From Bacteroidia bacterium (GTDB taxonomy: Bacteria > Bacteroidota > Bacteroidia > Bacteroidales > Prolixibacteraceae), in assembly GCA_025358025.1 (NCBI GenBank), contig JANYKW010000022.1, positions 1-64,000 of the forward strand: DNA of 64,000 nt, read 5' to 3'. The notes under the pieces are model-generated. The model made no database searches, was not told where the DNA came from, and saw nothing but the letters and a program-made list of their open reading frames with translations. Shown here in pieces: positions 1-64,000 of the stretch (the stretch's first letter is position 1; each line of letters opens with the position of its first letter). Made by a program: the position numbers and the translations under genes.

Positions 1-344
1 AAATCGTTACCATATCCGGGTTCGGGGAAATTTTCGGATGACAAATGTCCCATATTAGCCTCATGCGGGTACAAACCTGTCAGCAGGGATGCACGGCTTG
101 GACTGCACCGCGCCGTGTTGTAAAACCGGGTGAAGCGCACACCGTTGTTTGCCAATTTGTCAAGATTGGGTGTTTTTATTTCAGAACCGAAACAGCCGAT
201 GTCAGAATAGCCAATATCATCGCTAAGGATTACCAGGATGTTGGGTCTTTTTTGATTAGCAGGGTTCTTCTGAGCCAGGGCCGGAAATACTGTTGTACTT
301 AACAAAAAGACCTGTAAGCCAATTACATGAATTTTATTTTCCAT
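1..344 (-). CDS. Sulfatase, N-terminal part (cut by window edge)
   Basis: The visible 114 residues are the start of a secreted S1-family sulfatase that hydrolyses sulfate esters on glycans. A signal peptide ends near residue 24 (...FPALAQK). The family opening RPNILVILSDDIGYSDIGCFG follows, with metal-binding aspartates, then the maturation motif C-S-P-S-R (Cys about 80), where the cysteine becomes formylglycine. The start is the ATG at 344, the first Met before the signal peptide. The gene continues beyond base 1. It lies 26 nt downstream of the next sulfatase on the same strand, so it is probably in the same transcript. Family is sure; substrate is unknown. Confidence 0.9.
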   Translation of the reverse strand, partial: MENKIHVIGLQVFLLSTTVFPALAQKNPANQKRPNILVILSDDIGYSDIGCFGSEIKTPNLDKLANNGVRFTRFYNTARCSPSRASLLTGLYPHEANMGHLSSENFPEPGYGND

Positions 345-370
345 CTGTATAATATTTTATTCCCTACTGC

Positions 371-1723
371 CTATTTCTTTTTCTTCTTCTTCCCTTTATT
401 GGCATGACGCCCGGTTCCATCGCCCTTGTCAATGTAGCCACCCTTCGGATTTAAGCGATCGAGTTCTGCCTGCAGGCTCTTCCTTGCTGCGATAGCTGCA
501 GGATTTTCGGTGTCGGCAGGCACTGCAATCTCTTCAAAGGGGGCATTGCACATATCATACAATTCACCGGCCTGATTGAGTTTCCAACCGGTACTGCGCA
601 CCCAATAATTGTTAGCCAACTGAACAAAAAGAGAGGTACGCGGATTGCCTTTCTCTCCATGAATCTGGGCATTAAAGCTTTGACCATCAAGCAGAATATC
701 TTTTGGGAGGGGTGCTCCTGCAATTTCGGCAAAAGTGGGAAGAAAATCTGTCGAACTGATTAAATCGTGCGAAACCTTACCTTTTGGAGTAATTCCGGGC
801 CAGTACACAATCAATGGCTCGATACTTCCACCTTCCAACATCGACCCCTTCTGTCCGCTCAAGCGGCGGCCACCAATGGTAGCAGCATCAGCGTGTCCGC
901 CGGCAGTCCCGTTATCGCTGAAGAAAATCAGGATGGTATTGTCACTCAGTTTGAGACGGTCGAGTTCGGTTCTTAACTGACCCACTAACTTGTCCATGTA
1001 GGTGATATTATCGTCATAGAAATCGGTCCTATTTGGTTTGCTGTCCGGAGTTCTTGTGATTTCACCATGAACGTGTGACAAAGAATAATAGGCGAAGAAG
1101 GGTTTGTTCTTGTTTTCTGTCAAAAATGCAACCATTTTTTTATGCATTAAGTCCGGCATATACTCATTCTCTTTCAGGATCAAATCTGTTCCATTCACCC
1201 TATAATTTTGTTTTTTCCCGGGTTCAGTCCAGTAAACGCCACTACCAAAGAAGCGTAGATAATTATCAAAACTAAAGTCAGATGGGTCGTCGGGAAGTTG
1301 CCCCCATTTTCCGATGCAAGTGGATACATATCCGGCTGGTTTCAGGAAGTAAGGGATAGCTTTTTCTGCTTTGGTAAAGACTTGAGAGCAGGCATCCTGG
1401 TTGGTTGCCCCAGTACGGAATGCATAGCGGCCTGTAAGGAGTGCCGCACGAGACGGTCCGCACAGCGGAGTAGAATAGGCATGTGTGAAGCGCAACCCCT
1501 GACTTGCCAGCTTGTCTATATTGGGCGTTTTATAATTATCGGCACCATAACAGCCAACATCACCGATGCCTAAATCATCGGCAAGAATGAAGATGATATT
1601 TGGCTTTTTGCCATTTGAATTTGCAGGCTGATTAACATTGGTTCTTGCCATACTCTGTCCGGCTCCGGTCAACATGCCAATCGCTAAGATTCCGGCTGTT
1701 TTAAACAACTCTAAAGTTTTCAA
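371..1723 (-). CDS. Secreted sulfatase (formylglycine type)
   Basis: A 450-residue arylsulfatase-type enzyme expected in the periplasm or outside the cell. After a signal peptide (about residues 1-26) comes KPNIIFILADDLGIGDVGCYG and the maturation motif C-G-P-S-R with Cys about 88, followed by the usual AALLTGRY. Asp/Asn metal ligands reappear in the FFSDNGTAGGH segment. The C-terminus ends in a run of six lysines, an odd basic tail. It needs a formylglycine maturase (FGE or anSME), which is not in this window. It sits in a run of same-strand glycan-degrading genes and probably removes sulfate from the same polysaccharide. Confidence 0.92.
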   Translation of the reverse strand: MKTLELFKTAGILAIGMLTGAGQSMARTNVNQPANSNGKKPNIIFILADDLGIGDVGCYGADNYKTPNIDKLASQGLRFTHAYSTPLCGPSRAALLTGRYAFRTGATNQDACSQVFTKAEKAIPYFLKPAGYVSTCIGKWGQLPDDPSDFSFDNYLRFFGSGVYWTEPGKKQNYRVNGTDLILKENEYMPDLMHKKMVAFLTENKNKPFFAYYSLSHVHGEITRTPDSKPNRTDFYDDNITYMDKLVGQLRTELDRLKLSDNTILIFFSDNGTAGGHADAATIGGRRLSGQKGSMLEGGSIEPLIVYWPGITPKGKVSHDLISSTDFLPTFAEIAGAPLPKDILLDGQSFNAQIHGEKGNPRTSLFVQLANNYWVRSTGWKLNQAGELYDMCNAPFEEIAVPADTENPAAIAARKSLQAELDRLNPKGGYIDKGDGTGRHANKGKKKKKK

Positions 1724-1780
1724 TTTATTACTGTAAAATTTGTGAATAATACATCCTCGAGGCTATTCTGAATTTTTTTT

Positions 1781-1885
1781 TCCTGCCACCAAGGCACCAA
1801 GACACAAAGGTTCTTGAAGGATCATTATATTGACAATCAAGTATTTGTAAAATTTGGTGACTAGGTGGCACAGTGGCATTTTTTA
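1781..1885. repeat. Inverted word repeat, CCACCAAGGCACC family
   Basis: Two related arms face each other across about 40 nt: 1781-1813 carries TGCCACCAAGGCACCAAGAC, and 1853-1885 read on the other strand carries TGCCACTGTGCCACCTAGTC. The pair fills the space between the stop of the broken esterase gene and the start of the sulfatase at 1723. The arms are similar, not identical. Confidence 0.6.
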
Positions 1886-1890
1886 TTTAT

Positions 1891-2175
1891 TTAACTGGAC
1901 TCAAAATTTCCTTTGTTACAGCTGCCACTTCTTTTAACAACAAGGGAAAAACAGGTTCTGCCCTGAAACCAGACAATGCACGAAAAGTTTTTTGCGTTTT
2001 TAGGATAATAGATATCCTGCGTGCATTGTGCTGACAAATAATCGTCTTTTTGTCTTATTGAATCGGCATGGTAGGGTATATTTTTTTCTGTAACATATTG
2101 CTGCTGCGCATTTGCGCAATAGGCACCCACAAGTAAGAAAAGGAAAACTATATTTTTCATACTTTTGTTATTCAA
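1891..2175 (-). pseudogene. Alpha/beta-hydrolase (esterase) remnant with internal deletion
   Basis: The first ~65 residues look like a secreted carboxylesterase often found with sulfatases: a signal peptide, then QDIYYPKNAKNFSCIVWFQG, where intact relatives continue with HGGG and the catalytic core. After FQG the frame reads nonsense to a stop. In the +1 frame the last codons read EPVFPLLLKEVAAVTKEI and on to a stop, which resembles the natural C-terminus of the same family. The simplest reading is a deletion of roughly 200 codons, removing the nucleophile serine and the rest of the triad, with an out-of-frame junction. Its ATG overlaps the stop of the upstream lyase gene (ATGA), a relic of translational coupling. 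A functional short protein is unlikely. Confidence 0.75.
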
Positions 2176-3419
2176 TGATTTGCGTTTTTGTTGTTTGCAT
2201 CAATCCAAATCAATGGGTTTTTCAGCATCATGGATCGACGGCTCTCATCGCTGCTGTTTTTTTCAGCCAGCGACTTCCATAAATCAAACCAGGCAGGATT
2301 ATTCCCGGCTAAGGCCGCCAAAAGCATGAACTGCCTTGACTCCGGTTGTTGATCCCAGTGATCCACATCTTTACCCCCGGTCCATTTGGTTTTGTCCTTG
2401 AGATAGGGCAGCATATAATCCAATCCCCTCCATATTCCGCGGCCGTCGGGAAGCTTATAATTCCAGTCATCAAATGTTTTATCAGTAAGAATCCAAAGCA
2501 ACGAAGCTGTCGCATCGAGGTTAAAAAGCGAATAAGAGTAGGGTTTTGTCCTTGCCAGCTCCTCCGGATAACTCCCATTTTGCGCCATCTGGTTTGGCAA
2601 CAAAATGTTCCTGTAATGGTCACGGCACAGTTGCACTACCTTTTCATCACCCACCAATCGGGCATAGGAGGCAACCTGGGAATGCCACCAGGAGCCATGA
2701 TTATTTTTCGCATTCATCTCATCGATGCCGTAGGGATGGGTTGAAAGCCAGGCAATGAATTTCGTGAACCATTCCTTGATTTGAGCAATCTCCCTGACTG
2801 AAACAAATGGAGATTTCTCCAGTAACCATACCGATTGTGCAACATCCATTAACTGACCTGCATCAATGATCCCCGTTCCGCGTCCTGAATTGACGCCACG
2901 AATAGCCTGTGCATACAGCATATTTGGATTCATCAGGGTGGTAGTATCAATGAACCATGCCCGCAGGTGTTCCATGGCTGCTCTTACATATTTTTCTTTT
3001 CCTGTTAATAGCCAGGCGGAAGTATGGGTTCCGACGATCCACGAGAAATTGCGGAGATCTTCGTCATGGTTCTGAAAGCGGCCCGGGAATCTTAACCCGT
3101 CATGCCGGATAAACGGTCCGTTTGGATTCGCCGGATCAGGCCACCAGTAAGGTCCTTCCGAATAAAAATCGTGCTTCCCGCCAGCACTGTGGGGACAGGA
3201 ACTTGCTGTAACCGTCCTGGGCTTTTCGATTAAAAACTTATCGGCCCTTTCAATGGTTCTAACCTTCTCAATCGCTTTCACCTGCTGCAGGATGGAATCT
3301 GAAAAGGCTTGACTCCTCCCGGTCTCCTTATTGCTGATGATTCCTGCAGCGAAGCCGGAATTGGCAAAAAGAGCAACAATCAGGACTGCAACTGATTTTC
3401 TAAAATAAATATTCGTCAT
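2172..3419 (-). CDS. Alginate-lyase-family polysaccharide lyase
   Basis: A 415-residue secreted enzyme with a signal peptide (about residues 1-25) and an alpha/alpha-barrel alginate_lyase domain (Pfam Alginate_lyase; PL5/PL38-like). Support comes from the YWWPDPANPNGPFIRHDG segment near 91-108, the conserved NNHGSWW motif at about 239-245 and the tyrosine-rich ARTKPYSYSLFN segment near 289-300 that usually supplies the catalytic Tyr. Such enzymes cleave uronate-containing chains by beta-elimination and leave unsaturated ends. It starts 5 nt after the upstream sulfatase stop and overlaps the esterase remnant by 4 nt, so it belongs to one operon. The exact substrate (alginate, glucuronan or another polyuronide) cannot be read from sequence. 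Confidence 0.85.
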   Translation of the reverse strand: MTNIYFRKSVAVLIVALFANSGFAAGIISNKETGRSQAFSDSILQQVKAIEKVRTIERADKFLIEKPRTVTASSCPHSAGGKHDFYSEGPYWWPDPANPNGPFIRHDGLRFPGRFQNHDEDLRNFSWIVGTHTSAWLLTGKEKYVRAAMEHLRAWFIDTTTLMNPNMLYAQAIRGVNSGRGTGIIDAGQLMDVAQSVWLLEKSPFVSVREIAQIKEWFTKFIAWLSTHPYGIDEMNAKNNHGSWWHSQVASYARLVGDEKVVQLCRDHYRNILLPNQMAQNGSYPEELARTKPYSYSLFNLDATASLLWILTDKTFDDWNYKLPDGRGIWRGLDYMLPYLKDKTKWTGGKDVDHWDQQPESRQFMLLAALAGNNPAWFDLWKSLAEKNSSDESRRSMMLKNPLIWIDANNKNANH

Positions 3420-3424
3420 CGTAA

Positions 3425-5035
3425 CTAATTGTTTTTTAGTTGACTTGCCAAAAAGCTCACCATTTTTTCGTTCATATCTCTCGAAACTGTAGCATATTGC
3501 TTCTCCCCAACCACATTGACTGTTTCGTTGGGATCTTTTTCATAATCGTACAATTCAGAGGCAACTACCAAATCTTTGCGATAAGGTTTATAACTCCTGT
3601 AACTATCTTTTAACCAGATAGTATACCTGTACTTTTCTGTCCTGATCGAATAGCCCATGTATTCTCCCTCGGACCATCCAAGCCTGGCATTCTCCAGCTT
3701 ATTTGCCGGCCGTGGATACTGGCTGACAGAAAATTCCTTCACGGTGGCTTTGGGATTCTTCATAATTGGTACAAGGCTTTTCCCGTCCAGATGGCCAGGG
3801 ATTTTTGTACCTGCTAAATCACAAAGTGTCGGGAAAATATCAATGAATTCAGAAGGCGATTTTGTTTTGGAAGGTTCTATCCCGGGTGCGGAAATCAGCA
3901 GCGGAGCATGGGTGGCCTGCTCGAAGTTGGTGTGTTTGCACCATAAATTGTGGTCGCCCAGGTGCCAGCCATGGTCGCCCCAGAGCACGATGATTGTATT
4001 CTTTGATAATCCCAGCGAATCCAAGGTGTTTAATAGAATTCCGACCTGCGCATCCATGTAGGATGTAGCCGCATAATAGCCATGAATGAGCTCTTTCTGT
4101 TTGTATACTGGCAAATCCATTCCCACTTTCTGGTCTGAAAATGAAGCGATTGGAGGAATGTCTGAGTAAGCAAACAGTTCTGCGGCATTATGATAGCCAA
4201 TCTCCGGACCGTTTTTGGCCTTTTGCTGAAATGGTGCCAAAGGCATTTGATCACGTTGGTACAAGTCCCAGTACTTTTTAGGGGCTACAAATGGCAGGTG
4301 CGGTTTGCTGAATCCAACCGCAAAGAAGAATGGATTGCCTTCCTGCGATAGTTGCTTCAGGATATCTTTGGCACTCAACGCATTTGAGCCGTCGTTGTAG
4401 GCATTGTCCGGAACATCGGCACACTCCACAGAAGGTTTTACATATTTTGCAACATAGTCATTCAGCTCCTTCCCTTTTAATCCTTTGGCCACCCCCTCTG
4501 CAGCGTATTTGATGAAAAGGGCTTTCGTTTTTGGATCCTGATAGGATCCTTCGGGTTTGCCTGTTTTTTTAGAGATGTATTTGTCTGATCTCTTGTAATA
4601 CGGAACACTCCAGGATAGCTGATCCAGTTCATCATCCACACATCTTGGATCATAGATCTTGCCTATTCCATGTGTTGAATAACCCTGGCTGACCAAGTAT
4701 TGCGGCAAACTGAGAATATTCGGATTTATATCGCGCATTTTAGTCTTCAGATCCCAAACTTTGGTATAATCCGGACGCATTCCTGTCATCAGGCTTGCCC
4801 GCGTTGGTCCGCAAACAGCTTGCTGGCAATAGTTTTGCATAAAGACGGTGCCTCTGGCAGCCAACCGGTCAATATTTGGAGTTTTAACCAGCTTATCGCC
4901 ATAACAGCCCAGAATGGGTTTTAGGTCATCTACAGCGATAAAGAGGATATTTGGTCGGGACGATTTCACCTGACCTTGCTGAGCCACCGCAGGCAAGGCA
5001 ACAAGGCCCAAAAATAAAATTGAAATACTTTTCAT
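3425..5035 (-). CDS. Iduronate-2-sulfatase-like sulfatase
   Basis: A 536-residue sulfatase. A signal peptide (residues 1-19) precedes RPNILFIAVDDLKPILGCYG, and the maturation site is C-G-P-T-R with Cys about 75. The DDLKPxLGCYG opening, the RPDYTKVWDL segment after the active site and GDHGWHLGDHNLWCKHTNFE are typical of the iduronate-2-sulfatase subgroup (SulfAtlas S1_7-like). The predicted role is to remove 2-O-sulfate from uronate or similar residues so that lyases and exo-enzymes can proceed. It is followed after 5 nt by the lyase gene. It differs clearly from the two other sulfatases here, which suggests several sulfate positions on one glycan. Confidence 0.9.
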   Translation of the reverse strand: MKSISILFLGLVALPAVAQQGQVKSSRPNILFIAVDDLKPILGCYGDKLVKTPNIDRLAARGTVFMQNYCQQAVCGPTRASLMTGMRPDYTKVWDLKTKMRDINPNILSLPQYLVSQGYSTHGIGKIYDPRCVDDELDQLSWSVPYYKRSDKYISKKTGKPEGSYQDPKTKALFIKYAAEGVAKGLKGKELNDYVAKYVKPSVECADVPDNAYNDGSNALSAKDILKQLSQEGNPFFFAVGFSKPHLPFVAPKKYWDLYQRDQMPLAPFQQKAKNGPEIGYHNAAELFAYSDIPPIASFSDQKVGMDLPVYKQKELIHGYYAATSYMDAQVGILLNTLDSLGLSKNTIIVLWGDHGWHLGDHNLWCKHTNFEQATHAPLLISAPGIEPSKTKSPSEFIDIFPTLCDLAGTKIPGHLDGKSLVPIMKNPKATVKEFSVSQYPRPANKLENARLGWSEGEYMGYSIRTEKYRYTIWLKDSYRSYKPYRKDLVVASELYDYEKDPNETVNVVGEKQYATVSRDMNEKMVSFLASQLKNN

Positions 5036-5146
5036 TGGATGTGTATTATTCAGGGTTATTGTTTTAAAATATTAAGATTCACATCGATTACTGTTCCTTC
5101 TGATCTTGCTGTTATCAAATGTTATAAAGACTCTATTGTATTGCTA

Positions 5147-5656
5147 TTAAAGAAGATAAGCCGGCCCGGTATTTGTTGCACCGGCATAAGGATGAAGTTG
5201 AATTTTCCCTTCCGCCTGAAAACAACCCTGATCTTTTTTGGACTCGGAAACCGGACGCATGTTTCCCATGATGTCCAGTTTAATTTGCTTGTCATCATCC
5301 AACTCCGGAATATTGTACAAGGTTAAATTTTCAACCTCGTGTTCAGGTGAAAGGTGTTTTAAAGGCAGAAAATATCCGTTTTCATTCAATTCTGTTGCAA
5401 TGGAGGTTTGTGAAAATCCGGCTGAGGTGGGAAGATACATTCCTGTCTGTACTAGATTGTTAATAAAAACCTCATTCCCTGTCAGATTGCATACGATCTG
5501 GGTTTGCCCCTCCTTGATCCGGATCCCAGCGCCATCCAGGAAATCATTCCCATATACCACGTTGTTACTTCCATGACGGAGGGTTACATGCGATTCTCCA
5601 TATTTGGATCCTGAAGCTTTATCTCCGGATGTTGCCAATTTCAAAAATTTCTTCAT
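5147..5656 (-). pseudogene. PL6-family (chondroitinase B/alginate lyase) remnant
   Basis: This 169-codon frame resembles pieces of a PL6 right-handed beta-helix lyase: HVTLRHGSNNVVYGNDFLDG and GIRIKEGQTQIV are beta-helix rungs, and the end (DIMGNMRPVSESKKDQGCFQ, then NTGPAYLL) matches the usual C-terminal pattern. Intact members are roughly 450-750 residues with a signal peptide. Here the N-terminus is missing, since the cupin gene begins 24 nt upstream, and rungs between GIRIKEG and the C-terminal part also appear to be lost. The start (MKKFLKLATSG) has no signal peptide. I read it as a deletion remnant; a short expressed protein cannot be excluded. Confidence 0.65.
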
Positions 5657-5679
5657 TCAATTATCCGTTTTTTTTTGCT

Positions 5680-6057
5680 TCAGCGAGCGTTGTCATTACC
5701 AAAATAGGATACTACAGTTCCGTCCAGGAAATCTTCCCTGGCCGGACTGAAAACATCAATCAGAATACCCTCCTGGAGACACAATGCAGTATGGAGAATA
5801 TCGGGCCTGATATACACCGAATCACCCTGGTTAATGATCTGCACATCATGGCCAACGGTAAATTCGAAGGTGCCCGATGCCACATAGGTGGTTTGAGAAT
5901 GAAGATGGCGGTGGAGCGATCCAATCGAGCCCTTGTTAAATTTGACTTTTACCATCATGATCTGGGTATTGAAACCCATGATCTGCCGGGAAACTCCACC
6001 TCCCAGCTCTTCCCATTTCATTTCATCGGCTAAATAAAAGACTTTGCTTTCCATCAT
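5680..6057 (-). CDS. kdgF: KdgF-type cupin, unsaturated uronate ring-opening
   Basis: A small cytoplasmic cupin (about 125 residues). KdgF converts the 4,5-unsaturated uronates released by alginate and pectin lyases into the linear keto sugar, linking extracellular lysis to central metabolism. The metal site is visible as HRHLHSQ (residues 49-55) plus a later His in IRPDILHTALC. The segment DVFSPAR keeps the Asp-x-Phe-x3-Arg spacing reported for the KdgF active site. I chose the ATG at 6057 (or 6054, MMESK) because upstream residues are not family-like. It is the first gene of the minus-strand glycan locus. Its presence indicates that the locus targets a uronate polymer. Confidence 0.82.
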   Translation of the reverse strand: MMESKVFYLADEMKWEELGGGVSRQIMGFNTQIMMVKVKFNKGSIGSLHRHLHSQTTYVASGTFEFTVGHDVQIINQGDSVYIRPDILHTALCLQEGILIDVFSPAREDFLDGTVVSYFGNDNAR

Positions 6058-6357
6058 CGTATAAATTTTGAAATAAACATAGAACAAATGCTGACACCAA
6101 TTTTCCAGTCTGTCATTGAAACCTTTTAGCTACGAAGATATATCTAATTTTATCTATCCTGAATCCTCAGAAATCCAAAAATTCCCGATCCATCGGGCAC
6201 CTCCCCGTAAAACAATTATGGGCTTGTCTCTTCCACAGAACCGGCGTGCTATTGAAAATTCTATTCAAGAATTCTATTTGGAATATTTTAAAATTTTAGT
6301 ATATTGGTAGGCTCATTTCCCTGGTACCTTTTATATTTACCTATTAAACATAAAGTT
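6058..6357. other. Divergent intergenic region, no assigned element
   Basis: 300 nt between the KdgF-type gene (minus) and the PKD/T9SS protein (plus). It is AT-rich near the plus-strand start and must hold both promoters. TATATTTA at 6332-6339 is one base off TAnnTTTG but has no convincing -33 partner. A 64-codon open frame inside has no homology or start signals I can recognise. Confidence 0.4.
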
Positions 6358-8154
6358 ATGAAAAGTTCTTTAACCCTTATTTTGGCACTTTTTACCTTTA
6401 CAAGTCTGTTTTCCCAGACAGTTTGCACCGTTAATATTGTATATTCGAAGAACAACACAACACCTGTCGGTTACACCTTTAAAACAGATCCTATCAATAC
6501 GGCAGCAAAATATTACTGGACTTTCGGGGATAATACTGTCTCCGATTCTCCCTCACCTACCCATGTTTTCAGTAAGGCAGACACCTATCAGGTACAGGTT
6601 AAAGTCACCGGGACGGATGGGAAAGGATGCTATGGAGAGCTGAAAGTCCAGTTTGAAGGCGGTACGGCAACTACTCCTGTCACACTGACGGCCAAGGGCA
6701 AAGTCAAAAAAATCGTATCAACTGACGGCTGCGGATTGTTGATTACCCTGGATAACGGAACTGTTATTGTACCTGTCGAAATGGCGATGGCTTTTGAATT
6801 CAAAAATGAACAGTATGTTGAGCTGGTTTACGAACTTCTTAAGGACAAACCTTCGGGTTGCACATCCGGTGTTTCTGCCAAAATCATCAAAATTTATGAT
6901 ATTACACCATCTGCAGTCTGCACGGTCAAAATTGTCAGCACGAAGAACACGACAACCCCTGTGGGTTATACTTTTAAAACTGATCCGCAGACAACAGGAG
7001 CAAAATATTACTGGACTTTCGGGGATAATACTGTCTCCGATTCTCCTTCACCAACCCATGTTTTCAGTAAGGCAGACACCTATCAGGTACAGGTTAAAGT
7101 CACCGGGACGGATGGGAAAGGATGCTACGGAGAGCTGAAAATCCAGTTTGAAGGTAGCACAGCAGCTACTCCTGTCACACTCACAGGCAAAGGTAAGGTG
7201 ACAAGTCTTGCTTCCGTGACGGGATGTGGGCTGGTGATCACTTTAGAAAACGGAACGCGGCTTATTCCTGCAAAAATAGCAACGGACTTTAAAATCAAGG
7301 AAGGACAATATGTTGAGTTTACTTATGAAAAGTATGCCGAGAAAGTTACCACCTGCAAGGAAGGCATGGATGTCAAAATAATTTCCATCAAGGAAATAGC
7401 CGCTTCCCTTCCCAATTGCAAAAGCCCGATTAACCTTACCCTGTTCGATCCAACCGATAAAAAGTGTAATGGGAGCGCCATAGTGAAGTTACTTGATGAA
7501 ACCGGCAAAGAAATTACCAATGTAAAATATGCTTGGTCGGATGGGCGAACTGGAAGCTCAGTTGGAAACCTTTGTCCTGCAACACTTTACACAGTGCAGG
7601 CTACCATTGAAAATGCATGTCAGAAAAATACCTCTTTTACACTGCTAGCAAAACCGATGTGGAATACATCGACTATCAACGGACAAAATAACTTTACAGT
7701 AATTGCACCTGTTGAAGGAGTACAATATGAGTGGAATTTTGGAAACGGGGTTATAATGACAGGCACAAGCGTTAACTATAATTTTCAAATGGATGGCATT
7801 TATGATGTGACTTTAAAAGCGGTAAGTATGAGTGGAACTTCTCAATTTTCGCAACCAATTGTCGTGTCGCAAAATGTTGCTAAAACCGATCTTAACGAAA
7901 CTTCAGCTATAGAAATTTATCCTAATCCTGCAAAGGAGATCCTCAGGGTTGGTTTCAAAAATTCGACCGAAGGAAATCTGACTTTTGAAATCAAGAATAT
8001 GGCCGGACAGGTTGTTTATAAGAATCAAATGAACAATGATGGTTCAAGCCAGGCGGATATCAATATTCAGAACCTGAAAGCAGGCATGTATGTACTCAGA
8101 ATATCCGGCGACCAGGATATTATTGGCGACGGGAAATTTATTAAAGTAAATTAA
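6358..8154 (+). CDS. Secreted PKD-repeat protein with T9SS type A sorting tail
   Basis: A 598-residue exported protein starting at the ATG at 6358, which gives a clean signal peptide (MKSSLTLILALFTFTSLFSQ). It contains two tandem ~165-residue units (about 22-186 and 187-351), each a PKD-like domain (YYWTFGDNTVSDSPSPTHVF) followed by a second small beta domain. A third region has another PKD-like segment (YEWNFGNGVIMTG). The last ~80 residues (IEIYPNPAKEILRVGF ... GKFIKVN) are a Por secretion-tail domain, so the protein should cross the outer membrane by the type IX system and be processed by PorU, encoded at 31711. No catalytic domain is visible; adhesion or glycan binding is possible. Neither neighbour suggests a partner. 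Confidence 0.88.
   Translation: MKSSLTLILALFTFTSLFSQTVCTVNIVYSKNNTTPVGYTFKTDPINTAAKYYWTFGDNTVSDSPSPTHVFSKADTYQVQVKVTGTDGKGCYGELKVQFEGGTATTPVTLTAKGKVKKIVSTDGCGLLITLDNGTVIVPVEMAMAFEFKNEQYVELVYELLKDKPSGCTSGVSAKIIKIYDITPSAVCTVKIVSTKNTTTPVGYTFKTDPQTTGAKYYWTFGDNTVSDSPSPTHVFSKADTYQVQVKVTGTDGKGCYGELKIQFEGSTAATPVTLTGKGKVTSLASVTGCGLVITLENGTRLIPAKIATDFKIKEGQYVEFTYEKYAEKVTTCKEGMDVKIISIKEIAASLPNCKSPINLTLFDPTDKKCNGSAIVKLLDETGKEITNVKYAWSDGRTGSSVGNLCPATLYTVQATIENACQKNTSFTLLAKPMWNTSTINGQNNFTVIAPVEGVQYEWNFGNGVIMTGTSVNYNFQMDGIYDVTLKAVSMSGTSQFSQPIVVSQNVAKTDLNETSAIEIYPNPAKEILRVGFKNSTEGNLTFEIKNMAGQVVYKNQMNNDGSSQADINIQNLKAGMYVLRISGDQDIIGDGKFIKVN
6421..7410 (+). repeat. Two tandem 495-nt intragenic repeats
   Basis: Unit 1 (6421-6915) and unit 2 (6916-7410) lie head to tail inside the PKD gene at an exact 495-nt offset. 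The core 6505-6650 is nearly identical to 7000-7145 at DNA level, with only a handful of substitutions, while the flanks have diverged much more. This points to duplication followed by recent gene conversion of the PKD core. Confidence 0.85.
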
Positions 8155-8481
8155 CCCTCTCGAAATCCGGATTTTCATTTCCAAACCGGGCAACAACACT
8201 GACGGTACCAGCTATACGGTAAAAGGCAAAGTGAAAGCGTATGTACAGTATCGCCATACTGTTCCTCATGGATTTGAGAGAATCAACCAATTGCCTGTTG
8301 ATCTGTTTGACATAATCTCTATACCAAAACCTTCCTCAATCATCCCTGGAAAATGATTTGCATAAAGTAAATCAGAAGCTTTTCTGCAAAAACAAGTCGT
8401 AGGTAAACAAAGGATATCGCTGATCCGTATAATATTTTGGATAGTTTCAGATAACACAATAATATCAATAACATCAGAACA
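8155..8481. other. Intergenic region with possible coding remnant
   Basis: 327 nt between the PKD protein and the methyltransferase. The plus strand is open for about 66 codons from 8150 (INPLEIRIFISKPGNNTDGT ... SIIPGK) with no start codon and a plausible amino-acid composition. The stretch SYTVKGKVKAYV resembles the TAKGKVKKIV segment of the preceding gene. This may be the remnant of another unit or gene. Nothing else was recognised. Confidence 0.35.
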
Positions 8482-9081
8482 ATGAGCGAATTTGACCACC
8501 TCGCCCGTGAATGGGATAAAGATAAAATTCACATGGAGCGTTCATCTGCCATAGTTTCAGTACTGGAAGAAATGGTAATACTCGATCCATCCATGAAAGC
8601 AATGGAATTTGGTGCAGGTACCGGCATTTTAAGTTTTCTGCTGAAAGACAAGCTGAAGGAAATTACCCTGATTGACAGTTCTTCTGAAATGATCAAAGTT
8701 TGCAAGGAGAAAATTGCATATTATGGTACCAGGAACATGGAAGCCCGGTTGATGGATCTTGAACAGGCAGACCCTGAACAAACATACGATCTCATATACT
8801 CGCAAATGGCTTTACACCACGTTATCGATGTAGAAACCCTGCTGAAGAAATTTTTCAGCTACCTCAATCCCGGTGGCAGGCTGGCTATTGCAGATCTTTA
8901 TCCTGAAGATGGGTCTTTCCATGGTCCGGATATTGAAGTTCACCGGGGCTTTGTTCCTGAAGAGCTCGAAAAGAGTTTGAGAAACATTGAATTTGAGAAG
9001 ATTGAATACAGAAAATGTTTCGAGATGAAACGCGAATCGGGTATATTCTATCCTATTTTTCTGTTGGTAGCCAAAAAATGA
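8482..9081 (+). CDS. Class I SAM-dependent methyltransferase
   Basis: A 199-residue cytoplasmic methyltransferase with a Rossmann fold. Motif I is AMEFGAGTGILSFLL (about residues 39-53), the acidic ribose-binding residue follows in ITLIDSSSEMI, and the post-motif segment is YDLIYSQMALHHV. This pattern is of the Methyltransf_11/UbiE-like group, which acts on small molecules. The substrate is not predictable. It is a single gene with no coupled neighbour; the HsmA-like gene downstream points the other way. Confidence 0.85.
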   Translation: MSEFDHLAREWDKDKIHMERSSAIVSVLEEMVILDPSMKAMEFGAGTGILSFLLKDKLKEITLIDSSSEMIKVCKEKIAYYGTRNMEARLMDLEQADPEQTYDLIYSQMALHHVIDVETLLKKFFSYLNPGGRLAIADLYPEDGSFHGPDIEVHRGFVPEELEKSLRNIEFEKIEYRKCFEMKRESGIFYPIFLLVAKK

Positions 9082-9138
9082 ATCCTGTCTTTTGATTACC
9101 AACGCTTTTTATCGTTATAGCCATTTGGACAATCCCAT

Positions 9139-9501
9139 CTACATGCCGCCTAAATAGAGAATCAGCCACATCATCCATACCAGGATACTGTAGTTATGGA
9201 ACTCTATCCTGTTTTTTTCACTTCCCCGCCATACTATCATGGTTGCCCAACCAGCATGGGCCAGCATAAGCAATGGTGCAATTTGTACTGCAAGTGTGTG
9301 CAAGTCATTTAAATCAAATGGATTGTCCATCAATTTTCCCTTGGCTATGGTACCTGCAACATCGAAAACAAACCCGGCCCATAAGGCATAAAGATGCCAC
9401 CTTTTCAGATAACGGGCAACTCTTTCTGCCCAAACACCCAGTGAATAAAAAATCACCGCCAGCGTAATCAGGGATGTAGACAGTATCAACATGATGGTCA
9501 T
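9139..9501 (-). CDS. HsmA-family four-helix membrane protein
   Basis: A 120-residue integral membrane protein with about four hydrophobic segments (residues 3-25, 35-55, 65-87, 100-119). The motif WHLYALWAGFVFDVAGT and the LMLAHAGWATMIVW segment match the HsmA (high-salt-associated) family, TIGR03987-like. Members have been tied to high-salt growth in some marine bacteria, but no biochemical function is known to me. It is convergent with the methyltransferase gene, and no operon partner is visible. Confidence 0.75.
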   Translation of the reverse strand: MTIMLILSTSLITLAVIFYSLGVWAERVARYLKRWHLYALWAGFVFDVAGTIAKGKLMDNPFDLNDLHTLAVQIAPLLMLAHAGWATMIVWRGSEKNRIEFHNYSILVWMMWLILYLGGM

Positions 9502-9551
9502 GGGTAATATGATTTTTTATAAAATTAGCAAAAAATACCTGATCAACCTGC

Positions 9552-9594
9552 AAAAAAAAGAGGCCGTCTCAAATGGTTGAGATAGCCTCTTTTT
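9552..9594 (-). terminator. Intrinsic terminator after TPR lipoprotein gene
   Basis: A stem of AAAAGAGGC...GTCTCAA pairs with TTGAGATAGCCTCTTTT across a 4-nt loop. On the minus strand it is followed by a run of eight T. It lies about 23 nt past the stop of the TPR lipoprotein gene. The A-rich and T-rich flanks on both sides would allow bidirectional action. Confidence 0.85.
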
Positions 9595-9616
9595 ATTATG
9601 ATATCAATTTTTAATC

Positions 9617-11374
9617 TTATTGCAATAAGAGTTTGAAGTTTTGATCGTTTGCATATTTGGCAAATTCAAGATCGTTCTGTGCAATCGCTTTGTATGCAGG
9701 ATCCTTCTTCATTGAGTTTATCAATGATTCATACATCTGGCTTGTTTTTGCAGTGCGGGCATAAATAATGGCTTTCAGGTATGCAATTCTGCCTGATTCA
9801 ACAGGTGCAGCATTCAAAGTCTTCAACGCACCATTGTTGTCGCCATTAAGCAGTTGGGCAAGGGCGCGGTTAGCATAACTTGTAGATTCCTCGTTCAGGT
9901 ATTTAACGGCTGTATCATAATCTCCCTGTTTAATTTTCAGGATACCCAGATTCTCTTTTACCTCTTTACCGGCACCTGAAGCAGCACCAAACAAGATTTC
10001 AGCCTTGGCTAAATCTTCATTTTTCAATGCCACACAACCTAAATTATTTTGGACCACGGGATTTTTAGGATCCAGTTGATCTGCTTGCTGATAGTTGGCT
10101 GCGGCAGATTTAAAATCGCCTTCATTCATCTGGACATACCCCAAGTTATTGAAACCTCTCCAGTCGTTGGAATAGATTTTTGTAAAACTGGCATAAATTG
10201 ATTTTTGTTTGGAAACATCGTTGGTCAGTGTCGCGGCATAAAGTAATTCTGCCTGATTCAGTTTGGAAGGATCTGAATCTGCCAGTCTGGTTATCTCAGC
10301 GTCTGTTCTTCCAATCAGGCTAACATTGGCAGTGATTTTTGCACGACGCAATTGTGGTAAAATCTCATCAGCAACTTTTGTGAAAGCTGAGGATAGGTTT
10401 TTTATCTCGCGTTCGCGAACTTCGGGATCAGAATACATGGCCAATACACGAAGGATTAAATCTTTATCCTGAATAGTGGATTTCTCCATCAACGCTTTGA
10501 ATCCTTCCCAGTCTTCGGGGGTGTTTTTAGAGACAATGTCAGTCCTTACCTTGCTTTTCTTCAAGGAATTATCTACAACATTGGAAGCAGAACCTTCACG
10601 CTTGCCTGCAAGTTTTGAATTTAGGTCCAGTGCACCATCCGGTGAAGAATAAGCTGAAACTTCTACCCCTTTAAGTTCTTTGCTCTCTGCATTGTATGCT
10701 TCAACAATGTATTTATTCAAATGTTCAATCTCTGCTTTTGTCAATTCTTTGGATCTTACCTCAGAACTGTTGATAAGATATACAAGATCAGCCATATATG
10801 AATCCGGTACTATCCGCTGGTATTTGTCGATCGCGGGATCATAAATACCTGTTGTGTTTACTTTTTTCTGTATCCCGATGATGGCTTGCGGACTATTGTC
10901 CACCAATGTTGAAGTGGCGATCACACCCTTTGCTACGGTCACTGTTCCAAAATCTAAAGATTTCGCACCCTGCGTGGCTTTGATTCTGAGTTCAAGATCG
11001 GAGCGCAGCATCTCTTTGCTGTAAGGAAGCATTCCTTTATAGCTGTTGCTTCCACCATCCTGATAAGGTATTACCTTGTTGTTTGCTTTTACTTTCTCTC
11101 CCTGTAAAACGTAAGGAGTCAAAGCTGTCTCACCGCTGGAATATTTCAATACCGGGGTAACAGTTACTGTTACTTTGGATGCAAAATATTTAGCCGGATA
11201 CTTGCTTTGAATAGTAGCATCAACTTTACCGCCATGCGTCTCCAAAACCTCAGGAATTACAGAATAATTTACCAAACCGGCATTTTTCTGCATTTTTTTT
11301 AACGATGAACATCCGGCAATAACGAAAGCACTCATCACAAAAAGAGCGGGTGCGATCAAATTAATTTTCTTCAT
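9617..11374 (-). CDS. TPR-containing outer-membrane-type lipoprotein
   Basis: A 585-residue lipoprotein with lipobox FVIAGC (Cys about 22). Residues ~40-210 form a beta-rich region. Residues ~215-300 contain SAYSSPDGALDLNSKLAGKR, reminiscent of an OmpA-like periplasmic domain. Residues ~390-585 hold TPR units (YNNLGYVQMNEGDFKSAAANY-type and NPVVQNNLGCVALKNEDL). This architecture is common in Bacteroidales envelope proteins without an assigned role; it probably scaffolds envelope proteins. It has its own promoter and terminator, so it is monocistronic. The function remains unassigned. Confidence 0.75.
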   Translation of the reverse strand: MKKINLIAPALFVMSAFVIAGCSSLKKMQKNAGLVNYSVIPEVLETHGGKVDATIQSKYPAKYFASKVTVTVTPVLKYSSGETALTPYVLQGEKVKANNKVIPYQDGGSNSYKGMLPYSKEMLRSDLELRIKATQGAKSLDFGTVTVAKGVIATSTLVDNSPQAIIGIQKKVNTTGIYDPAIDKYQRIVPDSYMADLVYLINSSEVRSKELTKAEIEHLNKYIVEAYNAESKELKGVEVSAYSSPDGALDLNSKLAGKREGSASNVVDNSLKKSKVRTDIVSKNTPEDWEGFKALMEKSTIQDKDLILRVLAMYSDPEVREREIKNLSSAFTKVADEILPQLRRAKITANVSLIGRTDAEITRLADSDPSKLNQAELLYAATLTNDVSKQKSIYASFTKIYSNDWRGFNNLGYVQMNEGDFKSAAANYQQADQLDPKNPVVQNNLGCVALKNEDLAKAEILFGAASGAGKEVKENLGILKIKQGDYDTAVKYLNEESTSYANRALAQLLNGDNNGALKTLNAAPVESGRIAYLKAIIYARTAKTSQMYESLINSMKKDPAYKAIAQNDLEFAKYANDQNFKLLLQ

Positions 11375-11428
11375 AAAAAGACCTTAAATAAATAATAGTT
11401 ATAATTGATAATTCGCAATTTAAGTGCA

Positions 11429-11436
11429 CAAAAGTA
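11429..11436 (-). promoter_or_regulatory. Bacteroidota -7 element for TPR lipoprotein gene
   Basis: The minus strand reads TACTTTTG, a perfect TAnnTTTG, about 55 nt upstream of the ATG at 11374. The -33 TTG is not obvious, so the assignment rests on the -7 box and position. Confidence 0.5.
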
Positions 11437-11477
11437 CAAATTTTCATTTAAGATACATCGTTAATATATGTTTATTC

Positions 11478-12128
11478 TTAAAGTTCCGGAATCAAAATCT
11501 CCCTTCGAATGCCTCTCCAATCAATTGGCTGAGTGACCAGATTCCTTAGCATTTCGTAATGTTGTGCTGAAGCCACAAAATCTATTGCAGATGTGTCTAC
11601 AATCAAAACGGGAAAGTCGTTTTGTTGGGTGAAAAAGGTAAAATATCCCTCCTTAATTTTTCTAAGATAATCAGCATCGATAGTCTGTTCATAATCTCTT
11701 CCTCTCTTGCGGATATTAACCAACAACTTTTCCTCGGGTAGGTGCAGGTATACAAAAAGATCCGGTTTGGGCAGCCGTTCATAGATAATATCAAAAAAAT
11801 TACGGTAAAGATTGTATTCATCCTGCGCCAGCGTATTTTGAGCAAAGATGAGAGACTTCATAAAGTAGTAATCGGCTATGGTAACCTGATGAAACAAGTC
11901 TCTGTTAGTCAGCTCCTTCTTTAACTGCCCATATCTGTCTGCCAGAAATGAAAGTTCGAGTGCAAATGAATATTTTTCAGGATCCTTGTAGAATTTTGGC
12001 AGAAAAGGATTTTCAGCAAACTGTTCCAAAATAAGTTTTGCATCATATTCTTCACTCAGCTTTTTGGCAAAGGTTGTTTTTCCTGCGCCTATGTTGCCTT
12101 CAATAACCAGAAAATCAAGGTTCATCAT
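11478..12128 (-). CDS. Deoxynucleoside kinase
   Basis: A 216-residue kinase that phosphorylates deoxynucleosides for salvage into dNTPs. The P-loop is EGNIGAGKTT (about residues 9-18). LILEQFAENPFLPKFYKDP is the family substrate segment, and the LID arginines lie in NIRKRGRDYEQ. The KSLIFAQNTLAQDEYNLY and KPDLFVYLHLPEE segments are typical of Bacteroidota dNK/dGK-type enzymes. Base specificity cannot be read here. Two ATGs in tandem (12128 and 12125) are possible starts. It is followed by the TPR lipoprotein gene with its own promoter. Confidence 0.88.
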   Translation of the reverse strand: MMNLDFLVIEGNIGAGKTTFAKKLSEEYDAKLILEQFAENPFLPKFYKDPEKYSFALELSFLADRYGQLKKELTNRDLFHQVTIADYYFMKSLIFAQNTLAQDEYNLYRNFFDIIYERLPKPDLFVYLHLPEEKLLVNIRKRGRDYEQTIDADYLRKIKEGYFTFFTQQNDFPVLIVDTSAIDFVASAQHYEMLRNLVTQPIDWRGIRREILIPEL

Positions 12129-12165
12129 ACTACTCCAGGTTCCATGGATTTATCCCTAAATGTAA

Positions 12166-12196
12166 AAATAAAAATGCCCGTTACAGACGGGCATTT
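12166..12196 (-). terminator. Intrinsic terminator after pnp
   Basis: AAATGCCCGT pairs with ACGGGCATTT around a short loop, 20 nt past the pnp stop. The minus strand continues with a T-rich tract (ATTTTTATTTTTA). Confidence 0.88.
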
Positions 12197-12216
12197 AAAA
12201 ACGATGTAAGAATTTT

Positions 12217-14463
12217 TTATTCCTGGTTTGGTTTGCGCAGAGAATGGCTGTGAGATGGAGCTTTCCGCTCTTCTCCATGAAAAGGTTGTCTTTCACCACG
12301 CCCATGATCTCTGTCTCCCCGTCCCTGCTCACGTTCAACAAAACCTTCCGGCTTTGGCATCAGTGCTTTCATGGATAATTTCAGCTTCCCGGTACGTTGC
12401 TCAACTTCAAGTAATTTCACCTTTACAATGTCACCAACACTGAGAACATCTTCCGGTTTTTCAATCCTTTTCCAGTCGAACTCCGAAACGTGGAGCAACC
12501 CTTCTTTCCCGGGCATGATCTCAACAAAAGCACCGAACTGAACAATTGATTTCACCTTGCCTTCATATATCTCACCTGGTTCAGGCAGGGCAACGATGGC
12601 ACGGATACGTGCAACTGCAGCATCGATAGATGATTTGTCAGGAGCACTGATTTCAACATAACCCATGTCATCGATCTCTTCGATGGCAATTGTTGCTTTC
12701 GTATCGGCCTGAATCTGTTGAATAATCTTTCCACCCGGTCCTATTACAGGTCCAATCATGTCTTTTGGAATGGTCATCTTTACGATCCGGGGTACATTTG
12801 GTTTGTAATCTTCGCGTGGAATGCTAATCACTTCCAAAACTTTTCCAAGAATGTGTTCGCGACCCTGTTTGGCTTGCTGCAATGCTTTGGAAAGCACTTC
12901 ATACGACAAACCATCGACCTTGATATCCATTTGTGTTGCTGTGATTCCCTTCTCTGTTCCGGTAACTTTGAAGTCCATGTCACCCAGGTGATCTTCGTCT
13001 CCCAGAATATCAGAAAGAACAGCAAATTTATCCGATTTTTTGTCCGTGATCAAGCCCATGGCGATACCTGAAACAGGACGTTTCATGTTAATGCCGGCAT
13101 CCAGCATGGCCATTGTACCTGCACATACAGTAGCCATGGATGAAGATCCGTTGGACTCAAGGATGTCAGATACGATACGGACAATGTAAGGAAATCCTTC
13201 GGGAATCATTCTTTTCAATGCACGATGGGCTAGGTTTCCGTGGCCAATTTCGCGACGCGAAAGACCTCTTGGTGTTTTGGACTCACCCGTGCTGAAAGGT
13301 GGAAAGTTATAATGCAGCAAAAAGCGTTCTTTGCCTTTGAAGGTAACATTGTCGATGATCTTCTCATCCATCTTGGTCCCCAGCGTGACGCTGCTGAGTG
13401 ATTGTGTTTCTCCACGTGTAAATATTGAAGACCCATGTGATCCGGGAAGGTAATCAACCTCGCCCCATATAGCACGAATATCGGTTGTTGACCTTCCGTC
13501 CAAACGAATTCCTTCGTCCAGGATCATCCGGCGCATAGCCTCTTTCTCAACATCGTGATAATATTTTCCAATCAAAGTTTTGTTGACTTCACCAGCCTCT
13601 TTGCCTTGGCTGTAAGCAACAGTAAAATCTTCTTTCACCTGAGCGAAGGATGCGTAACGAAGGTGTTTGTCATTGATTAAAGAGCGGGCAACTTCATATA
13701 CTTTATCATACGTAGCTTTCCAGATTGCATCACGAAGCGTTTCATCGTTTTCTTCGTGACAGTAGGAACGTTTTACAACACCTACTTCTGCTGCCAGTTC
13801 TTCTTGTATCTTGCAGTGAATCCTGATGTTGTCGTGGGCAATTTTAATGGCTTCGAGCATCTCCTCTTCGGAAACCTCATCCATCTCACCCTCCACCATC
13901 ATGATATTATCATATGACGCACCTACCATGATGTCGATATCAGCCTTGGCCAATTGTTCAGCCGAAGGATTAAGCACAAATACCCCATCGATGCGGGCCA
14001 CACGAACTTCAGAAATTGGACCATTGAATGGAACGTCTGATACAGCAATTGCTGCCGATGCTGCCAATCCAGCCAGAGAATCCGGCATTTCATTTTTGCC
14101 GGAAGAGATCAATGTGATCATCACAGCAGTTTCAGCATGATAATCATCAGGGAAAAGCGGACGCAAAGCGCGGTCTACCAAACGGGCAATCAAAATCTCG
14201 TCATCCGAAGGACGTGCTTCTCTTTTCATGAATCCACCTGGAAATCTGCCTACAGCAGAAAATTTCTCGCGGTAATCAACCGAAAGAGGCATAAAATCAA
14301 CATTTGCAGCTGCTTCGTTAGCAGAAACAACAGTAGCAAGCAACATGGTATCACCCATTTTTACAACTACTGCACCGTCGGCCTGTTTGGCCAGTTTACC
14401 AGTTTCAATCTGGATTGTGCGACCATCGCCCAGATCAATCGTCTTGTTTATTACCTTATACAT
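12217..14463 (-). CDS. pnp: Polynucleotide phosphorylase
   Basis: A 748-residue 3'-5' exoribonuclease that degrades RNA by phosphorolysis as a trimer. Two RNase PH domains are present (first about 1-220; second about 310-540, with [23 protein letters not shown] and the [14 protein letters not shown] active-site segment). A KH domain ([15 protein letters not shown]) and an S1 domain ([20 protein letters not shown]) follow, then a basic, Arg/Gly/His-rich tail of about 40 residues. The tail may add RNA or protein contacts. It lies downstream of rpsO in the classic rpsO-pnp order, with a hairpin between them, and ends at its own terminator. Confidence 0.97.
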
Positions 14464-14525
14464 ATATCGTTACCTATTAAATTGTTATTCAAAAAAATGG
14501 GAGGGAGGACAGAATTAAAAGATGC

Positions 14526-14553
14526 AAAAAAGGCAATCCGAAAATTGCCTTTA
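14526..14553 (-). terminator. Hairpin between rpsO and pnp
   Basis: AAAGGCAAT and ATTGCCTTT form a 9-bp stem with a 6-nt loop, followed on the minus strand by TTTTT. It lies about 13 nt after the rpsO stop and 63 nt before pnp. It could terminate rpsO transcripts, attenuate pnp or mark an RNA-processing site. Confidence 0.75.
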
Positions 14554-14565
14554 GAGGTTGTTCGC

Positions 14566-14835
14566 TTATTTACGAAGATTTAATTCTTTGATGATGGTAC
14601 GATAACGCTCGATGTCTTTGCGTTTCAGATAATCGAGTAACGAACGTCTCTTACCTACCATTGAAATCAGGGCACGTTGGGTACTGAAATCTTTTTTGTT
14701 TGATTTCAGGTGCTCCGTCAAGTGGTTGATACGGTGTGAAAAAAGTGCAATCTGACCTTCTGAAGTACCAGTGTCAGTAGCACTTTTACCATACTTCTCG
14801 AAAAATGTCTTCTTAATCTCAGGATTTAAATACAT
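14566..14835 (-). CDS. rpsO: Ribosomal protein uS15
   Basis: The 89-residue primary 16S rRNA-binding protein of the small subunit. The family signatures GTSEGQIALFSHRINHLTEHL and SMVGKRRSLLDYLKRKD are intact and the length is normal. It is first in an rpsO-pnp unit. The ~80-nt leader downstream of its promoter could carry S15 autoregulatory structure, as in other bacteria, but I cannot fold it reliably. Confidence 0.97.
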   Translation of the reverse strand: MYLNPEIKKTFFEKYGKSATDTGTSEGQIALFSHRINHLTEHLKSNKKDFSTQRALISMVGKRRSLLDYLKRKDIERYRTIIKELNLRK

Positions 14836-14915
14836 AATAATTATTTTATCAATGATACAATGACCGCTCCGCAGGATTCGTATTCGATCGCAACAGTTCG
14901 GTATTAATTAGGGCA

Positions 14916-14946
14916 CGAAATTAAGGAAATATCTTCAGATGTGCAA
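14916..14946 (-). promoter_or_regulatory. Promoter of rpsO-pnp
   Basis: On the minus strand TTG (14944-14946) and TAATTTCG (14916-14923) are separated by 20 nt. This is a near match (one mismatch) to the Bacteroidota TTG-N19/20-TAnnTTTG promoter, about 80 nt upstream of rpsO. Confidence 0.55.
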
Positions 14947-14976
14947 GTGGCTTTTAATCTTTTATTTGTGATGAAA

Positions 14977-15014
14977 AGTACTTCGAGTTGTGAGTACTTC
15001 AAGTACTTCGAGTT
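14977..15014. repeat. AGTACTTCGAGT word repeat, left arm (pair 1)
   Basis: Several iterations of AGTACTTC(G/A)AG lie here, ending against the stop codon of the S23 gene. It closely matches 54950-54989 (AGTACTTCGAGTT followed by GAGTACTTC). With 15435-15459 it encloses the four-helix-bundle gene. Confidence 0.75.
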
Positions 15015-15375
15015 AGTGGTGCTTTAGCTTTGTACCAATAGAAGTAAAAAGAGCCAGCAATTCATTGGCTTCGCACATTAGTGGGGTAATTTTACCCATA
15101 TCGGGATACTTTAAATCAACGATAACCTCCAACCAATACATTGTCTCATTAGTTTCACTCTCGCATATCTTGATTTTATTTAAAAAATCGGCCTTACTCC
15201 TCGCTCTGTTAGCTTCTCTATAGTTTGCCCCAATACTGGTTCCAGATTTTGTTATTTGGTTTTTTATAACATTATTCTCGTAAGAATATGTTAAAGAAGA
15301 AGATAGATCAATAATACTGATTGCAAATTTTCTTGTCCGTATTTCCATCATCTTACCAAATTCATGATTATTCAT
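15013..15375 (-). CDS. Four-helix-bundle protein (S23 / 23S rRNA IVS-type)
   Basis: A 120-residue all-helical protein of the S23 family (TIGR02436-like). The signatures are RTRKFAISIIDLSSSL, QITKSGTSIGANYREANRARSKADF and KICESETNETMYWLEV. Family members are encoded in intervening sequences of some 23S rRNAs and, very often in Bacteroidota, as solitary genes; related folds occur as Avd in diversity-generating retroelements. No ribosomal RNA or retroelement is nearby. It is bracketed by AGTACTTC-type repeats, so it looks like cargo of a small element. Molecular function is unknown. Confidence 0.85.
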   Translation of the reverse strand: MNNHEFGKMMEIRTRKFAISIIDLSSSLTYSYENNVIKNQITKSGTSIGANYREANRARSKADFLNKIKICESETNETMYWLEVIVDLKYPDMGKITPLMCEANELLALFTSIGTKLKHH

Positions 15376-15434
15376 CTAGCCTTCAATTAAAATTAAGTAT
15401 TAAAAAAATCTCTGATAAAACGCATGTGATACCG

Positions 15435-15459
15435 GAGTCCCCAACTTGAAGTACTTCAT
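15435..15459. repeat. AGTACTTC word repeat, right arm (pair 1)
   Basis: The sequence GAGTCCCCAACTTGAAGTAC continues into the DUF2851 stop codon (15456-15458). It matches GAGTTCCCCACTCGAAGTAC at 55071-55090, in the same relative position of pair 2. Confidence 0.7.
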
Positions 15460-16730
15460 TCCATGTGCGTTATCAACTTCTGTCCTATCGTGCACTCCAG
15501 GCACCTGCGGGGCTCACAATATTCGTGATGCAGATGAATCAGAGCCTGGGATTCCAGCGCATTAAAAGCCTGGATTCCGGCAGCAGACCAGTGGCGGAGC
15601 AGCGTGTTATTCTCGGCAGGCAGCTCTTCCATGATTTTCAGTGCATGTTCTTTCAACTCCGGTTTGTTGTTGTGCTCTCCGTAAAGAAATAGAAATGGCA
15701 CAAGCACATTGACAAGGATCAGTTGAAAAGAGTCCTCCCCCATCGCTTTCTTTTGGTGTCCGGACTCTTTAAGAAAGGTGTAATGATCATCCCAAAATGA
15801 GGATGTTTCAGCCCTGAAAAGCGATCGATAGTCAGCCATATGTTCCAGCTTTATGATGGTAGAGAAGAGTGTATTACACCTGTGCAAGACTCCGGCAAAC
15901 TGTGCAAGCCTGATGGTAGGAAAATTTAGCGGATGCATCCGCATGAACTTCCATAGATGTCCGGCTATCGGTCGCAGACCGTATTTGACGGAGAGAAATT
16001 CATGCTCCTTTTTCAGCGCAAGGGGATATTCGTCCAGAAACAACGATTCATGGAACAAGCCGGCCTGACCGAATAATAGCGCTTCCAGCTGAAAAAGCCG
16101 GTCTTTGTGCTTTTGAAGTACTGAAAGGGGTAGTGATCTGGCCATCATCTCAAATGGATCACCGTTTTGACGGAAACCGTAACTTCTGGCTAAAAAGAGG
16201 TAAAATGTCTCACTCCAGTCTCCCTTTGAAACTTCCAGCAGCGCTTCCATGGAGCCAATTTTTTTCTGCAGGCGTTCGATCGCCAGCCCATTGAGAAAAA
16301 AGCGAATTCTGAAGGGATCAATCTTATTGAGTTGGGATGCACAATTGACCCAGTCGTGTTTCTGCATCAGCGCTTTATATTTGAATTCGATCCACAAGGG
16401 CCAACCGATCTCCAATGTTGGAATGGTGTAACCAGCACTGTTCCTAATCATCGCATCGTTATCCGCCACAACATGCAATATGGTATTGTTGTACAGCGGA
16501 TCTGTCTGATGACCATGCCGGTTCCAGTCTGAAGCCCTTAGGTGAATCTCGACATTACCTGCCCAATAGGTTTTATCTATCCGGATACGGGCATCAAAAA
16601 AATCTGGTCCGGCATGGATGTTGTGCCGGCCAACGTGAATGATTTCAATGGTTTCCCCCTCAGAAGTAATTGGTTGCGATGGTTCGAACAATCTGGTTTT
16701 CCAAAGAAAATGAAGAAAATCTTCTTTCAT
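15456..16730 (-). CDS. DUF2851 family protein
   Basis: A 424-residue protein matching DUF2851: KEDFLHFLWKTRLFEP at the N-terminus, the GRHNIHAGPDFFDARIRIDKTYWAGNVEIHLRASDW segment near 35-70, and a C-terminal cysteine cluster CEPRRCLECTIG. The family is widespread in Bacteroidota and has no established function. No signal peptide is seen, so it is probably cytoplasmic. Its stop codon lies in an AGTACTTC repeat. The upstream gap holds another palindromic repeat, so it is probably transcribed alone or by read-through from the O-methyltransferase gene. Confidence 0.85.
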   Translation of the reverse strand: MKEDFLHFLWKTRLFEPSQPITSEGETIEIIHVGRHNIHAGPDFFDARIRIDKTYWAGNVEIHLRASDWNRHGHQTDPLYNNTILHVVADNDAMIRNSAGYTIPTLEIGWPLWIEFKYKALMQKHDWVNCASQLNKIDPFRIRFFLNGLAIERLQKKIGSMEALLEVSKGDWSETFYLFLARSYGFRQNGDPFEMMARSLPLSVLQKHKDRLFQLEALLFGQAGLFHESLFLDEYPLALKKEHEFLSVKYGLRPIAGHLWKFMRMHPLNFPTIRLAQFAGVLHRCNTLFSTIIKLEHMADYRSLFRAETSSFWDDHYTFLKESGHQKKAMGEDSFQLILVNVLVPFLFLYGEHNNKPELKEHALKIMEELPAENNTLLRHWSAAGIQAFNALESQALIHLHHEYCEPRRCLECTIGQKLITHME

Positions 16731-16801
16731 ATGCTATTCATTATCAGAATATATAAGTTACAGTATTCTGAAGAGAAAGAAGAGTAAACAGAGGGGAATT
16801 T

Positions 16802-16840
16802 ATCAGACTTGACAGGTTTTGAAAACCTGACAGGTCTGAT
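16802..16840. repeat. Palindromic CAGGTTTTGAAAACCTG repeat
   Basis: Two 19-nt arms (16802-16820 and 16822-16840) pair around one base with only two mismatches; the core is CAGGTTTTGAAAACCTG. It ends 3 nt before the O-methyltransferase stop codon. It has terminator-like strength but no T-run, so I class it as an intergenic repeat. Confidence 0.75.
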
Positions 16841-16843
16841 TAA

Positions 16844-17491
16844 TTACTCCGATAGCTTACGGAGCAATGTCATGCCGTCGCGAATGGGAAGGATGGTGGC
16901 CTCCACCCTTGGGTCGTTCTTAACAAAGTCGTTGAAGGCTAAAATTGCATGGGTTTGCTCGTCGCTGCGAGAGATTTTACCAACAACTTTTCCACCCCAT
17001 AGGGTGTTGTCTGCTATGATTAATCCTCTCAAGGTTATCTTTGGAAGAATCTGTTGATAATGTGTCAGATACTGACGTTTGTCGGCATCCAGAAAGGCCA
17101 GTTCAAATTTCTCGTCCAGATGCGGAAGGATATCTGTCGCATCACCAATATGCTGCACAATGCAATCACCTAATCCGGTTTCAGCAAAATATCCTGCAGC
17201 AAATTGTTCCAGTTCGTCATTGATTTCTATGGTGTGCAGAATCCCGCCAGCCGGCAGGCCTTTGGCCAGACAGATGGCAGAATAGCCGGTATAGGTTCCA
17301 ATTTCAAGGATTCTCCGCGGAGAGATCATCCTGCTGAAGAAAGTAAGTATGCTGCCCTGCAGGTGACCAGAACACATCCGGCCATTCACCAGTTTCAGGT
17401 AAGTCTCCCGATACAATCTCTTCAGTACCGGATCCTCATCGATGGTGTTTGCAAGGATATAATTTTCGAGTTGCTGATCGATTTTCATCAT
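16844..17491 (-). CDS. O-methyltransferase
   Basis: A 215-residue class I SAM enzyme of the Methyltransf_3 (COMT-like) family. Motif I is RRILEIGTYTGYSAICLAKGL. IHTIEIND carries the ribose-binding acid, FELAFLDADKRQYLTHYQ the metal-binding Asp, and LIIADNTLWGGKVV the second metal/substrate segment. It probably methylates a hydroxyl on a small molecule. Its ATG overlaps the stop of the M16 peptidase gene (ATGA), so the two are translationally coupled. The natural substrate is unknown. Confidence 0.9.
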   Translation of the reverse strand: MMKIDQQLENYILANTIDEDPVLKRLYRETYLKLVNGRMCSGHLQGSILTFFSRMISPRRILEIGTYTGYSAICLAKGLPAGGILHTIEINDELEQFAAGYFAETGLGDCIVQHIGDATDILPHLDEKFELAFLDADKRQYLTHYQQILPKITLRGLIIADNTLWGGKVVGKISRSDEQTHAILAFNDFVKNDPRVEATILPIRDGMTLLRKLSE

Positions 17492-18708
17492 TGGTAAATC
17501 AATCCGGACAATTTTTGTGGTTCCAGAATTCTGTTGGCAACATCCATCAGTTGAGTTGCAGATATTTCACTGATCTTTTTGTAAATATCTTCCAAACTCT
17601 CCACCTTATTGAAAACAAGCATGCTTTTACCGATCGCCAACATCAGATCTTCGTGATTTTCCTGCGACATGGCGAGCTGTCCAATCAGCTGTTTTCTTGC
17701 CTTACTCAACTGAAGATCACCAAGAGCTTTGTGCTGAAGCAGTTTGATCTCTCTGTCAATCAAAGTCAGTGCCCGTTCCAGATTTTCAGCATCCGTGCCG
17801 AAATAGATGGTAAGTGTGCCTGTATCAGAGTAGGCCGTGTAGGATGACTCCAAATTGTAGGCTATCCCGTTGCGCTCGCGTAAACTTAGATTCAATCTGG
17901 AATTACCGGATTGCCCGCCCATGATATTGTTTAAAAGCACCAAGGCAAGTCTGTCGGGGTGATATACGTCGAATGCCTCGCCTCCCAGGATGCAATGCGC
18001 CTGAAATGTTCCTTTCTCAACCTTTTTCTGCAGGGGATGATAAGTTGTAAACCGCTGACGCTTATTAGATCTTAAATTGGATTTGAACCGATCAAAATAA
18101 CGCTGAGCCAGATGGAAGAATTTCTTTGCAGGAATATTGCCAACAGAGCAGATCACCATCTGATCGGTGTGGTAATTTTCAAGCATGAAGTGACGGATGT
18201 CGGATGACTGAAAGCTCCTGACAAGGTCAGGCGTACCCAGTATATTCCTTCCCATCGGATGTCCGTCATAAATCAACTCCTCAAATTCATCAAAAATAAG
18301 TTCGGAGGGTGTATCGTTGTATGAATTGATTTCATCAACAATAACTTCCTGCTCTTTTTTTAACTCCTTCTCAGGGAAAGTACTGTCGATAAGAATGTCA
18401 CTGAATAATTCAATGGTACGCTGGTAATATTCACATAGGAAAGAGGCATGAATCGCTGTTTCCTCCTTGGATGTATAGGCATTCATCTCTCCACCTACAT
18501 CCTCCAGCCTGCTGATGATATGATAAGCTTTCCTTTTAGCAGTTCCCTTGAAGATGGTATGCTCGATGAAGTGAGCAATACCTTGTTCAGCCGGATCTTC
18601 ATCCCTCGAACCGGTATTGATAACCACACCGCAGTGTGCAACAGGCGAATCTACTGATGAATGAATCAGCCGGATCCCGTTCGATAATGTCATTGAAGTA
18701 TATTCCAT
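17488..18708 (-). CDS. M16-family zinc peptidase (pitrilysin-like)
   Basis: A 406-residue peptidase. The inverted zinc motif HFIEH (about residues 46-50) and the distal glutamate in KEQEVIVDEINSYNDTP make the classic HxxEH...E site of the active M16 subunit. The second half (LGGEAFDVYHPDRLALVLLNNIMGGQSGNSRLNLSLRERNGIAYNLE) is the paired inactive-like domain. No signal peptide is seen, so it is cytoplasmic, probably clearing peptides. It is the first gene of a two-gene unit with the O-methyltransferase, overlapping by 4 nt. The length is normal for this class. Confidence 0.93.
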   Translation of the reverse strand: MEYTSMTLSNGIRLIHSSVDSPVAHCGVVINTGSRDEDPAEQGIAHFIEHTIFKGTAKRKAYHIISRLEDVGGEMNAYTSKEETAIHASFLCEYYQRTIELFSDILIDSTFPEKELKKEQEVIVDEINSYNDTPSELIFDEFEELIYDGHPMGRNILGTPDLVRSFQSSDIRHFMLENYHTDQMVICSVGNIPAKKFFHLAQRYFDRFKSNLRSNKRQRFTTYHPLQKKVEKGTFQAHCILGGEAFDVYHPDRLALVLLNNIMGGQSGNSRLNLSLRERNGIAYNLESSYTAYSDTGTLTIYFGTDAENLERALTLIDREIKLLQHKALGDLQLSKARKQLIGQLAMSQENHEDLMLAIGKSMLVFNKVESLEDIYKKISEISATQLMDVANRILEPQKLSGLIYQ

Positions 18709-18745
18709 TCGCAGGTTTCAGGTCGGCAAAGATAGCTAAAATCGA

Positions 18746-18775
18746 GAAAGGGTAAAGATTGCTCTTTACCCTTTC
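18746..18775 (-). terminator. Hairpin after tRNA-Phe
   Basis: GAAAGGGTAAAGA and TCTTTACCCTTTC form a near-perfect stem with a 4-nt loop, immediately 3' of the tRNA on the minus strand. It is probably a terminator or processing hairpin. The arm word GGGTAAAG recurs as a repeat at 39880. Confidence 0.65.
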
Positions 18776-18776
18776 G

Positions 18777-18849
<73 letters not shown>

Positions 18850-18927
18850 CTCTTTAAATGCGGTGCAAAGATAATCATTAATTCTTTCCGGCCAAAGTTT
18901 CTTCCCATTTTTTACCTTAACATTCCG

Positions 18928-19797
18928 CTACTTTTCCCAAAATTTCTTGTTTTCATGGATAAAGTCTTCTAATTTCCTTGGTTCAGATCCCGTCAGTTCT
19001 TTGAAAACTGATGATGTGTGTGCCATCTTTCCATTTCTTGCCGCACCATAAAGTAATGAAAGAGTTACAATGAAGGGATATCCTTTCTTTTCAAGTAACT
19101 TTTGGCGAATGAATTTAATGGTATTCGGATGAGAATATTTTATTTCCCGGCCCAATTCTTTAGAAAACATGCTGGCAATGCGGTAGAAATCCATCGGTTC
19201 CTGCCCTGTAATTTCATACTCTTTGGCTTCATGACCGGGTTTGGTCAATAATTCGGACACTACCCTTGCGACATCCCTTGCATCAATATAATTGACCATT
19301 CCGGAACCTGCAGGGATATATATATGGTCGCTATTCCTGATCTCGAGACCGTGCAGTGTGATGAGATTCTGCATGTAAAGGGATGGCCTGACAATCGTGG
19401 AGGGAATTTTCATCTTTTTCAGATGGGCCTCAATACGGTGGTTTGCAAACACCCTGTTACGTTCTGCACCCACAATGGAAACGAATACAATGTGTTTTAC
19501 ACCGGATTTCTCAACCTGATTTAGAAAAGGAAAAATATGCTTTGAAACATCAGAAACCTGATTCGGCCTGATTAACAACAGCCTATTGACACCTTTTAAC
19601 GCCGGAGCATAGGTGGCTGGTTCATCAAATTCGAATTTCACCAGGCGTGCTTCAGCCATACCCTCCAAATTCTTTGCAGAATCAATATCCCGAACTGCAG
19701 CTACCACCTCATAATCCCGGTCTTTTTGGCTCATTAGAAAACGAACAGCAGATAGCCCGACATTCCCGGTAGCACCCGTTATTAAGATCTTATCCAT
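18928..19797 (-). CDS. NmrA-like NAD(P)-binding oxidoreductase (atypical SDR)
   Basis: About 289 residues, starting at the ATG at 19797 because ILITGATGNVGLSAVRFL then sits at the very N-terminus as the dinucleotide-binding Gly motif (GATGNVG). VVAAVRDIDSAKNL is the cofactor-specificity strand, and IVFVSIVGAERNRV and the STIVRPSLYMQNL segment are typical of the SDR_a5/NmrA group, which includes NAD(P)H:quinone oxidoreductase 2-like proteins. The catalytic Tyr-Lys pair is not evident, so it may be a redox sensor or reductase. It is a single gene. Confidence 0.8.
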   Translation of the reverse strand: MDKILITGATGNVGLSAVRFLMSQKDRDYEVVAAVRDIDSAKNLEGMAEARLVKFEFDEPATYAPALKGVNRLLLIRPNQVSDVSKHIFPFLNQVEKSGVKHIVFVSIVGAERNRVFANHRIEAHLKKMKIPSTIVRPSLYMQNLITLHGLEIRNSDHIYIPAGSGMVNYIDARDVARVVSELLTKPGHEAKEYEITGQEPMDFYRIASMFSKELGREIKYSHPNTIKFIRQKLLEKKGYPFIVTLSLLYGAARNGKMAHTSSVFKELTGSEPRKLEDFIHENKKFWEK

Positions 19798-19869
19798 AGA
19801 AGTATCAACTATTAAATTCAAAAAGTAAAATTCCAGAGTCTAACGGGGCAAAAATATACTAATTTGGAA

Positions 19870-21654
19870 TCAATCCTCTCTGGAAGAGGCGAAAATCTCT
19901 TCTATCAGGTCACAGTATTTTTGTTCAATCACTTTTCTCTTTAATTTCAGAGTCTGGGAGAGTTCTCCGGTCTGCGCAGACCATGAATCAGAGACCAACC
20001 GGAAGCGTTTGATCTCTTCATGTAAACCAAGGGTTTTGTTGATCTCCTTAACTTCTGACTGGTACATTGCAATCACTTCAGGCTGCGTTATCAGATCGGC
20101 ATTGTCCTTGAAAAGAATTTTGTTTTCGGGACAACATTCATGCAGATAGACGAAATTTGGCGAGATCAGCGCACTGGCAAATTTTTCGTGGTTGCCGATT
20201 ACAATTGCCTGCTCAATCAGAACAGATTCTTTTAATTTATTCTCAATCATTTGAGGGGCAATGTATTTACCTCCAGACAACTTAAAGATCTCTTTTTTCC
20301 GGTCAGTGATTTTCAAGAATTTCCCTTCATCAAGAATTCCAACATCTCCGGTATGGAACCAACCGTCTACATCTATTACTTCTTTTGTAAGATCGGGCTC
20401 CTTGTAATATCCCAGCATTAAATTTGGTCCCCTGGCAAGGATCTCACCATCAACTGCAATCTTCACCTCAACTCCTTTGATTACCGGACCATTTGTGCCT
20501 ATCTTCATCTCTCCCGTTACAGCATTGCTCACGGCAATAACCGGGGATGTTTCAGTCAACCCATATCCTTCAAGTACTGTTAATCCTGCTGCACTGAAGA
20601 CCCTCGCGATACGGGACTGCAAAAGTGCTCCGCCCGATACAACCAACTGGACATTGCCACCCAGTCCTTCCCGCCATTTGGAGTAAATGAGTTTTTCGGC
20701 TACAGCCATTTTAAACTTCTTGAAGATGCTGGTCTTTTTGTTGAAATCAAAGTCCTTACCCAATTCTACGGCCCAGAAGAAGAGTTTCAATTTAATACCC
20801 GTCAGCAGTTTGCCTTTTGCCATGATTCCATCATATATGCTCTCCAAAAGGCGCGGAACGGCAGTAAAAATATGGGGCTTAACCTCCCTGATGGACTGAA
20901 CGATCTGGGGTAGACTTTCAACATAATAAATTCCGATTCCACGGTACATGAAGACATAATTAACCGTACGCTCAAAAATATGGCACAGGGGTAGGAAGGA
21001 TATGCTGCGATGGCCTAAACCGAGATCAAAATGGGTAGCACAGGCTTTAAAGTTCGAAACCAGGTTCCCGTGTGAAAGCATGACTCCTTTTGGAATACCT
21101 GTAGTACCGCTTGTATAGATCATTGTCACCATCTCTTCCTCCCGCATACTGTTTTTGATCTCAGTCAACTTTGGACGGAGAGTCTCCTCGTTTTTCTTTC
21201 CAAGTTCTATCAGTGCAGACAGATTATCAGCTCCCGGAACATCATTGAAAGTGAATATCTTCTCCATGCTGACTACTTCGACTACAACCGGAGCCAATTT
21301 GTTGTACAATTTCTCATCAGAAATAAATAAAAAACGAATTTCAGCATGGTTAAAAATGTAGCTGTACTCCTCCTGGCTGATCGTAGGGTAGACAGGAACA
21401 TGAACCGCTCCTGTCATGGCAAGGGCAAAATCGACAAAAGACCATTCCGGACGGTTTCCGCTGACAGTTGAAACCCGGTCTCCTTTTTGAATCCCCAGTG
21501 ACAGCAGACCATAAGCAAGCAATTCAGCATTCCTGATAAGCTGTTCAGTGCTATATTTGATCCACTGGTTACCCTGTTTTCCTGCTACAGCATCTTCACG
21601 GGAGAGATTATTGAGACAATGATCAAGAAGATCGAATGTACGCGTTACCTCCAT
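19870..21654 (-). CDS. Long-chain acyl-CoA synthetase (AMP-forming)
   Basis: A 594-residue ANL-superfamily ligase that activates fatty acids to acyl-CoA. The AMP-binding motif is MIYTSGTTGIPKGVMLSHGN (about residues 178-197). LEGYGLTETSPVIAVSN follows, then DVDGWFHTGDVGILDEGKFLKITDRKKEIFKLSGGKYIAPQ with the catalytic Asp and hinge. No membrane anchor is seen; the enzyme is probably peripheral. Its role is import or degradation of fatty acids or lipid recycling. It stands alone, 73 nt upstream of the NmrA-like gene on the same strand. Confidence 0.93.
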   Translation of the reverse strand: MEVTRTFDLLDHCLNNLSREDAVAGKQGNQWIKYSTEQLIRNAELLAYGLLSLGIQKGDRVSTVSGNRPEWSFVDFALAMTGAVHVPVYPTISQEEYSYIFNHAEIRFLFISDEKLYNKLAPVVVEVVSMEKIFTFNDVPGADNLSALIELGKKNEETLRPKLTEIKNSMREEEMVTMIYTSGTTGIPKGVMLSHGNLVSNFKACATHFDLGLGHRSISFLPLCHIFERTVNYVFMYRGIGIYYVESLPQIVQSIREVKPHIFTAVPRLLESIYDGIMAKGKLLTGIKLKLFFWAVELGKDFDFNKKTSIFKKFKMAVAEKLIYSKWREGLGGNVQLVVSGGALLQSRIARVFSAAGLTVLEGYGLTETSPVIAVSNAVTGEMKIGTNGPVIKGVEVKIAVDGEILARGPNLMLGYYKEPDLTKEVIDVDGWFHTGDVGILDEGKFLKITDRKKEIFKLSGGKYIAPQMIENKLKESVLIEQAIVIGNHEKFASALISPNFVYLHECCPENKILFKDNADLITQPEVIAMYQSEVKEINKTLGLHEEIKRFRLVSDSWSAQTGELSQTLKLKRKVIEQKYCDLIEEIFASSRED

Positions 21655-21861
21655 ATCCTATATTTTTAGTCTAAAAATAGATATTATTGATATTTGGAAT
21701 CTTTGTTTGCAGCCATCCCAAAGTTCACTTAGGAGAAATTTGTCCGTTTGGCGACTATTTAGAATAAACCTTTCGAATGAAAAAGTGGATTTTTCAATAG
21801 TATACCAAAAACAGAATGATTGGGAAATAACCAGCAGTAAACAATATGAATCCTGTCTTCT

Positions 21862-22833
21862 CTACAATTTAATGATGATTTTGTTCCTCCAAAGATAATG
21901 AGCAACAAGATAGCAGAGTGTATAGATAACAATGAAACCTGAAAGGGCCTGCCAAAGAGGTGCTTTGGAAGGAAGAACAGCGCCATGCAGATCAATCAGA
22001 ATATTCTGAATGATGTAAAGCAGGAGCGGATTTATTCCAAAAATTGTGAAATGCGGGAGCTCAATCTTGTACACATCGTTCAAGATGTAGAAAAACAGAA
22101 AGGTGACGAACCCCAGTCCTGAAGCAAATATCGGGTAGGCTATGCTCATGCTGCGCTGCGAAAACTGCCATGCCTCCTGGGGTTGCAGCAGGGAAAGCAA
22201 ATAGCCCAACATCATCAGGGCAATTCCGTAGACCAGTGTTTTACGAATAAAATCACTGGAACTGCATTCATGAAGGAAGTCAAACAAAACAGTACCAAAA
22301 AGCAGGATGGATACCCAGCTTAGCGGACCCAGCGGACCACCGTCGATGCTGTTGGCCATGGTCCAGTCACCATATCCCGCAAAAACAAACAGCAATTGAT
22401 AAAGAATCAGGTATGAAACAGCTGCAATGGTTCTGACAGTTTTGGAACGGAGGATAAACGGCAATGCAAGTATTCCCGAAAAGCCAATATCTACGAGCGC
22501 ATCCCATATATCTACCTTAATATTAGGACCATAGAGTACCAGTCCTATAAAAATCAGGATCAGGTATCTTTTCAATGAATGAATGACAGATGTCCGATAT
22601 CCAGCTCTGGCAACCATATTAACAAAAGAGATCCTGAATCCCATGCCCACAGCGATCAAAAAATAAGGAGCAATGGCGTTGGCAAATGTCATCCCAAAGT
22701 GAGGATGCTTAAATGTTTGAGGAATGACATCAAAATGACCCAGATAGTTCACCAGGATCATTCCGAATATGGCAAAGCCCCGAAACTGATCAATCGACAG
22801 TTTCCTTTTGTTCATATTATTTGTAGTAGTCAT
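21862..22833 (-). CDS. HGSNAT/DUF5009-like acyltransferase membrane protein
   Basis: A 323-residue polytopic membrane protein with about 8-9 hydrophobic segments. The N-terminus RKLSIDQFRGFAIFGMILVNYLGHF resembles the LDxxRGxxxxxMxxVN opening of heparan-alpha-glucosaminide N-acetyltransferase-like and DUF5009 proteins, which transfer acyl groups to sugars at the membrane. The TM order also fits. Substrate is unknown. It could act on cell-envelope glycans or on imported amino sugars. It is followed by about 200 nt without genes before the acyl-CoA ligase start. Confidence 0.65.
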   Translation of the reverse strand: MTTTNNMNKRKLSIDQFRGFAIFGMILVNYLGHFDVIPQTFKHPHFGMTFANAIAPYFLIAVGMGFRISFVNMVARAGYRTSVIHSLKRYLILIFIGLVLYGPNIKVDIWDALVDIGFSGILALPFILRSKTVRTIAAVSYLILYQLLFVFAGYGDWTMANSIDGGPLGPLSWVSILLFGTVLFDFLHECSSSDFIRKTLVYGIALMMLGYLLSLLQPQEAWQFSQRSMSIAYPIFASGLGFVTFLFFYILNDVYKIELPHFTIFGINPLLLYIIQNILIDLHGAVLPSKAPLWQALSGFIVIYTLCYLVAHYLWRNKIIIKL

Positions 22834-22841
22834 CTAATTAA

Positions 22842-22938
22842 TTTAGCTCCAAGCTATTGGCTTTCAGCATTTAGCCCAGAAATCATTTAGCAGATCTTAA
22901 TTTTTCCCCCTCAATCCAAAATCGAAAATCGAAAATTT
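22842..22938. repeat. Intergenic word repeats before alaS stop
   Basis: The gap between alaS and the acyltransferase-like gene contains TTAGCTCCAAGCTATTGGCT and, nearer alaS, CAATCCAAAATCGAAAATCG with an internal CGAAAAT duplication. Both look like repetitive intergenic words and are unlike coding sequence. There is no clear inverted partner. Confidence 0.45.
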
Positions 22939-22949
22939 TCTCTGTGTAT

Positions 22950-25574
22950 CTAATTTCCCGCTACCAACTCTTTTGCCTTCATTAGCAGTTCCGGGATGCC
23001 TTTGGGGTTCTTTCCTCCGGCACTGGCATAAAATGGCTGTCCGCCGCCTCCTCCATCTACCAGTTTGGCCAGTTCGCGAATAATATTTCCGGCATGCAAT
23101 CCCTTTTCTTTCACGAGATTATCTGCAATCATCACATGAACAGAAGCTTTTCCGTCAATTTCTGCGGCAAATACCAAAAAGAGATTTTCCACATCATCTT
23201 TCAGCTGAAAAGCAAGGTCCTTAATAATTCCTGCATCATCGACGGGTAGTTTGACCGCCAGGAAATTGGTTCCATGTACGGATGTGATCTGTTTTAACAG
23301 CTCTTTTTTCAATCCGGAAGCAGCCTCTTTTTTGAAAGCTTCCACCTGATTATTCAGGACTCCTACCTTTTGAATCAATTGTTCAACTGCTCCTTTTAAA
23401 TCAGCCGGATTGTTCAAAAGTTGGGACAGTTCCCTGGCAGTCTTCCGTTTATTAAGCAGAAACTCCTCGGCCTTTTCTCCGGTTATCGCTTCAATCCTTC
23501 TCACTCCGGCCGAAATAGACCCCTCAGAAATGATCACAAACTGGCCAATTTCACCTGTCGCGTTTACATGGATACCACCGCAAAGTTCAATGGAGTCACC
23601 AAATTTGATCACCCGAACGCTGTTGCCATATTTCTCGCCAAAGAGTGCAATGGCACCAAGTTTCCCGGCTTCCGCCATGGGCACTTCGCGGCGTTCGTCT
23701 TTGGAATTATTCTGACGGATCAGTTCATTGACTCTTTTTTCAATTTTTTCTATCTCTGCTTCAGAGACTTTCTGAAAGTGAGAAAAGTCAAACCTTAATG
23801 CATCAGGGGTTACCAATGAACCCTTTTGTTCGATATGTGTTCCCAGGATCTCTCTCAATGCATGATCCAGAAGGTGGGTTGCTGTATGATTGCAGGCAGT
23901 AGAGCCGCGTTTTGTTGCATGAATCGTTCCGGTGAATATTGCAGAAGGATCAGCGGGAAGGGTTTTAGCAAGATGAACGGTTAAGCCATTTTCTTTGACA
24001 GTATCAAATATTTCCACTTTAGCCCCTTCCGACTCAATCCATCCGGTATCACCAATCTGCCCACCAGACTCTGCATAGAAAGGAGTTGTATCAAATACAA
24101 GCTGGAAATATTCACCCTTTTTATCTTTGACTTTCCGGTAACGGCAGATTCTTAATTCTGACCCGGTGTGATCATAACCAACATATTCACTCTCCAGGGA
24201 TGGCCTGATCTCTGTCCAGTCGCCCGTTTCAAGCTGGGTGGCATTCCTCGAACGGTTCTTCTGCTCCTCCATGGCTTTTTCAAACTCTTCCTTGTTGACA
24301 GTAAATGACTCTTCCCGAAGGATCAGTTCTGTCAGATCGAGCGGAAATCCATACGTATCATACAATACAAATGCAATATTTCCGCTGATTTCACTGGTAT
24401 TCTTCTTTCTGGCAGCATCCATGATATTTTCCAGCATCCTGATACCGGTTTCCAGCGTGCGCAGGAAAGAGTCCTCCTCTTCACGAATTACTTTGATTAC
24501 CAGATCACTTTGTTTGTTAAGCTCGGGGAAGGCTGTACCCAGTTGATCAGCCAAAATATTGATCAACTGGTGCATAAAAGGCTTTCTGAAATCCAGGAAT
24601 GTATAACCATAACGAACAGCTCTGCGTAAAATGCGGCGTATGACGTAACCTGCCTTATTATTTGATGGCAATTGTCCGTCTGTGATAGCAAAAGCAATGG
24701 CCCGTAAATGGTCGGCAATTACCCGCATGGCAATATCTGATTTCTCGTTCTCTCCGTATTTCTGTCCGGCCAGATATCCGATCTCTGTGATTATCGGCTG
24801 AAAAACATCGGTATCATAATTGGATTGCTTCTGCTGAAGCACCATGCAAAGTCGTTCGAAACCCATCCCGGTATCTACATGTTTGGCAGGAAGCTCTTCC
24901 AACTGCCCGTTGGCCTTCCGGTTAAACTGGATAAAGACCAGGTTCCATATTTCGATAACCTGCGGATGACTTTCATTTACCAGCTCCCTGCCACTTACTT
25001 TCAGACGCTCATCTTCATGGCGGATATCCACATGAATTTCCGAACATGGACCGCAAGGACCGCTGTCGCCCATCTCCCAGAAATTATCCTTTTTATTCCC
25101 GAAGAGGATTTGATTGTCAGGAAGATATTTCTTCCACAAGGCAAGGGCCTCAGAATCAATAGGAACACCGTCTTTTGCATCGCCTTCAAAAACTGTGGCA
25201 TAGAGACGGTCAACAGGGATTTTGAAATGACCAACCAGAAGTTCCCAGGCCCAGTCGATGGCCTCAGTTTTGAAGTAATCTCCAAAAGACCAGTTTCCCA
25301 GCATTTCGAACATGGTATGATGATAGGTGTCATGACCAACCTCTTCAAGGTCGTTGTGCTTTCCGGACACACGCAAACATTTCTGGGTATCCGCAATCCG
25401 CGGACTTCTAACCGGGGCATTTCCAAGAAAGATATCTTTGAACTGATTCATCCCCGCATTGGTGAACATCAGGGTTGGATCATTCTTAACCACCATTGGG
25501 GCAGAAGGAACAATCTGGTGCGATTTGGAAGCAAAAAAGTCCAAAAAAGCTTCACGTATCTGTTTCGAATCCAT
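22950..25574 (-). CDS. alaS: Alanyl-tRNA synthetase
   Basis: An 874-residue class II synthetase. The catalytic core opens with IREAFLDFFASKSHQIVPSAPMV and includes NAGMNQFKDIFLG. The editing domain shows the zinc-type motifs HTATHLLDHAL (HxxxH) and ELCGGIHVNATGEIG. The C-terminal DHHA1-like domain ends with VDGGGGGQPFYASAGGKNPKG. Length and order are normal for Bacteroidia. It is divergent from the M23 peptidase gene and shares a 177-nt promoter region with it. Confidence 0.98.
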   Translation of the reverse strand: MDSKQIREAFLDFFASKSHQIVPSAPMVVKNDPTLMFTNAGMNQFKDIFLGNAPVRSPRIADTQKCLRVSGKHNDLEEVGHDTYHHTMFEMLGNWSFGDYFKTEAIDWAWELLVGHFKIPVDRLYATVFEGDAKDGVPIDSEALALWKKYLPDNQILFGNKKDNFWEMGDSGPCGPCSEIHVDIRHEDERLKVSGRELVNESHPQVIEIWNLVFIQFNRKANGQLEELPAKHVDTGMGFERLCMVLQQKQSNYDTDVFQPIITEIGYLAGQKYGENEKSDIAMRVIADHLRAIAFAITDGQLPSNNKAGYVIRRILRRAVRYGYTFLDFRKPFMHQLINILADQLGTAFPELNKQSDLVIKVIREEEDSFLRTLETGIRMLENIMDAARKKNTSEISGNIAFVLYDTYGFPLDLTELILREESFTVNKEEFEKAMEEQKNRSRNATQLETGDWTEIRPSLESEYVGYDHTGSELRICRYRKVKDKKGEYFQLVFDTTPFYAESGGQIGDTGWIESEGAKVEIFDTVKENGLTVHLAKTLPADPSAIFTGTIHATKRGSTACNHTATHLLDHALREILGTHIEQKGSLVTPDALRFDFSHFQKVSEAEIEKIEKRVNELIRQNNSKDERREVPMAEAGKLGAIALFGEKYGNSVRVIKFGDSIELCGGIHVNATGEIGQFVIISEGSISAGVRRIEAITGEKAEEFLLNKRKTARELSQLLNNPADLKGAVEQLIQKVGVLNNQVEAFKKEAASGLKKELLKQITSVHGTNFLAVKLPVDDAGIIKDLAFQLKDDVENLFLVFAAEIDGKASVHVMIADNLVKEKGLHAGNIIRELAKLVDGGGGGQPFYASAGGKNPKGIPELLMKAKELVAGN

Positions 25575-25690
25575 AATTGAATAATGTTAAAAACATTTAA
25601 ATGGCTCCGATCTATCGTTTAAAAATCTCCGGATGCCTTTAAATAAACTAATTTTACCCTCTTTAAGAGCTGTAGAACAGGTCAAAATCG

Positions 25691-25720
25691 TTGCAAAGTT
25701 AGATTATTTCATTAATTTTG
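25691..25720 (+). promoter_or_regulatory. Promoter of the M23-MerR-NIF3-zinc ribbon operon
   Basis: TTG (25691-25693) and TAATTTTG (25713-25720) are 19 nt apart, an exact Bacteroidota TTG-N19-TAnnTTTG promoter. It lies about 30 nt upstream of the M23 peptidase start. Confidence 0.75.
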
Positions 25721-25751
25721 GCCTACCTCTGTTCAAAATAAATCATTTGGA

Positions 25752-26720
25752 ATGGGCAAAATCAATTATCGATTCAATCCTGACACATTAAGTTTTGATA
25801 AGATCGAACGAAATGTACGTTCACTTATCAAAAAGATTTTAGGCTATCTGTCTACCGGGATCGTTTCAGGAATTATCTTCTTTTTTATTTTCCTGCAATT
25901 TTTTGAAACTCCCGTCACCAAGCGATTGAAGAGAGAGAACGATCAACTGTTATCTCAGTTCAACCTGATGAGCAAAGACATAGAAAAGATTTCAAAGGCC
26001 TTGGAGGATATACAGATGCGCGACGACAATATTTATCGAGTGATCTTCGAAGCGAATCCGGTCCCTTCTTCAGTCAGAATGGCCGGTTTTGGTGGTGCAA
26101 ACCGTTATAGCAAGCTGGAGAGCATGGACAACTCAGAATTGATTGTGTCGACAGCAAAAAAGCTGGATATCCTCTCCAAGCAAGTCTACGTTCAATCTAA
26201 ATCATACGAGGAGGTAGTAAAAATGGCCCTGGGGAAAGAGAAAATGCTTGCCAGTATTCCTGCTATTATGCCCGTTTCCAACAGAGATCTGAAGCGTACT
26301 GCTTCGGGCTGGGGTATGCGCATGCATCCGATTTACCGTATTCCAAGATTTCATTATGGGATGGATTTTACAGCCCCTACCGGGACAGACGTCTTTGCAA
26401 CCGGAAACGGAATTGTAAAGGAAGTAGACAGGAATGCAGGATATGGCAATATCATTGTGATCGACCACGGATATGGTTATGAAACACTTTACGGACATCT
26501 TTCCAAATTCAATGTCAAGGTCGGTCAAACCATTAACAGGGGTGATATTATTGGTTTTGTTGGAAGTTCAGGCGCCTCAACATCCCCGCACCTTCACTAC
26601 GAAGTAATGAAAAACGGGCAGAAGGTTAATCCTCAGAACTATTACTTCCAGGATCTTAATCCGCTGGAATATGAGAAGATGATCTCCATTTCATCCAATA
26701 CAGGTCAAAGTTTCGATTAA
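25752..26720 (+). CDS. M23/LytM-family metallopeptidase
   Basis: A 322-residue inner-membrane-anchored peptidase. One transmembrane helix (about 32-53) is followed by a periplasmic coiled coil (about 57-92) and a C-terminal M23 domain. The zinc residues are visible in HYGMDFTAPTG (His, Asp) and HLHYEV (HxH). GWGMRMHPIYRIPRFHYGMD is a typical entry. Such proteins cut or regulate cutting of peptidoglycan cross-links during growth or division. It is the first gene of an operon; the MerR gene begins 7 nt later. Confidence 0.93.
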   Translation: MGKINYRFNPDTLSFDKIERNVRSLIKKILGYLSTGIVSGIIFFFIFLQFFETPVTKRLKRENDQLLSQFNLMSKDIEKISKALEDIQMRDDNIYRVIFEANPVPSSVRMAGFGGANRYSKLESMDNSELIVSTAKKLDILSKQVYVQSKSYEEVVKMALGKEKMLASIPAIMPVSNRDLKRTASGWGMRMHPIYRIPRFHYGMDFTAPTGTDVFATGNGIVKEVDRNAGYGNIIVIDHGYGYETLYGHLSKFNVKVGQTINRGDIIGFVGSSGASTSPHLHYEVMKNGQKVNPQNYYFQDLNPLEYEKMISISSNTGQSFD

Positions 26721-26727
26721 TATAAAA

Positions 26728-27072
26728 TTGAAAATTGTGGGATTCAAAGCACCAAAATCAGAAAAGCTCTATTTCTCGATCAGTGAAGTAGCAGAAAAAT
26801 TTAACCTCGCACCTTCAGCCCTTCGATTTTGGGAAAAGGAGTTTGATACGATCAAGCCTTTTAAGAACAAAAAGGGTAATCGTTTTTACACCCAGGAAGA
26901 TATTGACCATCTGGCTTTGATCAATCACCTGGTCAAAGAAAGAGGATTAACGCTGAAAGGGGCTAAAGCAAAGATTAAGGAGAACAAAGACGAGGTTGAG
27001 CACAATTACGAGATTGTTCAGAAACTTCAGGATATCAAGCAGTATCTGATGGAGATTAAAGAAATTTTATAA
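26728..27072 (+). CDS. MerR-family transcriptional regulator
   Basis: About 114 residues with an N-terminal MerR winged helix: KLYFSISEVAEKFNLAPSALRFWEKEFDTIKPFKNKKGNRFYTQEDIDHL. A helical tail follows (KERGLTLKGAKAKIKENKDE). No effector cysteines are seen. This form is very common in Bacteroidota and its targets are mostly unknown. The start appears to be TTG at 26728, since no ATG precedes the HTH; GTG at 26737 is the alternative. Tight spacing (7 nt upstream, 38 nt to the NIF3 ATG) makes it part of the M23 operon. Confidence 0.88.
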   Translation: MKIVGFKAPKSEKLYFSISEVAEKFNLAPSALRFWEKEFDTIKPFKNKKGNRFYTQEDIDHLALINHLVKERGLTLKGAKAKIKENKDEVEHNYEIVQKLQDIKQYLMEIKEIL

Positions 27073-27110
27073 ACCGGATACCCAGTCCGCAACCATTGAA
27101 AAAAAGCAAC

Positions 27111-28205
27111 ATGCTCCTTCAGGATATTGTAAGGCATTTAGAAACCATCGCACCACTTCCCTTTCAGGAATCTTATGACAATGCTGGATTAATTACAGGA
27201 GAAAGAACCGCTGAGATTTCATCTGCACTGATCACCCTTGATGTCACAGAAGAGGTTCTGGATGAAGCGATAATGGGAAAATACGGATTGATAATTAGTC
27301 ATCATCCCCTTATCTTCAAAGGTATCAAGCGCATTACCGGTAGCAATGAAGTTGAAAGATGTCTGATAAAGGCTATCAAACATGATATTGCCATTTATGC
27401 ATCGCACACCAATCTGGATAGTATTACTGGGGGAGTCAATTCCAAAATCTGTGAAAAAATCGGACTGGAAAATTGCAGAATTCTCTCGCCTGCAAGCAAT
27501 CAGCTTCTCAAGCTAGTTACTTACGTTCCTGAAGGTCACCTGGAAAAAGTAAGAGAAGCACTCTATACTGCCGGTGCCGGGGTGATTGGAAATTACGACC
27601 AATGCAGCTTTAGCAGCAAAGGAACAGGGACATTCAGGGCCAATGAAGGGAGTAATCCTTTTGTCGGGACAAAAGGCAAGCTGCATACAGAACCGGAGTT
27701 CCGCCTGGAAACCATTGTTCCCAGACACCTGTCGGCAAAAGTTGTATCTGCTCTTGCCAATTCTCATCCATACGAGGAGGTTGCCTACGATCTGGTATCC
27801 CTGGAAAATGATTTTTCATCAGTTGGAACCGGCATGGTTGGGGAGTTGCATACTCCAGCTGAGGTGACCACCTTTCTAAATCTGGTTAAAACGCTTTTTG
27901 GCTGTCAGATGATCAAACATACTGCCTTGCCAGGAAGAAAATTCAAAAAAATTGCTGTATGCGGTGGCTCAGGTAGTTTTCTGATTTCCAAGGCAATCTC
28001 TGAAGGTGCCGACCTCTTTATCTCTGCTGATTTTAAGTACCACGACTATTTTGAGGCGGATAAAAGGATTGTTCTTGCTGATATTGGCCACTATGAAAGC
28101 GAACAATTTACGAAAGAGGTTTTAAAAGAGATAGTTTTAAAAAAATTCCCTACATTTGCACTCCATTTATCGGATGTAAAAACCAACCCGGTTTATTATC
28201 TTTAG
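27111..28205 (+). CDS. NIF3-like dinuclear metal-binding protein
   Basis: About 364 residues of the NIF3/GTP cyclohydrolase I type 2-like family. The metal-binding histidines are in LIISHHPLIFKGIKRI and IYASHTNLD. The C-terminal half repeats the site at DIGHYESEQFTKE, and a PII/CutA-like insert lies between. Function is not settled across the family. I chose ATG 27111 because LLQDIVRHLETIAPLPFQESYDNAGL then starts as in relatives; TTG 27096 is possible. It is followed by the zinc-ribbon gene after 30 nt, a pairing common in Bacteroidota. Confidence 0.9.
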   Translation: MLLQDIVRHLETIAPLPFQESYDNAGLITGERTAEISSALITLDVTEEVLDEAIMGKYGLIISHHPLIFKGIKRITGSNEVERCLIKAIKHDIAIYASHTNLDSITGGVNSKICEKIGLENCRILSPASNQLLKLVTYVPEGHLEKVREALYTAGAGVIGNYDQCSFSSKGTGTFRANEGSNPFVGTKGKLHTEPEFRLETIVPRHLSAKVVSALANSHPYEEVAYDLVSLENDFSSVGTGMVGELHTPAEVTTFLNLVKTLFGCQMIKHTALPGRKFKKIAVCGGSGSFLISKAISEGADLFISADFKYHDYFEADKRIVLADIGHYESEQFTKEVLKEIVLKKFPTFALHLSDVKTNPVYYL

Positions 28206-28235
28206 AAGCTTAAGTATAATAAAAATATTCTGGAT

Positions 28236-29015
28236 ATGTCGTTAGAAATTAACAAAACAACCGAAGGCAAAGAGGTTTCAGTTCAGGAAAAATTGAAAAT
28301 GCTCTATGAACTACAAACTGTTGTTTCAGAAATCGATAAAATCAACACGCTGCGCGGTGAATTACCTTTGGAGGTTCAGGACCTGGAAGATGAAATTGTC
28401 GGTTTAAAGACCAGACTTTCCAATCTTCAGGATGAGATTAAAAATCTCAACACGGCTGTTGCGAATAAAAAACTGGAAATCAAGGATTCCAAGAACAAGA
28501 TCGACCGCTACAAAGAGCAGCAGGAGAATGTTCGCAACAACCGCGAATTTGATTCTATTTCAAAAGAGATGGAATTCCAGACCCTTGAAATTGAATTGGC
28601 TGAAAAAAGAATTAAAGAATTTTCCGTCGATGTAAAAAGCAAGAGTGAGTTACTGGATGCCTCAGATTTGTTGTTGAAAGAGCGCGAAGAGGATCTTATT
28701 CGCAAGAAAAAGGAGCTGGAGGAGATAACGGCAGAAACAGCCATGGAGGAAGATCTGCTGAAAGCTAAAACGGCCAAAATCGCAACGCTGATCGAAGAGC
28801 GATTGCTGACTGCTTTCAACAAGATCCGGAAAAATGCACGCAACGGATTGTCTGTTGTAACTGTTCAACGTGACGCTTGCGGTGGTTGTTTCAACAAGAT
28901 TCCGCCACAACGCCAGCTGGATATTGCCTCACGCAAGAAGATCATCGTTTGTGAATATTGTGGGAGAATTCTTGTCGACAAAGATATTGCTACTCCCCAG
29001 GAAGAAGAAAACTAA
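28236..29015 (+). CDS. Coiled-coil protein with C4 zinc ribbon
   Basis: A 259-residue protein. Residues ~15-200 form a long charged coiled coil (KTRLSNLQDEIKNLNTAV..., RKKKELEEITAETAMEEDLL). The C-terminus has a C4-type zinc ribbon, CGGCFNKIPP...VCEYCGR (CxxC-x~22-CxxC; Pfam zf-RING_7/C4-type). The family often sits beside NIF3 and is thought to bind nucleic acid or act as a chaperone-like factor; direct evidence is thin. Last gene of the operon; its stop codon touches a 65-nt palindrome. Confidence 0.88.
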   Translation: MSLEINKTTEGKEVSVQEKLKMLYELQTVVSEIDKINTLRGELPLEVQDLEDEIVGLKTRLSNLQDEIKNLNTAVANKKLEIKDSKNKIDRYKEQQENVRNNREFDSISKEMEFQTLEIELAEKRIKEFSVDVKSKSELLDASDLLLKEREEDLIRKKKELEEITAETAMEEDLLKAKTAKIATLIEERLLTAFNKIRKNARNGLSVVTVQRDACGGCFNKIPPQRQLDIASRKKIIVCEYCGRILVDKDIATPQEEEN

Positions 29016-29080
29016 ATGGTAAATAATGGACATAAATAAAGCCGCAATTTGCGGCTTTATTTATGTCCATTATTTACCAT
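29016..29080. terminator. 65-nt near-perfect palindrome, bidirectional terminator
   Basis: The arms 29016-29047 and 29049-29080 are perfect 32-nt reverse complements around one central base; the core is AAAGCCGCAATTTGCGGCTTT. The left end abuts the stop of the zinc-ribbon gene. The right end contains the last codon and the stop of the convergent TPM gene. The inner GC core plus AT-rich sides fits a terminator working in both directions, but the length is far beyond what termination needs. Confidence 0.88.
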
Positions 29081-29904
29081 TCGCCTCCGGCGCCGCCACC
29101 TCCGAAGCTGCCGCCGCCAAAACCGCCAAAGCCTCCGGAAGAGCCTCCTCCGCCTCCGGAAAAATCATTCCAGGAGCCTCCGCCACCTCTGCCACCTAGC
29201 ATCGTGAGTAACCAGATAGAGCCTAGCAGACTTCCGCCACCGCCATCAGCACCAACTGTACGAGACCGGTTTCTGTTAAAAAGCATGAAAACAGCAAAGA
29301 CCAGTAACAAAAGTGCAAAACCTGGAAAAACAGAAGGTTTGGCTGCCTTCTTATCATACTGATCAGCTGTAAACTCACCTGTCGTAAGCGACATCAGAAC
29401 CGATGTTGCCCGATCAAGTCCGGTATAATAGTCATTTACCTTAAAACTCGGCATCATTTCTGCAGAAATAATGGTCTGCTGTGCGGTAATATCAGGGACT
29501 ACTCCTTCCAGTCCATATCCGACTGCAATAAATACTTGCCCTTTCTCACCATTGCCTGATTTTGGTTTAACCATAATCAGAATCCCGTTATTTTTACCTT
29601 TTTGCCCGATGCCCCACTTCTCAGCCAGTTGAAAAGTATAGTCCCCTTTTTCGTATCCGAAAATATCTTTCACGATCACAATGGAAATCTGTGTTGAGGT
29701 GCGCTGGTTGAAAGCATCCAGTTTGTTTTCCAACGCAGCAACCTGAGAAGATGAAAGAATACCGGTAAAATCATTGACTAAACGGGGTGGCTCCGGACGA
29801 GCAGGAAACACATCCGCTGCATTCGCTCCGGCAAAAACCAGGAAAAGCGCAAAAAACAGAAAGTACCTTAGACGGTTAAACTTATATAGAATATTTCTCA
29901 TCAT
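29074..29904 (-). CDS. TPM-domain protein with signal peptide and Gly-rich tail
   Basis: A 276-residue envelope protein. After a signal peptide (about 1-30) comes a TPM domain (FPARPEPPRLVNDFTGILSSSQVAALENKL... to ~175). A transmembrane helix (about 192-210) follows, then a glycine-rich C-terminus of repeated G-G-G/S-F-G-G units ending GGEW. This is the YgcG-like layout. The family is linked to envelope stress and photosystem II repair elsewhere; the activity is uncertain. The last Trp codon and stop are inside the 65-nt palindrome. It starts with a 1-nt overlap (TAATG) with the preceding TPM gene. Confidence 0.9.
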   Translation of the reverse strand: MMRNILYKFNRLRYFLFFALFLVFAGANAADVFPARPEPPRLVNDFTGILSSSQVAALENKLDAFNQRTSTQISIVIVKDIFGYEKGDYTFQLAEKWGIGQKGKNNGILIMVKPKSGNGEKGQVFIAVGYGLEGVVPDITAQQTIISAEMMPSFKVNDYYTGLDRATSVLMSLTTGEFTADQYDKKAAKPSVFPGFALLLLVFAVFMLFNRNRSRTVGADGGGGSLLGSIWLLTMLGGRGGGGSWNDFSGGGGGSSGGFGGFGGGSFGGGGAGGEW

Positions 29905-30341
29905 TATTTTCCGTATGATATTTCGTCGGAAAGTTCATTTACATCATCCTTTTCGTAAGGAAAGAACTCTTTTAGCTTCTCGCCTACTTTCCCAATTCCC
30001 AAAACAAATCCCCCGACAAGGTCTCCCTTTGAAAAATGACTTATCATCAATTCCTTGGCATCATTCCAAAAACCAACCGGAACGACGGCATTTATTCCGG
30101 CATCACCGATAATCGCGAATTTTCTGTCATCCGTCGAGAGATAAATCAGCACCCCGTTTCGCAAGGCTGTTTTATGCATCTTAAGGGATTTAAATAGCCA
30201 GGCTGTCCTGTCTAACACATTACCCTTGCAGCTAGTTTCAATATGGATCCTAATCTCACCTCCAGTCTGATACTCAGCTGCCTGAATAGCCTGAACCACC
30301 AGAAGTTCCTCCTCTTTGGAGAGAAATATATTTTTACTCAT
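29904..30341 (-). CDS. TPM-domain protein, soluble
   Basis: A 145-residue protein with the second half of the TPM pattern: LSKEEELLVVQAIQAAEYQTGGEIRIHIETSC and NGVLIYLSTDDRKFAIIGDAGINAVVP. No signal peptide or TM segment is visible, so it is likely cytoplasmic or associated with its partners. It sits between LemA and the membrane-bound TPM protein, a conserved three-gene unit in Bacteroidota. The genes are joined by a 24-nt gap and a 1-nt overlap. Confidence 0.88.
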   Translation of the reverse strand: MSKNIFLSKEEELLVVQAIQAAEYQTGGEIRIHIETSCKGNVLDRTAWLFKSLKMHKTALRNGVLIYLSTDDRKFAIIGDAGINAVVPVGFWNDAKELMISHFSKGDLVGGFVLGIGKVGEKLKEFFPYEKDDVNELSDEISYGK

Positions 30342-30365
30342 CCGGCATCAGGGAATTTAAGAGAA

Positions 30366-30959
30366 TTAAAATTCAACTTTCGGAGCTTTTTCAGACCCTT
30401 TTTCAGCCTCAAAATATGGCTTTTTCTCAAAATTTCGCATGGATGCAATCATACTCTGCGGAAACAAGCGGATATATGTATTAAAAGTCCGTGCAGTTTC
30501 ATTGAATTTCTGACGTTCAACAGTAATTCTGTTTTCGGTGCCTTCGAGTTGTGTCTGAAGCGCGAGAAAATTCTCATTAGCTTTTAAATCAGGATATTTT
30601 TCGACAACAACCATCAACTTCGAGAGCGCAGAGGATAATCCACCCTGGGCTTGCTGAAATTGCTGGATTGATTCTGCATTTAATTTTGTCGGATCAACTG
30701 TTACGGAGGTGGCCTTGGCCCTGGCCTCAACCACTGCGATTAAAGTTTCACTTTCGTGTGCTGCATAACCTTTTACGGTGTTAACCAGATTTGGGATCAA
30801 ATCGGCACGTCGCTGGTATACATTTTCTACCTGAGACCACGCTGAAGAGACTCCCTCTTCCATCGCAACCATATTATTTCCAGTTTTAATACCCCAATTA
30901 ATTCCGAGAAAAAGAGCCAATAAAATGACTCCAATAACTATCCATGCTGTTTTGCTCAT
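30366..30959 (-). CDS. lemA: LemA family protein
   Basis: A 197-residue protein with an N-terminal membrane anchor (about 4-24) followed by the LemA helical domain: GVSSAWSQVENVYQRRADLIPNLVNTVKGYAAHESETL, then ARAKATSVTVDPTKLNAESIQQFQQAQGGLSSALSKLMVVVEKYPDLKANENFL. Function is unknown across the family, though it is almost always linked with TPM or YgcG-type genes, as here. It is the first gene of the unit. Confidence 0.94.
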   Translation of the reverse strand: MSKTAWIVIGVILLALFLGINWGIKTGNNMVAMEEGVSSAWSQVENVYQRRADLIPNLVNTVKGYAAHESETLIAVVEARAKATSVTVDPTKLNAESIQQFQQAQGGLSSALSKLMVVVEKYPDLKANENFLALQTQLEGTENRITVERQKFNETARTFNTYIRLFPQSMIASMRNFEKKPYFEAEKGSEKAPKVEF

Positions 30960-31072
30960 AACTACAATATTTTTAAAGAATTAGTCTAACAAACTGAGGT
31001 GAAATTACACAAGATATTCTGCATTCTTATAATATTTAGGATTTTTTGAGCTGTTTAACCTATTGTTAACAA

Positions 31073-31555
31073 TTATTCTACCTTTTGGATAAGAACAATT
31101 GCCTGAACGGATATTCCCTCCTCCCTGCCTTCAAATCCCAGTTTTTCGGTAGTTGTGGCCTTAATATTGATGAACTTTTCACTGCTGTCCAGGATATCGG
31201 CAATCACATTTTCCATCGCCGGAATCCAGTCCTTCAGTTTTGGCCGTTGTGCTGAAATCGTTGCATCCAGATTGACAAGTATGAAACCTTTTTCACGTAT
31301 CTTCTTATAAACGGAGGCGAGTATTTTCTTACTGTCCATATTTTTGAATGCCATCTCCGTATCCGGGAAATGGTACCCGATGTCCCTTAATCCTGCAGCG
31401 CCCAGCAAGGCGTCGCAAACAGCGTGAAGCAATACATCCCCGTCTGAATGCGCTATTGTACCCTTTTCGTGGGGAATAAGAATTCCTCCGAGCCAAAGCT
31501 CTTCTCCTTCAGCAAGTTGATGAACATCGTAGCCCAGACCTATTCGCAGGTTCAT
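31073..31555 (-). CDS. ispF: 2-C-methyl-D-erythritol 2,4-cyclodiphosphate synthase
   Basis: A 160-residue MEP-pathway enzyme that cyclises CDP-ME 2-phosphate to MEcPP for isoprenoid synthesis. The metal ligands are in GLGYDVHQL (DxH) and the later His in AHSDGDVLLHAVCDALLGA. The FPDTEMAFKNMDSKKIL and NIKATTTEKLGFEGREEGI segments are characteristic. Full length. It follows porU on the same strand, with an inverted repeat pair filling the 155-nt gap. Confidence 0.97.
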   Translation of the reverse strand: MNLRIGLGYDVHQLAEGEELWLGGILIPHEKGTIAHSDGDVLLHAVCDALLGAAGLRDIGYHFPDTEMAFKNMDSKKILASVYKKIREKGFILVNLDATISAQRPKLKDWIPAMENVIADILDSSEKFINIKATTTEKLGFEGREEGISVQAIVLIQKVE

Positions 31556-31571
31556 TTCTTTAAATTTTAAG

Positions 31572-31719
31572 AGTGACTAAAGTGAACTAAAGTGACTAAA
31601 GTTAGAAAAAACAATATTCGGGATCCAATAATTTTCCATTAAGATTCAATCATCAATGAGTAAATGCAAAATAAATGCACCTAAGTTACAAGTACTTTAG
31701 TTCACTTTAGTCACTTTTT
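31572..31719. repeat. Inverted word repeat pair, AGTGAACTAAAGTGACT family
   Basis: The left arm 31572-31602 reads AGTGACTAAAGTGAACTAAA and repeats. The right arm 31691-31719 is its reverse complement (TTTAGTTCACTTTAGTCACT). About 88 nt lie between. The left arm is 16 nt upstream of the ispF start and the right arm contains the porU stop codon, so the pair spans the whole intergenic gap. Confidence 0.8.
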
Positions 31720-34700
31720 CAGGATCATTCTACCTGAATAAAAAGTCCGGGTCCCATCATGGTCTGTTAGCGTAATCCGGTAAAGGTACACGCCATATGC
31801 AGGGACAGGATTCGATTGGGAAGGATCCCAGTACAAATCATTTATTTCGTAGCCCTGTGAAGGCAGATTTTCCTGTTTTTTGCATACTATCTTGCCTGTC
31901 AGATCCATGACTTCAAGATTCACTCCAAACATTTCATCGTAACGGTTTTGGGTAATAACAAACCTTGTTTGTCCGGAAAAAGGATTTGGGAAATTGTACG
32001 CTTGATGAATCTTCAAATCGTTGGTCACTTCAAAACGAACCGACAGGGATGAAGAGTTGTTGGCAGCGTCCCAAACTTTGAATGTCAGCGTGTGTACACC
32101 GGTCGCTAATGATGAAAGAGGATAAAATATGGCTCCTGATTTCCAGCCGGCAGCATCAGATTTGTAAAAATTATTGAGGATCACCTGCTGAGATTCTTCC
32201 CCATCCAGCACCAAGGTGATGTTATGTCCGATCCCGTAATCAGAAGTACTGATTCCGCTCACATCACTCAGGAAGACCATCAGCAAAGGATTCGGGGATA
32301 CGCGGTCGCCCTCCCTGAAGGATTCGTTTTCTAGAAAAAGGCGTATTTCCGGTCCTTTATTGTCTGTTAAAAGTTGGGTTTCCGTGCCGTTAAAATGAAC
32401 ATTTGCAAATGATCCGTTCCCATCAGTGGTCGAATTACTGAAATAGTATCGAATCAATCCTGCTTCTTTGTTGAAGCTAACATCCTTAGGGACGACAAAT
32501 GAATAGCTAAACGAACCGTTCCTGACGGGCACGTTTCCATTGAAAAGAACATTTTCCTGCACCTTATAGGCAAAAGGAGGTAATCCTCCGTTCCCCAGTG
32601 TCTTCCTGCCCGCAGGCTGATCATAAACCAGTGCTGAGAGAAGGCCATTGAAAGGCTCCATCTTGTTCCCCTTTTTATCCTGAATCTCCCCTGAAACGGT
32701 TACCTGACTGAATGGAGAAAGAACCCCGCTAAATTGCTCCAAAGACTGATGATTGATTTCCAGGGTCCTGCAATTGAATTCAGGATAATTAAGACGCAAA
32801 GCCGGATCACCCAACAGACAAAATTTGGAAGTATTGATGCTCATTCCATTTTCTGTTTTCACGATCCGGATCAAATCACCAAGCCGAAGTGGTGCTCCCT
32901 GGTCATCTTTGTCAAAAACATGATTGATGAAACTTTTGTTGATTTCGAAATTTGATGCAGAATATACAAGACGTGTCGCAGACAACAAGGCGATGGCTCC
33001 CCCTGCCGGGTGAAAATAGAGACGTTCACCTGCCGATCGCTTAACCGTCATATCCCAGCGACTGAATTCGCAGGTAGCTGTTACAAAGAGTGGTAGCCGA
33101 TCCTTGTTGGTCAGGGCATCTATGTCTTTTAAGGTCAAAACCCTTTCGTGTGCCAATCCATCTTCACTGGCATGACCGATATAATTGACAATCAGATCAC
33201 CCCCCTGAACAGAACGTCGTATTGCCTCATTAACCAATGGATAACGTTCCTCCGGAGTCAATACCTGCGGATAGGCATCGAAATAGATCTTTGGAGTTGA
33301 ATATTCAGGATTTCTTTGGTTCAATATGGATGCAAGTCTTTCTGAATCATATACATGAATATTGTTATCTTCATCATCGCCAATGAAGGCAATGTTGTTA
33401 CGCCAGTCTCCCAATGATTGAGCATCATGGTAATGGATTATTTTATCTACGGCAATCGTTGCTTCTGCAATGCTAGCAGCCGGAATCCGTCCGATACCGA
33501 GATCAACCAGACCGGCCTGGTCTCCCTCTCCGGGATCCAACAGCCCAAAAAAATCATCTGTTACGAATGAACCTACCGCACTGAGTGAATTATCCGATTG
33601 ATAGGTTGGAATCCAGTTGGGATTATTTTCACCAGGATCATGAACCGGGTCGCAGGTTCCTTTCCCAAAAAGAAGCAGATATTTCAGAACTGATTGCCCG
33701 GACCCACCTTTTTTCTCATAGAGGTAGCATATATAATTCCGGAGCGACTGGATATCAGGATACCCCCCTGATAATTCGTTGAAAATTTCTTCGACCGATA
33801 CGACAGCAACACTCATTTCATCAGCTATCCTGTGATTTTGAGCCAACCTTTCTGCCTGGTCCAAAAATGCTGCAGGGGCTATGATGAGAAATTTCGGCAC
33901 ATCCACCTGCATGATATCAGCATTTTTTACCTCCTCAATCCGGGTCAGTCCGGGATATTGATTTTGAGGATCAAAAAGCAAAAAGCTCCTCAGGCTGTCA
34001 CTCCTGATGCCGAAAGTCAGCAGCCCGTTAATGACCTTATATTCGGTTTGAACGGGTAAAAGCGGATTGGTTACCTCCCACAATTGCAAACCAGGAGTCC
34101 CTCCAACCACCTGATATTCTATTATCTTTCCACTTTTAACACTTTTGCTGTCACTGATGAACAATGGGGTTCCTCTATATTGCAGCTTCCTTCGCAATTG
34201 AACTGTGACAAAATCAAGCCAACACTGATCTGAAGTTTTTCCGTTGTATTTGAGTGATAGGGTGATTGTTGATCCTGATGAGATACGGGATGCTTGCAGG
34301 GAGCCGGATGAAGCAAAATCAGTTACGCTATTAGTCTGGACAGGATCAAATTTAACTATTCCGATCTCACTCCCACCGGCAACTATTTCCAACCCTGTAG
34401 AAGCTGAACTTCGACCCGCTGCATACACTCTGGTAATCACAGGTTCCATTTCCAGACGATCCTGAAATTGGAAATTCCTGTTCAGCACATTTCCTCCCGT
34501 CATCATGGCAGTGAACCATCTGTTACCGGATTCCAGCAAATTGATATTTTCCTCTTCCCATACCGCAAAATCATCGGTTTCGGAAATTTTTGACGAAGGG
34601 GTTTCTGTTGGCTGTCCGGCAACGGGGAAAAGCAGATCCGTTCCGGCATCTTCTGTTAGTAAAACCCAGGATTTGCCCCTCGCAGACTGATTCAGGAAAT

Positions 34701-35088
34701 GATGATATTCGCCTGAAACAGGGTCATATTTCCAGCTAACGGGACCCTGAACAAAGAAAAGCAGTGATTCATTCCCTCCTGCATCTTTGAATTTCATTGC
34801 CGGAAGTTGAATGGGGCAATTGTCTGAAGAGTTAGCATGTAAACGTGACATGACTTCGTTTCTGCTTCCATAAATTTTTACCTTCTCAGGATGCAAAAAA
34901 CCAATACTTTTTAACCACGAAAAATGCATTTTATGGATACCTGTGGCAGAAGTTTCAATTTTAACCCATCTTCCATTGGCTAAAAGTGAATTCTTATTGG
35001 CCTGCTGCGTCCTTCCTGCAGCTGCCATCAGCAATGTAAGAAACAGAATTAATATCTTTTTATGGAGCTGAATGAACAATTTTGCCAT
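31711..35088 (-). CDS. porU: Type IX secretion sortase PorU (C25 peptidase)
   Basis: A 1125-residue protein that removes the C-terminal sorting domain of T9SS cargo at the cell surface. It has a signal peptide (about 1-29), a gingipain-type C25 catalytic domain in the middle with His about 639 (NYIGHASEDG) and Cys about 673 (TATCEFSRWD), Ig-like beta domains, and a C-terminal domain with NFPNPFSGQTRFVI and GVYLYRITL. Overall order and length match PorU. It is divergent from gldJ, another T9SS-linked gene, as in other Bacteroidota. The last Lys codon and the stop are inside a repeat arm. The PKD protein at 6358 is a probable substrate. Confidence 0.93.
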   Translation of the reverse strand: MAKLFIQLHKKILILFLTLLMAAAGRTQQANKNSLLANGRWVKIETSATGIHKMHFSWLKSIGFLHPEKVKIYGSRNEVMSRLHANSSDNCPIQLPAMKFKDAGGNESLLFFVQGPVSWKYDPVSGEYHHFLNQSARGKSWVLLTEDAGTDLLFPVAGQPTETPSSKISETDDFAVWEEENINLLESGNRWFTAMMTGGNVLNRNFQFQDRLEMEPVITRVYAAGRSSASTGLEIVAGGSEIGIVKFDPVQTNSVTDFASSGSLQASRISSGSTITLSLKYNGKTSDQCWLDFVTVQLRRKLQYRGTPLFISDSKSVKSGKIIEYQVVGGTPGLQLWEVTNPLLPVQTEYKVINGLLTFGIRSDSLRSFLLFDPQNQYPGLTRIEEVKNADIMQVDVPKFLIIAPAAFLDQAERLAQNHRIADEMSVAVVSVEEIFNELSGGYPDIQSLRNYICYLYEKKGGSGQSVLKYLLLFGKGTCDPVHDPGENNPNWIPTYQSDNSLSAVGSFVTDDFFGLLDPGEGDQAGLVDLGIGRIPAASIAEATIAVDKIIHYHDAQSLGDWRNNIAFIGDDEDNNIHVYDSERLASILNQRNPEYSTPKIYFDAYPQVLTPEERYPLVNEAIRRSVQGGDLIVNYIGHASEDGLAHERVLTLKDIDALTNKDRLPLFVTATCEFSRWDMTVKRSAGERLYFHPAGGAIALLSATRLVYSASNFEINKSFINHVFDKDDQGAPLRLGDLIRIVKTENGMSINTSKFCLLGDPALRLNYPEFNCRTLEINHQSLEQFSGVLSPFSQVTVSGEIQDKKGNKMEPFNGLLSALVYDQPAGRKTLGNGGLPPFAYKVQENVLFNGNVPVRNGSFSYSFVVPKDVSFNKEAGLIRYYFSNSTTDGNGSFANVHFNGTETQLLTDNKGPEIRLFLENESFREGDRVSPNPLLMVFLSDVSGISTSDYGIGHNITLVLDGEESQQVILNNFYKSDAAGWKSGAIFYPLSSLATGVHTLTFKVWDAANNSSSLSVRFEVTNDLKIHQAYNFPNPFSGQTRFVITQNRYDEMFGVNLEVMDLTGKIVCKKQENLPSQGYEINDLYWDPSQSNPVPAYGVYLYRITLTDHDGTRTFYSGRMILKK

Positions 35089-35452
35089 TGAATTTTATAC
35101 TGATGATCAAATTCTGTTTGATGGATCCGGAAATTTTACAAAAGAAAAAAAGAGACACAATTTCACTGCTACAGTAAAATCATTAGAAATCAATAGATTA
35201 ATAAATTTAAATTCGAATAAGTCACTGAAATAATCCAAAAAATGACTTTCTCAACCATGAAGGGTGAACAAATTTAAAAAAATCAGTGTTTATAGTGAAG
35301 ATCCTTGATGAAAAATGAGTATAATTTTCATTATTTTGCAATATATTTGTAGCAAACGCTATTTATTTGTCAACGTTTTTAAAGTTTCTGAAAACTTGAA
35401 CCTATTAGATATCTGAATTAGATTTTTTTAAGAATTTAACTTTTAAAAAAAT
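35089..35452. other. Divergent porU-gldJ promoter region
   Basis: 364 nt of AT-rich sequence with no credible coding frame. It must carry promoters for both genes. On the plus side a perfect TAnnTTTG box lies at 35342; the porU promoter was not identified. Confidence 0.5.
35342..35349 (+). promoter_or_regulatory. -7 element, probable gldJ promoter
   Basis: TATATTTG matches TAnnTTTG exactly, about 104 nt upstream of the gldJ ATG. No TTG stands at the ideal upstream distance, so this is a moderate call. Confidence 0.4.
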
Positions 35453-36901
35453 ATGAAATTACATTCGGTTATATTACTTTCTGTCAGTCTTCTGTCTGTT
35501 TCATGTAGTATTTTACCCACAAAGAAACCCACTTCCTCTACGACGGGTTGGGATTACAACAATCCCAAAAATGGTGGGTTTGAATACAAAGCCGACTATT
35601 CTCAGGAAACAGGTCCCGGGCTGGTTTTTATTGAGGGTGGCACTTTCCCTATGGGCAGAGTTGAGCAGGATGTCATTTATGAGAGCAACAATATGATTCG
35701 CCGTGTAACTGTTCCATCCTTTTTTATGGATGAAACAGAAGTTCGCAACATTGACTGGAGAGAATACCTTTACTGGTTGCGAAGAGTTTATCCCAACAAT
35801 CCTGAAGTATATGAGGCCGCCCTGCCTGATACGCTGGTCTGGAGAAGTGAATTGGCCTATAATGAACCTATTCTTGAAAATTATTTGCGCCACGCTGCGT
35901 ATTCAGAGTACCCGGTTGTCGGAGTTAGCTGGATTCAGGCCAATAATTTTTGTAATTGGAGAACGGACAGGGTGAATGAAAGAATATTAATCGGTGAGAG
36001 GATTCTCGCAGAAGACACCAAACAGAGTGGACAGAATACATTCTCATCTGACAGTTACCTCAATGGCCTTTACAATGGAGCTGATGGTAAAAAACCCCTG
36101 ACGAATCTTGGAAAAAATGGTACTACCAGACGAACAAGTATGTCGGATGGAATCGTTCTTCCCCGTTACCGTCTTCCCACTGAAGCAGAATGGGAATTTG
36201 CAGCTGTTGCGCTGATTGGCAATACAGATGAAGAGGTTGTTTCCGACCGTCGGATTTATCCGTGGAATGGAAGTCATATCCGGTCGACCGACAAGAAGTT
36301 CCGGGGCGAGTTCATGGCCAACAGTGTTAGGGGACGGGGTGACTACATGGGGGTTGCAGGAGCTCTGAATGATGGTTTTGAGATCACGGCTCCTGTGAAG
36401 TCTTTTGAACCCAATGATCATGGTCTTTATTGTATGGCAGGAAATGTAAACGAATGGGTACAGGATGTCTACAGGCCAACCTCATTTCAGGAGTTCAATG
36501 AATTTCAGCCACTTCGTGGAAGCGTGTATACAAATTTTCATAAGGATTCTACTGGTAATTTCTCCCGCAACGACTTTGGCATAATGGTAAAAGATACCGT
36601 AGCTAATTTCACCAACTTCAAGGATGGAGATTACCAGTCCAACCTCGATGAAAGTGTGTGGAAAAACAAAGACGATTCTATTGCAAGCAGTATAAGTTCC
36701 AACACCATGTATCCAGGTCAGAAAGATAATTATTTACCTCGCATTTCTGATAGAACCAGGGTTTACAAGGGAGGAAGCTGGAAAGACAGGCCATACTGGC
36801 TTGGTCCGGGTACGAGAAGATACCTGGACGAGAGAAAGGCGACAAATGATATTGGGTTCCGCTGTGCAATGACCAAACTGGGTGACACCGAACCAAAATA
36901 A
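35453..36901 (+). CDS. gldJ: Gliding-motility lipoprotein GldJ (FGE-fold)
   Basis: A 482-residue lipoprotein (lipobox SVSC, Cys about 18) with a formylglycine-generating-enzyme/SUMF1 fold: LVFIEGGTFPMGR near 60, FFMDETEVRNIDWREYLYWL, LPTEAEWEFAA, GLYCMAGNVNEWVQDVYRP and VYKGGSWKDRPYWLG...IGFRC. The paired cysteines that make FGE catalytic (in GGSYLC...YC of true FGEs) are absent; the equivalent stretch is GGSWKDRPYWLGPGTRRY. Thus it is structural, as expected for GldJ, which stabilises the T9SS/gliding machinery. The context of porU on one side and murF on the other supports GldJ rather than GldK. Confidence 0.88.
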   Translation: MKLHSVILLSVSLLSVSCSILPTKKPTSSTTGWDYNNPKNGGFEYKADYSQETGPGLVFIEGGTFPMGRVEQDVIYESNNMIRRVTVPSFFMDETEVRNIDWREYLYWLRRVYPNNPEVYEAALPDTLVWRSELAYNEPILENYLRHAAYSEYPVVGVSWIQANNFCNWRTDRVNERILIGERILAEDTKQSGQNTFSSDSYLNGLYNGADGKKPLTNLGKNGTTRRTSMSDGIVLPRYRLPTEAEWEFAAVALIGNTDEEVVSDRRIYPWNGSHIRSTDKKFRGEFMANSVRGRGDYMGVAGALNDGFEITAPVKSFEPNDHGLYCMAGNVNEWVQDVYRPTSFQEFNEFQPLRGSVYTNFHKDSTGNFSRNDFGIMVKDTVANFTNFKDGDYQSNLDESVWKNKDDSIASSISSNTMYPGQKDNYLPRISDRTRVYKGGSWKDRPYWLGPGTRRYLDERKATNDIGFRCAMTKLGDTEPK

Positions 36902-36905
36902 GCTT

Positions 36906-36935
36906 AAAACCTCATCTCCGGATGAGGTTTTTTTT
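36906..36935 (+). terminator. Intrinsic terminator after gldJ
   Basis: AACCTCATC and GATGAGGTT pair over a TCCG loop and are followed by eight T. It lies 5 nt past the gldJ stop, so murF should have its own promoter. Confidence 0.92.
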
Positions 36936-37033
36936 AAACCTTTTCATGAAATACCCAAGAGCGGATTTTCGCACCAACCGAAAGTGAATATGTGGGTATT
37001 CTATCATGCAATTAAAAATCAAATTATATTCTG

Positions 37034-38326
37034 ATGAATTTAGAAGCGATTTATCAAATTTTCCAAAACCATCCTCTGGTTACAACCGATAGCCGGAAGA
37101 TTGAGGAAGGTTCGCTGTTTTTTGCGCTCAAGGGAGATCGTTTTAATGGGAATGCCTATGCCTTGGATGCACTCGGGAAAGGAGCCTCGTATGCGGTTGT
37201 TGATGAGGCAGAATATGCAGTTAACGATAAAATCGTGTTGGTGGAGAATGCACTTCGTGCCTTGCAGGATTTGGCCCGTTTACACCGCCAAAAAATTAAT
37301 GTCCCGATCCTTGCCATCACCGGAACCAACGGAAAGACAACAACAAAGGAGCTGGTGGCCTCGGTGCTCTCCAAAAAATACAATCTCGTTTATACAGAAG
37401 GAAATCTGAATAATCATATTGGTGTGCCGTTAACTTTGCTTAGACTTAGGCCTGAAACAGAGATCGGTATCTTAGAGATGGGGGCCAATCACCCCGGTGA
37501 AATTGATGAATTATGCAGGATCGCTCTTCCGGACTACGGCCTGATAACCAATGTAGGCAGAGCACATCTCGAAGGTTTTGGTTCGTTTGAAGGTGTCGTT
37601 CAAACAAAAACTGAGCTATACCGCTTTCTGGAAAAAACCAACGGGACTATTTTCATCAACAATGCAAATCCTTTCCTTACCGGGAATACCGGGAATGTAA
37701 AGAAAGTAAGTTATACAACTGCCAAAGAACTGGAGGGTCTGGAGGGGGAGATCGTAAGTGCTGATCCGTACCTCTTTTTCAAGACCCTTTTCCCGAAAGG
37801 CTGGCTATATATTAAAACCCGGTTGGTCGGAAGCTATAACCTCGAAAATGCACTTGCCGCAGCAGCAATAGGCCAATATTTCGGAATTGATCCGACAGAG
37901 ATATCCAATGCCATTGAAGCGTATCAACCCGACAACAACCGATCACAATTGGTGGTATCCGATCGGAACCGGTTATTGTTGGATGCATATAATGCCAATC
38001 CTTCCAGCACCAGGGCCGCCCTTGAAAATTTCGCCGGACTCATTGCGCCAAAAAAAGGGGTGATTCTGGGTGATATGCTTGAGCTGGGATCTGTCTCGCA
38101 GGAGGAACATCAGAAAATAGTTGATTATCTTTCTACGATGAAACTTGATCAAGTATTTTTAATAGGTCCAAACTATTCGGAATGTAAGCTTCCGGAATAT
38201 TTTCACTGCTTCAGACAGGCCGGTGATCTGATGAACTATATTGCGCAGGAACAGCCATCAGGATACCTGATATTGGTTAAGGGATCCAGAGGAATGAAGC
38301 TCGAAATCATTCGCCCCGTTTTGTAA
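37034..38326 (+). CDS. murF: UDP-MurNAc-tripeptide--D-Ala-D-Ala ligase
   Basis: A 430-residue cytoplasmic Mur ligase that adds D-Ala-D-Ala to the peptidoglycan precursor. The ATP-binding motif is AITGTNGKTTTKELVASVL (about 95-113). TEGNLNNHIGVPLTLLRL, ILEMGANHPGEID and LLDAYNANPSSTRAALENF are all MurF signatures. Length is normal. It lies 132 nt downstream of gldJ, past a terminator. Confidence 0.96.
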   Translation: MNLEAIYQIFQNHPLVTTDSRKIEEGSLFFALKGDRFNGNAYALDALGKGASYAVVDEAEYAVNDKIVLVENALRALQDLARLHRQKINVPILAITGTNGKTTTKELVASVLSKKYNLVYTEGNLNNHIGVPLTLLRLRPETEIGILEMGANHPGEIDELCRIALPDYGLITNVGRAHLEGFGSFEGVVQTKTELYRFLEKTNGTIFINNANPFLTGNTGNVKKVSYTTAKELEGLEGEIVSADPYLFFKTLFPKGWLYIKTRLVGSYNLENALAAAAIGQYFGIDPTEISNAIEAYQPDNNRSQLVVSDRNRLLLDAYNANPSSTRAALENFAGLIAPKKGVILGDMLELGSVSQEEHQKIVDYLSTMKLDQVFLIGPNYSECKLPEYFHCFRQAGDLMNYIAQEQPSGYLILVKGSRGMKLEIIRPVL

Positions 38327-38402
38327 ACCGTAAATATTTCGCTTCCCCCGCCCTGCCAGAATTCCAAATATACGAAGAGGCTTCCTTTTCCCGTTAAATG
38401 AT

Positions 38403-38410
38403 TAATTTTG
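38403..38410 (+). promoter_or_regulatory. -7 element for the CCA-adding enzyme gene
   Basis: TAATTTTG is a perfect TAnnTTTG, 28 nt before the ATG at 38439. A clear -33 TTG is not seen. Confidence 0.5.
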
Positions 38411-38438
38411 CAGGCAATATTGAACCAAAAGTTTGTCA

Positions 38439-39884
38439 ATGTCAGCACCTCTCAATTTAAAAGACCATCTTCATCATCCCACGTTCGCACTTATCGGCTC
38501 AATATCGGATACAGAGGGACTGGAAACCTATGTGATAGGTGGTTTTGTCAGAGATCTCCTGATGTATCGAAAAAAAGAACATTACGACATTGACATAGTC
38601 ACTGTAGGCAGCGGTATTGCTCTTGCGAAGAAAGTTGCAGGTGCTATTAACCCAAAATTAAAGGTCACAGTCTACAAGAATTTCGGGACTGCCATGTTCC
38701 GTAACATGGATGTTGATTTTGAATTCGTAGGCACCCGGAAAGAATCATACCGATTGGATAGCCACAAACCTATCGTAGAAGGCGGTACATTGGAGGATGA
38801 TCAGAACCGGAGAGATTTTACGATGAACACCCTGGCCATCTGCCTGAATAAAGGACGCTTCGGTGATGTCATCGATCCATTCGACGGGCTGGGGGATTTG
38901 GAGGGCAAACTGATCAGAACGCCTCTTAATCCGGATATTACTTTTTCAGACGATCCGTTACGCATGATGCGAGCCATTCGCTTCGCATCTCAGCTCAACT
39001 TTAGAATTGAAAATGATACTTTTGCAGCCATAACCAAACAGGCTGACAGGATAAATATTCTTTCCAAAGAGCGGGTTACAGAAGAACTAAACAAAATTAT
39101 CCTCTCCGACAAACCGTCCATAGGTTTTAAGTTGCTCGAGACATGTGGCCTGTTGAAAATCATCCTCCCGGAGATTCAAAACTTGAAAGGCAGAGAGAGT
39201 GTCAATGGCATTTACCACAAGGATAATTTCTACCACACGCTCGAGGTCCTGGACCGTATCAGCCAAAATACAGACAATCTCTGGTTACGCTGGTCGGCAC
39301 TCTTGCATGATGTTGCCAAGCCGGTTACCAAAAGATTTTCTCCTGCACTGGGGTGGACTTTTCACGCCCACAATTTTGTTGGAGAGAAGATGGTACCTAA
39401 ACTGTTCAACCGGCTAAAACTGCCGCTTAACGAAAAGATGAAGTTTGTTCAGAAGTTGGTTCTGCTTCACATGCGCCCCATAGTCCTGTCTGAAGAGGAA
39501 GTCACAGACTCTGCCGTCAGGCGTTTACTATTTGATGCCGGAGATGATATTGAGGATCTGATGACCCTTTGCGAAGCTGACATTACCTCTAAAAACGAGG
39601 AGAAAGTGACACGTTTTTTAGCAAATTTTCAGTTGGTCCGTGAAAAACTGAAGGAAATAGAGGAGAAAGATGCCGTTCGTAATTTTCAACCTCCAGTTAC
39701 AGGTGAACTGATCATGGAGATTTTTGGCCTTCAACCGTGCAAAGAGATTGGATTAATTAAGTCGGCAATTAAAGAGGCTATTCTGGATGGAGAAATCCAT
39801 AATAACTACGAAGACGCATACCATTACATGATGGGAAAGGGAAAAGAGCTGGGACTTACTCCAGTAAAGAAGGATAATGGGTAA
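38439..39884 (+). CDS. cca: CCA-adding tRNA nucleotidyltransferase, HD domain
   Basis: About 481 residues that build or repair the tRNA 3' CCA end. The nucleotidyltransferase motif is [23 protein letters not shown] (GG..RD..DxD), followed by [11 protein letters not shown] and [18 protein letters not shown]. An HD phosphohydrolase domain ([13 protein letters not shown]...[14 protein letters not shown]) follows. I chose ATG 38439; TTG 38433 is also in frame. The last codons (KDNG) and the stop TAA are part of a GGGTAAA repeat tract, so its C-terminus is set by the repeat. tRNA-Phe here lacks an encoded CCA, consistent with need for this enzyme. Confidence 0.93.
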
Positions 39885-39910
39885 AGGATAAAGGGTAAAG
39901 GGTAAAGGAA
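39873..39910 (+). repeat. GGGTAAA tandem word repeat at a stop codon
   Basis: About five imperfect copies of GG(G/A)TAAA run from the last codons of the CCA enzyme into the gap (core GGGTAAAGGATAAAGGGTAA). The first TAA is the stop codon. The same word forms the hairpin after tRNA-Phe. Confidence 0.75.
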
Positions 39911-39918
39911 AATGTTCT

Positions 39919-40371
39919 TCATCTTATGAGCACAATGGCCAAGGTCTGCGATGCTTCGTTGCCGGATGTATCCAGGCAAGTGATTGTCAGATCATAATTT
40001 CCTGTGGTTGTTTGGTTTCCGGTAACGGTTAAGGGAACTGTGATTTCGTTGTGACTGACATTAAGAGATTTTTTACCGGCAGCGATAGTCCATGTATTTG
40101 AAAAAGCCCAGTCTGAAGTCACTATACCTTTCAGACTCTTCGCGATAACAACCTTGTAGGATTTCAATTCAATATTATCACTTAGATCCATTTGAAGATG
40201 CAGGGAGGTTCCCAATCCAAAAATTTTGCCGGCGACAGGATCAACCAAACTGATGGTTGGGACTGTTTTATCGGCTGCAGGTGCTGGGGGTTCAGATGAA
40301 CTGTTCTTCTTGCATGATACGCCGATAATTAGAAGGATTATTGGGAAAAACAATTTGATGAAATTCTTCAT
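39919..40371 (-). CDS. Small lipoprotein with Ig-like (DUF4625-like) domain
   Basis: About 150 residues starting at ATG 40371, which gives a proper lipoprotein signal (MKNFIKLFFPIILLIIGVSC). A single beta-sandwich domain follows: PTISLVDPVAGKIFGLGTSLHLQMDLSDNIELKSYKVVI and YDLTITCLDTSGNEASQTL. It resembles DUF4625-type lipoproteins of Bacteroidota. A serine/proline linker follows the lipid anchor. It is likely surface- or periplasm-facing, with function unknown. It is convergent with the CCA gene and downstream of the APC permease. Confidence 0.65.
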   Translation of the reverse strand: MKNFIKLFFPIILLIIGVSCKKNSSSEPPAPAADKTVPTISLVDPVAGKIFGLGTSLHLQMDLSDNIELKSYKVVIAKSLKGIVTSDWAFSNTWTIAAGKKSLNVSHNEITVPLTVTGNQTTTGNYDLTITCLDTSGNEASQTLAIVLIR

Positions 40372-40440
40372 TTGTTCAGATTTATTATATTGACTCTGCA
40401 AAAAGGTCATCTTCAATGGTGGGAAGCATTTACATAAACA

Positions 40441-41913
40441 TTATAAATTTGCTTCCCTTTTGGATTGATTTAGAAATATTTTGCTCCTTTTTTTTCCATA
40501 TAAAAAGTAGATCATCATGCCGATTGCCATCCAGATTATCAGACGCATCCAGGTATCCAGCGGCAATGATGCCATTTGGGCCAGACAAATGAGCATTCCC
40601 AATATTGGAAAAAGCGGAACAAATGGAGTACGAAATGGTCGGATAGCATCGGGATCTGTTTTGCGCAGAATAATTATTCCGGCACACACGATAACGAAGG
40701 CAAGCAGCGTTCCAATCGACACCAGCTCTCCGAGAACTGCAATCGGAAATAATCCGGCGATCAAGGCTGCAACGGCCCCTGTTATAATCGTTGTGATGTA
40801 AGGCGTTTTGTATTTTTTATGTACTACCGTGAAAGCTTGAGGCAAAAGTCCGTCTTTGGCCATGGTGTAGAAAATGCGCGGTTGAGCCATTAACATCACT
40901 AATACAACAGAACTAAGTCCAGCCAGAGCTCCAATTTTGATAAAGGGACGTAACCATACCAAAGAATCCCCGGCACGATCTATAGCCAAAGCAATGGGAG
41001 CAGACACATTCAGCTCCTTGTAATTCACAATTCCGGTCAGAACAGCAGCTACAGCAACATATAAGACGGTACAAATCACGAGCGACCATAGAATTCCTAT
41101 GGGCATATCGCGGGCAGGATTTTTGGTTTCCTGGGCGGCAGTGGAAAGTGCATCAAAACCAATATAGGCAAAGAAGATAACTCCGGCGCCAGTGAATATA
41201 CCAGATATACCGAAAGCGCCAAATTTCCCTGTATTTTCAGGGATAAAAGGAGTCCAGTTATCTACATTAATATACGACAAACCAAAGCCGATAAAAAGTA
41301 GGATAACAACCAGCTTAATAATCACGATCACATTATTAAATCTGCTGGATTCACGGATACCGACCACCAGAAGGACTGTAATAAGAATCACAAGTGCCAC
41401 TGCAGGAAAATTGAGAATGCTTCCTGTACTTTCCCATCCTACACCGGGGATGTGGTTGAAAGGTGCAGAACATAGCGCCTGGGGAATGATTATATTGAAA
41501 TCTTTCAGGAAACTAACAAAATATCCAGACCATCCAACTGCCACCGTAGAGGAGGCAAACAGGTATTCAAGAATCAAATCCCAGCCAATGATCCAGGCTA
41601 AAAATTCACCCAAGGTAGCATATGCATAAGTGTAAGCACTGCCGGCAATGGGTATCATCGACGCAAATTCAGCATAACACAACCCTGCAAAAACACATCC
41701 AAGGGCGGAAAATATAAAGGAAAGCATGATTGAAGGACCTGCATAATTAGCTGCTGCTGTGCCGGTTAAAACAAATATTCCTGTTCCGATTATTGCTCCG
41801 ATACCCAGTGTGATCAGATTCTTTGCAGTAAGGGCACGATTAAACTTGTGCTCATCTGTCCTTGCCTCTGCCAACAGAATGGTGACCGATTTTCTTCTAA
41901 ATAATTGATTCAT
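40441..41913 (-). CDS. APC-family amino-acid permease
   Basis: A 490-residue inner-membrane transporter with about 12 helices. The start of TM1, GIGAIIGTGIFVLTGTAA, is the APC consensus. GSAYTYAYATLGEFLAWIIGWDLILEY and FFAYIGFDALSTAAQETKNPARDMP are typical of the cationic amino-acid (CAT/YfnA-like) group. The substrate is probably an amino acid imported with protons; specificity is not predictable. No partner is apparent. A -7 promoter element lies about 130 nt upstream. Confidence 0.92.
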   Translation of the reverse strand: MNQLFRRKSVTILLAEARTDEHKFNRALTAKNLITLGIGAIIGTGIFVLTGTAAANYAGPSIMLSFIFSALGCVFAGLCYAEFASMIPIAGSAYTYAYATLGEFLAWIIGWDLILEYLFASSTVAVGWSGYFVSFLKDFNIIIPQALCSAPFNHIPGVGWESTGSILNFPAVALVILITVLLVVGIRESSRFNNVIVIIKLVVILLFIGFGLSYINVDNWTPFIPENTGKFGAFGISGIFTGAGVIFFAYIGFDALSTAAQETKNPARDMPIGILWSLVICTVLYVAVAAVLTGIVNYKELNVSAPIALAIDRAGDSLVWLRPFIKIGALAGLSSVVLVMLMAQPRIFYTMAKDGLLPQAFTVVHKKYKTPYITTIITGAVAALIAGLFPIAVLGELVSIGTLLAFVIVCAGIIILRKTDPDAIRPFRTPFVPLFPILGMLICLAQMASLPLDTWMRLIIWMAIGMMIYFLYGKKRSKIFLNQSKREANL

Positions 41914-42328
41914 TAGCTAATAAGAAGTTTATTAATCCTGCGTATGCCGGATGCTCATTAAATATATTTTTAAATCGAAGGCCTTGAATATTTATATTTT
42001 ATCGTCTTTAGATGTAAATAAAAATAACCTACTACCCACAAAGATAAAAAAATATGGGTTGGTGGTGAGTTGACTAATCCATTTTCAAAATATTATTGAC
42101 TTTAAAAAAAATCCCGGAGATTGCAGTTGTTCCCGGGTAAATTCGACTGTGGTTGTCTTGTAGTTTTCTTTTTTTCCGATCATTTGATATGATTTTATCC
42201 ACCACCTGGCGGATGGAACAGCCTGGATTAGTTCTCAATGAATACTATAATCGACTACAAAAATAAATACGTGCAACATAATATTTGCGCAAGTTAACAA
42301 CCAGACTCTTCAGAATTCAAATTAATTG
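41914..42328. other. Gene-free interval, mostly featureless
   Basis: 415 nt between sdpI and the permease. Apart from the -7 element at 42039 I see only a weak CCCGG...CCGGG inverted repeat near 42114-42139. There is no coding frame, tRNA or clear terminator. Confidence 0.5.
42039..42046 (-). promoter_or_regulatory. -7 element, probable APC permease promoter
   Basis: The minus strand reads TATCTTTG, a perfect TAnnTTTG, about 126 nt upstream of the permease ATG. A -33 TTG is not evident. Confidence 0.4.
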
Positions 42329-42970
42329 CTACTTTTTATCTCCTGCATTTTGGTAGATTACATACGAATAAACTACCGGAACCACTACCAGAATAACAAG
42401 AAGAGGCAAAAATATCCATTCCGGTTTGTCTACTACAAAATAGAGGGCTATCCCTCCCAGACTGCTCCAAAACCAAAGTTTGCCAGCCATCTTGTGGGTT
42501 CGGATCCATACTTCATCACTGTTAAGTGTCCAGGGCACTTTGATTCCGACAAAATAGTTGGGTCTGAAATTTCCCATGTAATTGCCTATCAGCATCAAGA
42601 GTAAAAAGATAGTCAATGGAATAACCTTGTGAATGGAATTTGAATTATTGACAACTCCCCAGATAACAACTGAATTAATCAGTCCGATGAAAATGGCCAT
42701 GATAAGCCGAAGCTTGAAATAACTCCCTTCGAAAATTGCATAATTGGCTTTGCGGGGATCAATTTTGGGTAGTACCAGCATTAAGAAATAGAGTCCGACC
42801 GGCATCCAAACATAGACATATCTAGATCCATATCCGTTGGGCTGACCCTGTGCATCAAAATGTATGGGCATAGACTCAGGAAGTACATTCCAGTTGACAA
42901 AAAGGTAGAGGACCGGCAACAGGGTACATAAAATCAGTACCAGTTCCTGAAATAGTTTTTCGCGTTTCAT
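42329..42970 (-). CDS. sdpI: SdpI-family membrane protein
   Basis: A 213-residue protein with about six TM segments. The DUF1648 part (VNWNVLPESMPIHFDAQGQPNGYGSR) and the SdpI part (NYMGNFRPNYFVGIKVPWTLNSDEVWIRTHKMAGKLWF) are both present. In Bacillus, SdpI gives immunity to the SdpC toxin and captures the SdpR repressor at the membrane. No sdpC-like toxin is found here. Together with the SdpR-type regulator at 44447, it forms an sdpRI pair with a hydrolase gene between. It probably senses an envelope-active compound. Confidence 0.85.
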   Translation of the reverse strand: MKREKLFQELVLILCTLLPVLYLFVNWNVLPESMPIHFDAQGQPNGYGSRYVYVWMPVGLYFLMLVLPKIDPRKANYAIFEGSYFKLRLIMAIFIGLINSVVIWGVVNNSNSIHKVIPLTIFLLLMLIGNYMGNFRPNYFVGIKVPWTLNSDEVWIRTHKMAGKLWFWSSLGGIALYFVVDKPEWIFLPLLVILVVVPVVYSYVIYQNAGDKK

Positions 42971-43034
42971 CTGTTAATAATTTGTTTTTTAATGGTCAGA
43001 TGGAATTCTCCAACTGGCGGATCATATCGGTTGG

Positions 43035-43050
43035 TCCCGACATGTCGGGA
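43035..43050. repeat. 16-bp perfect palindrome TCCCGACATGTCGGGA
   Basis: A perfect dyad without a spacer in the gap between the hydrolase stop (43070) and the sdpI start (42970). It has no T-run, so it is a weak terminator; it could be an operator or intergenic repeat. Confidence 0.6.
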
Positions 43051-43069
43051 GCGCAATTTCCTTGTAAGA

Positions 43070-44335
43070 TTAGATTTTTGATATAAAAACTGTAATGATT
43101 TTTACAAATCCGTCCGCAAGTGGCAAGGCAGGGTTGCTGTAGGTTGCAATATTGGCCAGTTTGTCTCCTTCAACAGTTCTGAATATATGATTCATTTTAT
43201 CGATCAGACTCATTTGAGATTTAGGGTTTGCTTTTAATAATCTGGATGCATCTTCTGTAGTAACCTGAATATCATTGGTTCCTTGTATCAATAAAACCGG
43301 AATGGTAAGTTTGGCAAGTTCTAATTGGGGATCGTACCTAAACCAGGAGATCATGTATGATTGCACACTCGGTCTGAAAAGCGCAAGCAGCATGGGATTC
43401 ACACTTTCCACTTTTTTCCCTTTGCTTAAACTGTCCAGAATGGAATAGGATATATCCTGCATCTCTTTGGGGAGATTTCCAAGTTGCTTTTTGATGATTT
43501 TATCAGCCGACTGACCAGCTCCGGCAATGGAAATAAATTGATCGGCCAAAGATGCAGCCATCATGCCAATCAATGAACCCTCACTGTGGCCTATTACAAT
43601 AACTTTCGAGAATCGTTTGTCCTGCTTCAATAATTGGACCCACTCCTTTGCATCATTCACGTAGTCATCAAACCTAAGTTCAGCCTCACTTTTCATTGCT
43701 GCCCGACTTTCTCCAATTCCTCTTTTGTCATAGCGCACAGAGGCAATTCCATTTTCAGCAAGTTCAAAGGCCAGCTTTTTATAGGCATCACATTTCATCA
43801 TGGAACTATTGCAATCCCGGTCGGTGGGACCGGAACCGGCAATAATTAACGTTACCGGAATTTTAGAAAATGTTTTCGGCGTGGTCAACGTACCAAAAAT
43901 CTGACCACTGCCGGTATGTAAAACTATTGGAGTTTCCTTAAAAACAGCATTCACGGTATCCTCGCGTTTCAACGGCTCCAACTTTTCATTTCCTGCCTGC
44001 GATAAATTCATAGGAAATTCCATCCCATTTTGTTTCATGAAACCTTCGATTATTTTCCCTTTCAACTCGCCTGTGTATTCGAACTTCAGGTTGGTGATCT
44101 CAAGTTTCAGTTTCGACTTCCCGAAGATGGTTGAGGTTACCGGAATGCCTTTAGCTCCCTGATCCGGACTGTCCATGGTTGAACTGTAGCCATTTCCCGT
44201 TTTTGTGATGTTAAAGACAATCCTTAACTGCATACCCTGCACCTTTAATACTCCATTCCACTGTCCTGAAATATCCTGCCCATATGTACCGATCACCGTC
44301 ACCAGGATTACAAAAATTGCTGCAATTCTTTTCAT
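43070..44335 (-). CDS. Secreted alpha/beta hydrolase
   Basis: A 421-residue protein. A signal peptide (about 1-19) precedes a beta-rich N-terminal domain (DISGQWNGVLKVQGMQLRIVFNITKTGNG..., to ~130). The alpha/beta hydrolase domain has an oxyanion segment LIIAGSGPTDRDCN, the nucleophile elbow GHSEGS (Ser about 250), and a C-terminal NHIFR His with the acid in LIQGTNDIQV. These are probable esterase or peptidase catalytic residues. It lies between sdpR and sdpI, all on the minus strand with 100-nt gaps, so it may be co-regulated. Substrate unknown. Confidence 0.85.
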   Translation of the reverse strand: MKRIAAIFVILVTVIGTYGQDISGQWNGVLKVQGMQLRIVFNITKTGNGYSSTMDSPDQGAKGIPVTSTIFGKSKLKLEITNLKFEYTGELKGKIIEGFMKQNGMEFPMNLSQAGNEKLEPLKREDTVNAVFKETPIVLHTGSGQIFGTLTTPKTFSKIPVTLIIAGSGPTDRDCNSSMMKCDAYKKLAFELAENGIASVRYDKRGIGESRAAMKSEAELRFDDYVNDAKEWVQLLKQDKRFSKVIVIGHSEGSLIGMMAASLADQFISIAGAGQSADKIIKKQLGNLPKEMQDISYSILDSLSKGKKVESVNPMLLALFRPSVQSYMISWFRYDPQLELAKLTIPVLLIQGTNDIQVTTEDASRLLKANPKSQMSLIDKMNHIFRTVEGDKLANIATYSNPALPLADGFVKIITVFISKI

Positions 44336-44421
44336 TGTTTGATAAATTTATTTTTAAATATTTTCTTACACTCCCTTAACTTATACCTTTATAATCAATA
44401 ACTTAAAAATACTTACTGTAC

Positions 44422-44443
44422 ATTAGTTCACTTTAGTCACTTT
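44422..44443. repeat. AGTGACTAAAGTGAACTAAT word, single copy
   Basis: On the minus strand this 22-nt word matches the arms of the porU-ispF repeat pair at 31572-31719. It ends 3 nt from the sdpR stop codon. No inverted partner is visible in the following gap. Confidence 0.65.
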
Positions 44444-44446
44444 GGA

Positions 44447-44701
44447 TCACTTCTTAAACTGCATCAGCCACATCACCACCCCATCAAATACAGTTGTATT
44501 GATAGCGTATTTGATGTATTGACCTTTCCGGATACTAACCACCAGACCAGCTTGCTTCAGCAAGTCGAGATGGTGGGAAATGCTTGGTTTGGTCATGCTG
44601 AACCTGTCGGCAATCTCTCCGGCTGTCATATCTCCCTTGTTGAGCAATTCCAGTATCTCACGACGTGTGGAATCATTCAATGCTTTGAAGAAAATGTTCA
44701 T
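44447..44701 (-). CDS. sdpR: SdpR-type ArsR-family autorepressor
   Basis: About 84 residues starting at ATG 44701; the upstream MSKYLLI is not family-like and would overlap the operator. The winged helix is FFKALNDSTRREILELLNKGDMTAGEIADRFSMTKPSISHHLDLLKQAGLVVSIRKGQYIKYAINTTVFD. It has no metal-binding cysteines. This is the SdpR layout; SdpR represses its own operon until SdpI sequesters it at the membrane. A perfect inverted repeat sits directly before the start codon. It is the first gene of the sdpR-hydrolase-sdpI set. Confidence 0.88.
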   Translation of the reverse strand: MNIFFKALNDSTRREILELLNKGDMTAGEIADRFSMTKPSISHHLDLLKQAGLVVSIRKGQYIKYAINTTVFDGVVMWLMQFKK

Positions 44702-44707
44702 GATCAA

Positions 44708-44729
44708 TAGATATTTAGACAAATATCTA
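44708..44729 (-). promoter_or_regulatory. Candidate SdpR operator
   Basis: TAGATATTT-AGAC-AAATATCTA is a perfect 9-bp inverted repeat with a 4-nt spacer, ending 6 nt upstream of the sdpR ATG. A degenerate half-site follows at 44739-44757. Position and symmetry fit autorepression by an ArsR-family dimer. Confidence 0.7.
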
Positions 44730-44845
44730 AATATTATTTCAGATATGCAAATATTTTGTTAAAAGAGATTGAAGGTTTTAACCGTTTTAAAAGTCTGAAG
44801 GGTTCTCCACATTCAACTAAATAAACATTTAAAACAATATCTGCA

Positions 44846-46120
44846 TTAGTTTATCATGCGGCACCCCATGTATGGCACGAGCACATCCGGCACGCGTATT
44901 CCCTCCGGAGTCTGGTAGTTTTCCAGGATAGAGGCAACGATACGTGGTAATGCCAATGCACTGCCATTCAGGGTATGGGCCAGCTGCGGTTTCTTGTTAC
45001 CCTCTTCGCGGTAGCGCAGTTTCAAACGATTGGCCTGAAAAGACTCAAAATTGGAGACAGATGATACCTCAAGCCAGCGCTCCTGTCCTGCCGACCAAAC
45101 CTCAAAGTCGTAAGTAAGGGCTGAGGTAAAGCCCATATCCCCACCACAAAGCCGTAGAATACGGTAGGGCAAACCCAATTTCTCTACCAGCGACTGTACA
45201 TAGCCGACCATCTGATCCAATGATTCGTATGACTTATCAGGATGTGCAATCTGGACAATCTCAACTTTATCGAACTGGTGCAGGCGGTTTAATCCGCGCA
45301 CATCCTTCCCGTAAGATCCAGCCTCCCGGCGGAAACAGGCGGAGTAGGCAGTGGTCTTGATCGGCAGATCTTTTGCTTCGACGATGACATCCCTGAAAAT
45401 ATTGGTTACCGGAACTTCTGCTGTAGGAATCAGGTAAAGACCATCTACCGGACAGTGGTACATTTGACCCTCTTTGTCGGGCAGCTGACCGGTACCGAAA
45501 CCGGATGCCTCATTCACTACATATGGGGGCTGAACCTCGAGATAACCTGCTTCCCTGCCCTGGTCGAGGAAGAAATTGATCAGGGCTCGCTGAATCCGGG
45601 CACCAAATCCCTTGTATACAGGGAATCCTGCTCCGGTAATCTTCACTCCCAGTTCAAAATCTATCAGGTTGTACTGCGCTGCCAGCTCCCAGTGGGGTTT
45701 GAATCCTTCAGGCAATTGCGGTATTGTTCCGCCTGTTGCAACCACAACGTTATCCTCAGGAGTTCTTCCAACAGGTACAAGGGGTGATGGAAGGTTGGGC
45801 ATCAATACCTGCAAGTCCGCTATCTGGGCATCAATCGTTTCAAAATCTTCATCGTGCTGACGAATTAAATCTTTCAGGACGACCGTTCTCTCTTTGGCTT
45901 TATTGGCTTCGTCCATTTTTCCCTCTTTGAAAAGAAGGCCAATCTCCTTCGACAACTGGTTCATTTCTGCTTTGCAGCCATCGCTTTCGATTTGGTATTC
46001 ATTGCGCTTCTGATAGAGTGCCAATACTTGCTGAACAATCTTACGGGCATCAAAATGTTTGACTGCCAACCTCCCGATCACCAACTCTGGATTCTCCTGA
46101 ATAAATTTTAAGCTTAACAT
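44846..46120 (-). CDS. serS: Seryl-tRNA synthetase
   Basis: About 424 residues, class II. The start is ATG 46120 (MLSLKFIQENPELV), which is where family members begin. An N-terminal antiparallel coiled-coil arm (about 30-100) binds tRNA. Motif 2 is AYSACFRREAGSYGKDVRGLNRLHQFDKVEIV, and motif 3 lies in NGSALALPRIVASILENYQ. VPTAEVPVTN-type residues (LIPTAEVPVTNIF) set the active site. It follows rpmA after a strong terminator, so it has its own promoter in the gap. Confidence 0.97.
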   Translation of the reverse strand: MLSLKFIQENPELVIGRLAVKHFDARKIVQQVLALYQKRNEYQIESDGCKAEMNQLSKEIGLLFKEGKMDEANKAKERTVVLKDLIRQHDEDFETIDAQIADLQVLMPNLPSPLVPVGRTPEDNVVVATGGTIPQLPEGFKPHWELAAQYNLIDFELGVKITGAGFPVYKGFGARIQRALINFFLDQGREAGYLEVQPPYVVNEASGFGTGQLPDKEGQMYHCPVDGLYLIPTAEVPVTNIFRDVIVEAKDLPIKTTAYSACFRREAGSYGKDVRGLNRLHQFDKVEIVQIAHPDKSYESLDQMVGYVQSLVEKLGLPYRILRLCGGDMGFTSALTYDFEVWSAGQERWLEVSSVSNFESFQANRLKLRYREEGNKKPQLAHTLNGSALALPRIVASILENYQTPEGIRVPDVLVPYMGCRMIN

Positions 46121-46150
46121 GATTTTCAATTTAATAACCCAAAGGTACAA

Positions 46151-46194
46151 CAAAAAAAACTCCTGATTTATTGCAAATGCAATAAATCAGGAGT
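46151..46194 (-). terminator. Strong terminator after rplU-rpmA
   Basis: ACTCCTGATTTATTGCA and its perfect 17-nt reverse complement (46159-46175 and 46178-46194) flank AA. On the minus strand the stem is followed by eight T. It lies about 24 nt past the rpmA stop. Confidence 0.93.
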
Positions 46195-46217
46195 AAATTT
46201 CTTTGAGTTATGAGGAG

Positions 46218-46484
46218 TTACTCTACTACCTTCAATGGCTCAACACTGACAAATGATTTGGCGTTGGTCTTCTTTTTGAAAGCTACGGTTCCATCGATCA
46301 ATGCAAAAAGTGTATGATCTTTGCCAATCCCTACATTTGCTCCTGGATTATGAACAGTTCCACGCTGGCGAACCAGGATGTTTCCGGCTTTGGCAGCTTG
46401 TCCGCCAAAAATTTTCACGCCAAGACGTTTGCTTTCTGATTCGCGGCCGTTCTTCGAACTACCCGCCCCTTTTTTATGTGCCAT
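46218..46484 (-). CDS. rpmA: Ribosomal protein bL27
   Basis: An 88-residue large-subunit protein near the peptidyl-transferase centre. [29 protein letters not shown] and [27 protein letters not shown] are the family signatures. The N-terminus starts MAHKKG directly, without the cleaved extension seen in Firmicutes. Second gene of the rplU-rpmA operon, 20 nt after rplU. Confidence 0.98.
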
Positions 46485-46504
46485 GGTAAATTGTTTTTAG
46501 AGGG

Positions 46505-46816
46505 TTACGCTACTATTTCGGAAATTTGAATCTGAGTAAAGAATTGACGGTGACCGTTTTTCTTTCTGTAGCCTTTGCGGCGATTCTTTTTGAATACAAT
46601 AACTTTCTCACCTTTCAGGTGCGAAAGAACTGTTGCATTTACTTTTGCACCTTCAACTATGGGTGTTCCGACGGTAATTACCCCTTCATTGTCGATCAAT
46701 AATACTTTGTCGAAAGTTACTTCAGATCCCTCTTCGTTTGGAAGACGGTGAACATACACTTTCCTTGAATTTTCCACCTTGAACTGCTGTCCGGCGATTT
46801 CTACAATTGCATACAT
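46505..46816 (-). CDS. rplU: Ribosomal protein bL21
   Basis: A 103-residue 23S rRNA-binding protein. [14 protein letters not shown] at the N-terminus and [23 protein letters not shown] at the C-terminus are diagnostic. First gene of rplU-rpmA, with a well-matched promoter about 80 nt upstream. Confidence 0.98.
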
Positions 46817-46895
46817 GTTTACAATATAAATATTTGGGTCCGGCAGGCGGGATAAACGCTCCTCTTTTTGAGCCTGTACGAACTATTTTGGATTG

Positions 46896-46925
46896 CAAAA
46901 GTAATCATTTTGATTATTCTACCAA
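46896..46925 (-). promoter_or_regulatory. Promoter of rplU-rpmA
   Basis: On the minus strand TTG (46923-46925) is followed after exactly 19 nt by TACTTTTG (46896-46903). This is the best match in the window to the Bacteroidota TTG-N19-TAnnTTTG consensus. Confidence 0.8.
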
Positions 46926-47064
46926 TACCCAATGAAGAAATAATTGCAAAATATGGAGATGTGGAAATTAAGACAGCATTTGCATGTGGCGGTCATTTCC
47001 AAATTTTCCAATTTTCTCATTATTTAAACCAATACATTTTCGCCTTCAATAGCCAGATATCCAA

Positions 47065-47493
47065 TTATTTCTGATTCTTCTGCAGCAAATCCCTTATTTC
47101 AGTCAGCAGCAATTCCTCTTTGGATGGTTCCGGTGGTGCAGGTTCAGCAGCCGGCGCTTCGTTCTTTTTCGTGAAGCGGTTCATCATTTTGATCATGATA
47201 AAGATGGCGAAGGCGATTATAACGAAATCGACTGTAACCTGGATGAATTTACCGTAATTGAGGCTTGCCCCTTCGGCAACAACCTTCCCGGCAGATAGAA
47301 CAGGCTCACTTAGCTGGATCTTCAATGAGCTAAAATCGGTGCCCCCAATGATCATCCCCAGCGGAGGCATCAGAACATCGGTCACAAAAGAGGAAATAAT
47401 CTTACCAAATGCGGCACCAATAATGATACCAACTGCCATGTCCACGACATTGCCGCGCATGGCAAATTCTTTGAATTCTTTACCGATACTCAT
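47065..47493 (-). CDS. mscL: Large-conductance mechanosensitive channel
   Basis: A 142-residue inner-membrane channel that opens under osmotic downshock. TM1 is preceded by [40 protein letters not shown], the family core. TM2 is [20 protein letters not shown], followed by an Ala/Pro-rich linker and a C-terminal helix ([15 protein letters not shown]). Length is normal. It lies downstream of mutS, separated by an inverted repeat. Confidence 0.96.
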
Positions 47494-47508
47494 AGTTGCT
47501 TAAATTTA

Positions 47509-47638
47509 AATGGGTTGATTAGTTAATGTGTTGATTAATTGATGTGTTGATTTATGATAAAGATATAAAAAAATTAAAAGCAGAACTGGAAAAAATTAAA
47601 AGCAGCCACAAAACCTAATCAGCACATCAGCCAATCAC
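47509..47638. repeat. Inverted word repeat pair, TTGATTAATTGATGTG family
   Basis: The left arm 47509-47556 contains repeated words such as GTTAATGTGTTGATTAATTG. The right arm 47612-47638 reads the related word on the other strand (TGGCTGATGTGCTGATTAGG). About 55 nt lie between. The left arm begins 16 nt before the mscL start and the right arm ends 2 nt from the mutS stop. Confidence 0.7.
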
Positions 47639-47640
47639 TT

Positions 47641-50304
47641 TTAAATTCCAATAATCTTCTTGATCTCGTTCAATTTATTAAGAGCCTCGAGGGGAGACAT
47701 CCGGTTGATATCCAGATTACGGATTTCATCTCTGATCTGTTTCAGTACGGGATCATCCAGCTGAAAGATGCTAAGCTGAAAACCTTCCCTGTTTTGTGCC
47801 AGGTTACCCACAGGTTTGACAGGATAATCCTTTTTGTTGCTTTTCTCCATCTGTGCGAGAATATCTTCTGCGCGTGCAACCACGCTTCTGGGCATCCCTG
47901 CCATCTGTGCCACGTGAATTCCAAAGCTGTGGTTGCTACCTCCGGGAACCAGTTTGCGGAGAAATATGATATTTTTCCCCATCTCCTTGATCGACACGTT
48001 AAAATTCCGGATTCTGCTGAATGACTTCTCCATTTCATTCAATTCGTGGTAATGTGTTGCGAACAATGTCTTGGCTCTTACCCTGGGGTGCTCGTGGATA
48101 TATTCTACGATCGACCAGGCGATGGAGATGCCATCGTAAGTACTGGTGCCACGGCCAAGTTCATCAAAAAGGATCAGGCTGCGGTCCGAAATGTTGTTAA
48201 GGATACTGGCGGCTTCTGTCATCTCGACCATAAAGGTGGATTCACCCGACGAAATATTATCGGAAGCCCCTACCCTCGTGAAGATTTTATCGACATATCC
48301 AATGTTTGCAGCTTCAGCAGGCACATAAGATCCTATCTGAGCTAGTAGTACGATCAGGGCCGTCTGGCGGAGCAATGCAGACTTTCCAGCCATATTCGGC
48401 CCTGTAATCATGATAATTTGCTGTTCTGAATTATCCAGGGTCAAATCATTGGCTATATACTTTTCCCCAACCGGAAGCTGTTGCTCGATCACAGGATGTC
48501 GCCCTCCCTTAATCTCAAGCAAATCACTGTCGTTCACATCCGGACAGATGTATTTGTACTGTACAGCAACTGTCGCAAAGGAGCGCAGACAGTCAATCTG
48601 TGCGATAAGGCTGGCATTGAGTTGAATGGCCTGATAGTATTCCGTCAAGGAATTGATCAGGTCATTAAAGAGGGAGGTTTCCAGGGATAAAATTCTTTCT
48701 TCGGCCCCCAGTATTTTGGTTTCATACTCTTTTAACTCTTCTGTGATGTACCGCTCTGCATTGACAAGGGTTTGTTTACGAATCCACTCGACAGGAACTT
48801 TGTCCTTGTGCATGTTTCGCACTTCGATAAAATAGCCGAAGACATTGTTGTAAGACACTTTCAATGAGCCTATTCCTGTACGGATGCTCTCCCTCTCCTG
48901 AAGTTTCCGGAGGTAATCCTTACCCGAAAACGCCAGCGATCGCAGTTCATCCAGCGCTGCGGAGACTCCGGGAGCAATTACATTTCCTTTCACCAGCATC
49001 ACAGGAGGCTCAGCAACCAGTTCCTTTTCAATTTTTTCACAGATAGAATGGCAAGGATTCAATTGTTCGGCATACCTTACCAGGACTTTGTTGTCAGAAG
49101 TCTCACAGCAGGCACGGATTTTCGAGATAGCCAGCAGGGAATTTTTGAGCTGAACCATTTCCCGGGGATTGATCCTGCCTGTAGATGCCTTGGAAATGAT
49201 CCTTTCCATGTCTCCAACCAGATGCAGCTCAGTTTCAATCTCATCTTTCATATCCGGATGAAGGACGAATCGCGCGACGACCTCCTGACGCTCGCGAATC
49301 TTGCTTACCTCCTTCAGTGGCAATGCGATCCAACGTTTCAGCAGCCTGGCACCCATTGGGGTGATTGATCTGTCGATCACTTGTATCAATGTTTTTGCTC
49401 CTTCGTTGATCGTATGAAAGAGCTCCAGGTTGCGGATGGTGAACCGGTCGAGCCAGACGTACTGATCCTCTTCAATTCGTGCAAGTGCTGTAATATGGCT
49501 TACCTGCTTATGCTGGGTAATATCAAGGTAGTAAAGCACAGCCCCGGCTGCAATAATTCCCATTTCCAGGTTCTGAATGCCAAATCCTTTCAGGTTGACT
49601 GTCTCAAAATGGCGCAGCAACCTGTCGTTGGCTGCATCGAAGGTATAGACCCAGTCATCCAGCTTGTAGGTATAAAATTTTGGTCCGAAAAGCTCTGCAA
49701 AAAGTTTCTCCTTTCCTTTTTGGAAGAGTACCTCTTTGGGCTGAAAGCTGTTTAGCAACTTGTCGATGTGTTCGAAACTTCCCTCTGCCGTGAAAAATTC
49801 ACCTGTCGAGATATCCAGGAAAGCAACCCCCGCAATATTTTTTTCTATGTGAACAGATGCAAGAAAGTTGTTCTCCCTGTGTTCCAATACATTATCGTTG
49901 ATAGATACCCCTGGTGTGACAAGTTCTGTGATACCCCGTTTGACGATCGTTTTGGTAAGCTTGGGATCTTCCAGCTGTTCGCAGATCGCCACCCGCTGAC
50001 CGGCTCTCACCAGCTTAGGCAGATAGGTGTCCAGAGCGTGGTATGGAAAGCCTGCCAGCTCAACAAAACTGGCAGATCCATTGGCACGGCGTGTAAGGGT
50101 TATTCCACAGATCTCGGCTGCCTTGATAGCATCTTCCCCGAAGGTTTCGTAAAAATCGCCGACCCTGAACAACAATACCGCATCCGGATATTTATTCTTG
50201 ACGGCATAATACTGCTTCATCAGCGGAGTTTCAACATATTTGTTCTGGGCTGCTGTCAAGGATTTGGTTCGTTTATTGTTCTTGTAAATATAGAAAAATC
50301 GCAA
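47641..50304 (-). CDS. mutS: DNA mismatch repair protein MutS
   Basis: About 860-887 residues. The mismatch-binding Phe-x-Glu is in [16 protein letters not shown]. The ATPase has Walker [14 protein letters not shown] and Walker [31 protein letters not shown] and the HVAQMAGMP segment complete the ABC-type site. Domain order is normal. The N-terminus is uncertain: the longest frame begins with TTG at 50304, but TTG 50259 or ATG 50220 (MKQYYAV) fit the family better. The stop codon is 2 nt from a repeat arm. Confidence 0.95.
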
Positions 50305-50322
50305 AAAAAAGTACGGTAGGTT

Positions 50323-52497
50323 CTACCATTCAAACCTGACATTTATTCCATCCGGTTGATTCTCAAAACTAATCAAACTGGTTTTACTTACAGGGTCCCA
50401 AACGGACTGAAAATTATGCAGTACCAGTCCCTTTGCATCAGTCAGGATCGTCTTTCCAGGAGCAGAAGGAAGAAGCACACGCATGACATTGGTGGTGTTC
50501 AGCGGACTTTTTGCAATAAAAGAATACTGCTTCCTGCCAAAAACCTCGTTTGATACTCTGGCAGCTCCTGCCAAAACCTGGGGCTTCTTCCGATCGGGTA
50601 TGCGCCCGACATTTAGGAGATAAGCCTGTTCTCCAGGCTTTACTGTTTTTTTGCTCAACACGGGTAGCTGCGGATCAAAAAGATCGATAAAACATCCTGT
50701 TATTATGTAAGAATCGTCACTGACACTCTCATCCATGACGGCCAACAGATCGTATGGCCCTCTTTCGAGGTGAAAATAATTCTTATATGTCAATGACCCT
50801 TCCTTTGCTTTTTGTTCATAAAGCCTCTTTATTTCACTTAAATACCCCGTATCACTATCTGCCTGAAGAACAAACTCTTTTGGATCCTTTCGGATGATAT
50901 AAACCGTACCCTTGCCATATTGATATTCTCCTTCTTTTGCTTCCCTGTCGATACCCATGAGCTCAAACAAATGCCCTGAAGGAGCCGGATAGTGATTGTC
51001 ACCCGAATTCCACCACTCTGTAACTGTTTGGAAAGGATCACTATCCCGGCCACAATAGACAAGAACACCACCCTCTTTTACCCATTTGGCCATACGCTGA
51101 TGCGCTCCGGGTGCCAGCGGTTTCATGTTTGAGTAAGACATGATCAACAATTTGGTATCCTTCCAGGTATCAGGATAGGCTACATTTTCGATGTGAAGAA
51201 TTTTTACCGGTATTCCTCTTTTTAGCAAGGGCAATGCCTGACCGTAAAAATTGGATAATTGCGGATCTTCATAGCCCTTGTGGGTTGGGAAGCGCTGAAA
51301 CATGAGTGAATTGGCCATCAGTACGCTGATACCTGCTGAACCATCTATCCTGTTCTCAGACAAGGGCATCTGGTTCAGGGAATTGATCATCACCTGCATC
51401 TGTGTGGAATAAAAGCGGGGGATTGTCACTTTTTCCTTGCTGTTTGGCTGCTGATATAATCCCTGGTAGATACGGTCCGGCCATGGCATCACTTCGTAGT
51501 CGGCAATCATCGGATAAAGCAGCTGTGCCGTAAAAGTTGCCTGATAATTTTTTTTGTAATCACCCCAGTCACGCGGCCAATCCTCAATTGGATCGGTAAG
51601 AAAAAACATTTTTCTCCCGGTCGGTGCAGTCATGGATTCCATGGAGCCATATTCAAGAAATGCATTTTCGAAGACCCGCTCTTTTTTGATGCCATTGAAA
51701 TAGGTGGGTTCCCGGGAGGTCCCGGTCCAGACCTGAGCGATATACCCATCAATGCAAGATAACGAGGCAAGGCTGGCTTCCGGACTAACTATTCGCCACG
51801 ATGAATAATTGACCAGAGAATGGGTCGGCACATAACAGCGCACATGAAGCCCTTTGCTCTTCCCATACTCCTTGGCATAAGTAAATACCTCTTCCAGTGC
51901 ATGATAGTACAATTGATACTTCAATTTGCCGGATAGGTAAGTATTTTCAGGAGATTCGTGCTGTGGCCGCCAGGGAAAACCATACTGTTTTTGCCACTCC
52001 TCTTTAAATGCCTGACTGTATCCGGCACGTGCCCAAAATTCCGGTTCTTCCAGATAAATGGCGTCAATTCCTGCATCAATCACCCTTTTGATCTGTGTCT
52101 CTTTCATATATTTTATAAAGGACGCTACAGGAACGATGTAGGGCACCATTTTACCGTGCCATATCGTATCGCCCTTTGCATCTACCTGACCCTCACCCAA
52201 ATGATTTTGGCCATCATATTTCCCTGTAAAATAATCCTGGTAACCTCCCCAGGCAATACCGGTCATAAAATGCACCTTGTAACCACGGTCGCGCCACGAC
52301 TTCACCCTTTGTTCAAAGGTGAGATCTTGCCTGTCGGCAGTACCGTAAACAATGGCCACATCTGACTGAATATCTGTTACCGGCTTCCATGGACCGGAGG
52401 TTTGAAAGACGGTCTTCTCATTTCTGACAGCCTGAGAAAAACAATATTTACTGATTGGGAAAGACAAACAGATGAACAAAAAGAGAATCTTTTTCAT
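50323..52497 (-). CDS. Putative secreted glycoside hydrolase (TIM barrel plus GATase-like domain)
   Basis: About 724 residues, starting at ATG 52497 where a signal peptide begins (MKKILFLFICLSFPISKYCFS). Residues ~25-420 look like a GH42/GH-A-type TIM barrel: GIDAIYLEEPEFWARAGYSQAFKEEW offers a possible catalytic glutamate. Residues ~490-620 resemble the GATase-like trimerisation domain of beta-galactosidases (KLLIMSYSNMKPLAPGAHQRMAKWVKEGGVLVYCG). The C-terminal part is beta-rich. I cannot name the family. Its start overlaps the stop of the DUF4105 gene (ATGA), implying coupling. Confidence 0.6.
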   Translation of the reverse strand: MKKILFLFICLSFPISKYCFSQAVRNEKTVFQTSGPWKPVTDIQSDVAIVYGTADRQDLTFEQRVKSWRDRGYKVHFMTGIAWGGYQDYFTGKYDGQNHLGEGQVDAKGDTIWHGKMVPYIVPVASFIKYMKETQIKRVIDAGIDAIYLEEPEFWARAGYSQAFKEEWQKQYGFPWRPQHESPENTYLSGKLKYQLYYHALEEVFTYAKEYGKSKGLHVRCYVPTHSLVNYSSWRIVSPEASLASLSCIDGYIAQVWTGTSREPTYFNGIKKERVFENAFLEYGSMESMTAPTGRKMFFLTDPIEDWPRDWGDYKKNYQATFTAQLLYPMIADYEVMPWPDRIYQGLYQQPNSKEKVTIPRFYSTQMQVMINSLNQMPLSENRIDGSAGISVLMANSLMFQRFPTHKGYEDPQLSNFYGQALPLLKRGIPVKILHIENVAYPDTWKDTKLLIMSYSNMKPLAPGAHQRMAKWVKEGGVLVYCGRDSDPFQTVTEWWNSGDNHYPAPSGHLFELMGIDREAKEGEYQYGKGTVYIIRKDPKEFVLQADSDTGYLSEIKRLYEQKAKEGSLTYKNYFHLERGPYDLLAVMDESVSDDSYIITGCFIDLFDPQLPVLSKKTVKPGEQAYLLNVGRIPDRKKPQVLAGAARVSNEVFGRKQYSFIAKSPLNTTNVMRVLLPSAPGKTILTDAKGLVLHNFQSVWDPVSKTSLISFENQPDGINVRFEW

Positions 52498-53660
52498 AAG
52501 TGAATATTTGTTTTCATGAACGTTCCTGTCCGCATCAGCAATATCAGACAGAGGGGCACCACCAGCCAGTGAAATGTTTGAGGTAGAAATAACAGGGTAA
52601 GCAGAAACAGGAGCATCGTGAAGGTTGTAAGTTGCATGTACCAGGTAAGTTTGGGCCGCATGGATGGGAACAACAAGAGTACAGCGGCCAGAAGGTGGGT
52701 GGGCCAGGCCCAGATCAGGTTGAGGTTCCATTTGGTCCAGGTCATCACTGATATAAATGTAGTGAAATACAGGATCATAGCCGAGATACCGAAGATGGCC
52801 AAGATCGAAACATCCAGCCAGACCAATCTTCTGTTTTTCTTTCTTTCCCATAGCGTAAGGCTTGCCGTAAGCAGAAAGAAGAACAGAACCACCACCGCCG
52901 GAGAGGTAAATAAAAGAGAGTGGTCAGGAAATGGAGCCTGGATGATCGTAGAAGTGCTGATTATCAGTGGTGACGGATGCCCATCCCTGGTGATGACTGC
53001 CGCAGAAATGTCTTTCCCTAAATAATCCGGAAGAAACATTTTCTCTGAGAAAGTAGTCAACCGATCGGTAGGATAACCCAGAGCCAGTTTGATTCCCAAG
53101 CCGCTCCAGCTGTTTCCCTCCACATACCTGTCAATCAAATTTCGGAAAGTCAAAGGTTCATCGCCGGAAGTATCATATAATATTTGTCCTTTGACAGTTT
53201 TTTCTATCTGATCACGCAACCTGGTTGCGCAATTATCAAGAAAGTGATTGTACCGGTATACCCTGTTCTCCGGTTTGTAGTTTTCGACCAGGGAATCAAA
53301 TAAGAATTGCTTTTCTCCGGGAGTAAAATCAAGAATATATTCGGTGACACTGCGTTTGTCGTCATAGAATTCCTTCATGAATGAGCTCATCCGCTGGACG
53401 GCAATTTCATAATCGGTTTCGCCCCTGGCAAAGCGCCATATAAAATTAGGAGTTTCAAAACTGAATGCGCCATAATGGAAAACAATATCTCTGCCCGACA
53501 AAGTATCATTGACCCGTATCGCAGCATGACCAAAAAAGGAGTAGATCTCATCCCCCGGAGCGCATATCAGCAGACTAACCCTTGCTGAAGGCGACAACGG
53601 CTGTGAGAAACCCTTTATTGAAAGAAGAATAAATGTGAGAATTAAAAATATTTTGCGCAT
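52494..53660 (-). CDS. DUF4105 (Lnb-like) membrane protein
   Basis: About 388 residues, starting at ATG 53660 with a signal peptide (MRKIFLILTFILLSIKGFSQ). The periplasmic domain (~25-260) is DUF4105: APGDEIYSFFGHAAIRVND carries a conserved His and NHFLDNCATRLRDQIEK a conserved Cys, the expected Cys-His pair. Four to five TM helices follow (~270-385). DUF4105 includes Lnb, a lipoprotein N-acyltransferase described in Firmicutes; a similar role here would mature lipoproteins, but this is inferred. It overlaps the GH-like gene by 4 nt. Confidence 0.75.
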   Translation of the reverse strand: MRKIFLILTFILLSIKGFSQPLSPSARVSLLICAPGDEIYSFFGHAAIRVNDTLSGRDIVFHYGAFSFETPNFIWRFARGETDYEIAVQRMSSFMKEFYDDKRSVTEYILDFTPGEKQFLFDSLVENYKPENRVYRYNHFLDNCATRLRDQIEKTVKGQILYDTSGDEPLTFRNLIDRYVEGNSWSGLGIKLALGYPTDRLTTFSEKMFLPDYLGKDISAAVITRDGHPSPLIISTSTIIQAPFPDHSLLFTSPAVVVLFFFLLTASLTLWERKKNRRLVWLDVSILAIFGISAMILYFTTFISVMTWTKWNLNLIWAWPTHLLAAVLLLFPSMRPKLTWYMQLTTFTMLLFLLTLLFLPQTFHWLVVPLCLILLMRTGTFMKTNIHL

Positions 53661-53736
53661 CCGATTGTTTCGCGAAGTGAATACATGGAAAGAAAAAAAT
53701 CGCTCAATGGGGTCTTTATCGGCTGTATTGACAAAA

Positions 53737-54156
53737 CTAACGCCAATATCCAATGATGGATCCCATGATTATAAAAGCAACAATGTCGAATCCGGCATGC
53801 AGGAAAAAAAGCCTGACAGGCTGATTCTCGAACAGAACACTGGTTAACTTGGACATACTGATAAAGAAAATCGCGATGCATGCACCAATGATTGCACCGA
53901 AGACTCCGTTGGATTTTGGACCCAGAATAATGGATATCACCGTGGCTGCCACTGCCGCAGAGAGAAACGATGCAAGGGTGATCATCCACATCGGTTTGTT
54001 CGTTTTAAAGTCTGCATCTGTAAATCCTTTCAGTTTGATCCACTTATTACCAAACAACAGGGGTGAATACCATAGCGTGCCCAGGATCAAATAGGAGAAA
54101 GCTGCCAGGATAACAGCCCACAGGTTTACTTTGGATAAGGTTTCGAACATTTCCAT
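53737..54156 (-). CDS. DUF1761 membrane protein
   Basis: A 139-residue protein with four TM helices. The N-terminal VNLWAVILAAFSYLILGTLWYSPLLFGNKW and the C-terminal HAGFDIVAFIIMGSIIGYWR are DUF1761 signatures. Family function is unknown. It sits 76 nt upstream of the DUF4105 gene on the same strand and could be cotranscribed, but it shows no clear functional link. Confidence 0.85.
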   Translation of the reverse strand: MEMFETLSKVNLWAVILAAFSYLILGTLWYSPLLFGNKWIKLKGFTDADFKTNKPMWMITLASFLSAAVAATVISIILGPKSNGVFGAIIGACIAIFFISMSKLTSVLFENQPVRLFFLHAGFDIVAFIIMGSIIGYWR

Positions 54157-54220
54157 AAATTAAATTTTTATTTTTTTGATTTTGGACTAAACTACAAAAA
54201 AAACGGGTTCTGCACTCTTT

Positions 54221-54934
54221 TTAAGTAAAATTCAAGTAGAACTCTTTTGTCATTTCCTTAAATTTATCTGCATACTGGTCATTTCCGCACAGGATAACAA
54301 GCTCGCTGATTTCAGGATAAGCCGCTGCACAAGAAAACTCAAGAAGCACTCTTTTGGGAGGTTTCCCTATTTTGGGGACTACAACGGTTTTGCGGCTAAG
54401 GTAGAATCCTTCCAACCTGGCCATTTCCCGAAAATCATCCAGTACCTCAAAAGGAAGGATTACTGCCAGCCGTCCGACTTCATTCAGCAATTTTTTGGAT
54501 CCGGCAATAATCTGCTGAAACGAAAGCGATACATCATGTCTGGCTATTGACGACGCCATTTCTGCCGATCTCAGTGATTTTCTGAAAAAGGGAGGGTTGC
54601 TGACAATTAAATCGTATTGCTGAGCATGGCTTTCCTGAAAGACATTGAAATCATCGGAGTAAAGCGTAAGACGATCTGCCCAGCTTGAATTCCGGAAGTT
54701 TTGGATGGCATCATTGCATGTTTCTTTATCGATTTCGATGGCTGCAATCATTGCATTTGACCGCTGCGCCAGCATCAGGGCTATCAAACCAGTTCCGGTA
54801 CCAATATCCAGGATATGTTGAGTTCCGGATGTTTCACACCAGGCACCCAACAGTACACCATCAGTACCCACCTTAAGCGCAGAATTTTCCTGATCGATGC
54901 GGAACTTTTTGAATTGAAACCAGTTATTTGACAT
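54221..54934 (-). CDS. trmN6: tRNA1(Val) adenine-N6-methyltransferase (TrmN6/YfiC-like)
   Basis: A 237-residue SAM methyltransferase. FQFKKFRIDQENSALKVGTDGVLLGAW is the characteristic N-terminus, HILDIGTGTGLIALMLAQR is motif I, and DLIVSNPPFFRKSLRSAEMASSIARH holds the N6-methylase catalytic motif NPPF. The group methylates A37 of tRNA1(Val). An AGTACTTC repeat begins 16 nt upstream of its start. The lolD-like gene lies further upstream on the same strand. Confidence 0.88.
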   Translation of the reverse strand: MSNNWFQFKKFRIDQENSALKVGTDGVLLGAWCETSGTQHILDIGTGTGLIALMLAQRSNAMIAAIEIDKETCNDAIQNFRNSSWADRLTLYSDDFNVFQESHAQQYDLIVSNPPFFRKSLRSAEMASSIARHDVSLSFQQIIAGSKKLLNEVGRLAVILPFEVLDDFREMARLEGFYLSRKTVVVPKIGKPPKRVLLEFSCAAAYPEISELVILCGNDQYADKFKEMTKEFYLNFT

Positions 54935-54949
54935 GAGGAAGTTGATAAA

Positions 54950-54989
54950 AGTACTTCTAGTACTTCGAGTTTGGAGTACTTCGAGTACT
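54950..54989. repeat. AGTACTTCGAGT word repeat, left arm (pair 2)
   Basis: This repeats AGTACTTC(T/G)AG and matches 14977-15014. It lies 16 nt upstream of the trmN6 start, with its inverted partner at 55071-55121. Confidence 0.75.
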
Positions 54990-55070
54990 GGAAGAGGTCG
55001 GATTTGGAGAGTATAGAATATATTTCAAACAGAAGAGAATCAGATTCGATCACAAATTGAGCAAAGCTTT

Positions 55071-55121
55071 GGAGTTCCCCACTCGAAGTACTCTAAGTAC
55101 TTGAAGTACTCGAAGTACTTG
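55071..55121. repeat. AGTACTTC word repeat, right arm (pair 2)
   Basis: It begins GAGTTCCCCACTCGAAGTAC and continues with three more AAGTACT words. It includes the stop codon (55093-55095) and the last codons of the lolD-like gene. It corresponds to the right arm of pair 1 at 15435-15459. Confidence 0.78.
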
Positions 55122-55773
55122 TTATAGTACCGTCCCGCAACTGGATCATCCTGTCTGTCATTCCGGCAAAATGATCGTCATGCGTCACTATGACAAAAGT
55201 ATGACCAAATTTTTCGCGGAGGGAAAAGAAAAGGCGGTACAGCTCTTCCTGATTCTGAGAATCCAGGTTACCGGAGGGTTCGTCCGCCAAAATAATGGAA
55301 GGATCGTTGATCAGTGCCCTTGCAATTGCTACTCGTTGCTTTTCACCACCGGAAAGCTGAGATGGTTTGTGGTGTTCACGGGGAAGCATATCCAAAATCT
55401 GCAGAAGTTCCCGTGCCCTTTTCTCGACAGCAGATTTCCTGGTTCCGGCGATATAGCCGGGGATGCAAATGTTTTCGAATGCTGTAAATTCAGGGAGTAG
55501 ATGATGGAACTGAAAAACAAATCCGATTTCCCTGTTACGAAATCTTGACAACTCTCTTTCGCCCATTTTAAACAAATCATTTCCATCAATGAATACCTTT
55601 CCTGAATCCGGTTGTATCAGTGAACCCATAATCTGTAGGAGTGTTGTTTTTCCAGCCCCGCTGGCACCCACCACAGATACGATTTCATGCTTTTCAACTT
55701 TCAGCGAAACAGCATTGAGAACCTGGAGATTTCCGTATGATTTGGTAATCTTGTTTGCTTCGAGCATAGTCAC
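55093..55773 (-). CDS. lolD: LolD-like ABC transporter ATPase
   Basis: A 226-residue ATPase of the lipoprotein-releasing/MacB type. Walker A is GASGAGKTT, the signature [15 protein letters not shown], and Walker [32 protein letters not shown] is the LolD Q-loop region. The permease partner (LolC/E) is not in the window. The C-terminal TSTSSTSST tail is encoded by an AGTACTTC repeat that also provides the stop, so the natural end is probably near LRDGTI. It should release lipoproteins from the inner membrane. Confidence 0.9.
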
Positions 55774-55826
55774 CTGATCTGTGATTAATAATCAAGACGT
55801 GGTTGCAACATCCATGGTAAAAGGGA

Positions 55827-56093
55827 TCATTTCAACTCTTCATCTATTTTTCGGGTAAAATCACCGCTTTTTTTCTCAAAATTATCTTTGAGATTACCTA
55901 TATCTTTCTGAATATCTGAAGTGTGATCCGTAATTTCCCGTTTGATATCATCGGTGGCCTTGTGGAACTCACTCATCAGTTTCCCGATAGTTCTGGCAAT
56001 ACCTGGGATGGCATCTGCCCCGAATAAAAGGAGGACGAATAAAACGATGACCAGAATCTCACCACCACTAAAGAAAAGTAAAGGATGCGACAT
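55827..56093 (-). CDS. tatA: TatA/TatE-family translocase subunit
   Basis: An 88-residue protein with one N-terminal membrane helix (SGGEILVIVLFVLLLFGADAIPGIARTIGKL), the TatA hinge (FG then P), and an amphipathic helix (LMSEFHKATDDIKREI), followed by a charged tail. It would form the pore of the twin-arginine pathway with TatC, not seen here. It has 53 nt to the upstream lolD-like gene and might be TatB-like. Length suits TatA. Confidence 0.85.
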   Translation of the reverse strand: MSHPLLFFSGGEILVIVLFVLLLFGADAIPGIARTIGKLMSEFHKATDDIKREITDHTSDIQKDIGNLKDNFEKKSGDFTRKIDEELK

Positions 56094-56161
56094 AGAAGTA
56101 CACTTTTTTACAAAGATAACAATACTCTCAAAATTGATTCTCCTTCAACTGTTTTAGCTTA

Positions 56162-56190
56162 ATAAAAAACCCGGAATTTTTTGTTCCGGG
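56162..56190 (-). terminator. Intrinsic terminator after secDF
   Basis: CCCGGAA and TTCCGGG pair around a 7-nt loop, about 22 nt past the secDF stop; the minus strand continues TTTTTTATT. Confidence 0.88.
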
Positions 56191-56212
56191 CTCTTTAAAA
56201 TATTTATTGAAG

Positions 56213-59200
56213 TTATTTAGCTACTTCTTTCTTCTTTTTCATTTTCATGAGCAGCGTATCATAAGCAATCGGAGTTGCAACGAAAACTGAGGAGTAAGTT
56301 CCGAACATGATTCCAAACAGCAATGCGAATACAAATCCTTTGATGGATGTTCCACCGAAGAGGAATATGGCGAACAATACAACCAATACTGTCAGTGAAG
56401 TACTGAAGGTACGGCGCAGGGTACTGTTCATGGCATCATTGAAAGTTTTCTCCGGATCTTGTTTCGGATGCAGGTGAACATACTCACGGATCCGGTCAAA
56501 TACAATCACCGTATCATTGATCGAATAGCCGATGATGGTCAAAACGGCAGCAATGAATGACATATCGACTGCAAGCGAGAAAGAGAGCCATCCATCCAGC
56601 AACGAGTATAATCCGATGACAATGATGACATCGTGAGCCAGGGAGGCCAGGCCACCCACACCAAACTGCCAGTTTCTGAAACGCACGGCAATATAAAGAA
56701 AGATAATGAGCAGGGAGAAAAAGACTGATAATACGGCATCCTTCTTGATGTCATCTGAAATAGTAGGTCCTACTTTCTGAGAACTCATCCTGTAGTTTGA
56801 CAGGAATTTCTCCAGTGTGACATCAGAATCCATATATGGCTTCATCCCGTTGTAAAGTTTGGCTTCAACTTCATTGTCAACCGCTTCAGTTGCTTCCGCA
56901 ATACGATAATCCGTGGTGATACGAATCTGGTTGTTTGAACCAAAAGTCTTCACTTCAGGTGCGTTACCAAATTCCGAAGCCAAAGCTTTGGAGACATCTT
57001 CCACCATCACATCTTTGTTCAGACGAACCACATAGGTACGGCCTCCCTTGAAGTCGATGGAGTAGTTCATCCCTTTGAATACAATAGAAAGGATAGATAT
57101 ACCAATCAGGATAGAAGAAATAGTATAGAAAATTTTTCTCTTTTGAATAAATGGCATATTGACATGACGCAACCATTCACCGGATATTTTAGATACAAAA
57201 GTGATATTTTTGTTGGTATCCAGCCATCTCTCGAACATGAAACGGGAGATAAATATGGAAGTAAATAGTGAGGTGATAATACCAATTATTAAAGTAGTAG
57301 CAAAACCCTGTATCGGACCTGAACCGAATACATACAATACGATACCAGTCAAAAGAGTAGTAACCTGACCGTCAATAATAGCGGAATACGCATGATTGTA
57401 TCCGTCTTTGACCGCCAGCCGCAAACCTTTGCCTGCACGAACCTCCTCTTCGATACGTTCGTTGATCAGAACGTTGGCATCAACTGCCATACCCATGGTT
57501 AAGACAATACCCGCAATACCCGGCAGAGTCAGAACCGCTCCAAGAGAAGCAAGAATTCCTATCAGGAAGAAAAGGTTAACAAGCAGAGCCACATTGGCAG
57601 CCCATCCAGCCTTCTTACTATAGAAAAACAACATATAACTTAGAACCAGAAGGAATGCAATCAGGAAGGAGTACATACCACTCATGATCGATTCCTTACC
57701 CAGGGTAGGTCCAACAATCTCTTCCTGTACGATACGGGCAGGTGCCGGCATCTTACCTGATTTTAACATGTTGGCTAAGTCTTTGGCCTCATCCACAGTA
57801 AACTGACCCGAAATTTCGGTACGACCGTTTGGAATTTCACCCTGAACAGTCGGAAAGGACTGAACGTAATCGTCCAGTACTACGGCAACGCTCTTGCCTA
57901 CATTTTCGCGGGTCATCCGTTGCCATACTTTAGCCCCTTCCGCGTTCATGGTCATGTCTACCACACTTGTAGCCTTGTTTTGACCAAAATCCTGACGGGC
58001 CTCGGTAACAGCACCTCCGTCAAGCGGAGCGCGGCCATCCCGGCTGGATACTTTGATCGCGATCAGCTGGAAGAAATTACCATCTTTATCGGTCGCTTTT
58101 GCGGTCCATCTGAAGACCATCGTGCGTGGGAAAACAGACTTAATCTGCTGTAATTTAAGGTATTGGTTGACAGTAGATGTATCTTTAAAGTGCGAATAGC
58201 CAACAACCGGTCCGCGTGCAATCTGTCCATCACGCGAGGTATTTGGCGTCAGCACAGAGAATAAGGGGAAATTTTTTGCAATTTCTTCAGTAGATCCGGC
58301 AGCCAGCGAATCTTGCTCTTGTTTCTTAATTTCACTTACCAGGCTACTGGCAGTTGCTGTAGAATCTTTGGGTGCAGCAGTAGCAGAAACTGCAGCTATC
58401 GGAGAAGCTGATGCCTGTAAGGCCTTCACTTCACGCAATCTTTTATTGGCTTCGAGCAGGTAAGAATATACCTCACTGTTTTCATAGGTTTCCCAGAATT
58501 CGAGGCTTGCAGTACCCTGCAACAATTTACGCACCCTTTTGGCATCTTTGATCCCCGGTAATTCGACAAGAATCCGACCTTTGGTCTGAAGCTGCTGAAT
58601 ATTCGGCTGGGAAACACCAAAACGGTCGATACGTGTTCTGAGGATCTGGAAAGAGTTGTCAATGGCTGCATCGGTCTCCTTCCTGATAACAGTCAGAACC
58701 TGCGAATTGGTAGAGTTGTAACTTACCTGATCTCTTAGGTCCAGTGTATTGAAAATAGCTGCCAGCTTAGCGTTGGCATCAATCTCTTCAAATGACTTTC
58801 CAAAGAGTGTGACGAAATCCTCCTGGCTGGTCTGCTGTTTTTTCAGTGCCAACCGGATGGTGGCATTGAAAGTTGAATCAGTACTGTATCCTGATAGGGC
58901 ATGAATCAAATCCACCACAGATACCTCGAGGGTAACATTCATACCTCCTTTTAAGTCAAGACCCAGCGGTAACTGGAACTCTTTAACCTCTTTGAAGGAA
59001 TATTTCCTCAATCCAAGGAAATTGTAGACCGGTTGGTTCGCAATTGAGTCAAGATAACGTGTCTCTTGTACCTTTGCCAGAGCCTCCAATTCTACAACTG
59101 TTGCGCTTGGATTTTCCTTTTTTGCCTTGCTTACACCGTAAACAGCAGCATCTTTCTCAACTTTTACCGTTTTGTAGGTAAAGTAAAGCTGGTAAAAACA

Positions 59201-59251
59201 AACCAAACCTATCAAAATGGCTACAAGCCTGATCAATCCTTTATTCTGCAT
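56213..59251 (-). CDS. secDF: Fused SecD-SecF protein translocase subunit
   Basis: A 1012-residue membrane protein that uses proton flow to pull exported proteins through SecYEG. The SecD half starts with one TM and FQLPLGLDLKGGMNVTLEV, followed by the large periplasmic P1 domain and five TM helices (GIAGIVLTMGMAVDANVLINERIEEE). The SecF half begins GISILSIVFKGMNYSIDFKGGRTYVV and ends with the second set of helices (VLTIIGYSINDTVIVFDRIREYV). An Ala/Ser-rich, low-complexity insert (~270-310) in P1 is family-variable. The fusion is normal for Bacteroidota. Confidence 0.97.
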   Translation of the reverse strand: MQNKGLIRLVAILIGLVCFYQLYFTYKTVKVEKDAAVYGVSKAKKENPSATVVELEALAKVQETRYLDSIANQPVYNFLGLRKYSFKEVKEFQLPLGLDLKGGMNVTLEVSVVDLIHALSGYSTDSTFNATIRLALKKQQTSQEDFVTLFGKSFEEIDANAKLAAIFNTLDLRDQVSYNSTNSQVLTVIRKETDAAIDNSFQILRTRIDRFGVSQPNIQQLQTKGRILVELPGIKDAKRVRKLLQGTASLEFWETYENSEVYSYLLEANKRLREVKALQASASPIAAVSATAAPKDSTATASSLVSEIKKQEQDSLAAGSTEEIAKNFPLFSVLTPNTSRDGQIARGPVVGYSHFKDTSTVNQYLKLQQIKSVFPRTMVFRWTAKATDKDGNFFQLIAIKVSSRDGRAPLDGGAVTEARQDFGQNKATSVVDMTMNAEGAKVWQRMTRENVGKSVAVVLDDYVQSFPTVQGEIPNGRTEISGQFTVDEAKDLANMLKSGKMPAPARIVQEEIVGPTLGKESIMSGMYSFLIAFLLVLSYMLFFYSKKAGWAANVALLVNLFFLIGILASLGAVLTLPGIAGIVLTMGMAVDANVLINERIEEEVRAGKGLRLAVKDGYNHAYSAIIDGQVTTLLTGIVLYVFGSGPIQGFATTLIIGIITSLFTSIFISRFMFERWLDTNKNITFVSKISGEWLRHVNMPFIQKRKIFYTISSILIGISILSIVFKGMNYSIDFKGGRTYVVRLNKDVMVEDVSKALASEFGNAPEVKTFGSNNQIRITTDYRIAEATEAVDNEVEAKLYNGMKPYMDSDVTLEKFLSNYRMSSQKVGPTISDDIKKDAVLSVFFSLLIIFLYIAVRFRNWQFGVGGLASLAHDVIIVIGLYSLLDGWLSFSLAVDMSFIAAVLTIIGYSINDTVIVFDRIREYVHLHPKQDPEKTFNDAMNSTLRRTFSTSLTVLVVLFAIFLFGGTSIKGFVFALLFGIMFGTYSSVFVATPIAYDTLLMKMKKKKEVAK

Positions 59252-59314
59252 TGGAAAATCGGTTATTTATTTCTAATCTTAGTTAAATTTCTAAACCTGA
59301 AAATTCATAGTCCG

Positions 59315-59322
59315 CAAAGATA
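59315..59322 (-). promoter_or_regulatory. -7 element, probable secDF promoter
   Basis: The minus strand reads TATCTTTG, a perfect TAnnTTTG, about 64 nt upstream of the secDF ATG. No clear -33 TTG. Confidence 0.5.
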
Positions 59323-59423
59323 TTTATTTTTTTGATATTAAATAGTTGAAGAATCAGGTTTGTCATTCGAAATATAAAATAGTGATCAATACCCACATTA
59401 TCTATCAGTTGACTCCCGGTATT

Positions 59424-59843
59424 TTACAGAGAAATGGTTAGGTCTTCATAATCAATAGCTGCCTTTTCCCGGAAAAAGAAATCGCTTCCCAGCAATCCGG
59501 CAATTCTTTTGTCTGAATATTTTGAATATTCATCGTTGATGTGGTGAAGGTCAACAATGGCAACCTGAAGTGGGTCAAAGCTGAACCCTTCCAGTTGGAA
59601 ATGGCGGATCATTCCTGTAGAGGTTTCTACCATCTCTTTACCCAGTCCGGTGGCCATTGCACCGGAAGATTCATCATGGACAAACCTTGAAGCAAAAGCC
59701 CTGTCGACAACACTTTTTGAAGCGCCGGTATCCACTACCCACCAATAGTTTTCAACGCCATCTGCCACGGCTCTAACCAGCAGATGGATGCTTCCTTCTT
59801 CCAGAAAGACAACCTCCATCGGAATTTTATGCATTGCTCTCAT
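59424..59843 (-). CDS. Retropepsin-like aspartic protease (clan AA)
   Basis: A 139-residue protein with a single retropepsin fold. The catalytic motif is WWVVDTGASKSVVD (DTG-A), about residue 38, and the matching hydrophobic-hydrophobic-Gly motif is IAGLLGSDFF near 120. Such small enzymes act as homodimers. No signal peptide is seen, so it is probably cytoplasmic. Substrate unknown. It is downstream of mdh on the same strand with a 174-nt gap. Alternative starts are Met 4 or Met 9. Confidence 0.8.
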   Translation of the reverse strand: MRAMHKIPMEVVFLEEGSIHLLVRAVADGVENYWWVVDTGASKSVVDRAFASRFVHDESSGAMATGLGKEMVETSTGMIRHFQLEGFSFDPLQVAIVDLHHINDEYSKYSDKRIAGLLGSDFFFREKAAIDYEDLTISL

Positions 59844-60017
59844 GGTGCGAAGTAAATAAAAAAGAATCTGTCCTTTCAGGCAGCCTCCAATTTTATAGTC
59901 ACAAATTGAACCGTCGTTGCGATCAGAACGAACATCGTGGTAAGCAATCCGGTTGCCTTGCCACCCTCAGATCCGTTGAACCATCTCTGCAGGGAGGTAT
60001 AACGCAGCAATCTGTAC

Positions 60018-60950
60018 TTATTTGTTCAGCTCATCCAGAACGATCATCACCTCCCGAACATGGCCTTCACTCACTTTCATCATGGCAGCCTCCTTTTCGT
60101 TGAGTTGAAGTTCAAAGATCTTCTCGATCCCATTTTTACCCAAAACTACAGGGACTCCAAGGTAACAATTATCGATTCCGTATTCACCCTTCAATTGAAT
60201 GCATACCGGGAAAATTCTGCGCTGATCTTTCACGATGGCCTCCACCATTTGGGCTGCGGCGGCTCCCGGAGCATACCAGGCTGAAGTTCCCATTAATTTA
60301 ACCAGTTCGCCACCACCAACTTTGGTGCGTTGAACGATGGCATCCAGCCGTTCTTCAGAAACCAGTTCAGTAACAGGGATCCCACCAACAGTCGTATATC
60401 GTGTAAGGGGAACCATGGTATCACCGTGTCCTCCCAGCAACATGGCTGTGATCTCTTTCTGAGAGATATTCAGCTCATCTGAAAGAAATGCACGGTAACG
60501 GGCAGTATCCAGAATTCCAGCCATACCCAAAACCCTCTCACGCGGAAATCCGGAGGTAACATGCGCCTGATAGGTCATCACGTCGAGCGGATTCGAAACA
60601 ATAACCAGAATGGTATTGGGTGAATATTTGACAATGTTTTCTGTTACAGATTTGACGATACCTGCATTGACCTGAATCAGGTCATCGCGGCTCATCCCCG
60701 GTTTACGCGGCAGTCCTGAAGTGATCACAACCACTTCAGAGTTGGCTGTCATCGAATAATCGTTGGTAACACCAATCGTTTTGGTATCATAACTATTGAT
60801 TGGGGCTTTTTGCCAGATATCGAGGGCTTTACCTTCAGCGATACCTTCTTTGATGTCGAGAAGGATCACTTCGTTGACAATTTCACGGGATGCCAGCACG
60901 TCTGCACATGTAGCACCAACATTTCCTGCTCCTACAACGGTAACTTTCAT
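60018..60950 (-). CDS. mdh: Malate dehydrogenase (LDH-like)
   Basis: A 310-residue NAD-dependent enzyme interconverting malate and oxaloacetate. The cofactor motif is VVGAGNVGATCAD, with the specificity acid in ILLDIKEG. SGLPRKPGMSRDDLIQVN contains substrate-binding arginines, and GGHGDTMVPLTRY the catalytic His. The LDH-like (bacterial type 3) form fits Bacteroidota. A -7 element lies about 136 nt upstream. It is transcribed towards the protease gene. Confidence 0.96.
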   Translation of the reverse strand: MKVTVVGAGNVGATCADVLASREIVNEVILLDIKEGIAEGKALDIWQKAPINSYDTKTIGVTNDYSMTANSEVVVITSGLPRKPGMSRDDLIQVNAGIVKSVTENIVKYSPNTILVIVSNPLDVMTYQAHVTSGFPRERVLGMAGILDTARYRAFLSDELNISQKEITAMLLGGHGDTMVPLTRYTTVGGIPVTELVSEERLDAIVQRTKVGGGELVKLMGTSAWYAPGAAAAQMVEAIVKDQRRIFPVCIQLKGEYGIDNCYLGVPVVLGKNGIEKIFELQLNEKEAAMMKVSEGHVREVMIVLDELNK

Positions 60951-61085
60951 ATTTTTACTATTTAATTATTATTTTTCACTTTTGTACGGAGATTCTGCAT
61001 TGCAGTCATCTTAAAATTAAGCGATCAAAGGAACTCTGCTTGAATTGTTGCAATCACCGACTTTTTGCTGATTAAAATTCGACTG

Positions 61086-61093
61086 CAAAAATA
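61086..61093 (-). promoter_or_regulatory. -7 element, probable mdh promoter
   Basis: The minus strand reads TATTTTTG (TAnnTTTG) about 136 nt upstream of the mdh ATG. It is 4 nt from the hairpin at 61098-61120, so promoter and upstream terminator overlap. Confidence 0.5.
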
Positions 61094-61097
61094 TTTA

Positions 61098-61120
61098 GAA
61101 ATTCAACACTGTTGAATTTC
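61098..61120 (-). terminator. Hairpin after glmM, overlapping mdh promoter
   Basis: GAAATTCAAC and GTTGAATTTC form a perfect 10-bp stem with a 3-nt loop, 22 nt past the glmM stop. On the minus strand it is followed by TAAATATTTTTG. It may terminate glmM, act as an operator in the mdh spacer, or both. Confidence 0.6.
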
Positions 61121-61142
61121 TTTTCATAAAGTTAATGAAAAA

Positions 61143-62531
61143 TTAATCAATTAATTTTCTGACATCTAAGATAATCTTATCTGCCAAGATATTAGCCTGC
61201 TGTATAGTACTGCTTTCTGCATAAATCCGGATGATCGGTTCCGTATTTGATTTGCGCAGATGAACCCATTCCCTGTCAAAATCAATGCGGATCCCATCTA
61301 CATCATTAATCTTCCCGGTTTGATATAATGCTTTTATCTTTAAAAGCACCTCTTCGAGATTTATTCCCGGATTCAACTCAATTTTTTTCTTGGCCATAAA
61401 ATAGGAGGGATACTGTGCCCGCAAAGCAGAGCATTTCATCTTGCTTTTTGCAAGATGAGACATGAAAAGGCCAATTCCAACCAATGCATCGCGCCCATAG
61501 TGACTTTCAGGATAGATAACTCCCCCGTTTCCTTCTCCACCAATGACTGCTCCTGTGTCTTTCATACTTTTGGTCACATTCACCTCGCCCACAGCTGCCG
61601 GGGTATATTTAACCCCATATTTTTCTGAAATGTCCAGCAAAGCACGCGATGAGGAGAGATTCGAAACTGTATTTCCGGGTGTATGAGCCAGAATATAATC
61701 CGCCACAGCCACCAATGTATACTCTTCATTAAACATGGAGGCATCTTCATTGATGATGACCAGCCTGTCAACGTCAGGGTCAACCACAAAACAGACATCC
61801 ACCGCGTTTTTTAAAACAAGGGCTGCAGTCCCGGCCAGATTTTCGGGAAGAGGTTCTGGCTGATGGGCAAAATCCCCGGTTGGATCACAATTAATCTCAA
61901 CAACCCTTTTGACGCCGAGTGCCTTCAGAAGTTGAGGGACAATGAGGCCACCTACTGAGTTGACTGCATCAATGGCAACACTAAATCCGGCATTCCGGAT
62001 GGCTTCCACATCGACCAGCTTCAAATCCAACACTTTTTGTATATGGTAATCGGAGTAATCGGCCAATGAAATGACACCCAGATGATCAACATCAGAAAAA
62101 TCAAACTCATTGGCTTCAGCCAGTGCCAGGATTCTTTTCCCTTCCGAATCGTTCAGAAATTCCCCATCTTCGTTCAACAGTTTCAAAGCGTTCCACTGCC
62201 TGGGATTGTGACTGGCTGTAAGGATGATGCCACCCTGTGCCTTTTCGGCCACCACCGCAAGTTCTGTTGTAGGCGTGGTTGCAAGGCCAATGTCAATCAC
62301 ATCCATACCCATTCCAATCAACGTTCCGGCTACCAGCATATTGACCATCGAACCGGATATCCGGGCATCCCGTCCCACAACGATTCGGAGCTTCATTCCT
62401 ACAGGATGCCGCTCCCTGGTCCAAAAGGCATAAGCTGCGGTAAATTTAACCACATCGACCGGTGTCAATCCTTCACCAGGGAATCCCCCGATAGTACCTC
62501 TAATACCTGAAATTGATTTTATCAGACTCAT
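61143..62531 (-). CDS. glmM: Phosphoglucosamine mutase
   Basis: A 462-residue alpha-D-phosphohexomutase that makes GlcN-1-P for peptidoglycan and LPS precursors. The phosphoserine loop is ILTASHNPRQWNALKLL, the metal loop DPDVDRLV, the sugar loop GGEGNGGVIYP, and the phosphate-binding tail LRKSNTEPIIRIYAE. Length and the glutamate in the sugar loop (GGEGNGG) fit GlmM rather than PGM. It is divergent from the pseudouridine synthase gene. Confidence 0.93.
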   Translation of the reverse strand: MSLIKSISGIRGTIGGFPGEGLTPVDVVKFTAAYAFWTRERHPVGMKLRIVVGRDARISGSMVNMLVAGTLIGMGMDVIDIGLATTPTTELAVVAEKAQGGIILTASHNPRQWNALKLLNEDGEFLNDSEGKRILALAEANEFDFSDVDHLGVISLADYSDYHIQKVLDLKLVDVEAIRNAGFSVAIDAVNSVGGLIVPQLLKALGVKRVVEINCDPTGDFAHQPEPLPENLAGTAALVLKNAVDVCFVVDPDVDRLVIINEDASMFNEEYTLVAVADYILAHTPGNTVSNLSSSRALLDISEKYGVKYTPAAVGEVNVTKSMKDTGAVIGGEGNGGVIYPESHYGRDALVGIGLFMSHLAKSKMKCSALRAQYPSYFMAKKKIELNPGINLEEVLLKIKALYQTGKINDVDGIRIDFDREWVHLRKSNTEPIIRIYAESSTIQQANILADKIILDVRKLID

Positions 62532-62665
62532 ATCAATTATTTGGATACAAAATTGTTAAAATATCCTTGTTTTCCAAAGTATTGAGCGAGATTGAAAAGT
62601 GAACTGCTTTTTATCCGGTTTTTTTTGCGAAATTTGCAGCGGAATTGTATAATTAGTTGAATACC

Positions 62666-63844
62666 ATGAAGCGAGAAAGAGGACAGGAGCGTGATTCAAA
62701 GCGTACCGTCGAGAAACGTAGTCCGGGCAGCAGGCCCCGTATTAAAAAAGATGAGTCAGCCGGAACCGCCGGACGATCCAAAAGAGTGATCAGAACTGGA
62801 ACAGCTTACCCGGAAGATGTGGTAAAAGCAAGAAAGAAAACGGTCATCCCCCCCCCTGTCAGTGCTGGTAAAAGGATAGGAAAATCAAGGCCCGAAGCGA
62901 GCAAAGAGGTGACTCTACAACCCAAAAGAGTTTTTAAAGAGCGTACTTCAGATATTTTCCGCCGCAATGTCATCAATAAGCCTGTCCAGAAAAGATTTGA
63001 AGAGACTGAGACTGACAGTTTTCTTACCACCAAAGGAAAGGTTTTGCGAGGCAAGTTAGGCAAGCGCAATGTCATTGAGGGACTCAACCGTGAAAAGAAA
63101 AGCTCCCTGGCCAAAGCACCAAAAAACGATGGAACCATCCGCCTGAACCGTTTTATAGCAAACGCAGGAATGTGTTCACGCAGAGAGGCAGATACTTATA
63201 TCGCGACAGGATGTGTTACAGTCAACGGAGAAATTATTTCTGAGATGGGGTATAAAGTACAGACTGGTGACTCAGTCAGTTTCAATGGAAAACTTCTCTC
63301 CATTGAGAAGAAAGTTTATGTGCTGCTCAATAAACCCAAAGGATTTGTTACTACTGTGGAGGATCCGCATGCCGATAAAACAGTGATGGATCTTGTACAG
63401 CATGCCTGTTACGAGCGAATCTATCCAGTAGGAAGGTTGGATAAAAGCACCACGGGACTCTTGTTGTTCACCAACGATGGAGATCTTACCAAGAGGCTCA
63501 CCCATCCGAAATACAATAGGAAAAAAATATATCATGTACATCTGGATCAAAAGGTTACCAAAGCCCATCTGGATGAGATCATCAATGGAGTAACCCTCGA
63601 AGATGGTTTTGTAGCAGCCGACTCGGTCAGTTATGCAGATGAGGAGGACAAAAAACAGGTAGGAATTGAGATTCACTCCGGAAAAAATAAGATCGTACGC
63701 CGCATCTTTGAACATCTTGGGTACAAAGTTGTGAGACTCGACAGGGTATATTTCTGCGGATTAACCAAGAAGAACCTGCCCCGTGGCAAGTGGCGCTTCC
63801 TGACTCAGGAGGAGGTCAACATGCTAAAAATGAGCTCAAATTAG
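62666..63844 (+). CDS. RluB/RsuA-family pseudouridine synthase with basic extension
   Basis: About 392 residues, from ATG 62666 (TTG 62657 is in frame). Residues 1-155 are a lysine- and arginine-rich, low-complexity extension. An S4 RNA-binding domain follows (RLNRFIANAGMCSRREADTYI, ~158-215), then the catalytic domain with YPVGRLDKSTTGLLLFTNDGDLT (Asp about 259) and IHSGKNKIVRRIFEHLGYKV. It makes pseudouridine in 23S rRNA (RluB-like) or 16S. The basic tail is typical for Bacteroidota and probably unstructured. No partner downstream except the sigma factor start, 55 nt away. Confidence 0.92.
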   Translation: MKRERGQERDSKRTVEKRSPGSRPRIKKDESAGTAGRSKRVIRTGTAYPEDVVKARKKTVIPPPVSAGKRIGKSRPEASKEVTLQPKRVFKERTSDIFRRNVINKPVQKRFEETETDSFLTTKGKVLRGKLGKRNVIEGLNREKKSSLAKAPKNDGTIRLNRFIANAGMCSRREADTYIATGCVTVNGEIISEMGYKVQTGDSVSFNGKLLSIEKKVYVLLNKPKGFVTTVEDPHADKTVMDLVQHACYERIYPVGRLDKSTTGLLLFTNDGDLTKRLTHPKYNRKKIYHVHLDQKVTKAHLDEIINGVTLEDGFVAADSVSYADEEDKKQVGIEIHSGKNKIVRRIFEHLGYKVVRLDRVYFCGLTKKNLPRGKWRFLTQEEVNMLKMSSN

Positions 63845-63899
63845 TATCTGATTCCAACAGTTGTAATGTTTTGCTCCACCCGGAGACTAATTTAATACC

Positions 63900-64000
63900 G
63901 TGAAAGAGGATTTTTTGCGAAATATCACCCAAAATCAGGGGATTATCCACAAGGTCACCAGAATCTATTGTGACGATGAGGATGATCGCAAAGATCTTTT
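63900..64000 (+). CDS. RNA polymerase sigma factor (ECF-type), N-terminal start
   Basis: The last 101 nt encode a frame from GTG 63900: MKEDFLRNITQNQGIIHKVTRIYCDDEDDRKDLF. The NQGIIHKVxRxYCDDxDDRxDLF pattern is the start of region 2.1 in Bacteroidota ECF-type sigma-70 factors. It runs off the window. The start is GTG, with GGAG upstream at 63882. Target genes are unknown. Confidence 0.72.
   Translation, partial: MKEDFLRNITQNQGIIHKVTRIYCDDEDDRKDL

Follow-up and report, generated by a model that had tools for sequence, protein, structure and literature searches.

The window, that is, the whole 64,000-nt stretch of DNA that was analyzed, carries on its minus strand (15013-15375) a gene for a 120-aa four-helix-bundle protein of the S23 (23S_rRNA_IVP) family, which is located between the DUF2851 and rpsO genes and is bracketed by two short repeat arms, given here without strand like the other repeats described below. 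The arm at the 3' side of the gene (14976-15014) comprises AAGTACTTCGAGTT, followed by GAGTACTTC and again AAGTACTTCGAGTT, and can be read as three AGTACTTC words; it contains the 9-nt word AGTACTTCG, which recurs throughout the genome, and its inner end is overlapped by the stop codon of the S23 open reading frame (ORF). The arm at the 5' side (15434-15456), AACTTGAAGTACTT, has the inner motif GGAGTCCCC at 15434-15442 and further words at 15443-15456, and its outer end is touched by the TGA stop codon (15456-15458) of the upstream DUF2851 gene, also encoded on the minus strand. The S23 gene is the sole ORF of at least 70 aa between the arms, with no transposase among ORFs of this size, and no rRNA genes were found in the window. 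The complementary termini of the arms comprise 14-15 nt (93%), and their inverted-repeat score of 13 and tandem score of 14.1 are both within the range of the controls. Interruptions within their words make the arms weak by generic statistics, and the significance of the pair stems from the genome-wide occurrence of its word rather than from the single pair.

In profile searches, the encoded protein scored above the curated cut-offs of both PF05635 (E 8e-19, 68.2 bits, cut-off 33.8) and TIGR02436 (E 9e-25, 87 bits, cut-off 24), and it matched the PDB entry 2rld (BT_0352 of Bacteroides thetaiotaomicron; E 6e-19), whereas no nuclease or transposase family was matched, and S23 has no recognized enzyme domain. 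The AF2 model (pLDDT 94.7) consists of four helices and resembles 2rld (TM 0.80-0.86) and also 2gsc. Avd of diversity-generating retroelements (4dwl, 8ub7, 8ube) has the same four-helix fold, and a family relation between S23 and Avd is stated in PMC10053308; however, the match to Avd is weaker than that to S23, the window protein matches PF05635 and not bAvd, and the four Pfam-named neighbors (S15, PNPase, DUF2851 and a methyltransferase) do not include a reverse transcriptase.

A second repeat pair is formed by a left arm at 54949-54989, with the words AGTACTTCT and AGTACTTCG, and a right arm at 55071-55120, with the inner motif GGAGTTCCCC at 55071-55080 and words at 55081-55120. It encloses about 80 nt, and an ABC-transporter gene (55093-55767, minus strand) runs into its right arm and ends there. 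The original prediction had placed both pairs at these positions, with an S23-family gene inside the first and none inside the second, and was correct in each of these respects. In the window, AGTACTTCGAGT had 14 matches with up to two mismatches, compared with 2.7 in shuffled sequences (sd 1.5, maximum 7), and in the whole genome there were 76 exact matches (41+35) versus 2 (1+1) for the reversed pattern; one pattern at one mismatch was left out, its control being high (142 vs 258). Clusters with at least three AGTACT words were found 27 times in the fetched stretches of the genome; AGTACT is its own complement, and the clusters were sorted by length classes, not by the presence of both arms, into one with the S23 gene, 20 gene-less clusters (80-218 nt) and six short ones (26-53 nt). 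Taken together, the word counts and the 27 clusters place both window pairs in one word family. None of the gene-less AGTACTT clusters that were examined (24 of 26) was located inside an ORF of at least 120 aa, and the 22 with both neighbors were found in 15 co-directional, four convergent and three divergent gaps. Inner motifs of the type GGACTCC, GGAGTCC, GGAGTTCC or GGAACTCC are present in the S23 element and in some gene-less ones, and also at L043, L046, L054, L055 and L058. The possibility that the gene-less pairs are plain internal deletions of the S23 element was considered and is unsupported, a GGAnTCC-type inner motif being present in 7 of the 27 clusters, the S23 element included.

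Eight S23 matches were found in the genome, and two of these are interrupted by an internal stop. That S23 genes elsewhere never lie next to such arms had been named beforehand as an observation that would speak against the element, and literally it holds for all seven other genes, none of which adjoins AGTACTTC arms; yet five of the seven are located between inverted arrays of another word (AATGAAA, TAGCTNT at two genes, ATGAGAY and AAAAGAY), and the remaining two, the decayed gene L006 and the contig-edge gene L008, have one-sided arrays (ATGCCTA and CTTTCTC-like). Therefore, the rule is an S23 gene with its own word, and not a single repeat family. Two solo arrays of 7-nt words also occur in the window. 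One (GGATAATGGGTAAAGGATAAAGGG, TAAAGGR; 39872-39908) lies in a convergent gap, over the terminus of a poly(A)-polymerase-like gene, and its word type is that of the congener S23 locus L119 and of the array beside L008. The other (22913-22936), with the word ATTTTCG on the minus strand, lies just past the stop of the alanyl-tRNA synthetase gene, and its word is that of an S23 subfamily at the congener loci L099, L103 and L112.

The same arrangement is found far beyond this genome. Tandem arrays above control were detected at 170 of 190 S23 loci from several phyla, mostly with 7-nt words and usually on both sides of the gene. Compared with flanks 850-1100 bp away (95% level), 83 of 95 loci of 28 Bacteroidales genomes (genus, family and order) and 72 of 80 loci of named genomes were positive; the 12 and 8 loci below the threshold include the window locus. 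Arrays were also present at all 15 plasmid loci examined, which are 15 of 54 plasmid matches listed and stem from cyanobacteria, Treponema, Chloroflexota, Gemmatimonadota and Bernardetia. The named loci were the 80 best-ranking among at least 592 relatives of one S23 subfamily and include Clostridia, Bacteroidota, Alcanivorax, Lentisphaeria, Fibrobacter, Verrucomicrobia, Sulfurovum and Neisseriaceae. A clear array was present on both sides at 143 of 175 loci, on one side at 29 and on neither at three. The inverted score was taken from the best inverted match of the 250 nt upstream of the gene with the 250 nt downstream. It averaged 26.8 at 92 Bacteroidales loci (L102, L116 and L135 were left out because of short flanks, and L086 and L087 were unused), versus 13.1 for mismatched flanks from different loci, 14.1 in direct comparisons and 12.6 in reversed ones, and versus a mean of 12.7 and a maximum of 20 for 47 ORFs of the window, the S23 gene among them. 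A score above 20 was reached at 62 of 93 loci, and 37 of the 92 exceeded the 99% level of the mismatched control, which shared words push upward. In the named survey, the means were 27.8 and 14.1 (mismatched) for 78 loci (without L184 and L195), 56 of them above the 95% level, and 12 of the 15 plasmid loci were above the 95% inverted-repeat control. Rfam matches were found at none of 20 S23 loci.

The arrays have a characteristic anatomy. The period of the 155 loci above the threshold is 7 in 120 cases, 8 in 25, 9 in seven and another value in three, and among the plasmid loci it is 7 in 14 and 8 in one. The arm length of period-7 arrays peaks at 32 nt (86 of 229 arms at 30-34 nt), with a second peak at 38-40 nt, which correspond to five and six words under the assumption of a 4-nt core; on this basis, among 297 arms of all periods, 112 have five words, 63 six, 27 four and 12 three. 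The strand of the word reads inward from both ends, G exceeds C in 83% of 277 arms, and the 155 elements have 113 distinct words. Ordinary slippage, by which short tandem repeats would have grown by chance beside small genes in AT-rich gaps, might explain that repeat numbers vary, with arrays of up to 29 words in this survey and differences between strains in Coxiella (PMC4990558), but it is contradicted by the inverted pairing about the gene and is a most improbable source of the 7-nt period, the five-word peak, the tie of the word to the protein lineage (see below) and the difference from the controls.

The inverted order of the arms could also mean that the element functions as an RNA hairpin, as do the intervening sequences of 23S rRNA, with arms that pair to a stem of about 30 bp, which is cut by RNase III and is itself under selection. 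A precedent is the insert in the 23S rRNA of Coxiella, which contains an S23 ORF, a 28-bp terminal stem and tandem heptamers (GACAGAT) in strain-variable number, with RNase III cleavage at the start of the heptamer array, and Leptospira and Brucella are also named for S23-bearing intervening sequences (PMC4990558). The orientation of the genes is partly in line with this explanation: among 125 of 175 elements (50 without two clear arms or callable neighbors were left out), S23 shares the orientation of both neighbors in 91 cases, opposes both in 14 and lies in convergent gaps in 18 and in divergent gaps in two, so that within co-directional gaps 91 of 105 genes are in the sense of the operon (binomial p 5e-15), a bias that concerns orientation inside these gaps and not co-directionality itself. 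However, the 14 antisense copies and the 18 in convergent gaps do not fit, and word variants in the two arms of 29 elements agreed no better in register (92 of 193, 0.477) than off register (361 of 740, 0.488), which rules out hairpin-templated matching of the two arms. The arms therefore share a vocabulary and not an order, which favors a reader of words over a paired stem; base-pairing of the arms is probably not what is maintained, and a role as an RNA hairpin is unlikely. The S23 elements resemble the 23S rRNA inserts in having an S23 ORF between complementary termini, with heptamers beside the ORF in Coxiella, but differ from them in their location outside of rRNA in the window and at the 20 loci searched, in the presence of gene-less copies in the same genome, in arms that are word arrays without matching in register, and in the strong constraint on their genes, whereas the Coxiella ORF is described as being in reductive evolution (PMC4990558).

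The placement of the elements is narrow. At 87 of 109 loci, the co-directional upstream gene stops between -17 and +13 nt of the outer arm end, and at 52 of these its stop codon lies inside the arm. The downstream arm ends close to the next co-directional start codon, at a median distance of 8 nt before it. On cyanobacterial plasmids (L378, L384 and L382), S23 elements are located between cas2 and cas1, between cas6 and cas4, and between genes for ribonucleotide reductase subunits.

Fifteen pairs of S23 genes have a pS of 0.65-0.86 and a pN/pS of only 0.09-0.21, and this low ratio at high synonymous divergence indicates that the protein is kept by selection. The best pair within one genome among the fetched loci is 88% identical, and no recent jump was caught. 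Word similarity and protein identity are correlated between genomes (Mantel r 0.32, 4005 pairs; the largest value in 2000 permutations was 0.074), and a cross-arm score of at least 20 was reached by 58% of 92 pairs above 60% identity versus 7% of pairs with 20-30%. Nevertheless, many pairs with 50-80% protein identity differ in their word, so that similarity alone does not reveal the code, and an all-or-none correspondence of word and protein was rejected. Overall, the word tracks the protein at high identity, but its turnover is fast.

This turnover can be followed at two orthologous sites in eight genomes of the genus (G000-G007, with G000 being the window genome). Between DUF2851 and rpsO, the S23 element occurs at one place in G000, G004, G001 and G007 (in G007 it is split over two contigs, the ends of which share about 50 identical bases). 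Gene-less remnants are found in two genomes, a single array in G005 and a 30-nt palindromic remnant in G006; the most distant genome, G002, has nothing, and G003 is rearranged. The words are alike in both arms, i.e., AGTACTTCR in G000, AGTACTTAR in G004, AGTACTTAG in G007 and mainly AGTGCCTAR in G001. The S23 protein of G001 is the most diverged (0.58-0.62 versus 0.69-0.74 among the other three), whereas in a tree built from the DUF2851 and ABC-transporter proteins G001 pairs with G004 (support 0.59), and this pair is joined by G000 (0.89). In the gap between the ABC-transporter and methyltransferase genes, the gene-less pair (54949-55120 in the window) is present in G000, G001, G003, G004, G005 and G007, decayed in G006 and absent from G002, and both arms again have words of the same type (AGTACTTCG in G000, AGTACTTAG in G004, mainly AGTGCCTAR in G001, G003, G005 and G007). 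The gene-less pair is thus old, and changes of its words affect both arms jointly. For the proposal that the two window pairs are a loaded and an empty form of one element, this means that its first half stands, since the 27 clusters and the DUF2851-rpsO locus show arms that define one small element with or without the S23 gene, but that the second pair is no fresh empty copy, being at the same site in six of eight genomes and decayed in a seventh. The variation between orthologous gaps that had been proposed as a check was therefore found, as gain or loss of the element within the genus; neither a strain-level empty site nor a target duplication was identified in this genus-level comparison.

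Genome-wide counts in 12 genomes reveal the same differences in word usage. AGTACTTNNAGTACTT has 91 matches in G000, 121 in G004, 18 in G006, 5 in G007 and none in the other eight (reversed control 0-1), and AGTGCCTARAGT has 281 in G001, 220 in G007, 155 in G004, 110 in G003, 52 in G005, 18 in G006, 17 in G000, 12 in G011, one in G009 and none in the others (reversed control 0-6 across the 12 genomes). For GACTNGGRGACTNGG, the counts are 590 in G004, 52 in G007, 31 in G003, 24 in G006, 15 in G001, one in G005 and zero in the others (control 0-1). The TAGC word TAGCTNTTAGCTNTTAGC has 77 matches in G000 versus 3 for the control, and is at or near the control elsewhere, e.g., 18 versus 12 in G007 and 3 versus 10 in G001. 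Two genomes do not comply with a strict rule that a word needs its gene: G007 has AGTACTT words at its S23 locus, yet 220 AGTGCC and only 5 AGTACTT matches genome-wide, and G006 has 18 AGTACTT matches, yet none of its three S23 genes belongs to that subfamily.

A third site is the serC-serA gap of Prevotella-type genomes, in which elements with the word CATTGAC (L194, L196, L211) or close forms of it (L197, L202) are located, and CATTGAC-type arms persist there despite the pS of 0.65-0.86. A motif search over 700 nt detected no S23 at the 30 top-ranking serC loci, which were taken from 281 matching genomes of Bacteroidales, and in 10 of these 30 gene-free loci the serC gene ends with CAT TAA or CAT TGA. 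This is a hint that the word may be a copy of its target site, which is weakened by L208, where the word at the same site is AGTTAGG and the S23 protein is 55-59% identical to the others.

TRAP forms a ring that recognizes 11 spaced triplets in RNA. S23 could be an RNA-binding protein of this kind in a regulatory network of the host, in which arrays behind stop codons control intercistronic expression or mRNA decay and mobility is secondary or absent. The strong purifying selection on S23, the retention of the element at DUF2851-rpsO and serC-serA over large synonymous divergence, and the placement at stop codons would all be expected from such a role. However, a genome may have several S23 genes with different words, S23 presence is patchy (32 of 41 genomes), elements are gained or lost within a genus, and they are inserted between cas, ribonucleotide reductase and transporter genes that have no common theme; host regulation as the primary function is therefore rather improbable.

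The closest solved relatives, 2rld and 2gsc, both have five chains in the crystal, and the S23 protein of X. campestris (2gsc) is reported to be a homopentamer (PMC4990558). On balance, it seems probable that S23 pentamers read arrays of five words and that the gene-less pairs are satellites recognized in trans, in a selfish, REPtron-like spread. In this reading, an S23 element combines the gene of a four-helix-bundle protein, from a pentameric family, with a flanking inverted pair of arrays of a word of 7 nt (8 or 9 in some lineages) that is private to the lineage of the protein. The protein ring would read the array with one word per subunit, which would be the reason for the typical five words per arm, and it would read the same word in trans at gene-less pairs elsewhere. 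Elements occupy tight intergenic gaps, mostly from the stop codon of the preceding gene onward, and would therefore be carried in operons at little cost. The word drifts with time, and the arms and satellites of one genome drift together, as they would if they answer to one reader. Spread would be selfish, as REP elements depend on RAYT, and cutting and copying would be left to host enzymes. The bracketing, the inverted order, the length of the words and their number per arm, the placement and orientation, the constraint on the protein, its link to the word and the joint drift at two orthologous sites are observed directly; from these we infer the binding of the word by S23, the reading of one word per protomer, the action in trans, the selfish spread, the mobility and the strand involved.

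REPtrons consist of a RAYT transposase gene flanked by REP palindromes, are accompanied by many gene-less repeat pairs, and show co-variation of repeat and protein. S23 elements share the single gene between inverted repeats, the gene-less pairs and the repeat-protein co-variation, but differ in that the window S23 protein has no nuclease or transposase match and that the repeats are arrays of 7- to 9-nt words instead of one palindrome. The likeness to TRAP would be confined to the proposed logic of a ring that reads evenly spaced words, one per subunit, and we know of no homology between TRAP and S23.

Arrays of heptamers have been described previously: GGGAATC arrays in Xanthomonas, mostly of four units and with 70-75 inverted pairs per genome, and GGGGA(T/C)T arrays in Nostoc, few of which are paired (PMC4692102), as well as TAACTGA arrays in Beggiatoaceae, cyanobacteria and Bacteroidetes, with 169 direct sets and one inverted set in Beggiatoaceae (PMC4679880). 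Like the arms of S23 elements, these are 7-nt words in largely intergenic positions; unlike them, the arrays of Nostoc and Beggiatoaceae are mostly unpaired. G-quadruplexes or regulation have been proposed as their role (PMC4692102, PMC4679880), and S23 is not mentioned in either main text. The published arrays may be satellites of S23 elements, and X. campestris does possess an S23 protein (2gsc). The S23 insert of 23S rRNA with its heptamers and the scattered heptamer arrays are already in print; in the open-licence literature, no paper that links S23 genes to such arrays genome-wide, beyond the Coxiella insert, was found.

A wider generalization can be offered only tentatively: S23 proteins might be ring readers of changeable taste, each homopentamer recognizing on one strand five copies of its own word of 7-9 nt, and S23 genes with their arrays might be widespread minimal mobile elements without a dedicated nuclease, with satellites that include the heptamer arrays of Xanthomonas, cyanobacteria, Beggiatoaceae and Bacteroidota, and with a concerted rewriting of words in arms and satellites that follows changes in the specificity of the protein and leads to dialects of genomes. 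A structure of S23 has been available since 2006 (2gsc), and catalogs of heptamer arrays exist for several bacteria; if the two belong together, the function of S23 and the ownership of the arrays would both come down to one binding question. If true, S23 would make up a whole family of natural proteins that read sequences, with 113 different words in 155 elements, and the system formed by the element, whether mobile or regulatory, would be much smaller than an insertion sequence.

Several minor observations concern the surroundings of S23 genes. Several S23 genes can be clustered, at distances that range from a few kb to tens of kb, e.g., three within 3.2 kb at G016:C31 51914-55084, and further cases on G020:C3 and G009:C3. 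At the loci L375 and L377 on Nostoc plasmids, XisI or XisH/XisI genes are located downstream of S23, and Xis genes have been noted in cyanobacteria with TAACTGA arrays (PMC4679880). At L189 (Defluviitaleaceae), the inverted match is far longer (score 48) and is not a plain word array.
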